Shown: positions 1 to 25,269 of the stretch, piece by piece
How positions within the stretch are numbered: the stretch's first letter is position 1
Layout of the letters: each line of letters begins with the position of its first letter
From: a virus
Virus record (IMG/VR): IMGVR_UViG_3300042456_000176
Coordinates: 1 to 25,269 of that record
DNA length: 25,269 nt
Strand: one strand, 5' to 3'
Program-made: the position numbers and the translations under genes
The notes under the pieces: generated by a model
Database searches by the model: none
Told to the model about the DNA's origin: nothing
Seen by the model: the letters and a program-made list of their open reading frames with translations, nothing else

Positions 1-2
1 AT

Positions 3-689
3 CGCACAGGTTATCACTGGCATCACCCAGTTCATGAGTACCCACGGGCGGACAACCGTACCAAAGAAATCTACGCGCATACAGACATGCTGCTGGTGAG
101 TCATCACCCAGACCCAACTAAGTCTCGTGGTCAGTACATGCCGCTCTTGGAATTGGCTGTAGCAGAAGATCCACGTTGCCCTCGTAACGCTTTTTATCAT
201 GCTCGTGAGTTGACGTTCTATTCGCGTTGGACTGATGCCATCACAGCGTTGAACAAGTATTTAGAGATGCCCGAAGCTAACTGGCAGAACGAGCGTTGCT
301 ACGCTATGCGTCTACTGGCTAAATCTCACGACGAACTTGGTCATTCGGGAGACGCCATAAAGTGGGCACGTCTTGCAGTTGCAGAAGCTCCCGGTACACG
401 TGAGCCATGGGTTGAGTTATCTATGCAGTGCTACCGCCGTGGCATGTGGGCTGAGTCATACGCTGCCGCGCTTTCTGCACTTGAAATAAAAGACAAAGCA
501 TTGGTGTATACGATGGACCCATCAGTGTGGACCGAAAAGCCATACGACCTTGCAAGTATCGCTGCATGGCACCTTGGGTTGAAAGATTCTGCTATCGAAT
601 TTTGCAAAAAAGCTCTAGAATTCAATCCTACAGACAGCAGGCTTATTGCTAATCTTGCGTCTATGAATCCTACTGTGGAGTCGACATGA
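3..689 (+). CDS. Glycosyltransferase family 2 C-terminus with TPR-like repeats (5'-partial)
   Basis: The reading frame is open from the left edge, so the N-terminal catalytic GT-A domain lies outside the window; the ATG at 87 is internal. The first visible residues, GYHWHHPVHEYP, match the conserved W-x(n)-P-V-H-E segment near the end of family 2 glycosyltransferase domains in phage and bacterial GT/TPR fusions. A helical part follows with paired-helix spacing typical of TPRs: DPRCPRNAFYHARELTFYSR, then DAITALNKYLEM, DAIKWARLAVAEAPGTREPW and DSAIEFCKKALEFNPTDSRL. Such phage enzymes are thought to glycosylate host surface sugars, virion proteins or DNA; which applies here is unknown. Its TGA overlaps the ATG of the next gene (ATGA). 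The family call is from recognised motifs and the substrate is not inferable. Confidence 0.8.
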   Translation, partial: RTGYHWHHPVHEYPRADNRTKEIYAHTDMLLVSHHPDPTKSRGQYMPLLELAVAEDPRCPRNAFYHARELTFYSRWTDAITALNKYLEMPEANWQNERCYAMRLLAKSHDELGHSGDAIKWARLAVAEAPGTREPWVELSMQCYRRGMWAESYAAALSALEIKDKALVYTMDPSVWTEKPYDLASIAAWHLGLKDSAIEFCKKALEFNPTDSRLIANLASMNPTVEST

Positions 690-1045
690 TCGGACGATTA
701 ATTGCACTGCTGTTCTTAAGCCGTGACTATGCGCACAGAGCGCACTTACGTACAACAAGCTACGCTCAGCATGTAGCGTTGGGTGAGTTCTATCCAAGCA
801 TTATAGATATTGCAGACTCGTTGACTGAAGCGTACCAAGGACGACATGGCATCATTGATGACATCCCCATGCTGGAAGAAACAGATACGGGAGAGCCAGC
901 CGATGTGTTAGCTCGTCATCTCGACTCAGTAGAAAAGATGCGTTACACAGCTGTTGAAAAAACAGACACGCCATTGCAAAATATTATTGATGAAGCCGTT
1001 GCCCAGTATTTGAGCACGCTGTATAAATTGAGGAATTTGAAATAA
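686..1045 (+). CDS. Small helical phage protein, ferritin/Dps-like helix pattern (unknown function)
   Basis: A 119-aa protein whose ATG overlaps the upstream stop by 4 nt. The N-terminal half carries a helix pattern with H, Y, Q and E residues (HLRTTSYAQHVALGEFYPSI, then DSLTEAYQGRHG). This recalls the first two helices of Dps/ferritin-like proteins, where H..T..Y..H.AL..FY and D.L.E...G are common, and I recall small phage proteins of this type annotated only as DUF. The C-terminal third is another predicted helix ending in YLSTLYKLRNLK. There is no signal peptide or membrane segment. Its stop codon overlaps the start of the holin-like gene (TAATG). Function is not assignable; iron storage or DNA protection would be speculation from the helix pattern alone. 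Confidence 0.8.
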   Translation: MIGRLIALLFLSRDYAHRAHLRTTSYAQHVALGEFYPSIIDIADSLTEAYQGRHGIIDDIPMLEETDTGEPADVLARHLDSVEKMRYTAVEKTDTPLQNIIDEAVAQYLSTLYKLRNLK

Positions 1046-1257
1046 TGAGCACCGCCACAGAGACCGCAACAGCAGTTGCAACTAAGGCATCATCCGTAGC
1101 CACTTATGGTGGTGCTGGTAGTGCTGTGTTCTTTGGTTTATCAGCCAATGAATTTGGTGCCCTCTGTGGCGTAATCATTGGTTTTGTTGGCCTTGTTGCT
1201 AACATTTGGTTTAAGCACCAGCATTTGAAAATTGCTCGCAAGGAAGCTGAGCAGTGA
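1045..1257 (+). CDS. Putative class II holin
   Basis: A 70-aa protein with a Thr/Ala-rich N-terminus, a weakly hydrophobic glycine-rich segment (about residues 21-40, YGGAGSAVFFGLSANEF), a strong transmembrane segment (about 41-57, ALCGVIIGFVGLVANIWF) and a basic C-terminal tail (KHQHLKIARKEAEQ). This matches class II holins of the phage 21/HP1 type: two short membrane segments, cytoplasmic termini and a charged tail. Holins permeabilise the inner membrane and trigger endolysin action. The lysis context supports the call, since spanins and a GH19 endolysin lie 2-3 kb downstream on the same strand. TAATG overlap upstream and GTGA overlap downstream suggest translational coupling. It could be an unrelated small membrane protein, but holin is the best reading. 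Confidence 0.75.
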   Translation: MSTATETATAVATKASSVATYGGAGSAVFFGLSANEFGALCGVIIGFVGLVANIWFKHQHLKIARKEAEQ

Positions 1258-1370
1258 GTTGGTTGCTTGTATTAGCACTACAAGCAGAGTACCGATGTGT
1301 AAAGTGGATATGGACAGGTGATGTTTACAACCGCAAGGTTGTTTGCCTTAAGTGGGAGAAGAGGAAATGA
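1254..1370 (+). CDS. 38-aa cationic small phage protein (GTG start)
   Basis: A short ORF starting at GTG 1254, which overlaps the holin stop as GTGA, and ending at TGA 1368-1370, which overlaps the next gene's ATG as ATGA. The product begins with a hydrophobic stretch (SWLLVLALQAEY), then a Trp/Arg/Lys-rich part (RCVKWIWTGDVYNRKVVC, then LKWEKRK) with two Cys. It fills the gap between its neighbours exactly, with no spare intergenic bases, which is strong evidence for a real gene. I recall near-identical tiny proteins in other environmental phage genomes, without a known role. The amphipathic, cationic character would fit a membrane-associated peptide. Confidence 0.72.
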   Translation: MSWLLVLALQAEYRCVKWIWTGDVYNRKVVCLKWEKRK

Positions 1371-1861
1371 TCGATCCAATCACGGCGCTAAATGGCCTGC
1401 AAAGCGCCATCAGCATGGTCAAAAAGGCCAGCAAAGTCGCCAATGATTTAGGCGGTCTTGCTCCTATGATTGGTAAGATGTTTGACGCTAAGAGTCAAGC
1501 AACGAAGGCCATGCTTCAGGCCAAGAGGGAGAAAAAAGGCTCCAACATGGGAGCAGCCCTGCAGATTGAAATGGCGCTAGAGCAAGCCAGAGCCTTTGAG
1601 GAAGAGCTAAAAATGCTCTTTATGCAGACCGGCAAGATCGATGTCTGGAACAAAATCAAGGCCCGTCAAGCTGAGATGGACAGGGATGATGCCAAGGAGA
1701 TGGCAGCATTGAGAGCCGAGGAAAAGAAGGCCAAGGAAAAAGAACAAGAAATGAATGAGATCGCCATGATCATTGGTGGTGTTGCTTTTGTTTTACTTCT
1801 TGTGTTTATTGGCATTAACGAGTTGATGAGCTTGTGTCCTAAAGGAGGATGCGGAAGATGA
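1367..1861 (+). CDS. Coiled-coil protein with C-terminal membrane anchor (unknown function)
   Basis: A 164-aa protein. I place the start at ATG 1367 rather than the in-frame GTG at 1352: GGGAG at 1354-1358 is well spaced from ATG 1367, and that ATG makes the usual ATGA overlap with the upstream gene. The N-terminus (MIDPITALNGLQSAISMVKK) and middle are helical and charged, with a long K/E-rich coiled coil (about residues 85-135). One transmembrane helix near the C-terminus (IAMIIGGVAFVLLLVFIGIN) is followed by a short Cys/Gly tail (CPKGGCGR). This layout is common in uncharacterised proteins next to phage lysis genes. It could organise or regulate membrane lysis proteins, but that is inference from location only. 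Confidence 0.8.
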   Translation: MIDPITALNGLQSAISMVKKASKVANDLGGLAPMIGKMFDAKSQATKAMLQAKREKKGSNMGAALQIEMALEQARAFEEELKMLFMQTGKIDVWNKIKARQAEMDRDDAKEMAALRAEEKKAKEKEQEMNEIAMIIGGVAFVLLLVFIGINELMSLCPKGGCGR

Positions 1862-1947
1862 CATACTTTGATGTATTACTTTGGGCTGCTGTTCCTTTAA
1901 ACTATTTTTTCTGGATAGTTGTTTATCCAAAGTTGAGCAATGAATGA
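1858..1947 (+). CDS. 29-aa single-span membrane micro-protein
   Basis: The ATG at 1858 overlaps the upstream TGA (ATGA) and is preceded by a very strong SD (AAAGGAGG, 1841-1848). The peptide is almost entirely one hydrophobic helix rich in Trp, Tyr and Phe, with a short polar tail (YPKLSNE). It ends at TGA 1945-1947, overlapping the next start. The overlaps and the SD argue that it is translated. The function is unknown; phage micro-membrane proteins in lysis cassettes can be antiholins, pinholin-like or regulators. Confidence 0.62.
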   Translation: MTYFDVLLWAAVPLNYFFWIVVYPKLSNE

Positions 1948-2095
1948 GTACCAAAAACAATTCGACATGTTTTTGAAGGTGTTTGTTTACCTATTGGTCA
2001 TCTGGTGGCTACTAGGTCTGCTCCGATTTTTGCCTGATGACTTGTCGGACCGGATTGTCAATCTATTACTTGGAAAGGTGGGGCTTGGGAAATGA
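1940..2095 (+). CDS. 51-aa membrane protein (unknown function)
   Basis: This ORF starts at ATG 1940, inside the last codons of the preceding micro-gene, and ends at TGA 2093-2095, overlapping the next ATG at 2092 (ATGA). It has a charged N-terminus (MNEYQKQFDMF), one hydrophobic segment (about residues 11-30, LKVFVYLLVIWWLLGLLRF), then an amphipathic tail (PDDLSDRIVNLLLGKVGLGK). No strong SD precedes it, so translation is probably coupled to the upstream gene. It is the second of two consecutive single-span mini-proteins, a pattern seen for holin/antiholin pairs, but no family is recognised. Confidence 0.65.
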   Translation: MNEYQKQFDMFLKVFVYLLVIWWLLGLLRFLPDDLSDRIVNLLLGKVGLGK

Positions 2096-2256
2096 AAATT
2101 ACTCCTTATCAGGCCAATGCCAACATGCTTAAAGAAGCCCAACAGGTTATTCACCAAAAGAACTTGCAAGAATTGCAAAGGCTGAACCACCAGAAAGAGC
2201 AGCAGATCCAACAGCAAAAATGGGCAAGACCTAACTCTGTGGATGTGTACGCATGA
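2092..2256 (+). CDS. 54-aa glutamine-rich helical protein
   Basis: Starts at ATG 2092 with an ATGA overlap upstream, and stops at TGA 2254-2256 overlapping the lipoprotein ATG at 2253. The product is soluble, helical and very rich in Gln, Lys and Leu (EAQQVIHQKNLQELQRLNHQ, then KEQQIQQQKW), with coiled-coil periodicity and a short non-helical C-terminus (ARPNSVDVYA). No membrane segment or known motif is present. The exact fit between flanking genes is the main evidence. I do not recognise a family. Confidence 0.65.
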   Translation: MKITPYQANANMLKEAQQVIHQKNLQELQRLNHQKEQQIQQQKWARPNSVDVYA

Positions 2257-2462
2257 AATATATCTTTTTAGTATCAGTATTGTTCTTAGCTGGCTGCGAA
2301 GACCGCTATCGGTACTTCTGCCAGAACCCTGATAACTTTGTTCACACTAGTTGTCAAAAGCCTAAGTGTCTGTTTACCCAGACTTGTCCTGAATACTTGG
2401 TAGCTCCAATTCTTGAAAAGAAGGTTAACGATGTCCCGCCAGAAACAAAGACCAACAATTGA
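2253..2462 (+). CDS. Small cysteine-rich lipoprotein
   Basis: A 69-aa protein with an N-terminal signal peptide and lipobox: MKYIFLVSVLFLAGC, with Cys15 as the predicted lipidated residue after LAG. The mature part has four further Cys (in FCQNP, SCQKPKCLFTQTCPEYL), suggesting disulfides in the periplasm. I recall small lipoproteins with the same CQ.P....CQKP.C...TCPE pattern near the lysis genes of T7-like environmental phages. It could sit in the outer membrane and act in lysis or superinfection exclusion; neither is shown by sequence. Overlaps: ATGA upstream; the next gene starts inside its last 32 nt, in another frame. Confidence 0.78.
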   Translation: MKYIFLVSVLFLAGCEDRYRYFCQNPDNFVHTSCQKPKCLFTQTCPEYLVAPILEKKVNDVPPETKTNN

Positions 2463-2922
2463 AGAAGTAGAAACCTACGTGTGGGGCTTTGTGGTCGTCA
2501 TGGTCACATTGATTCTTTGCTTTATTGTTATTGCTTTGCTGTACTCAGTTACCTTTGTGACGCAGCCAATCAAGACCATGGCCCCGATTGATATGGCATA
2601 TACCAAGATGCTGAACGACATTGTTCTGTTGATTGTTGGTGGCATCGGTGGAGTTATCGGTAAGAAGGGTGTAGGAACAGCTTTAAACGCCATCCAAGGA
2701 ACTCCTAGCCCTAGCCCTACCCCTCCCCCAGTAGTTCAAGCGTCTGTAACGCCTACTTCTACATGGACTTCAACAGGGTCAGCACCTAACTGGTTGAACT
2801 TTAAGAATCCTGATCTAGATGAATCATGGACTCCACCGCCTCCTCCAACAACACCGCCTGATTTGTTAGAAGCTGATCACGAGCGTCAACAGTTGGCCAT
2901 GGCCCGAAAAGAGGTGAGCTAA
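2431..2922 (+). CDS. Membrane protein with proline-rich tail (unknown function)
   Basis: A 163-aa protein. The start is set at ATG 2431, with a good SD (AAGAAGG, 2417-2424), rather than the in-frame TTG at 2413. It has a short cytosolic N-terminus, a first long hydrophobic helix (about residues 18-45), a second Gly-rich hydrophobic segment (about 66-83, IVLLIVGGIGGVIGKKGV), then a low-complexity Pro/Ser/Thr tail (GTPSPSPTPPP and WTPPPPPTTPPDLL) and a charged C-terminus. Two membrane segments plus a disordered tail in a lysis cassette could be an accessory holin or a membrane adaptor, but no family is recognised. Its stop overlaps the ATG of the Rz-like gene by 1 nt (TAATG). Confidence 0.78.
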   Translation: MSRQKQRPTIEEVETYVWGFVVVMVTLILCFIVIALLYSVTFVTQPIKTMAPIDMAYTKMLNDIVLLIVGGIGGVIGKKGVGTALNAIQGTPSPSPTPPPVVQASVTPTSTWTSTGSAPNWLNFKNPDLDESWTPPPPPTTPPDLLEADHERQQLAMARKEVS

Positions 2923-3419
2923 TGTTTGGCATACCACTCCCTTGGGTTCTGGTGGTTCTTTGTATAACCTTATTTGGAACTTACAGAGGTGGCTACCATT
3001 TTGGCTGGAGTGATCGTGACAAAGAAATGCAGATTGAAATTGCCAGGAAGAATGAGGAATCTCGTCAGACTGAACAGAAACTTAACGAACAATTAAACGC
3101 TACTGCTGGTAAACTTTTGGAGGTTAACGATGTTGTCAACAAAAAACAAAGTGCTTTGGATGCTGCCATTCGTGCTGGTAGGGTGCGCCTCCCCGCCGCC
3201 AGTTGTGTACAAGCCCCCGCAAGTGCCGCCCCTGCCCCCGCAGATACAAAAGCAACCAGTGAACCTGACAGACCGACTGACACAGCTTCTGATGCCGAGC
3301 AAGCAACCCTCCAAGCCATCGCAGAAATAGTTGCCCAAGGGGATAGGAATACTGCTGCGCTCAATGCGTGCGTGGACTCGTACAACCAGATGAGAGACTT
3401 GCTAAATGGTAACAAGTGA
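2922..3419 (+). CDS. Rz-like inner-membrane spanin (DUF2514-type)
   Basis: A 165-aa type II membrane protein. An N-terminal transmembrane helix (about residues 5-20, PLPWVLVVLCITLFGTYRGG) is followed by a long periplasmic coiled coil (about 30-85, DKEMQIEIARKNEESRQTEQ onward), a disordered Ala/Pro/Thr linker (about 95-130) and a final helix (AALNACVDSYNQMRDLLNG). That is the architecture of Rz-type i-spanins; the ending with C and Y...MRD is typical of DUF2514 phage proteins. Together with an outer-membrane o-spanin it would fuse inner and outer membranes in the last step of lysis. The partner gene is nested in the +1 frame at 3130-3330. The 3' end overlaps the endolysin by 14 nt. Confidence 0.85.
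   Translation: MFGIPLPWVLVVLCITLFGTYRGGYHFGWSDRDKEMQIEIARKNEESRQTEQKLNEQLNATAGKLLEVNDVVNKKQSALDAAIRAGRVRLPAASCVQAPASAAPAPADTKATSEPDRPTDTASDAEQATLQAIAEIVAQGDRNTAALNACVDSYNQMRDLLNGNK
3130..3330 (+). CDS. Rz1-like outer-membrane lipoprotein spanin, nested in Rz
   Basis: A 66-aa ORF wholly inside the Rz-like gene in the +1 frame, with a strong SD (GGAGG, 3119-3123) 6 nt before its ATG. The N-terminus is a lipoprotein signal (WMLPFVLVGCAS, lipobox LVGC, Cys19). The mature peptide is short and extremely Pro-rich (PPPVVYKPPQVPPLPPQIQK), the hallmark of Rz1 o-spanins, and ends in a small helix (LTDRLTQLLM). Lambda Rz1 is likewise nested within Rz. The product would sit on the inner face of the outer membrane and bind the periplasmic end of Rz. 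Lipobox, proline content, SD and context all agree. Confidence 0.88.
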   Translation: MLSTKNKVLWMLPFVLVGCASPPPVVYKPPQVPPLPPQIQKQPVNLTDRLTQLLMPSKQPSKPSQK

Positions 3420-4002
3420 ACAACTTAAAAAACTACACATCGGCCCTGAATGGGTTGATGCGTTAAACGCTACCTTTGAGCGTTTTGATATTTCCACGCC
3501 TTTACGCCAAGCATGCTTTATTGGGCAGTGCGGACATGAATGTGGTAACTTTAAAATACTCGAAGAAAACCTAAACTACCGTGCAGAAGCGTTGCAGAAG
3601 TTATGGCCTAAACGTTTTGATGCTGCCAAAGCACAAGCATGCGCCCGTAATCCGAAGCTTATTGCCAATACTGTTTACAGCTCACGTATGGGCAACAGGG
3701 ATGAAGCGTCTGGAGATGGGTACCGTTTCCGCGGCAGGGGTGCGATTCAGCTGACCGGGCATGCAAATTACTACCATGCAGGCCAAGCCCTTGGCGTTGA
3801 TTTTGTCATGGAGCCTGATCTTGTCGCTACGCCTATGTATGCTGCGCTTACGGCTGGATGGTTTTGGAATACCCACAAGCTCAACCGTTTTGCAGATGCC
3901 CGCGACTTTATCAATATGACCAAGAAAATTAACGGTGGCACAATTGGTCTGGATGACAGAATTAAACATATCAACCATGCTCTTGAAGTATTAAGTGCTT
4001 AA
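3406..4002 (+). CDS. Endolysin, glycoside hydrolase family 19
   Basis: A 198-aa single-domain muralytic enzyme predicted to cut peptidoglycan glycan chains. GH19 landmarks: GQCGHECGNFKILEENLNY at residues 40-58, with candidate catalytic Glu45 (in HE) and Glu54 (in EEN), nine residues apart as in SPN1S-type GH19 endolysins; then the conserved GRGAIQLTGHANY (108-120) and a C-terminal GTIGLDDRI helix. There is no signal peptide, so it would rely on a holin for export. The ATG at 3406 overlaps the Rz-like stop codon region. Length is normal for phage GH19 lysozymes. It closes the lysis cassette; a 56-nt gap follows. Confidence 0.93.
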   Translation: MVTSEQLKKLHIGPEWVDALNATFERFDISTPLRQACFIGQCGHECGNFKILEENLNYRAEALQKLWPKRFDAAKAQACARNPKLIANTVYSSRMGNRDEASGDGYRFRGRGAIQLTGHANYYHAGQALGVDFVMEPDLVATPMYAALTAGWFWNTHKLNRFADARDFINMTKKINGGTIGLDDRIKHINHALEVLSA

Positions 4003-4018
4003 TGGCAAAATGTGTGTA

Positions 4019-4032
4019 GGTCTAATCAGACC
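4019..4032 (+). terminator. Weak hairpin in the gap after the endolysin
   Basis: GGTCT (4019-4023), loop AATC, AGACC (4028-4032), followed by GTTTTAAC. The stem is only 5 bp and the T-run has only 4 T. It may be a weak intrinsic terminator or a processing hairpin between the lysis and tail genes. The 56-nt gap is the first real intergenic space after a long chain of overlapping genes, which makes a regulatory role plausible. Confidence 0.3.
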
Positions 4033-4058
4033 GTTTTAACAACTTTCAAGGAGCCGAC

Positions 4059-4292
4059 ATGGCAATTAGTTTTGATCAATTTATGGAAGCAACTGGCGCT
4101 GACTTAGTCGCTGGCAATATTATTGTTGGCGCTATGGCTGACCGTAAAAAAGTCGGTAGCTTAGATGACGACGGTGTTTTCAACCTGAACGACGATGGCA
4201 AAGCATTGGCTGAAGAAATTGAAGCCGGTGGTAAAAAAGCAACAAAAGCCAAGAAAGCCGAAGCTCCTGTTGAAGCCGCTCCCGAAGCTTAA
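4059..4292 (+). CDS. Small acidic/Lys-Ala-tailed protein (unknown function)
   Basis: A 77-aa protein starting at ATG 4059 after a clear SD (AAGGAG). Residues 1-55 look folded (MAISFDQFMEATGADLVAGN, a short basic turn DRKKVG, then an acidic DDDGVFNLNDDGKALAEEIE). The C-terminus is a disordered Lys/Ala/Glu/Pro tail (GGKKATKAKKAEAPVEAAPE) resembling tails of small virion or nucleic-acid-associated proteins. No family recognised. It sits directly before the tail genes, so a minor virion component or chaperone is possible but unsupported by any motif. Confidence 0.75.
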   Translation: MAISFDQFMEATGADLVAGNIIVGAMADRKKVGSLDDDGVFNLNDDGKALAEEIEAGGKKATKAKKAEAPVEAAPEA

Positions 4293-4308
4293 TTAAAAAG
4301 GTGGGATC

Positions 4309-5982
4309 ATGCCCGGTTTACGTATTGAAAGTTTTTCCGGTATCGTACCGAGGACTGGTCCCACTGCGCTCGAGGGAAACCAAGCGCAAATTGCAAACAA
4401 TGCCAAGCTGACATCTCTTGAGATTCGCCCATGGCGAACTCCAACATTGGTATATACCCCTAGTGGTGGGGCTAGTGTTCAAAGTATTTTTAAATTTACA
4501 GGGCCAACTGGTACAACTCCGATCTGGTTAGAGTTTAACTTTGACGCTGACATAGTTCCAGGCCCCGTGGCCGATCTGACAGATTTTCGTTTGTACTACA
4601 CCAGTACAGGGTTTGCACCTAGAAAAACCAACTGGGCTTTAGCTTCAAGCAACAATGCTGGTGTGGCCCCGTACCCAAACAACTATTACGAGATGGGTGT
4701 TCCTGCACCTACTGGCGCTCCAGCTTTATCTAAAGCCGGTACAGGCTCTGCTCCTACTGAAGACCGTGCGTACGTATATACCCATGTCACTGTGTTTGGG
4801 ACGGTCTCTGAGGAATCGGCTCCCAGCCCAGCCACAAACATTACGGTCAACACAACCGGTGACGCTGTAACTATTACAGGGTTTTCCACGCCGCCGTCTG
4901 GGAACTATAACTTTCAATACCGCCGAATCTACAGGTCCATTATTGGAGCGACAACAGCTTCATATGTTCTTGTGGCTGAGATTCCTATTGCTACATCCTC
5001 GTATGTAGATACCAAGACTGTTGCCCAACTTGGCAGCGCAATGACTTCACTGTATTTCACGCCGCCCCCCTCGACGCTGCAGGGTATTGTTGCTATGCCA
5101 AACGGCATGCTGGCAGGGTTTACAGGCAATCAAATCTGGTTCTGTGAGCCTTACCTGCCACATGCGTGGCCGTCAACATACATGATCACCACAGAGTACC
5201 CGATTGTCGGGCTGGGTGTGTTTGGTAATTCGTTGTTCGTGGGCACAACGCGCAACCCTTATATGGTTACTGGTACAACACCGTCCAGTATGGCGCAAGA
5301 AAAGCTGTCTTTAGTCCAGCCGTGTGTGTCCAAGAAATCCATCGTATCTGACGAGTATGGTGTTCTGTACGCCAGCCCTAACGGCTTAGTATCTATTTCT
5401 CCCGGCAATCAAGAAGTCATGTCTAATGCGTTGTACACACGCGAAGAATGGCAAGAAGTAAATCCGTCAACAATGATAGGTGCGATTTACAACAACATGT
5501 ACTTTGGGTTCTACCAGACGCTTGCTGGTGCTCGTAAGTCCATCATTATCCTTCGCGGGGACAACCCGCCCTTGGCTACATTTGACTCCAATGCCAAAGC
5601 CAGATTTGTGGAACCTGTGACAGGCACGGTGTTCTTTTTATCCGCAGCAGATAACAAAATCTATTCTTTGGACACCAACACGGCAGCGACAACTGTATTT
5701 ACGTGGAAATCCAAAAAGTTTATTCATAACCGCCCTACAACGTATGCTGCGGTCCAAGTGCATGCGGACTATGTCTACATGGCAGCTAACCCTGGTTCAT
5801 ACTTAACTCTTAATCTGTACGCAGAAGGCCAAGGTGTTCTGACGATTAATATGACTGGGGATGAACCGGTGCGTATACCGCCTGTTACGCGTTCTTACTA
5901 TTGGGAAATTGAGGCCGTTGGTAACGTCCCTGTACGACGTATTACAGTGGCTACATCTGTGGATGAGCTGGAGCAAGCTTAA
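4309..5982 (+). CDS. Putative tail structural protein, beta-rich (tail tubular B-like or accessory)
   Basis: A 557-aa soluble protein made mostly of short beta-strand segments, without signal peptide or membrane helix. It starts MPGLRIESFSGIVPRTGP and runs through EGNQAQIANNAKLTSLEIRP, a pattern (start in a loop, then 'A-x-N-x-K-L-x-S-G/L-E-L/I-R-P') that I associate with phage proteins in tail or nozzle loci. The middle contains blade-like units (LQGIVAMPNGMLAGFTGNQI, FGNSLFVGTTRNPYMVTG, DEYGVLYASPNGLVSISPG) suggestive of a beta-propeller, as in podoviral tail nozzle proteins. GGGATCATG supplies the SD. Its TAA overlaps the fibre gene ATG (TAATG). The structural virion role rests on context and fold impression; the exact position in the tail is not certain. 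Confidence 0.68.
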   Translation: MPGLRIESFSGIVPRTGPTALEGNQAQIANNAKLTSLEIRPWRTPTLVYTPSGGASVQSIFKFTGPTGTTPIWLEFNFDADIVPGPVADLTDFRLYYTSTGFAPRKTNWALASSNNAGVAPYPNNYYEMGVPAPTGAPALSKAGTGSAPTEDRAYVYTHVTVFGTVSEESAPSPATNITVNTTGDAVTITGFSTPPSGNYNFQYRRIYRSIIGATTASYVLVAEIPIATSSYVDTKTVAQLGSAMTSLYFTPPPSTLQGIVAMPNGMLAGFTGNQIWFCEPYLPHAWPSTYMITTEYPIVGLGVFGNSLFVGTTRNPYMVTGTTPSSMAQEKLSLVQPCVSKKSIVSDEYGVLYASPNGLVSISPGNQEVMSNALYTREEWQEVNPSTMIGAIYNNMYFGFYQTLAGARKSIIILRGDNPPLATFDSNAKARFVEPVTGTVFFLSAADNKIYSLDTNTAATTVFTWKSKKFIHNRPTTYAAVQVHADYVYMAANPGSYLTLNLYAEGQGVLTINMTGDEPVRIPPVTRSYYWEIEAVGNVPVRRITVATSVDELEQA

Positions 5983-7952
5983 TGTCTGATCTACCAAAGC
6001 TTCCGGGTATACCCTCAATTACCTCGGTTAAGGATACAACTATAGCGGCGATTCTCCGCCCTATGAAAGAAAGTCTTGAGATTTTAGGCGGTGCTATATC
6101 GGGTAATCCCTTACCAAACGGAACCGTAGTTACAGGCGGACTTAACCCTGCTATTTCAAATAACTTAACCATTACAAATATTTATGATGGTACAACGGAC
6201 TATACGCCCCCTCCTACGCCTACAGGGTTTAGTATTAGTTCAGGTTTTACAAATATCCTTTTGAGTTGGGATGATCCCAATGCGTCCGGAACGTTTCTTA
6301 ATTATGCGTATACGGAAATTTGGCGTTCTGTTAACAATGTTCTTGGAAACGCAGTACTTCAAGGATTTGCGCCCGGAGCGGTTTTCTCTGACCCCGTTGG
6401 TACTAGTAAAACCTATTATTACTGGATTCGCTTTGTCTCTCAAGCAGACGTTGCTGGGCCCTACAATAGTTCTACCGGCACCATTGGTGGGACCGGTCTT
6501 GTGGGTGGTGTTGACCTTGGCCCCTTGATTGTTGACGCTACTAAACTAGCGGCTGATGCAGTCGAGTCTGGCAAGATTAAAGACGCCGCCATCACGACTA
6601 CCAAGATTGCCAACCTTGCTGTAGGTAACGCTGCTATTGCCAACCTTGCGGTGACCAATGCAAAAATTGCTAACCTTGCTGTAGATGATGCCAAAATTGC
6701 CAACTTGGCGGTTAACAAACTTACTGCTGGTTCTATCAATGTTGGGCAGTACATCCAATCTACTGGGTTTTCCAGTGGTACTAATGGCTGGTACATTGGC
6801 GGAAACGGTGTTGCAGAGTTTGGCGCAGCCGTTATTCGTGGGCAGATCACTGCTAGCCAGATTGATTCCCGTGGTTTGTCAATTAAAGACGCCAATGGTG
6901 TAGTCATTCTTGCTGCAGGAACTGCGCTTAACTACTCATATATAACTCCAGACAGCGGCTGGCTTAATTCCGCGCTTACACCCAGTATCACTGCTGCTCA
7001 AAACACTGCTAACTCTGCCAGTTCAGCTGCCAGCACCGCTCAAAATACTGCTAACTCTGCCAGTTCAGCTGCCAGCACAGCTCAGGGTACTGCTAATTCT
7101 GCCAGTTCAACTGCTAACACGGCTTTATCTACGGCTAATAGTAAGTTATCTAGAGCAGGCGATACAGTCACTGGACGAATTACGTTTGCTGTTGCAGATG
7201 GTATGTTTGCCGGTAGCGATACAAATAATGGTGTGTATTTTGGTAGTACTGGTCTTTTAGGCCGAAAAAATGGAAACACTACTTTTTATATAAATACTGC
7301 TGGTGATGCAGTGTTTGGGGGTCAGTTAGTAGTTGGCGGTAGCCCCGCAATCAGTGGTACTACCATGACTGGCAACGGGGCACTTATTAATCCCACAGGT
7401 ACATTTGCTATTGGTAATAGCGCAACCAATGTTACTTTTAACGGAACCACCTTAAAGCTAAACGGTAACGTCGTTGCTGCTGAGAACATGCTAGGCGGCG
7501 CGACTTTGCCGGGCTATATTCGAGCTTACACAGGTTCCGGAACTGTCACAATAGGGGTTTCTGATTGGACCTATATTTTGATGGATGATTCGCCTATAAA
7601 CAATACTTTCGGGGTGATAGAAGCTGGTGCATCTTTTTCTTATTTTCCGGCTGGTTCCTACTACTATGAATTAACTATACCGGTTACTAGTACCAATAGT
7701 GATGTTAACGGCCTTGTTTGTACCGCTATAGGAGGATTTCCTGATGGAATAAATTTTGGCATTCTTAGTAATTGTGGTGCAAGCTCTATTGGTGATTGGC
7801 AAACAATGCCTATTTATGGCGTAGGCAGGTTTACTTTAGCTACTGCTGGGTACGCAGGTCCCGTGATACAGTCGCTAGACGGATTTCCTACTATTCGAAT
7901 TTTTGGCCGATCAGGATTTTGTACCGTTGTATGGAGAGTTTTCCGAGCATAA
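5982..7952 (+). CDS. Tail fibre / host-recognition protein with FN3-like domain
   Basis: A 656-aa protein. A short N-terminal attachment region is followed by a fibronectin type III-like domain (about residues 71-165: PPTPTGFSISSGFTNILLSW, YAYTEIWRSVNN, TYYYWIRFVSQADVAGPYN). Next comes a shaft with AADAVESGKIKDAAITTTKI and four decapeptide repeats (about 208-246), then LTAGSINVGQYI and GWYIGGNGVAEFGAAVIRGQ, which are standard phrases of phage central-fibre/J-like C-terminal modules. An alanine/serine/asparagine coiled coil with 14-aa repeats (about 339-390) leads to a beta-rich distal part ending TIRIFGRSGFCTVVWRVFRA, probably the receptor-binding tip. No S74 chaperone is attached here. Expected to mediate host adsorption. 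Confidence 0.85.
   Translation: MSDLPKLPGIPSITSVKDTTIAAILRPMKESLEILGGAISGNPLPNGTVVTGGLNPAISNNLTITNIYDGTTDYTPPPTPTGFSISSGFTNILLSWDDPNASGTFLNYAYTEIWRSVNNVLGNAVLQGFAPGAVFSDPVGTSKTYYYWIRFVSQADVAGPYNSSTGTIGGTGLVGGVDLGPLIVDATKLAADAVESGKIKDAAITTTKIANLAVGNAAIANLAVTNAKIANLAVDDAKIANLAVNKLTAGSINVGQYIQSTGFSSGTNGWYIGGNGVAEFGAAVIRGQITASQIDSRGLSIKDANGVVILAAGTALNYSYITPDSGWLNSALTPSITAAQNTANSASSAASTAQNTANSASSAASTAQGTANSASSTANTALSTANSKLSRAGDTVTGRITFAVADGMFAGSDTNNGVYFGSTGLLGRKNGNTTFYINTAGDAVFGGQLVVGGSPAISGTTMTGNGALINPTGTFAIGNSATNVTFNGTTLKLNGNVVAAENMLGGATLPGYIRAYTGSGTVTIGVSDWTYILMDDSPINNTFGVIEAGASFSYFPAGSYYYELTIPVTSTNSDVNGLVCTAIGGFPDGINFGILSNCGASSIGDWQTMPIYGVGRFTLATAGYAGPVIQSLDGFPTIRIFGRSGFCTVVWRVFRA
6603..6719 (+). 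repeat. 30-nt tandem repeats encoding KIANLAVxNA in the tail fibre
   Basis: About four imperfect in-frame copies of a 30-nt unit (6603, 6633, 6663, 6693) encoding KIANLAVGNA, AIANLAVTNA, KIANLAVDDA and KIANLAVNK. The period is ten residues with a hydrophobic i/i+3 pattern. Such repeats build trimeric fibre shafts and can change copy number by recombination. Confidence 0.9.
6996..7142 (+). repeat. 42-nt tandem repeats encoding a heptad coiled coil in the tail fibre
   Basis: Three near-identical 42-nt units (6996-7037, 7038-7079, 7080-7121) plus a partial fourth. Each encodes 14 residues (AQNTANSASSAAST type), that is two heptads. Units 1 and 2 differ at only two bases (AAC/AAT and ACC/ACA), implying recent duplication. 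This is a fibre-length module. Confidence 0.93.
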
Positions 7953-7994
7953 TTTTTAGTCCGATACAAAAATACTACTTTTTTTGCACAAACC

Positions 7995-8007
7995 CTGTAA
8001 GATACAG
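7995..8007 (+). promoter_or_regulatory. Hairpin just upstream of an SD-less start
   Basis: CTGTA (7995-7999), loop AGA, TACAG (8003-8007), ending 4 nt before the ATG at 8012. No GGAG-type SD precedes that ATG, in contrast to most genes here. The 59-nt gap also holds an AT-rich run with seven Ts (7979-7985). It may be a translational control element; no convincing sigma-70 promoter with proper spacing was found. Confidence 0.3.
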
Positions 8008-8011
8008 CCCC

Positions 8012-8464
8012 ATGAGTAACCATACACTTCAGCCGTTAGCCGCATGGATAACTGAGTCGGTAAAAGACCCAGAAGTATTGGAGTTTCTGACGCTGGTTTA
8101 CAACGCTATTGAGACTTGGGATGACATTGTTGACAAAGACAACCGCATCTCTGTGGATGATATCCACAATGTATTTGCTCAGTTATTGATTAAGCTGCCT
8201 GCAAATAGGTTTTATCAGCATAACTACGCAGCTTTAGCTGGCATGTTGGTTGTTATTATTACTTCATGGCATACGTCGAATGCAATTGATGAGACACCTG
8301 AAAGCAAAGCGCACGGCTATACGTTGCGCAAAGAGTTTATTAACTTGGTCGTGCTGTGTGTTGCCATGACAGGCAGTATTGCTGATGCACGCAAAGCGTC
8401 GTTGTTGGGGTGGACATGCTCTGCTGCCAACGATTCTTTTGATGAATTTATAAGGGGCGAATAA
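8012..8464 (+). CDS. Conserved helical phage protein between fibre and ejection genes (unknown function)
   Basis: A 150-aa protein. The frame stays open upstream to 7796, but I choose ATG 8012 because earlier starts lie inside the fibre gene and give an atypical Arg/Tyr/Trp-rich extension; from 8012 the sequence reads as a normal folded protein (MSNHTLQPLAAWITESVKDP). It is all-helical, with acidic patches (YNAIETWDDIVDKDNRISVD) and a hydrophobic helix (YAALAGMLVVIITSWHTSN). I recall unannotated phage proteins of this size at the same place before gp14-like genes; a role in tail or ejection-protein assembly is possible from context only. TAATG overlap with the next gene. Confidence 0.75.
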   Translation: MSNHTLQPLAAWITESVKDPEVLEFLTLVYNAIETWDDIVDKDNRISVDDIHNVFAQLLIKLPANRFYQHNYAALAGMLVVIITSWHTSNAIDETPESKAHGYTLRKEFINLVVLCVAMTGSIADARKASLLGWTCSAANDSFDEFIRGE

Positions 8465-9489
8465 TGGGATGGACCGGAGGTGGCGCTAAGCCGGTGGCTG
8501 ACCCCAATATTGGGATCGCACAAAAACAATTGGCGGACTTGTCTACTGAACAGTGGAACACGTTTAAGAACGACATTTATCCAACCCTGCTTGCACAAAC
8601 TAAAAAAGCAGAGTCACGCGCCGATGAAATATGGGCTAAAGATAGAGAAATTGCTGACTTCAATCTTGAGCAAGCGAAGAAGTCAACCAAGCGTTATGAA
8701 GAAACAGCTATTCCTGCGATGGACAAACTCAAAGCAGATGCTGATCTATACAACACCGCAGGCTACCAAGAACAGATGGCTGGTCAAGCTATTGGCGATA
8801 TTGCCTCTGCACAAGAAGTTGCTCGCCAAGATCAAGCTATGCGAGATCGTGCTTATGGTATTGACCCAACGTCTGGTCGCTCTGCCGGTGCTGCTAACGC
8901 AAACAACGTACAAGCTGCTTTGGCCAAAGCCAGTGCTGCAACTCAAACACGCGAAGCTGCTAAGCAACTTGGTTTACAGAAACAAGCTAACGTATACAAT
9001 ATGGCTGCAGGCCTTCCAATGCAATCGTTACAACAATCTGGCGCTGCAGTAAACGCAGGTGCTGCAGGTCTTGCCGCAGGTCAAACAGCTCAAAATGCTA
9101 CTATGGGAGCAAGCGGCGCAACTAATGCTGCTGCTGGATCGGCTATGCAAGGCTGGAGTCAAGTGGGCAACATTGGTGTTGGTAAATATAGAGCTGACAT
9201 TGACGCGTACACTGCACGCTCTAATGCAAACCCATGGAACACAATCATTGGCGCTGCTACTGGTGTTGCAACTGCAAAAGCTATGGGCTCTGATCGTCGC
9301 CTTAAGACAGACATTAAACAAGTTGGTACTTTAGACAACGGGCTACCTGTGTACAGCTACCGCTATAAAGCTGGCGGTCCTACAATGCTTGGTGTTATGG
9401 CCGACGAAGTGCAAGTGGTTCGCCCTGAAGCGTATATCCAAAACGGCATTGACGGTCATTATGATGCTGTTGACTACGCAAAACTGTAA
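8464..9489 (+). CDS. Internal virion/ejection-type protein with C-terminal S74-like autoprotease domain
   Basis: A 341-aa protein. Residues 1-150 form long charged helices (EIWAKDREIADFNLEQAKKS). Residues 150-250 are Ala/Gly/Asn/Gln-rich with GAAGLAAGQ-type stretches that could insert in membranes, as in T7 gp14-like ejection proteins. The last 66 residues begin SDRRLKTDIKQVGTLDNGLP and end GHYDAVDYAKL, matching the peptidase S74 / intramolecular chaperone domain, including GVMADEVQVVRPEA. The Ser276/Lys281 pair has the +5 spacing of the S74 catalytic dyad, so self-cleavage before Ser276 is predicted. It follows the fibre with a TAATG overlap and precedes two larger ejection-type genes. Confidence 0.8.
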   Translation: MGWTGGGAKPVADPNIGIAQKQLADLSTEQWNTFKNDIYPTLLAQTKKAESRADEIWAKDREIADFNLEQAKKSTKRYEETAIPAMDKLKADADLYNTAGYQEQMAGQAIGDIASAQEVARQDQAMRDRAYGIDPTSGRSAGAANANNVQAALAKASAATQTREAAKQLGLQKQANVYNMAAGLPMQSLQQSGAAVNAGAAGLAAGQTAQNATMGASGATNAAAGSAMQGWSQVGNIGVGKYRADIDAYTARSNANPWNTIIGAATGVATAKAMGSDRRLKTDIKQVGTLDNGLPVYSYRYKAGGPTMLGVMADEVQVVRPEAYIQNGIDGHYDAVDYAKL

Positions 9490-9501
9490 GGAGTAAAAAA
9501 T

Positions 9502-10947
9502 ATGGCAGGCGCATTTTCCGCAGGCTTCCGCATGGGAGCAGACATATACGACTCTTCGCAGCGTATGAAAATTGCAAAAGAACAGCAAGAGTTTGCACGA
9601 GAAGAAGCTGAAGCTAGACGTGCGGAACGCCAACTTGCAAACGATATACGTACTGCTGGGGCTGAAACTCTTGGCATGGAAGGCAAGCCCGTAGAATATT
9701 TAGGTGGGGAAATGGGCCCTCAACCTGAAGCCGCACAGACTGCCTTACGTTCCGACATTGCTACTGCGCCTGCCAAAATGTACACAGCGGAGCAGGCACA
9801 GCAAGATTATTTAAGACGCTTGCGTGGTCTTGATGTTGGCAAAGCCCAACAGTATGAAAAAGGTGCTTTGGAACTTGGTGAATTACAACGCAACGCGCGC
9901 TACGCAAAAAACCAAGAACTTGCGCTTGGATTTAACGACTCAATTATCAAAGATCTAACTGCGGCTAATGGTGATGCTGCAACGGTCATCGAAAATCGTT
10001 TTATTCCACTGTACAACGACGATAAGCTTGACGGGTTTAAAGACGGCGGTAGAGCAAAGCTTGTCCCCAGCGCTATGGGTGATGGCAAAAGCATTTTGAT
10101 TACGTACAAAGATGGCAAGCAAGAAACATTGCCTGCTGACTTGAAAACTTTGCAGCAGTTGACCACGTATACGCAAGACAAGATGATGCGCTCGTCGACC
10201 CCAGAGAACTTCTGGAAATCAAAGACATACGAGTTGGACGAACGCAAAACAGCTGCTGCAGAGACGTCTGCTAAAGCTGCTGCTACAAATGCTGAGACTA
10301 GTGCATCTGAACTAAAACAAAAAATTACAGCAGGTTTGTTTGGGGCGGAAGTTGCGCTCAAAGGTGCTCAGACTAAGAGTGCTCTTGCAAGTGCTAACCA
10401 AGCCAATGCCCACGCTGGCGTGTATAAAAACATGATTAAGTTGGCCAACGAAAACAGAGAAGCTGGTGTTGCAGTTAAAGATGCCTTGGCTAAATACGAA
10501 GCCTTATCTGATGATGAGAAAGCCACAAAGGGCCCACAAATCCTGATTGACGGTGCGGTAGCTGCGGCTAAGAAAACAGGCGACATCACTGGCATCCTAA
10601 ATGTCTTGAAGAAACCTGATAAGTCACAAGCGCCTGAGATCGATCCAAAACTCAAGGAAGCTGCGTATAAAGAGTACTCAGAAGCTGGAACTGATCCTAA
10701 CGCGTTGGCGGCTATTAAAGCTAAGTACCCTGGCGTGTTTGGACAATCTGCTTTGGATAAAGCTTTGGCGGGCGCTCCAGCTAAACCTACCGAACCAGCT
10801 GTAGAGGGTCGTCCTTTCTATAATAAAACCAATGCGGAACTTCTTCGCATGACTAAACGGGCTATCGGTACAAGTACTGCAGAAGCACGAGAAGCCCAAG
10901 CTGAGCTAGACGCTCGCAAAGGTGAGTCTCGTATGAAAGCCAATTAA
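9502..10947 (+). CDS. Putative internal virion/ejection protein, coiled-coil (gp15-like position)
   Basis: A 481-aa protein starting at ATG 9502 after the SD GGAG. The N-terminus (MAGAFSAGFRMGADIYDSSQ) leads into long Ala/Lys/Glu/Gln-rich helices with heptad character over about residues 20-150 and 240-370 (AAATNAETSASELKQKITAG). A compact middle part (NRFIPLYNDDKLDGFKDGG, ILITYKDGKQETLPADLKTL) looks folded. The C-terminal third has a helical repeat and a disordered APAKPTEPAVEGRP linker. Length, composition and position between the gp14-like gene and the giant fit a podoviral ejection protein that enters the host with DNA. No enzymatic motif is visible. Two internal antisense frames are shadows. 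Confidence 0.7.
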   Translation: MAGAFSAGFRMGADIYDSSQRMKIAKEQQEFAREEAEARRAERQLANDIRTAGAETLGMEGKPVEYLGGEMGPQPEAAQTALRSDIATAPAKMYTAEQAQQDYLRRLRGLDVGKAQQYEKGALELGELQRNARYAKNQELALGFNDSIIKDLTAANGDAATVIENRFIPLYNDDKLDGFKDGGRAKLVPSAMGDGKSILITYKDGKQETLPADLKTLQQLTTYTQDKMMRSSTPENFWKSKTYELDERKTAAAETSAKAAATNAETSASELKQKITAGLFGAEVALKGAQTKSALASANQANAHAGVYKNMIKLANENREAGVAVKDALAKYEALSDDEKATKGPQILIDGAVAAAKKTGDITGILNVLKKPDKSQAPEIDPKLKEAAYKEYSEAGTDPNALAAIKAKYPGVFGQSALDKALAGAPAKPTEPAVEGRPFYNKTNAELLRMTKRAIGTSTAEAREAQAELDARKGESRMKAN

Positions 10948-10958
10948 GGTAGTACAAC

Positions 10959-13900
10959 ATGGCAACACTTGCACAGCTTCGGGCATATTTTCCCACTGCT
11001 GAGTCTGACTCAGACGCTATCAAAATGGCGTCTAAGCAGTTTGGTATTGACCCAGCTGAAATTGCTAACGAAGTTGGGTTTAAGTTTAATAAGCCCGGGT
11101 TCATGTCGGACATTAAACGTGGAACTGGCCAAGCGATTGGTGCGATTGGTTCAACTGCGCGTGATCTTGGTTTGCCTACTATTGGTAAAGCCGTTGAAGG
11201 TTATGGGGAAGATGTTGCATACCGCAACCCCTCGCAGATCAATACTGTTGGTGAAGCTGTTCGTAGTCCACTGACTACCATTCGTGAATCTGTCGGCGAA
11301 ATTATTCCACAGATTGGAACGTCTCTTGGTGCCGGTATGGCAGGTCGCTTTGTCGGTGGCGCTATTGGTTCTCTTGCAGGCCCTGGCGGTACTGTTGCAG
11401 GTCAAGCCATCGGTGGTGCTGCGGGCACATACCTTGGTAACTTAGCCCAGTCATATGGTGGTATCCGCGCTGAACAACGCGAACAAGGTATTGAGGACAA
11501 AGGCCGTGCAGCTGCTGCTGGTGCAGGTTCTGCTGTATTGGATACAGCGTTTGGTGCTGAGCGTGTTGTAAATAAGTTTCTTACCAAGGGCTCTGACATT
11601 CTTGCTCGTGAAGCCGGTACAAGTTTACTCAAGAATGTTGGTAAACAAACAGCTATTGGTGTTGGAACTGAATCTCTTACCGAGGGTGTCCAAACTGGAA
11701 TAGAGCGTTATGGTGCCTACAAACCGTTAACCGGTGATGAAGCTCTTAATGAATATGGCTTAGCCATGATCAAAGGCGGTATCGGTGGTGGTGTCGTCCG
11801 TGGTGGTTTGGCTTCTATTTCTGGTGAGCGTCCAGTTGAAGGTGGCAACGATATCCAACAAGCCTTTAGCCAACCAAACGTCAGTGGTACACCTACTACA
11901 AATGTAGTTCCGCCTGTAACACCGCCTCCCACACCTCCAGCCGCTACTCTTTCGCCTCCTGCTGTAACAGGTGGGACGACAGACATTGCTCAACAAACAC
12001 AAGCAGCTGCAGCAGAAAACCAACAAGTACAAGAAGCACAACAAAACTTAGTCAAGCGTGAAGACGTCTTTGGTAAAGTTGCCACACAGTACGACCCTGC
12101 CAATCCAACGTCGTTAAACATCTTTGGTCAGAACATTGAAGGCCCACGTGTTGCACCGTTTGGTGATCGATTCGCTGCAGTATTTAATACACTGCCCCCG
12201 CACGTTCAGGAAATTGCCCAAGCAATTACACAAGCAAACAACGCGTTTGCTACACCTGAGAAGCCAAGTCCCTTGGTTAGTTTTAGCTTCAATGCTAACA
12301 ACCCTGTGCCTTCAGCAGATAAAGCTGTTGCAGCCCTTGGTAAAGTGATGACCAAGTTTCAGATTGACCACGTGCAATCAAAAGATGAGGCCGTACAGAT
12401 TCTCAACAAACTCTCGACGACTACCAAAGGTAATCAACTGGAGCAACTCAACGCCATCTACGAAGCTTTGACCGGCCAAGACACAGATGGTTTTACAGCA
12501 GCACAAGCCACTAAGGCAGAAAAAGGAGCTAAAGATGGAAAATTGCAAACAACTACCGGGATGGGAACAGTTCCAATCCAAGGCGGAACAGAGCAAGCAA
12601 ATGCAGGAAATGATGGGAATGTACAACCCAGCGGAGTTCAATCCCTCGGGACAGGAGGTCTCCCTGAAGGATCGCTTGGCCTCCAAGTTGGACAGCAGAC
12701 AGCAGAAGGAATACGGACTGGCACCAGTGGAGTATCCGATGTTGTCGGTGGTAACGCGCCGTCGCAAGTAATTGGAGCACCCAATGAACAAGCCGTCCAA
12801 GCAACAGTTGGTGAGTCCGGACAGCCCAGCGTTCCAGCCATGGTTGAGCCAACTGTGGCAGAAGGCGCAGGCCCGCGAGTCTACAACCCCCAAATCCCTT
12901 ACTACGCCACAGACCTCAGCCACATCAGCTCGACCCGTCGAGTCGAAATCCGAAACAACTTAATTCGCGCAATCCTTGCTCCCAAGCAAGAACGCAAAGG
13001 GGCAATGACCCTTGAGCAACGAATTGAGATGGTGATGATGGCGCTTAGCGCCGGAGATTCCCATGCGGATATTGCCGATCGTTTGAAAGTTCCTGAGTCC
13101 ACAATTCAGAAACAGCTTGAGCGGTTGGGGATTGTCATTAAGCCTCGTCTTACCGAAGCACAACAAGGTGAAGTTTCTTCTATTGAAGAGCGCCTAGGCA
13201 TCCCTGCTGGTACTCGTAATACTACGGCAGATAAGTTTGCTGTATCTAAAGCAATTACTGCAGAGCTTCCTGTTGAGGAAACTGCCAACTTGGTTAGTCG
13301 CCTTAACGAGCTGTATAAATCCGCTGGTAGAGCTTATGGTATGGACCCAGTTGAAGGTGGTAAAGCCTTTGACGACTTGTTACTTGACGCTGGTGAAGCT
13401 TACCGTTCACCCGAGTTTCCCGATGGTATTGGCGCAGGCGAAATTATTTACTTGTATAGCCATGACCGAAATGTTTCTACCAAAGAAACTGCAGCAGACC
13501 AGCAAGCCAAGGAAATGGGTGCAGCTACTGCTGAACAGTTGGAAGAAGCTGGCTTTGGAACTGTCGCTACTGGTGGCGGAAGCCAAGGTGCTGTGGGTAC
13601 ACAGGCAACGTCTCTGTTTAACCAAGCCGAAAAACTGCAGAACGACTTAGCCAAACTAGAAGTTGGTACGCCAGAGTACACAGCTAAAGCAGAGCAGCTT
13701 GCTGCTTTGTGGAATAAGTACGCTAAGAAACAAGCCAGCCTAGAGAAGGCTGAGTCCACTACCGTTGAAGAAGGGGAAGAGAATGCCGTTCAAGAGCCAA
13801 GCGCAGAGGAAGTTCCTGTTCGCGAAGGAGCCGGAGGTGGCAAAAAGGTGGGCAAAGGAAACGCCAAAAGGGGCAAAGCTGCCGGAAAAACTGAAGTCAA

Positions 13901-16900
13901 GCCAGAGCCCAAGCAAGAAGCCAAGTCCGAAGAAATAAAGACACCCGCTGAAGAGTGGGCATACGCAATTCGATTTGCACCGGAGTTACCCCCTTATGAC
14001 GTTCTTAAGAAGGATGAAAAAACTCGCTGGGATGATCTCGTCCGTCGTGGACAAGCTAACCTTGCGGCTGCTGTCAAAATTGTCGGTGAGAAGCCTCAAC
14101 CTGCTGGCGCAACATTGGCCAACGAAAAGCCTGAGACAACGGGCACTGATGGAACTGCTGAAGCGGTAAACAGCAAGAGCGCCAAGTTCATGGAGTTCTC
14201 TGACCTTGAAGATGAAGTCAAAGGTATCAGTGATGTTCGTGAACAGTTTGCGGACATGGATATAGAGAACGCCCTAGACTTTGTGTCTGATTGGCAAGTT
14301 GTTACTGACCGTTCCAAAGACGCATTCCATGGACAACTCAAGACCGAGAATGGCAGGTACATTGGTGTACTGAATCTTGCCAAAATGTCAAACCCTGCAT
14401 ACGCAGCGGAAACAGCTCGCCACGAAATTGCCCACGCAGTTGATATGACCCCACATGGCGGTGTGTATTCACACCAGCTCGAAATGAATGTGGAGATCAA
14501 GAATGGTAAAGTTGTTCCTGTTGGCGAAGTTGCTAAGGAAATGTTTGAGTTGTTCCAGACTAACAAATCATTCACAACCTTCCTTGACTACCCATTCAAC
14601 ATTCAAGTCCACACTGACCTAGACACCAATGGCAAAATTGAGAGCGAACTGTTTGCACAGATTTTCTCTATCTATACAAACCCAAAGTACACAGACTACA
14701 TCGCATCAGTCGCGCCCAAGACTGCTACTTTCTTGGAAGAGGTAATCAATGACATTCGCACAACGACAGCGCTTCAAGTCCAGAAGAGCACAACTGCAGC
14801 AACAAGAGCCATCGACTTCCGTAATCGATATACCGCCCGCCGCAATCAACGGGCGGCTGAAGTTTATGGCGGAAATAGACAAGCAAATGAAGGACCAGTC
14901 AACAGACTCGGCCAAGGCCGAGAGTTCACAGCCGACCAAGTAATTGGCTCACTGCCCAAACCGTTGCAGTCTTCGGCTCGCAGCCAGTGGACTAACATCA
15001 AGACTCTAGCCAAACGTGGCTTGTATGCTTCTGCAATTACAGAAGACGTTATCGGTATGGCTAAGAAGTACATGCCTTCTGCTGCCAAGTACCTGCAAGC
15101 TCAGTATGCCCGTCAAGGCACACGCTTGGAATTTGAAAAGCGTATTGAAGACATTTTGTCCTCGTTCGACAAGTTACCCGCCAACCTCAAAGGTGAAGGT
15201 AAGGGCAGTGTCAACGAATACATCCATGATTCCACTCGCGAGAAGAAGTGGGGCTACTATCCTGGTGAGCAACAAGTAGGCACTAAGTTGTTTGAAGTTG
15301 ACCCAGACTTTAAAGAACGCTTTGATGCATTCCCGCCTGCTGCCCAGCGGTTGATCAAACAAGTATTTCAGCATGGCTACGAAGCCCTGAGACTGAAGCA
15401 GATGGCTGCTGAAAACGCAGTGAACCGCGAGTTTGACTCACGTATTAAAGCTGCTGGTAACGATGCAGACTTACTGCAAAGCTTGAACAAAGAAAAGCGT
15501 CAGATGCTCAAGCGTATTACCAGCTTGCGTAACGTGAATGTGTCTGACCCGTATGCATACCTTGGTCGCTATGGTGACTATGTCGTGGTTGCCAAGTCCA
15601 AAGAGTTCATTGCTTACGAAGAAGCTGCTACAGGCACGCGGTCTAGCACAAGAGGCGACTCTATCGTTGGCGACCCACAGCAAGCCAAGAACTGGTTGCA
15701 AGACAATGTGTCCAATCCGCTCCACTACGTAGTCCAGTTTGCTGAGACACAAGGTGAGGCTGATGACATTGCTGCTGAACTACAAGCCACTGGTCAGTAT
15801 GATGTACAGCCCGAAGACGCTGGTATTAAAGAAGCAAATGCTTCTTACGCCGGTGGTTCAGATGTTCACATGGCTGTGGCCCGCTTGCGTAACTTGGCCC
15901 AACGCCAGACCGAATCCACGGACGGTAAGCTAGAGAAAGCTATTTCTGATCTGTACTTGATGACTGTAGCGGAAGCCAGTGCACGTCGCTCTGAACTTGA
16001 ACGCAAGAATGTCTCTGGTGCAGATAAGAACATGATGCGCAACTTGGCTACCAGTGGTCGTGCCGATGCACACTTCTTGGCTACGATGGAACACAGTGAC
16101 GAACTCAATGATGCACTAGAAGCCATGCGCAACGAGGCGCGGAACAACCGCAAGGACGCGATGCCTCTGTACAACGAACTGTACACTCGTTACGCGGATA
16201 GCATGGAGTACTCCCAGCCAAGCGTGTTGGCGCAGAACCTTTTGCGTATGTCAACACTGTGGAACTTGTCCACTAGCCCTGCGTACTATCTCCAGCAGGT
16301 GCTTCAGACTTCTGTGTTGTCCTTGCCATACATGGCAGGCCGTCTTGGTTACTTCCGTTCAGCTCGTGCAATCAAGCGTGCTTACGGCGACATGTCTTAC
16401 CTCGTAGCGGGTCTGGATATCAACGACCATATTGACTTTGACAAAGCACATCCTGATGTACGCTTCATGCTTAAAGAACTGGTCCGCATGGGCAAGATTG
16501 ATATTGGTATTGACGCTGATGCCAAAGCCCGTACAGACGAGCAAGGTGCGCTTGGCAAAGTGATGTTCAAGCTGCAAGGTATCAATACACGTATTGAATC
16601 AATCAACCGTGCTACAGCTGCCATCGCGGCTTACCGTGGATACCTTGAGCGATACAAAGGTGCTACTGGCGGTGACGCTATCCGCTTTGCTGCCGACGTG
16701 GTATCCAACACGCATGGTAACTACGATGGATTCAACACACCTCGTATCCTCCAGAGCGGTGGTGCTAAGGTCTTGCTGCAATTCAAACGCTTCCAGATCA
16801 TTCAGCTGTCCATGCTTGCCAAGCTGATCCACACTTCGTTTAAAGGCGCTAGTGCAGAAGAAAGAGCTATTGCTCGTGCATCGTTGAAATACATTACTGC

Positions 16901-17744
16901 GCACATGGCTGTGCTTGGTGGTGCTTTGGGTGTACCGTTTGTGTCTCAAGCTGCAAGCATTTTGTCTAGCGTGTTTGGTGACGAGGATGAGCCCGACGAT
17001 TATGAGTACAAGTTACGACGCATGATAGGTAATGATGCTGTAGCTGATTTGGTGCTTCGTGGCGTACCTGCCGCGCTTGGACTCGAATCTATTGGTAAGC
17101 GTCTGTCTATGGAAAACGTTGCGTCGCCATTTGGTCCATTCGTTGACTTCAACTTAACATCTCGTGCAGATGCGGCTCAGATGATTGTGGGGATGATGGG
17201 CCCAGCAGTCGGTTTGGGACTGAAGTTCGTTGACGCGCTTGGCATGATGGCCAAGGGTAACTACTACAAGGGCTTAGAGTTGGCGTTGCCAAATGGTATT
17301 GGCAATGCGATGAAGGCGTACCGCTTCGCCACTGAAGGCATTACGATGCGCAATGGGGACTTGGTGATGAAGCCGGAAGATATCAGCATGATTGATGCTG
17401 CTTTCCAAGCTGTTGGTCTCCCCACTTCGACCATTACTGACAGGCAATACACTCAGAAAGTGGTTGCGGAATTTGACAAGTTCTATGCATCTCGTGCAGG
17501 CGAAATCAAAGCGATGTATGTGGAAGGCTCTCGACAGAGCGATGCAGCAGCGATGGCTGAGGCTCGTGATGACTGGCAGAAATTGCAGGAGTCGAGAGTT
17601 AAGAACGGATACAAGCGTCAGTCAATGTCTGAGTTGTTCCGTGCACCAGCTGAAGCGCGTAAGCGTGAGCAAAGTGTTGTGGGTGGCGTACAAACCACTA
17701 AATCAAATCGTAAGTTAGTCGAGCAAGTAAGCTCAGGTTCTTAA
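10959..17744 (+). CDS. Giant multidomain virion/ejection protein with HTH, HEIAH metallopeptidase motif and LPD38-like C-terminus
   Basis: 2261 aa, the largest gene here. N-terminus: MATLAQLRAYFPTAESDSDA, then a glycine-zipper region (about residues 119-165, GAGMAGRFVGGAIGSLAG) and a second alanine/glycine helix block (about 185-235). A Pro-rich linker lies near 305-350. A helix-turn-helix lies at about 683-728 (SAGDSHADIADRLKVPESTI). Residues 1075-1290 contain a zinc metallopeptidase motif HEIAHAVD (His1155, Glu1156, His1159) with a candidate third ligand in ESELFAQIF (about 1228-1230). The C-terminal about 930 residues are large helical domains (YIHDSTREKKWGYYPG; LLQFKRFQIIQLSMLAKLIH), the latter resembling LPD38-type polyvalent-protein domains, with a hydrophobic segment near 1978-2005. 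Four +1-frame ORFs lie on its linkers. Its order after two ejection-type genes suggests a gp16-like DNA-ejection role. Confidence 0.85.
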   Translation: MATLAQLRAYFPTAESDSDAIKMASKQFGIDPAEIANEVGFKFNKPGFMSDIKRGTGQAIGAIGSTARDLGLPTIGKAVEGYGEDVAYRNPSQINTVGEAVRSPLTTIRESVGEIIPQIGTSLGAGMAGRFVGGAIGSLAGPGGTVAGQAIGGAAGTYLGNLAQSYGGIRAEQREQGIEDKGRAAAAGAGSAVLDTAFGAERVVNKFLTKGSDILAREAGTSLLKNVGKQTAIGVGTESLTEGVQTGIERYGAYKPLTGDEALNEYGLAMIKGGIGGGVVRGGLASISGERPVEGGNDIQQAFSQPNVSGTPTTNVVPPVTPPPTPPAATLSPPAVTGGTTDIAQQTQAAAAENQQVQEAQQNLVKREDVFGKVATQYDPANPTSLNIFGQNIEGPRVAPFGDRFAAVFNTLPPHVQEIAQAITQANNAFATPEKPSPLVSFSFNANNPVPSADKAVAALGKVMTKFQIDHVQSKDEAVQILNKLSTTTKGNQLEQLNAIYEALTGQDTDGFTAAQATKAEKGAKDGKLQTTTGMGTVPIQGGTEQANAGNDGNVQPSGVQSLGTGGLPEGSLGLQVGQQTAEGIRTGTSGVSDVVGGNAPSQVIGAPNEQAVQATVGESGQPSVPAMVEPTVAEGAGPRVYNPQIPYYATDLSHISSTRRVEIRNNLIRAILAPKQERKGAMTLEQRIEMVMMALSAGDSHADIADRLKVPESTIQKQLERLGIVIKPRLTEAQQGEVSSIEERLGIPAGTRNTTADKFAVSKAITAELPVEETANLVSRLNELYKSAGRAYGMDPVEGGKAFDDLLLDAGEAYRSPEFPDGIGAGEIIYLYSHDRNVSTKETAADQQAKEMGAATAEQLEEAGFGTVATGGGSQGAVGTQATSLFNQAEKLQNDLAKLEVGTPEYTAKAEQLAALWNKYAKKQASLEKAESTTVEEGEENAVQEPSAEEVPVREGAGGGKKVGKGNAKRGKAAGKTEVKPEPKQEAKSEEIKTPAEEWAYAIRFAPELPPYDVLKKDEKTRWDDLVRRGQANLAAAVKIVGEKPQPAGATLANEKPETTGTDGTAEAVNSKSAKFMEFSDLEDEVKGISDVREQFADMDIENALDFVSDWQVVTDRSKDAFHGQLKTENGRYIGVLNLAKMSNPAYAAETARHEIAHAVDMTPHGGVYSHQLEMNVEIKNGKVVPVGEVAKEMFELFQTNKSFTTFLDYPFNIQVHTDLDTNGKIESELFAQIFSIYTNPKYTDYIASVAPKTATFLEEVINDIRTTTALQVQKSTTAATRAIDFRNRYTARRNQRAAEVYGGNRQANEGPVNRLGQGREFTADQVIGSLPKPLQSSARSQWTNIKTLAKRGLYASAITEDVIGMAKKYMPSAAKYLQAQYARQGTRLEFEKRIEDILSSFDKLPANLKGEGKGSVNEYIHDSTREKKWGYYPGEQQVGTKLFEVDPDFKERFDAFPPAAQRLIKQVFQHGYEALRLKQMAAENAVNREFDSRIKAAGNDADLLQSLNKEKRQMLKRITSLRNVNVSDPYAYLGRYGDYVVVAKSKEFIAYEEAATGTRSSTRGDSIVGDPQQAKNWLQDNVSNPLHYVVQFAETQGEADDIAAELQATGQYDVQPEDAGIKEANASYAGGSDVHMAVARLRNLAQRQTESTDGKLEKAISDLYLMTVAEASARRSELERKNVSGADKNMMRNLATSGRADAHFLATMEHSDELNDALEAMRNEARNNRKDAMPLYNELYTRYADSMEYSQPSVLAQNLLRMSTLWNLSTSPAYYLQQVLQTSVLSLPYMAGRLGYFRSARAIKRAYGDMSYLVAGLDINDHIDFDKAHPDVRFMLKELVRMGKIDIGIDADAKARTDEQGALGKVMFKLQGINTRIESINRATAAIAAYRGYLERYKGATGGDAIRFAADVVSNTHGNYDGFNTPRILQSGGAKVLLQFKRFQIIQLSMLAKLIHTSFKGASAEERAIARASLKYITAHMAVLGGALGVPFVSQAASILSSVFGDEDEPDDYEYKLRRMIGNDAVADLVLRGVPAALGLESIGKRLSMENVASPFGPFVDFNLTSRADAAQMIVGMMGPAVGLGLKFVDALGMMAKGNYYKGLELALPNGIGNAMKAYRFATEGITMRNGDLVMKPEDISMIDAAFQAVGLPTSTITDRQYTQKVVAEFDKFYASRAGEIKAMYVEGSRQSDAAAMAEARDDWQKLQESRVKNGYKRQSMSELFRAPAEARKREQSVVGGVQTTKSNRKLVEQVSSGS
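12535..12771 (+). CDS. Nested +1-frame ORF 1 within the giant gene (78 aa, unknown)
   Basis: ATG 12535 is preceded by AAAAGGAG (12521-12528) at 6-nt spacing, an SD as good as any stand-alone gene here. The peptide is well balanced and looks foldable: MENCKQLPGWEQFQSKAEQS, a Met-rich helix (MQEMMGMYNPAEF), an amphipathic helix (EVSLKDRLASKLDSRQQKEY) and GLAPVEYPMLSVVTRRRK. The giant's own frame over the same bases is a featureless Gly/Gln/Thr/Val linker (residues 526-604). Of 19 Gly codons in that main-frame stretch, 10 are GGA, against 2 of 27 at 11101-11465 (hand count), as expected if the other frame is constrained. No family recognised. The frame opens further upstream (12487), but only this ATG has an SD. 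Confidence 0.6.
   Translation: MENCKQLPGWEQFQSKAEQSKQMQEMMGMYNPAEFNPSGQEVSLKDRLASKLDSRQQKEYGLAPVEYPMLSVVTRRRK
12784..12963 (+). CDS. Nested +1-frame ORF 2 within the giant gene (59 aa, unknown)
   Basis: Starts 12 nt after the stop of nested ORF 1, in the same frame, with GGAG (12774-12777) 6 nt before ATG 12784. The peptide has a plausible folded start (MNKPSKQQLVSPDSPAFQPW, then LSQLWQKAQARES) and a disordered Ser/Thr/Pro tail. The overlapped main frame (residues 609-668) is again linker-like at its start, but becomes more structured (YNPQIPYYATDLSHISSTRR) towards the end, so the tail may be under weaker selection. The tandem arrangement with its own SD makes ORFs 1 and 2 look like a small operon inside the giant gene. 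No family recognised. Confidence 0.52.
   Translation: MNKPSKQQLVSPDSPAFQPWLSQLWQKAQARESTTPKSLTTPQTSATSARPVESKSETT
13783..13938 (+). CDS. Nested +1-frame ORF 3: MPFKS-type small phage protein
   Basis: A 51-aa ORF inside the giant gene in its +1 frame. The first 35 residues (MPFKSQAQRKFLFAKEPEVA, then KRWAKETPKGAKLPE) closely resemble a family of tiny phage proteins that I recall as separate genes, with consensus MPFKS..Q.R...A..P.iAK.W...T. and a Lys/Pro end. AAGGGGAAGAG (13770-13780) gives an SD just before ATG 13783. The giant's own frame over these bases (residues 942-993) is a low-complexity Glu/Gly/Lys linker using codons uncommon elsewhere in the gene (GGA, AGG). A random frame giving this sequence is very unlikely. 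The family's function is unknown to me; the cationic, Trp-containing helix suggests nucleic-acid or protein binding. Confidence 0.78.
   Translation: MPFKSQAQRKFLFAKEPEVAKRWAKETPKGAKLPEKLKSSQSPSKKPSPKK
14749..14943 (+). CDS. Nested +1-frame ORF 4 within the giant gene (64 aa, unknown)
   Basis: ATG 14749 follows GGAAGAGG (14735-14742) at 6-nt spacing. The peptide has a basic helix (MTFAQRQRFKSRRAQLQQQE), a hydrophobic/proline turn (STSVIDIPPAAINGRLKFM) and a charged helix with a Ser/Lys tail (AEIDKQMKDQSTDSAKAESS). In the giant's frame the same bases encode the linker (about residues 1264-1328) between the HEIAH domain and the large C-terminal domain. It is in the same +1 frame as nested ORFs 1-3. 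No family recognised; coding status is inferred from SD, composition and the shared pattern. Confidence 0.52.
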   Translation: MTFAQRQRFKSRRAQLQQQEPSTSVIDIPPAAINGRLKFMAEIDKQMKDQSTDSAKAESSQPTK

Positions 17745-17754
17745 GGAGAAAATC

Positions 17755-18036
17755 ATGAATATTCAATCAGCTCACCTAAGTGGTGCCACTACCGGCACTC
17801 TGTTCACAGGTGCTAGTTATTTAAAAAGCATTAACTGCTTAGGCGCAACTACCGCAGGTATGTTGACGTTCCGTGACGGTGGTGCTACAGGCCCTATTCT
17901 TTTGCAAATAGATGTTCCAGGAAATGCGAACAACGCAACTAACTTGGAAATTCCAGCTCCAGGAATTTTGTTTGCTACGAGCTGCTATATTTCCATGCCG
18001 ACTGGTTACAACGTGACTATTTTTTACGGTGAATAA
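17755..18036 (+). CDS. Small beta-rich phage protein (unknown function)
   Basis: A 93-aa protein starting at ATG 17755 with the SD AAGGAG 10 nt downstream of the giant gene's stop. The sequence is dominated by short beta strands and Gly/Thr/Ala turns (MNIQSAHLSGATTGTLFTGA, SINCLGATTAGMLTFRDGG, SCYISMPTGYNVTIFYGE), with no membrane segment or signal. I recall small proteins of this kind near the structural genes of environmental phages, without an assigned role; a virion decoration or accessory protein is possible. It is followed 2 nt later by the next gene, so both are probably co-transcribed with the virion operon. Confidence 0.8.
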   Translation: MNIQSAHLSGATTGTLFTGASYLKSINCLGATTAGMLTFRDGGATGPILLQIDVPGNANNATNLEIPAPGILFATSCYISMPTGYNVTIFYGE

Positions 18037-18038
18037 TC

Positions 18039-18293
18039 ATGGCAAAGTCACCAGCTTGGCAACGCAAAGAAGGCAAGAACCCTGAAGGCGGATTGAACGC
18101 CAAGGGTCGTGCATCTTACAACAAAGCAAACCCCGGCAAGCCCGGGCTTAAAGCACCACAACCTGAAGGCGGTTCGCGCAAGGATTCTTTTTGCGCACGC
18201 ATGGAAGGTATGAAAAAGAAGTTGACAAGTGAGAAAACGGCTAACGATCCGAACTCACGTATTAACAAATCACTGCGTGCTTGGAAGTGTTAA
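18039..18293 (+). CDS. DUF6321-type small basic phage protein
   Basis: An 84-aa Lys/Gly/Asn-rich protein: MAKSPAWQRKEGKNPEGGLN, AKGRASYNKANPGKPGLKAP, RKDSFCARMEGMKKKLTSEK and NDPNSRINKSLRAWKC. These phrases are diagnostic of a widespread phage family I know as DUF6321 (GGLNAKGR, SFCARM.GMKKKLT, A.DP.SRINKSLR.W.C). It has two conserved Cys near the C-terminal half and no membrane segment. Function is unestablished; the basic composition suggests nucleic-acid contact. It is the last gene of the rightward arm and ends beside the convergent terminator. Confidence 0.88.
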   Translation: MAKSPAWQRKEGKNPEGGLNAKGRASYNKANPGKPGLKAPQPEGGSRKDSFCARMEGMKKKLTSEKTANDPNSRINKSLRAWKC

Positions 18294-18323
18294 AAAAACC
18301 CCCTAGTTTTTAGGCTAGGGGGT
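18291..18323 (-). terminator. Intrinsic terminator for the leftward operon at the convergent junction
   Basis: ACCCCCTAG (18298-18306), an 8-nt loop TTTTTAGG, then CTAGGGGGT (18315-18323) form a perfect 9-bp, GC-rich stem. On the minus strand the stem is followed by seven Ts (complement of the A-run 18292-18298), which is a textbook Rho-independent terminator for transcripts coming from the primase gene. On the plus strand no T-run follows, so rightward termination would be weak. The rest of the 73-nt gap (18294-18366) shows nothing else convincing. Confidence 0.88.
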
Positions 18324-18366
18324 AAATCCAACTTAGGAGAGCAAAACACTAACGAGGGCAACCACA

Positions 18367-21333
18367 TTAGTGCGCAGATGATACTGCACTTTCCTCAGTT
18401 TGCACAAGTGTCACAGGGCCACTAGTGTTCTCTACAGTACCCTCCATGGCAGCAAAGTCAAACGCAAAGCATGTGCAGCTACCGGTTGAGTAGGCTGTAC
18501 CCCTTCCCATATTGAACTTCTCCTGCCAAGGAATAATCCATCCGTTATCGGTGGCGTACTTAATCATTTCCTTAGGCTCCATACGGTTTTTAGAACACCA
18601 GTCACCAAATTCCTTCTTAGCAAGGAACAGCTTACCGATGTACTTGTCCTTACCTTTGGTAGTCTGATTACCAATGATGCGTCGACCCGCGGGGGTTCCC
18701 ATGATTCTAGAGATTGAATCTTCAGGTCCACGGCTATCTGTACGCAAGTCACGGTACTCAGTTGTCACTATGATGCGGTTGGATAAGTCGCGAATCATAC
18801 GGTTCAAGGCATCCGCAGGGGAAGTCATGTTGCCTGCCACGATTGCCTCAGTCAGATCGCCCATCAGCATGGTCGTAAACTCAACAAGTTTGTTATAGTC
18901 AAATGAGATAACCTGTAAGTCAAGCAGTATCCTGGCTGCAGTTAGAGTTGCAGTAGCGTGACTTCGGAAGAACCTGTACTCACTCTGGGGCAGAATGACA
19001 CTCAACTTCGCTTCAGTCTCAGCCCACAGTTTGGCTACGGCATCTTGGTGTGTAACCACATACTTGATAAACGCATCGCCTGCACAACCCATGTTGTCCC
19101 GCATCTTGTCAATCGCATCAGATACTTCAATGGCGTTCTCGAAGATGGGTACGTTGTACTTGGAGAAGTTGATGGCAATCATACGCACCGCTTCTGCCTG
19201 AGTGTTGGCATTGTGCGAAGCTAGTTTGGCATGCATGTCCTCGTTGGCTGTGATACCCACGACAGCTTTCCAAGTGTGTTGTTCCGCGAATCCAACCTTA
19301 CCGCCACTGGATGTGAGTCGGGCTCGGTCAGTACCTTGGGATACGGTGTACGCAAAACTACTTACTTCAGCTGCGTCCATGTCGGTCATCTCGTCAAAGA
19401 CAACTGGCATGTTTTGGTGAGCGCCTACGATAGCCCAACGAGCATTGCGAGTTGCACCATCTTTACCAGCGTAGATCAACTTATTGGCATCAGCGAGACC
19501 GTACAGTGCTGCACGCCACACTGAGGTTTTACCTTTACCGGATGCGCCAGAGTTAACTGCAACCAACGCACCGTTGTAGCTGTCCTCACCAAACGGAGTC
19601 AGGATAGAGCCGTACACATTGCAGAAAACATACTGGGCGGCTTCACTGCTCTCGCGGTTGTATATAAAGTTAACAGCTTCAGCGTAACCCTCAATGGTTC
19701 CACGTGGGACAGGATATGTGTTCTTGTACGTGGCGGCTGCTCCACCAACGTAGACCCTACGAATAGAGCCATCAGTATGGTACAGGCGGTCACCTAGTAG
19801 AAACCCTGACATGTTCTCGCGCCAACCAAACGAAGTCAGTGTGTCAACTTCCCTCTGCTCAGTCATGAGCTTTGTAATGGAATCACGAATGTACGCAGTC
19901 AGGTGCATAGTTGCGTCCTTATTATTAGAAGGCATTAATTCATACTTGGACATGGCTTTGAGAAGATCGGCTGACGAAGCGATAGCGGCTGTATCAACTT
20001 CAAATTCCCTGATACGCTTGTCCGGCAGGTGCATCCGAATCGTGAATGCAAACGCCCCATCAGCTTTCTTGATGCGCTGTATAGGGTAGAACAGTTGGTA
20101 GCAGAATGTAAAGGGTTGGTTTACACCATCCTTGTCTTTGATGAATCGAATCATCCGGTTGTTCTGATACTCATAGCTTTCAGGCAGGGCGGGAACAACA
20201 GTCTCAACAACTACTTCCTCGTCCACAACCTCAAGCACTTGCTCAGCAGGCTCAGGGATAACCCTACCTAATACCATAGGGGTCTTGATCTTCCCTTTGT
20301 GGGAACAACCAACGCATCCGGCTGAATTGCTTTTCTCAAAAAACGCACAAGTCGTTGGACCGGAATCCCATGACTCATAACGTGTCTCCACATCAGTGTT
20401 GGAATGCCCAGTGTCAGCACGGTTTGCACTCCACTCGTAGGCTAGGTCGATATCTTCAGCGCAGTGCTTAATAAGGCCAATCACACCACGCCATGTATCG
20501 TAGTCAACATCACCCTTGGTGTCACGCATGAACATCACTTGTTGGCAGTGGTCTGCCATGATGCGTGCTGAAGACTCGTAAGTGGGCCCGTCGTAAGCTA
20601 CGATTAAGTCATCGTTTAAACCAGGCGCTGTTGAATAACTTGGCACATGAGCTTGAAGCGTTTTTACGGCGCGTGAGACTGCGGCTGCGAATTCTTGTGG
20701 TTCAACGAATGTAGGTTCGTTCTTAACCTTGACTTCACGGACTTCACGTCCGGCTTTACGATTATGAGTGCCTGCAGGTCGCAGGATAGAAGACAAGTCA
20801 GCAGTGCGGGTTGGGTCAACCAGCAGTCCAGCGGCATTAAGCGCGGCTTTGAATTCATTGGCAATAGATCGCCAACTGTTAGGGCCGATGGGTTTAGTCA
20901 AAGGCCAATAGCAATGTAGTCCACCGCCTGAGTCAACAAGCATGGGTTTAGTGAATTGGTGTGTTTGGCAGAATCCAAGGATTGCTTTAGCGGCTTCTGT
21001 TTTATTCAGATAGCCCTTACCTTCAGCGGCTTTGTCTTCACCGCAGTCGATATCAATCCAAAATGATTTGGCCTTGTCCCAGTTCTGTGCGCCTCGGTAT
21101 TTGGTTTTGATCTCCCCATTTACCTCAGCTTCGTAGCTTGGTGCCTTATACGAACAGCACGCATGGTAGACAATCAGGTTGCTTTGTGCATCATAAGATT
21201 CAATAGCTTGCGCCATGAGTTCAAGTGACTCATAGGCTTTGTGTGCAATGCCATCGCGTCCAACACGTCCCAACCCTACGAACTTAAACCCCTCCTCAGG
21301 AAGGATTGTTTGCAGGAACTTGAGCGTGTTCAT
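18367..21333 (-). CDS. Primase-helicase: AEP/PrimPol-like domain fused to a DUF927-like ATPase
   Basis: A 988-aa replication protein. The N-terminal primase-like domain has FWIDIDCGE (Asp94, Asp96 as metal ligands), DSGGGLHCYWPL (His140) and LRPAGTHNRK (184-193), the motif series of archaeo-eukaryotic-type primases. A small zinc-binding element follows (CAFFEKSNSAGCVGCSH; Cys329, Cys340, Cys343, His345). The C-terminal ATPase has Walker A NSGASGKGKTS (594-604), Walker B VVFDEMTD (644-651, Asp647/Glu648) and a sensor-like GITANED (693-699), as in DUF927/SF3-type helicases. It would prime and unwind phage DNA. It is the last gene of the leftward operon, 3 nt after its upstream neighbour and 44 nt before the terminator stem. 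Confidence 0.9.
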   Translation of the reverse strand: MNTLKFLQTILPEEGFKFVGLGRVGRDGIAHKAYESLELMAQAIESYDAQSNLIVYHACCSYKAPSYEAEVNGEIKTKYRGAQNWDKAKSFWIDIDCGEDKAAEGKGYLNKTEAAKAILGFCQTHQFTKPMLVDSGGGLHCYWPLTKPIGPNSWRSIANEFKAALNAAGLLVDPTRTADLSSILRPAGTHNRKAGREVREVKVKNEPTFVEPQEFAAAVSRAVKTLQAHVPSYSTAPGLNDDLIVAYDGPTYESSARIMADHCQQVMFMRDTKGDVDYDTWRGVIGLIKHCAEDIDLAYEWSANRADTGHSNTDVETRYESWDSGPTTCAFFEKSNSAGCVGCSHKGKIKTPMVLGRVIPEPAEQVLEVVDEEVVVETVVPALPESYEYQNNRMIRFIKDKDGVNQPFTFCYQLFYPIQRIKKADGAFAFTIRMHLPDKRIREFEVDTAAIASSADLLKAMSKYELMPSNNKDATMHLTAYIRDSITKLMTEQREVDTLTSFGWRENMSGFLLGDRLYHTDGSIRRVYVGGAAATYKNTYPVPRGTIEGYAEAVNFIYNRESSEAAQYVFCNVYGSILTPFGEDSYNGALVAVNSGASGKGKTSVWRAALYGLADANKLIYAGKDGATRNARWAIVGAHQNMPVVFDEMTDMDAAEVSSFAYTVSQGTDRARLTSSGGKVGFAEQHTWKAVVGITANEDMHAKLASHNANTQAEAVRMIAINFSKYNVPIFENAIEVSDAIDKMRDNMGCAGDAFIKYVVTHQDAVAKLWAETEAKLSVILPQSEYRFFRSHATATLTAARILLDLQVISFDYNKLVEFTTMLMGDLTEAIVAGNMTSPADALNRMIRDLSNRIIVTTEYRDLRTDSRGPEDSISRIMGTPAGRRIIGNQTTKGKDKYIGKLFLAKKEFGDWCSKNRMEPKEMIKYATDNGWIIPWQEKFNMGRGTAYSTGSCTCFAFDFAAMEGTVENTSGPVTLVQTEESAVSSAH

Positions 21334-21336
21334 GGA

Positions 21337-21588
21337 CTACACCCCTGTGATGATTCGCTTGTCTTGTGCTTCTGCACCAACTTTGATGGTCTTACCCATA
21401 TGGGCAACAGCCACGTTTAGAAGTTCACTGGCTTGAACAGAAGTCTCAGCGGACTCGACAATGACGCGTCCAATAAGCTCTGCAAGTCCCAAGATAACTT
21501 CACCATGGTTGAATCCTTTGTCGTTCAAGGCACCGTTGGCTTCCAGCACAACCCCGACAACTTTTCTCTGATCTATTTGATATGACAT
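21337..21588 (-). CDS. Small helical phage protein (unknown function)
   Basis: An 83-aa protein with an SD (TTGGAG) upstream of its ATG at 21588. After a short N-terminus (MSYQIDQRKVVGVVLEANGA) it forms two long Ala/Val/Glu-rich helices (HGEVILGLAELIGRVIVESA, ASELLNVAVAHMGKTIKVGA). No catalytic motif, membrane span or Cys is present. It lies 3 nt upstream of the primase-helicase gene and is probably translationally linked to it. The 86-nt gap between it and the upstream SSB-like gene holds no promoter I can support. Function unknown. Confidence 0.75.
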   Translation of the reverse strand: MSYQIDQRKVVGVVLEANGALNDKGFNHGEVILGLAELIGRVIVESAETSVQASELLNVAVAHMGKTIKVGAEAQDKRIITGV

Positions 21589-21674
21589 ATGTACTCCAAT
21601 ACAAGAAGGTGGGGGTACTAACCGCTCAATCGCAAGCTTCCGAAAAACCTTTGCACGGCTTTCCCCCCGTTAAA

Positions 21675-22553
21675 TTAGTCGTCGAAGTTCAAGTCATCTA
21701 GATTCAGATCGACTTCAGGCTCAGTAACTACTACGGGTTTGGGTTCAGGCTTTGGCTCTGCCTTAGGCTTGGCTATAGCTTTTGGCTTCTCAACTACAGG
21801 AGCAGGCTTGTCCAGTGCGGCAACAGTATCGTCAACTGCAACGACACCAGTGCCAAGGATAGACGCGACTACCTCAGTTTCCACGACTGATTTGACTTCA
21901 TTGTAAGCGGCCTCAGGCAAATAGCCCATAGCCTTAAATGTCAGTTTCGGTGTGGCGGCTTCAGCTTCAAAAGCAATCTTAGTAACCACTTGCGAATAGT
22001 GCAAGTTGCGTTTTTGCAACGCTGCGGCATACTCACTTAACGCCTTGATAGAAGCAGGAGGAACACGCAACAAGTACGGGTCATTGATTAACCCAGCGGC
22101 TGCGATAGCCAAACGCTTGGAGTCTTGGCAAGCCTTACCCTTACCGCCATTGTCACCGATCTTACTACCCCACTGATTGTGTGGGCAGGTAGAACACTGC
22201 TTGGACTGAGGGTTCTTGGAGTTGTCTTCAGGTTTAATACCTTCGTTACTGTAGCAGTCAGGCTTCTGATCTTCGCTGCCTTCTTGGTATCCCTTGGCGT
22301 AGTACACCTTAGACACACCCTTGTTGCCTTTGAGCAACACCACATCAATAGACGTTGCGGGACTGTCAGGGTCTTTAGGGTTCATCATCGTGGTGCGGTC
22401 ACCGCCACGAACAATCGCAAAGATTTTGCCCTTGATGGACACTACGGGAAAACCCGTACTAACGGTTGATATCAAATCACCGTTCAAGTTCTCAACGTTT
22501 TGGTTCTTTAAGTATGCAGGCAGGTTGCCATCGAATGGAATGATTTCGCTCAT
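21675..22553 (-). CDS. Putative ssDNA-binding protein with Cys cluster and acidic tail
   Basis: A 292-aa protein with a good SD (CTGGAG). The N-terminal two thirds look like a beta-rich DNA-binding fold (FPVVSIKGKIFAIVRGGDRT, SIDVVLLKGNKGVSKVYYAK) interrupted by a four-Cys cluster (Cys100, Cys120, Cys123, Cys142; CSTCPHNQWGS, GKACQDSKRLAI) that could bind zinc. A Lys/Pro/Glu-rich hinge (about residues 250-278) leads to a strongly acidic end, DLNLDDLNFDD, with the terminal aromatic/acidic signature of T7 gp2.5- and SSB-type tails that recruit replication partners. Placement between replication genes supports the role. The family is not certain; it may be a zinc-containing recombination mediator instead. 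Confidence 0.65.
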   Translation of the reverse strand: MSEIIPFDGNLPAYLKNQNVENLNGDLISTVSTGFPVVSIKGKIFAIVRGGDRTTMMNPKDPDSPATSIDVVLLKGNKGVSKVYYAKGYQEGSEDQKPDCYSNEGIKPEDNSKNPQSKQCSTCPHNQWGSKIGDNGGKGKACQDSKRLAIAAAGLINDPYLLRVPPASIKALSEYAAALQKRNLHYSQVVTKIAFEAEAATPKLTFKAMGYLPEAAYNEVKSVVETEVVASILGTGVVAVDDTVAALDKPAPVVEKPKAIAKPKAEPKPEPKPVVVTEPEVDLNLDDLNFDD

Positions 22554-22572
22554 GTGGTTCTCCAGTTAAAAA

Positions 22573-22953
22573 TTATGATCTACGAATGTTTACTGTCTTC
22601 TCAACACGCCAGTCAATACCTGGGGGCAGGACTTCGTGTTCGTCTTTATATTGCTCAACTGCGGATTGCGCCACACGTTTTTGCAACATATGCCATGCGT
22701 TGTTTTCTTTACAAAATGTAATGAACGCATCGGGGTCTGCAATGGATGCAGTAGTCTTTGTGGATGTGTAGGCTGTACCGAACTCTGTGCGTACAGAATC
22801 CATGCCTGTGGTCTCAAATGTTTTGAGCAGGGCTGCCTCGATCTTGTCCAGTACTTCATCGACCTTGGCTATCTTGCCATCGTACTCAGCTTTCATCTGA
22901 GCTTTCTTGTCGCGGACTTCAACGTATTTTGCTACTAACTCTGATATTTTCAT
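22573..22953 (-). CDS. Conserved phage protein with N-terminal coiled coil
   Basis: A 126-aa soluble protein: an N-terminal coiled coil (MKISELVAKYVEVRDKKAQM, then KAEYDGKIAKVDEVLDKIEA), a core with SVRTEFGTAYTSTKTTASIA and DPDAFITFCKENNAWHMLQK, and an end PPGIDWRVEKTVNIRRS. I recall this architecture (R-D-K-K, S-V-x-T-x-x-G-T-A-Y, D-P-D-x-F, K-R-V) in a common phage family near SSB or recombination genes, without an established function. The SD AGGA precedes ATG 22953, and a 57-nt gap separates it from the upstream helicase gene. A nuclease-inhibitor or DNA-binding accessory role is possible but not shown. Confidence 0.75.
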   Translation of the reverse strand: MKISELVAKYVEVRDKKAQMKAEYDGKIAKVDEVLDKIEAALLKTFETTGMDSVRTEFGTAYTSTKTTASIADPDAFITFCKENNAWHMLQKRVAQSAVEQYKDEHEVLPPGIDWRVEKTVNIRRS

Positions 22954-23010
22954 GTTTGTCCTAAGGGGGTGTTAGCTTACTCTCATTTGGTGTGTCTGTG
23001 TTAAGTGTTT

Positions 23011-24576
23011 TCACTCATCTGATTCAATTCCTTTCATTATTTCAAGTAGTGCACCTTGCAGTTTCTGCTTGGTGCGTAAGCGGGTGTAAATGCGTCTTTC
23101 AATATCTGAACAAGCAATGTGAGCAATCACTGTCGTTCTAGTCTGCCCAGGTCTTCGCACTCGTGCACAAGCCTGTTCGTAGATATCGTTGCTGTGGATA
23201 GGAGCAAACCAAACGATGTTGGTTGCCGCTGTTAATGTCAGGCCATGAGACATGGTCGCAGGGTTTGCCACCAGTACCCTAAGGTCTGTGCCGTTTTGGA
23301 ATTCACCAAAAATCTGATCGCGCTCGGCCTTGCTTGTGCCACCATGGACTGCCGCCACTGACCATTCACTTGACAGCTCTTGCACCAGTTGTTCTAGCAC
23401 TCCAGTCAGCGGAACGAACACAATGACTTTGCCTTCTGAACCCTCGATTAACTCTTTAAGTACATCGATGCGTGGCTTGTTTGGAATGTAGATGTGTTCG
23501 CCGTCTTTGCCATAGGCAACTCCGCAAGCAATCTGAACAAGCTTGTTGGCTTTAACTGCCTCATTGATAGCAAGGACCTCACCACCATCGTATTCAGTAA
23601 TCAGCTTCTCAAGCATACCCTTGTAGGCCGCCTTTTGTTCATCCGTCATCTCGGCATCGCGGTTGATGAACGTCTGTTCGGGCAAATCAATACAGTCATC
23701 GAGGGCAAACCGAACTGCGGGTTGCATGATCTTCTTAACTGTATCGACTGCGTCTACCCGTGGTATCCACTTGAACTGTGTGATCTGTTTCATGACTGAG
23801 TCGCGGAACTGACCAAAGTACTTGGGTACATCGGGGTTGGTTGGACATACGATTCGGCATTGTGCCCATGCGTCTGTAGGTTCGTGTGGTGTGGGTGCAC
23901 CAGTCAAAGCCCATATACGTCTGTGCGACTGCTTGTTGCATATCTTGTTCAGGATTTTCCAACGCTCTGTACTGGCGTTTCGGAACATCGCAATCTCGTC
24001 AACAATAATTAAATTGATGTCGGGTCTATCGGCTAACTCGTCTTGAATCGTTCGAATACCATCGGTATTGATAATGTAGATATCAGCGGGTTGGGCTAAC
24101 AGTTTCTTGCGACGCTCGCGTGAGCCATACACAACAGTGGCATCCAAATGGGGAAAGGTTCGGAATATCTCATCCGCCCAAGTGCGCTCCATCGTGGACA
24201 GTGGACAGATAACCAATGCACGTGTGACCAGTTTAGAGTCACGCATGTAGTCAAAGGCCCATAGCGATGTAACTGTCTTACCCAAGCCCATGCTGTTCAA
24301 ACAGAACGCACGTTCATTCATCGATAAGAAGTTAGCAGTCTCGATCTGTGCAGCAAAAGGTTTGAAACGACCGGGCCACTTATAGTAATAAGTCATCGGG
24401 TCAGGCGGGTTAAAGCCCAAGTTTCGCAGTACCTTAACTTCATCAGGTCTGTGAGGAACAGCCACTAATGTCTGCCCTTTGTGCGTTACCAACTTTGCGG
24501 TTGGTATCGGTGTTGTTACTCTCGTTGGATGTTTTAATTTGAGGATCAGCGCCCTCTTGTCTTGTCTAACTAACAT
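23011..24576 (-). CDS. SF2 (SNF2/DEAD-like) helicase
   Basis: A 521-aa two-lobe SF2 helicase. Lobe 1: Q-motif-like RFKPFAAQIETANFL, Walker A NSMGLGKTVTS (Gly97-Thr101), motif Ia LVICPLSTMERTW, Walker B variant LIIVDEIAMFRN (DEIA at 193-196, rather than DEAH) and motif III ALTGAPTPHEP. Lobe 2: KVIVFVPLTGVLEQLVQEL, VAAVHGG, motif V NPATMSHGLTLTAATNIVWF and motif VI YEQACARVRRPGQT. This matches SNF2-type phage helicases used in replication, recombination or chromatin-like remodelling. The ATG directly abuts the upstream HNH-like gene's TAA. No DNA-binding accessory domain is fused. All canonical motifs are intact. Confidence 0.93.
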   Translation of the reverse strand: MLVRQDKRALILKLKHPTRVTTPIPTAKLVTHKGQTLVAVPHRPDEVKVLRNLGFNPPDPMTYYYKWPGRFKPFAAQIETANFLSMNERAFCLNSMGLGKTVTSLWAFDYMRDSKLVTRALVICPLSTMERTWADEIFRTFPHLDATVVYGSRERRKKLLAQPADIYIINTDGIRTIQDELADRPDINLIIVDEIAMFRNASTERWKILNKICNKQSHRRIWALTGAPTPHEPTDAWAQCRIVCPTNPDVPKYFGQFRDSVMKQITQFKWIPRVDAVDTVKKIMQPAVRFALDDCIDLPEQTFINRDAEMTDEQKAAYKGMLEKLITEYDGGEVLAINEAVKANKLVQIACGVAYGKDGEHIYIPNKPRIDVLKELIEGSEGKVIVFVPLTGVLEQLVQELSSEWSVAAVHGGTSKAERDQIFGEFQNGTDLRVLVANPATMSHGLTLTAATNIVWFAPIHSNDIYEQACARVRRPGQTRTTVIAHIACSDIERRIYTRLRTKQKLQGALLEIMKGIESDE

Positions 24577-24840
24577 TTACTTTCCATATGCATTTCCATT
24601 ACTTCCTCTCCAGCCACGGTTCTTTTCTTTATCTACCACACGCAAGTTTGACTTAGCGTTTGTGCCCTTACCATCAAGCATCTTCTTGTGGTCTACGTCT
24701 TTACCATCACCTTTTTTTACCTTGCCATCGCGCATCATTTCAGCACGTGCTTTGTTGCGCATCTCGCGCTTGTCAACTTGTTCAGGGCGTGCGTTATACG
24801 CCTTGTCGTAAGCCGCTTTAGTTGGTCCGCCTTTGTTCAT
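24577..24840 (-). CDS. HNH-like small phage protein
   Basis: An 87-aa basic protein. The N-terminal helix YDKAYNARPEQVDKREMRNK resembles the 'Y.k.YN..PEq...R..Rn' start of small phage HNH-fold proteins, followed by DVDHKKML (48-55), SNLRVV (64-69) and KNRGW (73-77), which correspond to the DH, N and NR elements of an HNH/beta-beta-alpha-metal motif. There are no Cys zinc knuckles. Whether it is an active nuclease is unclear. Its ATG lies 22 nt inside the VRR-NUC gene's 3' end, so translation is probably coupled. Confidence 0.72.
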   Translation of the reverse strand: MNKGGPTKAAYDKAYNARPEQVDKREMRNKARAEMMRDGKVKKGDGKDVDHKKMLDGKGTNAKSNLRVVDKEKNRGWRGSNGNAYGK

Positions 24841-25123
24841 TCTTTACCTCCAAGAAATCAATAAGTTGTTGAACATCATCCACCACGATAGACCATCCAC
24901 CGTGGGTAAAGATAGCTTCTAATGTACGTTCCTGATTTGCAGTTGTACATCCCCGCTTACCTGGGGCCTTGGTCTCTACACCAATAAACTGACCACGATC
25001 GCAGCAGATAAAGTCAGGTATACCGACTACACCCATACCGTTCTGCATAGGCATGAAGAACCAAATATTGCGATTCTTTAGTTCTTTCTTCACGGCTTCT
25101 TTAACTTTACCTTCAGGAGTCAT
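24818..25123 (-). CDS. VRR-NUC domain nuclease
   Basis: A 101-aa PD-(D/E)XK nuclease. The core motif is complete: an early acidic residue in TPEGKVKEAVKKEL, then GIPDFICC (Asp37), GVETKAP (Glu50, Lys52) and NQERTLEAI (Gln64, Arg66), the order seen in stand-alone VRR-NUC proteins of phages. Such enzymes cut branched or nicked DNA, for example at junctions. The length is typical. Its ATG (25123-25121) overlaps the stop of the upstream Cys-rich nuclease (ATGA), and its own 3' end overlaps the HNH-like gene by 23 nt, so the three nucleases form a tight cluster. Confidence 0.92.
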   Translation of the reverse strand: MTPEGKVKEAVKKELKNRNIWFFMPMQNGMGVVGIPDFICCDRGQFIGVETKAPGKRGCTTANQERTLEAIFTHGGWSIVVDDVQQLIDFLEVKNEQRRTN

Positions 25124-25269
25124 CGCTTATCCTTGTAGAACTCACACGTTTTAACTGGACACCATCCCTTGCATAACCCCGAGGGTCGTGCAGGCCAAGC
25201 ATCCCGCTCGTAAGCCGATTCCAACTTACGCACCTTTGGAATAAATGTTTGCCAAATGATAGGTACTTG
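25120..25269 (-). CDS. PD-(D/E)XK exonuclease-type C-terminus (partial)
   Basis: The minus-strand frame is open from the window's right edge to TGA at 25122-25120, giving the last 49 residues. The tail contains AWPARPSGLCKGWCPVKTCEF followed by YKDKR, in the 'W.p.PsgLC.gWCPv..C' pattern of phage RecB/Cas4-type PDDEXK_1 nucleases whose C-terminal Cys cluster can bind iron-sulfur or zinc. The upstream catalytic part is outside the window. The stop overlaps the VRR-NUC start by 3 nt. The family call rests on the Cys/Trp/Pro pattern only. Confidence 0.72.
   Translation of the reverse strand, partial: QVPIIWQTFIPKVRKLESAYERDAWPARPSGLCKGWCPVKTCEFYKDKR

Follow-up and report, generated by a model that had tools for sequence, protein, structure and literature searches.

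Conserved +1-frame reading frames, very probably small genes, nested in the linkers of a giant phage gene

Introduction

In the Rz/Rz1 pair of phage lambda, a small gene with its own start lies entirely inside a larger gene, in the +1 frame (PMC6139136). A survey of spanin genes described embedded, overlapped and separated architectures, found no family in which the embedded architecture is mixed with the overlapped or the separated one, and listed stop loss followed by read-through as one proposed pathway (PMC6139136). De novo origin is best known from the embedded +1 lysis genes that ssRNA phages carry, the sgl genes, which are short and occupy variable parts of the largest gene (PMC7693330). 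The polyvalent proteins of the DarB-like and PLxRFG type are characterized by modular domain shuffling and a late structural context (PMC5512222), and overlapping or nested genes do not come up in that paper under the terms searched. Searches of the open-access literature did not turn up a single phage giant described as holding several nested genes.

The window, that is, the whole 25,269-nucleotide stretch of viral DNA analysed here (IMG/VR virus record IMGVR_UViG_3300042456_000176), contains a nested pair of the classical kind:

2922-3419 and 3130-3330: Rz and Rz1, a bona fide pair

This architecture is the closest precedent for the nested genes proposed here, which lie inside a giant gene elsewhere in the window. 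The giant differs from Rz/Rz1 in holding at least four putative nested genes (n1 to n4), two of which form a mini-operon, in the linkers of a probably injected polyvalent protein, whereas Rz and Rz1 are a functional partner pair. No lipobox, the mark of an Rz1-type lipoprotein, was seen on reading the sequences of n1 to n4. The likeness to the sgl genes lies in short +1 frames embedded in variable regions of a large gene; the sgl genes, however, are rapidly arising and non-homologous lysis genes, whereas n1 and n3 belong to conserved homologous families, in neither of which was a lysis signature seen.

The giant gene and its nested reading frames

The host gene and the recognisable parts of its product, other than the C-terminus, are:

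10959..17744, plus strand: giant host gene, an ORF of 2261 aa
Giant residues ~685-722: HTH-like segment
Giant residues ~1150-1190: metalloprotease-like motif ARHEIAHAVD, read by eye

The gene is preceded by virion genes, and the C-terminus of its product resembles DarB-like/PLxRFG polyvalent phage proteins, with residues 1511-2255 matching phrog_10089 in a PHROGs profile search (E=8e-54). The phrog_10089 family consists of DarB-like antirestriction and PLxRFG polyvalent proteins. A Pfam search of the giant found no methylase or helicase match, and an antirestriction role is therefore not claimed. The giant shares its C-terminus, modular domain shuffling and late structural context with the polyvalent proteins, and what is known of that family suggests that it is probably packaged and injected (PMC5512222). 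Relatives of the giant were found at 15 loci in IMG/VR (59-100% identity), and tblastn matched it to 32 phage records, each at <60% identity.

Within this gene lie the following reading frames and ribosome-binding motifs:

12523..12528, plus strand: n1 Shine-Dalgarno (SD) AAGGAG, 6 nt ahead of the ATG
12535..12771, plus strand: nested gene n1, +1 frame, 78 aa, pI 8.8
12774..12777, plus strand: n2 SD GGAG, 6 nt ahead of the ATG and directly 3' of the n1 stop
12784..12963, plus strand: nested gene n2, +1 frame, 59 aa, pI 9.8, second gene of the n1-n2 mini-operon
13771..13776, plus strand: n3 SD-like motif AAGGGG, 6 nt ahead of the ATG
13783..13938, plus strand: nested gene n3, +1 frame, 51 aa, pI 10.5, phrog_1375 family, product starting MPFKSQAQRK...
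13996..14169 (about), plus strand: candidate fifth nested ORF, +1 frame, 57 aa, Leu/Lys/Arg-rich, pI ~12
14739..14743, plus strand: n4 SD-like motif GAGGT, 5 nt ahead of the ATG
14749..14943, plus strand: nested gene n4, +1 frame, 64 aa, pI 10.0

An earlier note on this DNA had described four +1-frame ORFs, each with an SD-like motif before its ATG and each on a main-frame linker; coordinates, motifs and the Gly/Ser/Thr/Gln/Lys-rich linkers were all confirmed, at the spacings listed above. The product of n1 begins MENCKQLPGWEQ..., and its ATG and SD are retained in almost all relatives, an AGGA(G)-type motif standing about 6 nt before the ATG in nearly all listed homologues and TGGAGA taking its place in one (L164). 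The product of n2 belongs to a variable family with the pattern MNKPxK...P.W...L...A. In about ten relatives its ATG abuts the stop of n1, as TAAATG, and in others it lies 12 nt further downstream, with its own GGAG; n1 and n2 form a two-gene operon written within another gene. Divergent or different small proteins occupy the n2 position in other phages. The motif before n3 reads AAGGAG in several relatives. The fifth ORF has a conserved stop, a weak start context and no good SD, and is a candidate nested gene only.

As a control for chance, 1000 synonymous-codon shuffles of the giant were made and +1 ATG-ORFs of at least 50 aa were counted, with and without an SD. The giant has 10 such ORFs against a shuffled mean of 6.4, and 6 with an SD against a mean of 2.06; four or more with an SD arise with P=0.12, and the ORF count was dropped as evidence of significance. 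The +2 frame of the shuffled giants was almost closed and yielded hardly any ORFs. The bias towards the +1 frame is thus an effect of composition, and the case must therefore rest on comparison.

Retention and selection among related phages

The searches of IMG/VR found n1 relatives at 20 and then at 50 loci, n2 relatives at 3 and n4 relatives at 5, and more than 400 stretches matching n3, of which 80 were retained for analysis. All relatives of n1, n2 and n4 are nested in the +1 frame of a giant ORF that is itself open, and n1 is nested inside a giant in all of the approximately 45 contigs recovered. A sample free of bias from the nested genes was drawn through a virion gene (8464-9489) that lies two genes upstream of the giant, which gave 37 loci. 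Both n1 and n3 are nested in the +1 frame in every contig that spans both sites (23/23), and two further contigs that end just past n1 carry n1; the remaining 12 loci had no match, and those that include the start of the giant end before the nested site. Among the IMG/VR contigs, n4 is kept at 91-92% in the clade of the window and at 43% in a divergent relative (L041), and was not found beyond these. The earlier note had named broken frames or missing SDs in homologous giants as evidence that would speak against it. Neither was found for n1 and n3 in the family of the window; in marine giants, the n3 frame is intact and conserved and a recognisable SD is absent.

The earlier note had also proposed that synonymous variation in the main frame would be suppressed within the four intervals. 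Selection was measured on a codon alignment of 22 giants, in which main-frame synonymous changes between minimum-spanning-tree pairs were compared with expectation. Suppression is strong in n1 (41 changes against 267 expected, ratio 0.15, z -17.8) and n3 (39 against 177, ratio 0.22, z -13.2) and weaker in n2 (111 against 166, ratio 0.67, z -5.3) and n4 (87 against 110, z -2.8), all four z values being approximate, as the spread of z in windows across the giant is 3.5. Within the clade of the window, 4 of 122 codons in n4 carry a synonymous change, compared with 524 of 1565 elsewhere (p=1.5e-15). The first ~20 codons of n2 are constrained and the remainder is relaxed, its C-terminal half being hardly constrained, and the fifth ORF shows a partial constraint at 0.42 of expectation. 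In four other, unrelated groups of giants, the synonymous ratio across n3 is 0.07, 0.14, 0.26 and 0.07.

The proteins encoded by the same DNA diverge to different degrees, the nested product by 12% and the main product by 22% at n1, and by 9% and 17% at n3. The main frame is free of stops across n1, and a random choice of synonymous n1 codons would place a stop in it in every sequence. Main-frame segments flanking n1 and n3 differ strongly or are unrelated between giants, and the nested genes therefore vary less than the domains that separate them. Comparison of the sequences overwhelmingly indicates purifying selection on n1 and n3; conservation clearly appears to exceed chance for n4 within the clade of the window and, more weakly, for n2.

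The n3 family and the origin of nesting

The earlier note held that one of the four ORFs matches a known type of small phage protein, and this proved to be n3, which belongs to the phrog_1375 family (E=6.7e-4 in PHROGs, the only profile match obtained for it); its best relative matches with E=3.4e-7, and 29 of 46 n3 relatives match the family. The shared core is MPFKS.AQ...P..A...L-P, with M1, P2, F3, K4, Q8, P17, A20 and L33 invariant in the n3 family. For n1, n2 and n4, neither Pfam nor PHROGs yielded a significant match. The phrog_1375 family comprises small basic proteins of the MPFKSxAQ type; many of the relatives recovered are free genes, whereas the n3 of the window is nested. Among viral and MAG contigs, n3 was nested in the +1 frame in 43 cases, never in the +2 frame, and standalone in 36. 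It was partly overlapped in the +1 frame by an upstream gene in four contigs (L056, L091, L104 and L105), and in 15 it formed an in-frame N-terminal fusion with another protein. All these state counts lean towards relatives of the n3 of the window, which served as the query. The n3 family thus contains separate, overlapped and embedded members together, unlike the spanin families (PMC6139136).

The earlier note further proposed that the giant was assembled by read-through of formerly separate small genes, and free versions of all four were sought. This part of the proposal gains support for n3, which occurs free, partly overlapped and nested, and is fully nested in giants with no detectable shared flanking sequence; alignments between giants of the window type and those of the marine type are confined to the n3 overlap or to a weak match at the C-terminus. 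In one contig (L100), n3 lies directly 3' of a giant; the C-terminal half of that giant shares 40% identity with a giant that holds n3 inside (L082). Taken together, these states support absorption of n3 by read-through, and the partial overlaps may represent intermediates. A tree of n3 based on 46 columns requires the nesting state to have changed 10 times, on firm branches at least three times; being poorly resolved, it speaks tentatively against a single ancestral nesting. As the tree is short and few of its branches are firm, the direction of change (absorbed, not escaped) is drawn from the distribution and the intermediates.

No free-standing copy of n1, n2 or n4 turned up among IMG/VR contigs; n1 was likewise not found outside nesting in phage isolates, and a search of 84,980 genomes gave no n1. 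The sample drawn through the neighbouring virion gene contained no giant split in two around a free n1. A restricted distribution with no homologues elsewhere describes these three genes as far as searched and is false for n3. Since no free relative of theirs was found, absorption and de novo overprinting are equally possible for n1, n2 and n4. Codon usage is atypical for both frames in the overlaps and does not tell the older frame apart.

Overprinting could be extended to every nested gene, all of them then having arisen de novo in a pre-existing giant and the standalone n3 genes being later escapes or convergent. This reading is plausible, if on the doubtful side: it draws on the missing free relatives of n1, n2 and n4, on the naturally stop-poor +1 frames of the giant, and on de novo +1 embedded genes documented in less conserved regions of leviviruses (PMC7693330), but the distribution of n3 is much wider than that of any single giant, and n3 stands alone in phages and in MAG contigs of many phyla, and is nested between unrelated flanks.

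Limits of the constraint and alternative readings

The constraint on n3 is sharply bounded: at a resolution of 8 codons, the synonymous ratio is 0.99 before the ATG, 0.09 after it and 0.87 beyond the stop. That on n1 begins at the SD codons (synonymous rate 0.49 in codons 518-525). These limits argue against programmed frameshifting into the +1 frames, by which truncated giants with alternative tails would be made. Such frameshifting is suggested by the common +1 frame and by the lack of stops in it over between a few and about 20 codons 5' of the ATGs of n1 to n3, but it is highly improbable, since the constraint starts at the ATG of n3 and not 5' of it, the start and SD of n1 are conserved, the ATG of n2 abuts the n1 stop, and n3 is known as a free gene with the same start Met.

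The pattern of substitution is also frame-specific. Changes at main codon positions 1/2/3 number 2185/1458/5548 in the rest of the giant, 151/86/54 in n1 and 77/29/41 in n3. The main third position, which is the nested second position, is frozen, and the nested third positions are free, as expected of a coding sequence in the +1 frame. An explanation of the low synonymous variation by RNA structure, packaging or regulatory sequence in place of coding is even less probable. It can point to 14025-14174, a stretch that is reduced in synonymous change and has no good start site, so that constraint alone does not prove a stretch to be coding, but in n1 and n3 the limits of constraint coincide with the ORF, ATG and stop are preserved, and n3 has standalone protein homologues. 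Frameshifting and RNA-only constraint are both disfavoured by the sharp ORF edges and the frame-specific pattern.

Least credible of all is that the nested ORFs are chance open frames of biased composition, for although the shuffles yield several +1 ORFs of such length and the giant has other, unconstrained +1 open stretches, n1 and n3 are present in every relative that reaches them and show 0.03-0.05 synonymous change against 0.18-0.42 in those control stretches. Chance is refuted for n1, n3 and, within the clade, n4, and may account in part for the tail of n2 and for the fifth ORF.

Since selection spans the nested ORFs, the starts and SDs of n1 are conserved and n1 and n3 are universally retained in this phage family, n1 to n4 are very probably real small late genes, internally initiated in the giant mRNA and either absorbed or overprinted in origin. 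That they still work, as the earlier note had it, is suggested by this selection.

Expression and significance

Translation of n1 to n4 would proceed from the giant mRNA in the +1 frame, each from its own SD and ATG, with n1 and n2 perhaps translated as a coupled pair. Having their own ribosome sites, the small basic proteins could be made in excess over the giant, and they may work together with the giant, or else in the virion or the ejection pathway, while the unstructured linkers of the giant would tolerate a compromise sequence. The most likely arrangement would be that small accessory proteins are expressed late, together with the giant, at a higher copy number and from internal ribosome sites. 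A PDB sequence search with the n1 and n3 profiles gave no match, and the AlphaFold models of n1 (pLDDT 69) and n3 (pLDDT 74, two predicted helices and a basic tail) were too weak for a fold search.

In the absorption route, n3 would have begun as an ordinary small gene whose upstream neighbour lost its stop and read through n3 in the +1 frame, the sole frame that remained open, before joining the downstream gene; n1, n2 and n4 may have followed the same route or arisen by overprinting inside the linkers.

Since n1 and n3 are intact in every related phage examined, one stretch of DNA is, on comparative sequence evidence, serving two proteins, repeatedly, in the linkers of a giant that is probably injected. 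Gene callers usually disallow nested genes on the same strand, and annotations would thus lack a group of conserved phage proteins. The separate, partly overlapped and nested states of the n3 family make the route from a free to a nested gene testable. The odd low-complexity linkers of giant phage proteins could be explained, in places, by DNA that codes for something else as well. A broader and more tentative reading, for which the prospects are close to even, is that giant polyvalent phage genes grow by swallowing small neighbours whole, the small gene surviving in the new linker. If so, a stop would be lost and the giant would read through in the +1 frame over the small gene, the nested genes would be the fixed points of the locus around which main-frame domains are swapped, and the linker sequence of the giant would largely be a by-product of the codons of the small genes.

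Nested genes

Synonymous change is low at 14025-14174 (+) of the window, the third such stretch within the giant gene (10959-17744, +), and this stretch is underlain by a Leu/Lys-rich +1 ORF with a conserved stop. Immediately 3' of that stop, relatives possess variable main-frame domain insertions, assigned by eye as YkuD-like L,D-transpeptidase and ParB-like. In the relatives L031 (from 1080) and L143 (from 7001), the n2 slot directly behind the nested ORF n1 holds a different, conserved nested +1 gene, which has the SD TTGGAGAC and the protein pattern MP..K...SLVKL.KF.YNQ.KPENP.FL.QFQQAW. The MPFKSQAQ... motif of the nested small protein n3 is also present as an in-frame N-terminal tag on otherwise different phage proteins of 192-1517 aa (L048, L053, L058, L060, L067, L089, L097, L099, L109 and L112).

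The window also contains a nested spanin pair:
2922-3419 (+), Rz-like spanin, phrog_1327
3130-3330 (+), Rz1, a 66-aa, Pro-rich lipoprotein embedded in the +1 frame of the Rz-like spanin gene

The embedded Rz1 has the SD TTTTGGAGG and a lipobox-like VGCASPPP.

Genes flanking the giant

9502-10947, gene adjoining the giant upstream
18039-18293 (+), gene downstream of the giant, encoding a DUF6321 protein that is small and basic

Elsewhere, the DUF6321 domain forms the C-terminus of larger proteins in other phages (phrog_3477, phrog_727). Directly 5' of the giant, a gene of ~480-630 aa is present across phages that look unrelated (L061, L050, L052, L178, L183 and the window), suggesting that the giants of these phages occupy an equivalent virion position.

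Follow-up and report, generated by a model that had tools for sequence, protein, structure and literature searches.

The small frame inside the giant

Can one segment of a phage genome be a gene in one reading frame and part of a much larger protein in another and, if so, which of the two readings is the older? The question is raised by positions 13783-13938 (+ strand) of a virus record of 25,269 bases, the whole of which was analysed and is here called the window. Its late region has a gene order like that of T7-like podophages, consisting of an Rz-like spanin, an endolysin, an internal virion protein (PHROG 511), a tail fibre, a structural protein of the head/packaging class and a giant ORF of 2261 aa (10959..17744, +). 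The segment lies wholly inside this giant. A sequence-only reading had proposed that its +1 frame hides a small phage protein of the MPFKS type, while the main frame over the same bases is an ordinary linker rich in Glu, Gly and Lys. The coordinates and the translation were both reproduced: the nested gene, N3, is read in the +1 frame relative to the giant as MPFKSQAQRKFLFAKEPEVAKRWAKETPKGAKLPEKLKSSQSPSKKPSPKK (13783-13935, +), a small basic protein of 51 aa belonging to the MPFKS family (PHROG 1375), and ends at a stop codon at 13936-13938. Translation of the giant frame over the bases of N3 gives NAVQEPSAEEVPVREGAGGGKKVGKGNAKRGKAAGKTEVKPEPKQEAKSEEI, which is indeed a linker of the kind described. 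Scans for Rfam families and tRNAs, covering the region or the window, gave no matches.

The host ORF is of the polyvalent type, with a DarB-like/PLxRFG C-terminal part. Its residues 1511-2255 match PHROG 10089, 'DarB-like antirestriction' (E 8e-54), and it has homologues in named phages. The giant agrees with the phage polyvalent proteins described by Iyer et al. (2017; PMC5512222), being very long and combining a DarB-like C-terminal region with an HExxH motif of the type seen in zincin-like peptidases. Judging from that work and from its position in the late operon, it would be packaged in the virion and injected. The difference is that linkers here double as other genes; a text search of Iyer et al. 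(2017) returned no mention of overlapping or alternative-frame genes, and the annotations of Erwinia phage PEp14 and Klebsiella phage SopranoGao place no gene inside their DarB-like giants.

Homology of the small protein

An open +1 frame is by itself unremarkable: when the codons of the giant are shuffled without altering its protein, 46% of the shuffles still have the frame open, so that homology, and not openness, is the evidence for N3. The match to PHROG 1375 is modest (E 6.7e-4, 21 bits, residues 3-46 against positions 17-65 of a profile of 70), and the best tblastn match among stand-alone genes of named phages has an E of 2e-4. With an HMM trained on 72 stand-alone copies and no others, N3 scores 79.2 bits; when the giant was synonymously shuffled 3000 times, the small frame reached a maximum of 37.8 bits (mean 7.2, sd 6.9). 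The kinship with a known family that had been claimed for the alternative frame is thereby borne out, since a search of phage proteins with the 51-aa product retrieves stand-alone small genes as well as PHROG 1375.

The likeness to PHROG 1375 and other 'MPFKS' proteins lies in an N-terminal MPFKSxAQRxxxxxxxPxxAxxW...TPxxxxLP core, a length of 40-60 aa and a basic tail. The positions M1, P2, F3, K4, Q8, P17 and A20, and the following TP and LP, are invariant or nearly so in the alignments of both nested and stand-alone copies, and 13 of 19 stand-alone relatives match the PHROG 1375 profile. The small protein had no match in the PDB by sequence or by fold and none above the cut-off in Pfam; its AF2 model consists of two helices and a disordered basic tail (mean pLDDT 75). 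No published description was found, the literature matches to MPFKS, among them a paper on the isolation of a phage, being unrelated as judged by title and abstract.

The genes next to stand-alone MPFKS copies are mostly those for the terminase large subunit, the portal and the head-tail adaptor. This neighbourhood suggests that the small protein belongs to a late head or packaging module. As a small, basic and helical product of late gene expression it might act in head assembly, in packaging or in the binding of DNA inside the virion; perhaps it is a DNA-binding protein.

Nested, stand-alone and fused relatives

The case made from the sequence alone was, if anything, understated, for the nest is widespread and the giant carries further nested ORFs. 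IMG/VR stretches were scanned with six peptide patterns, which yielded at least 446 confirmed relatives; further scans added to these, and the copies were classed by their surroundings. Nesting in a large ORF was seen for at least 64 distinct full copies. Every one of those listed has the same phase (giant = small +2), such that a host codon begins with the third base of a small-frame codon. Among the matches listed, none is nested in a large ORF (≥400 aa) in the other phase. The hosts comprise the window-like DarB giants and several families that have little or no other similarity. Stand-alone copies number at least about 80, in virus and bacterial contigs, and in at least 22 copies MPFKS forms the N-terminus of a larger protein (102-1517 aa).

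Named phages also carry the gene: it is a stand-alone gene in Streptomyces phage Vorvolakos (gp48) and in phage 023Pt_psg01, and in phage C75C1 and Synechococcus phage S-CBS2 it stands alone where the annotation leaves a gap. All the named-phage copies examined are separate genes, the nested form having been found in no cultured phage, whereas the copies in the window and in at least 63 other cases are enclosed entirely by a giant ORF that is read in another frame.

A recruitment designed not to select on the nest, in which giants were collected by their C-terminal 760 residues only and an intact 5' end was required (n=67), found MPFKS nested in the same phase in 50 giants, outside the giant in none (0/67) and absent in 17. 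No MPFKS copy was found elsewhere in the 14 records whose giants are without the nest, and relocation within the same genome is therefore not seen. Eight bearing records have one MPFKS place each and one (L153) has two. Comparison of giants with and without the nest revealed no clean insertion boundaries.

Selection on the two frames

In window-like giants, substitution at the first, second and third codon positions of the giant is about.35-.39,.28-.34 and.55-.59 in the flank just upstream, and.289,.135 and.116 inside the nest. This inversion at the third position recurs in two other giant families, and a sliding test along the giant finds its lowest third-position region at the nest. Another way of looking at the pattern is to count from the small frame: among disjoint nested pairs, small-frame substitution at third positions (s3) exceeds that at second positions (s2) in 27 of 30, with 2 ties (p 2e-7), while spurious conserved ORFs of the same phase show the reverse, an excess at the second position (for example,.074/.341/.160). 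Aligning the main-frame linkers, a check suggested at the outset, gave the corresponding picture, in that the MPFKS frame is conserved and the linker drifts across homologous as well as unrelated giants.

The giant frame also bears marks of selection. Among the matches listed, no stop interrupts the +2 (giant) frame in 64/64 nested copies, compared with 16/80 stand-alone copies (Fisher p 8e-26), and simulation indicates that the amino acids of MPFKS leave this frame free of stops only about 6% of the time. At 80% amino acid identity, the third-position rate of the small frame is.376 in nested copies and.575 in stand-alone ones. The giant's reading of the nest is acidic and contains 0% Cys, Trp, Phe and Tyr, against 7% in stand-alone copies. 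Because the giant is uninterrupted, its linker reading requires that T be kept out of the wobble positions of the small codons, and the result is a stop-free segment without Cys, Trp, Phe or Tyr. Taken together, the openness of the +2 frame, the slowed third positions and the acidic reading devoid of these residues imply that both frames matter and that the giant is continuous; as far as codon patterns can tell, this is a same-strand nested pair with selection acting on each frame.

The fixed phase requires an explanation, given that chance favours the other phase, which would be open in about 60% of cases. The nested pairs may share a common descent, or the linker product may be under selection. 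Overlaps shifted by one base are known to be in excess generally (PMC2542354).

Translation start

Direct reading of the bases before the nested ATG shows a Shine-Dalgarno-like AAGGGG (13771..13776, +). In the window, N3 is thus preceded by a G-rich stretch without a strict Shine-Dalgarno (SD) motif; two relatives (L008 and L010) have AAGGAG there. Among the matches listed, strict SD 4-mers precede 28 of 64 nested copies, compared with 484 of 4627 other ATGs of the same phase, which is a 4-fold enrichment (p 1.5e-11); among those listed outside window-like giants, the motif is present in 13 of 44. All aligned nested copies keep the nested ATG, and in most cases a stop codon closes the small frame upstream of it, at a median distance of 6 codons. 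The best inference is that ribosomes would start internally on the giant's late mRNA to make N3.

Weighing the explanations

In our judgement, 13783-13938 is very probably dual-coding: an MPFKS gene with its own start on the late giant mRNA and, in the other frame, an acidic and unstructured linker of the giant. The notion that the small ORF is a chance by-product of a conserved giant linker could appeal to the ease with which the frame stays open in synonymous shuffles, but its probability is practically negligible. It is refuted by the third positions of the giant, which vary less than the other two positions within the nest and more than them in the flanks; moreover, the HMM score of N3 lies beyond that of every shuffle, stand-alone homologues occur where no giant frame exists, and true by-product ORFs of the same phase show the second-position excess. 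It has also to be considered that the small gene is real and that the giant is in fact two genes flanking MPFKS, joined by an open frame that is incidental or an assembly artefact. In four relatives (L065, L113, L142 and L206) a large ORF does end a few bases from a stand-alone MPFKS. Nonetheless, a split giant is hardly credible when giants are continuous in dozens of independent contigs, when their frame is open across the nested copies far beyond expectation and when substitution at the small frame's third positions is slower where it is nested. The small product might, finally, come from ribosomal frameshifting on the giant and not from a start codon of its own, as the shared strand, the +1 phase and the many copies outside window-like giants without a strict SD would allow. 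We regard this as quite improbable in view of the invariant ATG, the stop codons that usually close the frame just upstream and the enriched SD 4-mers, to which it can be added that stand-alone copies start at the same Met.

The order in which the two readings arose is a separate matter. In a weak tree of 40 columns without an outgroup, nested and stand-alone copies are interleaved, and the changes of state number at least 5 if only those forced by supported branches are counted and 18 by parsimony. Overprinting usually puts a new frame in an old gene (PMC8227390), and the same interleaving could be produced if MPFKS had been born by overprinting inside the giant and had later escaped to a stand-alone existence. 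This polarity is nevertheless rather unlikely. The phages with stand-alone or N-terminally fused copies are more diverse, and among them are actinophages and a cyanophage that have no nested giant at the MPFKS locus; the giant's reading of the nest does not occur except in giants; and many giants with the same C-terminal part are without MPFKS. Most likely, MPFKS existed first, as a separate gene, and the acidic linker was the later of the two readings. The wide stand-alone spread and the interleaved tree favour an old gene that was enclosed more than once. The earlier contention that the linker is the newer reading accordingly draws support from both distribution and tree, although a tree of this size and without an outgroup proves neither the polarity nor how many times nesting occurred. 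Under the preferred, dual-coding explanation, a separate and older gene of the head/packaging module would have been taken later into the linker region of the giant, and its product would be translated from its own ATG on the late giant mRNA, alongside the giant.

Further nested ORFs and a possible exchangeable slot

A codon-position scan flagged regions of the giants, and alternative-frame ORFs were then clustered across 64 of them. Four more groups have a coding signature, all in the phase of N3, and the giant of the window may carry up to four more conserved nested ORFs (starts 12535, 12784, 13996 and 14749). The best supported of these is the putative N1 (12535..12771, +; 78 aa, beginning MENCKQLPGWEQFQ), preceded by the SD motif GGAG. 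Its small-frame s1/s2/s3 are.242/.184/.319 (19 loci), an SD is present in 16/17, and a scan of the collection found it nested in 49/49 analysable relatives. N2 (12784..12963, +; 59 aa, beginning MNKPSKQQ) also has GGAG as its SD, with s1/s2/s3 of.200/.256/.320 (11 loci) and an SD in 8/11. The other two are candidates that rest on less divergence or on fewer loci. N4 (13996..14169, +; 57 aa, beginning MTFLRRMKKLAG) has a weaker signature,.082/.119/.174 in 11 close relatives, with an SD in 9/11, and N5 (14749..14943, +; 64 aa, beginning MTFAQRQRFKSRRAQ), preceded by an SD-like AGAGG, has.161/.203/.244 (4 loci) and an SD in 4/4; more distant nested relatives of N5 exist. Antisense conserved ORFs in the giants, which are rich in wobble changes, were rejected: their third position coincides with that of the giant and the signal is trivial.

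One giant without MPFKS (L352) has a different gene, of PHROG 2423 (E 6.5e-16), which lies at residue 857 and is likewise nested in the phase of N3; the relatives of this gene are stand-alone genes of the head module. It resembles MPFKS in coding for a small basic head-module protein and in being nested near the same position of the giant, but its sequence is unrelated and it is absent from the window. This one example suggests an exchangeable slot in the giant, filled by MPFKS or by PHROG 2423. A broader idea, for and against which we find the balance even, is that linkers of polyvalent giants are slots that take in whole head-module genes in the one phase allowed, the other reading being an acidic linker free of stops, and can be refilled, as with MPFKS and PHROG 2423, that genes such as N1 now exist only in nested form, and that the giant is a multi-gene cassette.

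Comparison with known nested genes

Overlaps are usually explained as a new frame arising in an old gene. Here an old and widespread gene has apparently been enclosed by a larger one, and apparently repeatedly and in one phase, in phages where standard gene callers would annotate the giant alone. The locus offers a tractable case of an existing gene taken in as a dual-coding segment, and it indicates that selection for other products can act on the linkers of phage giants. A further implication is that small genes within giant phage ORFs are going unnoticed; a codon-position scan can find such genes systematically.

Nested genes as such are already known. Gene E within D of phiX174 is a complete nested overlapping gene (PMC8227390), and Rz1 is annotated inside Rz in PEp14. 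Like these, N3 is a whole small gene inside a larger one, on the same strand and in another frame. In phiX174 E/D and Rz1/Rz, however, there is typically one small gene per host gene, whereas here the outer protein is 2-3.6 thousand aa long, several inner ORFs are read in a common phase, and the inner gene belongs to a family with many stand-alone members. What is unusual about this locus is the combination of a stand-alone inner family, a polyvalent-type giant as host and several inner ORFs in the same phase.

Additional nested frames in the giant

The giant gene (10959-17744, plus strand) contains several further nested reading frames, all of them in the same phase as the nested MPFKS gene. 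The first, N1 (12535-12771), starts MENCKQLPGWEQFQSKAEQ and is conserved, and in all 49 of the analysable relatives it is nested; it has no family match. It is followed by N2 (12784-12963) and by the candidates N4 (13996-14169) and N5 (14749-14943). N2, N4 and N5 all show a coding type of substitution pattern, are provided with Shine-Dalgarno-like sequences and have relatives in other giants, and the standing of N4 and N5 as nested frames is less certain.

At about 14420-14440 the giant itself encodes HEIAH, which fits HExxH, a motif of zincin-like peptidases that polyvalent proteins typically carry; in a relative, the matches to Pfam fell below the cut-off.

A different small gene is nested in one other giant: that of L352 lacks MPFKS and carries, at residue 857 and in the same phase, a PHROG 2423 gene (L352:8196-8339; MPLKPGSSRKAIGENIKTEESVGRPRKQAIAIALSKAGKARPRPKGK).

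Doubled, separate and fused MPFKS genes

One giant, in L153, holds two nested MPFKS-like copies (L153:9479-10183) spaced 522 bases apart, the first without the usual MPFKS start. Synechococcus phage S-CBS2 (from 34225) and phage C75C1 (from 34579) have stand-alone MPFKS genes that their public records leave without annotation, either completely or for the most part. In four relatives (L065, L113, L142, L206) a large upstream ORF stops a few bases from the stand-alone gene, an arrangement that is possibly intermediate between the separate and nested states. Elsewhere (L062, L064, L073, L119, L074, L018) MPFKS forms the N-terminus of larger proteins, recurrently of 192 aa and otherwise of 425 and 1517 aa, and such fusions may hint at its role.

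Follow-up and report, generated by a model that had tools for sequence, protein, structure and literature searches.

Small genes under selection in the +1 frame of a giant phage virion gene, one of them from a family that stands alone in other phages

Why would a gene for a giant virion-type protein carry, inside its own reading frame, two consecutive short open frames, each with its own Shine-Dalgarno (SD) site? The question arose from an initial annotation of a viral record of 25,269 bases, analysed here over its full length (the window), and concerns the gene listed first in Table 1. Its product matched phrog_10089 (E 8e-54) and the NCBIfam model NF032893 tail-700 (E 4.8e-88; 296 bits, above the cut-off of 100), and the gene is surrounded by internal virion protein, tail fibre and virion structural genes. 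The likeness to PLxRFG/DarB-like giant virion proteins (NF032893, phrog_10089) lies in the C-terminal residues about 1592-2238. A DNA-level search of cultured phages gave zero matches, and cultured relatives aligned to the C-terminal region of the giant only, mostly from residue about 1370 onwards. Two other traits of the giant protein were noticed: a motif ARHEIAHAVD in its middle, with a zinc-protease-like HExxH (HEIAH), and, directly after the ORF2 linker, a weak helix-turn-helix match (13011-13124, residues about 685-722; PF13384, E 6e-4, below cut-off).

Table 1. Positions of the giant gene, the frames nested in it and their candidate ribosome-binding sites
Feature	Position	Strand	Remarks
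Giant virion-type gene, host frame, 2261 aa	10959..17744	+	C-terminal PLxRFG / DarB-like region
Shine-Dalgarno GGAG of ORF1	12525..12528	+	6 nt ahead of ATG
ORF1, 78 aa, +1 frame	12535..12771	+	core PGWEQ.QSKAEQ...YNPAEFNPS.QEVSLKDRLASKLDS
Shine-Dalgarno GGAG of ORF2	12774..12777	+	6 nt ahead of ATG
ORF2, 59 aa, +1 frame	12784..12963	+	variable; sometimes another small ORF in its place
Shine-Dalgarno-like AAGGGG of ORF3	13771..13776	+	purine-rich SD ahead of ORF3 in this giant family
ORF3, 51 aa, +1 frame, 'MPFKS' family (PHROG 1375), MPFKSQAQRKFLFAKEPEVAKRWAKETPKGAKLPEKLKSSQSPSKKPSPKK	13783..13938	+	occurs on its own in many other phages
ORF4, probable, about 45 aa, +1 frame	~14032..14169	+	start uncertain

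The initial annotation had placed ORF1 and ORF2 in tandem, 12 nt apart, with a GGAG six nt ahead of each ATG, and we confirmed coordinates, gap and both sites (Table 1). The frame of ORF1 opens further upstream, with an extra ATG at 12487 (94 aa); the conserved start is the ATG at 12535. Its SD duplex has a predicted energy of -7.9 kcal/mol, equalled by 1% of random sites in the giant gene. A shift in glycine codons of the giant frame had also been counted by hand, and the counts proved exact: GGA, GGC, GGG and GGT occur 10, 3, 3 and 3 times over ORF1 versus 2, 6, 1 and 18 times at 11101-11465. Nowhere else in the giant gene is GGA as frequent as over ORF1. GGA-rich windows lacking any alternative frame had been named as the observation that would speak against dual coding; the sole other GGA-rich window of the gene, ~13779-13850, coincides with a further nested frame, ORF3, and so lends support instead. 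The GGA excess over ORF1 is best read as a by-product of double coding constraint.

Searching IMG/VR viral contigs with the 78-aa product yielded 20 relatives of ORF1, and a profile search brought the number to 33, at 48-100% identity (these relatives are metagenomic contigs, and E-values in the locus searches are relative to the candidate sets). In every relative checked, ORF1 was +1 to a giant ORF without interruptions, of 2000-3100 aa where the contig was long enough. AAAGGAG-N6-ATG was kept in most of them, as were the ATG and the stop. The +1 product outdid the giant frame in identity over giant residues 521-680, with, for example, 81% vs 57% in relative L034 and 88% vs 61% in L022. A search of 84,980 prokaryote genomes gave no relative, and no stand-alone copy turned up in viral or genome contigs. 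A weak upstream match was considered as a stand-alone ORF1 and rejected; lying ~8 kb upstream in relatives, it is an Rz1-like lipoprotein gene.

Substitution patterns among the relatives carried the mark of a second coding frame. In the giant frame over ORF1, 25 synonymous differences were observed vs 270 expected (0.09); the ratio was 0.51 over ORF2 and about 1 in the flanks and downstream. Substitutions were then counted on trees by giant codon position (stable on three trees, which recombination among giants could distort). At positions 1/2/3, the normal part of the gene gave 1172/731/2685 events and the stretch directly upstream of ORF1 gave 176/123/464, as compared with 146/96/59 in ORF1 (p about 1e-38), an order of counts expected when +1 is the coding frame. 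The corresponding figures were 139/102/153 for ORF2 (p 1e-13), 104/45/50 for ORF3 (p 5e-21) and 70/46/69 for ORF4 (p 7e-8; synonymous ratio 0.20-0.37), with a normal pattern at 13940-14030, between ORF3 and ORF4 (p 0.55). Synonymous suppression in the giant gene was limited to ORF1-ORF4, save for a dip at 17334-17409; we rejected the latter as a fifth nested gene, the codon-position pattern there being normal and devoid of a frame signature. The other tested genes of the window showed no +1 pattern; the Rz/Rz1 region, chosen as a positive control for the rate comparison, had too few comparable pairs to inform. As a separate observation, synonymous change was lowered at 7967-8041, near the start of gene 7796-8464 (0.31, 9 pairs only), possibly a start-site or overlap effect.

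The giant frame is itself maintained. When the codons of ORF1 were redrawn at random, only 0-1.5% of the draws left the giant frame open in 21 of 22 relatives, indicating that selection keeps it open too. Features by which overlapping genes are recognized were present at the sequence level: both frames are open in all ORF1 relatives checked, synonymous constraint is confined to the overlap, and ORF1 and ORF3 have a conserved ATG and SD of their own. The initial proposal of dual coding was borne out by the conservation of ORF1 in 33 relatives, the synonymous rate, the +1 rhythm and the giant frame held open. Collectively, these comparisons show that protein-coding selection acts in +1 on ORF1, ORF2 and ORF3, with the giant frame kept open through them, and the same probably holds for ORF4.

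As to what ORF1 and ORF2 encode, Pfam, NCBIfam and PHROG searches returned nothing significant for either. The impression that the ORF1 product looks folded did not survive structure prediction, AlphaFold giving short helices only (pLDDT 64, pTM 0.27). PDB searches by sequence gave no relative of ORF1 or ORF3. An assignment of ORF1/ORF2 as an Rz/Rz1 spanin pair would call for a lipobox or transmembrane helix in the nested product; no signal peptide or lipobox was visible by eye in ORF1-ORF3. ORF2 begins 12 nt or 0 nt after ORF1 in many relatives. In some, its place is taken by a different small ORF that is built alike, with a Pro/Lys-rich start followed by a short helix-like stretch (by eye). 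Judged by its sequence, ORF2 is a real gene, though variable, and ORF1-ORF2 look like a coupled pair.

This pair, real as it is, turned out not to be the whole set. The other strong synonymous dips of the giant gene fell at 13.8-14.17 kb, in a second linker that holds ORF3 and probably ORF4. ORF3 was nested in the +1 frame in 23 of the giants examined, and each of these has a run of purines where an SD would lie. AlphaFold predicted helices at residues 6-15 and 17-26 and a flexible basic tail (pLDDT 73), and comparison by fold against the PDB gave no relative. One giant family carries two distinct ORF3 types, MPFKSQAQRKFLFA and MPFKSKAQMREMFA (L026:13089 vs L031:12942 and relatives), which lie apart on the tree; this suggests exchange of the nested gene by recombination. 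ORF4 is missing in the L014/L016/L018 group. The giants L022, L025 and L028 have large inserted domains in the second linker, right after the ORF4 position; by eye, one is ParB-like (EGNHRLQAARELG) and one L,D-transpeptidase-like (SFGCIN motif), and both are missing from the window.

ORF3 links the locus to a family known from elsewhere. The PHROG 1375 profile matched ORF3 of the window at E 6.7e-4 and that of a relative at E 1.5e-4. This family comprises the 'MPFKS' small proteins of unknown function, and ORF3 has the same start, length, two predicted helices and basic tail. The other members, however, are encoded separately, often next to genes for head and portal, whereas ORF3 is nested in +1 in a giant. 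Viral relatives of ORF3 numbered at least 362 by profile search, and hundreds by tblastn. Among the best 80 of these at least 362 loci, about 50 were stand-alone and 27 nested, nearly all in the +1 frame of ORFs >1300 aa, a few of the 27 being ambiguous (short or GC-rich ORFs; L091, L093 and L131 have shorter or ambiguous ORFs). The giants that host nested copies include several that resemble one another little or not at all. Several nested hosts had little or no similarity to the window giant (L133/L140, L135/L137/L138, L134, L139, L136, L132); the L133 giant matched phrog_32588, and L132 has only the PLxRFG region in common with the window giant. Exactly one MPFKS copy, the nested one, was present in 18 of 21 longer contigs. 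SD-like sites before MPFKS were weak in AT-rich giants.

Over the MPFKS start, the giant frame reads ATG-CCN-TTC-AAR from one base further upstream, so that its linker always begins with (N/D)A(V/I)Q or a close variant. The codon for Phe3 was TTC in 38 of 38 embedded copies, as compared with 28 TTC and 18 TTT in stand-alone ones, since with TTT the giant frame would contain TAA and stop. Stand-alone copies adjoin genes for the portal (L059, L073, L129), the terminase large subunit (L094) and a head-tail adaptor (L068); others lie in the capsid region of S-CBS2 and C75C1, near the head-to-tail connector in 023Pt_psg01 and beside the holin gene in FlowerPower. In L059, the portal gene stops one base ahead of the start codon of MPFKS, at whose stop codon the next large gene begins. 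Both neighbours are in the frame used by giants, three stop codons away from a read-through fusion. As the flanks are not homologous, this layout is an illustration and not an intermediate of the window giant; comparison of the genes next to stand-alone MPFKS copies with the flanks of the giants showed no homology.

Our reading, which we hold to be very probable, is that the giant virion gene harbours an array of independent small +1 genes in two low-complexity linkers, made by internal initiation for virion morphogenesis. For ORF3, the polarity of the overlap is likely reversed: the giant linker would be the younger reading, which arose when a giant ORF extended across a small gene that was already there, in its -1 frame. 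MPFKS would be older than the overlapping linker because stand-alone copies are widely distributed.

A different history is that ORF1-ORF4 were born de novo over a pre-existing giant linker, the classical polarity of overprinting. ORF1 is devoid of stand-alone relatives, low-complexity linkers are permissive for new frames, and codon usage in ORF3 pointed away from the ORF frame as the older one. Yet, stand-alone relatives of ORF3 are widespread in unrelated phages, and on a weak 51-column tree the nested copies were scattered among stand-alone ones, with 7 changes needed, although a single origin was compatible. We consider this history less likely than not.

Programmed frameshifting from the giant would yield truncated giant isoforms with short +1 tails. 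The +1 relation on the same strand would fit such a mechanism, as would ORF4, which has no clear SD and opens with nearly invariant DNA. However, ATG and SD are conserved for ORF1 and ORF3, which with starts of their own would need no slippery site, stand-alone members of the ORF3 family start at the same ATG, and the +1 signal of ORF3 begins at this ATG and not upstream, making frameshifting improbable. Still less probable is that the conservation reflects a DNA or RNA element (a recombination site between giant modules, a promoter or an RNA structure) in which +1 openness is incidental. Such a view draws on the position of the linkers between modules, at points where the inserted domains differ from relative to relative, and on 14049-14079, which is nearly invariant as DNA. 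It is already contradicted for ORF1 and ORF3: changes follow the +1 codon rhythm, ORF1 is recognizable at 48% amino-acid identity, SD, ATG and stop are kept, and ORF3 matches a family known as a separate gene; nor were covarying pairs found when RNA structure was sought at the ORF4 stretch. Finally, chance open frames due to the skewed composition of a Gly/Gln/Lys-rich linker have a negligible probability and are already refuted for ORF1 and ORF3, for although openness alone is weak evidence, the +1 frame being open by chance in 4-55% of draws per sequence when codons were redrawn with the giant protein fixed, the +1 protein is more conserved than the giant frame, is present in 33 of 33 relatives and stands out in all rate tests.

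Under the reading of an array of nested genes, the first linker would hold ORF1-ORF2 and the second ORF3-ORF4, and translation of the small frames would begin within the giant's mRNA, at the GGAG and AAGGGG sites that are conserved, with ORF2 translation presumably coupled to that of ORF1. One mRNA would thereby give the giant together with several small basic proteins. That these products might serve virion morphogenesis, a less secure step, is suggested by the neighbours of stand-alone MPFKS genes and by the structural nature of the host gene.

Same-strand nesting has a precedent in phages, Rz1 inside Rz, a small gene in the +1 frame with its own start site and a functional product. The window resembles it in that a small gene lies wholly within another, in +1 and with its own start site, and differs in having three to four small genes in one giant, in two tandem groups, one of them from a family that is stand-alone elsewhere. 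The window also contains a likely Rz1-like lipoprotein frame of its own (3121-3330, +1 in the Rz-like gene 2922-3419), whose relatives in L026 and L035 have a signal peptide and a lipobox-like sequence. In virus overprinting, as reviewed in two articles (PMC8227390, PMC3744397), two proteins are encoded by one stretch in different frames, the usual polarity being a new ORF on an old gene. The two-frame coding is the same here, but the small family of ORF3 looks older than the giant's linker. A nested-gene array like that of the window giant was not found described for PLxRFG/DarB-like giants: in titles and abstracts of open-access papers, neither nested genes in PLxRFG giants nor a nested MPFKS family were found described. 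Overlapping genes as a kind are known; what is new is the array, the switch of one family between stand-alone and nested states, and the likely reversed polarity.

These observations bear on how such genes are recorded. Standard annotation keeps the longest frame, so that nested genes are missed; the distribution of the MPFKS family, hidden inside giants of environmental phages, is thus underestimated. The direction of overprinting can here be argued from homology instead of codon usage, and older small genes seem to be no obstacle to the frame of the giant, which can run across them. Whether this is a general habit, giant virion genes repeatedly growing by reading through, and so taking in, neighbouring small morphogenesis genes in another frame without silencing them, and MPFKS switching between stand-alone and nested states across unrelated giants, is a conjecture on which we are almost evenly divided, leaning slightly against. 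If true, it would suggest one route by which very large virion proteins acquire linkers, namely read-through of genes already present.
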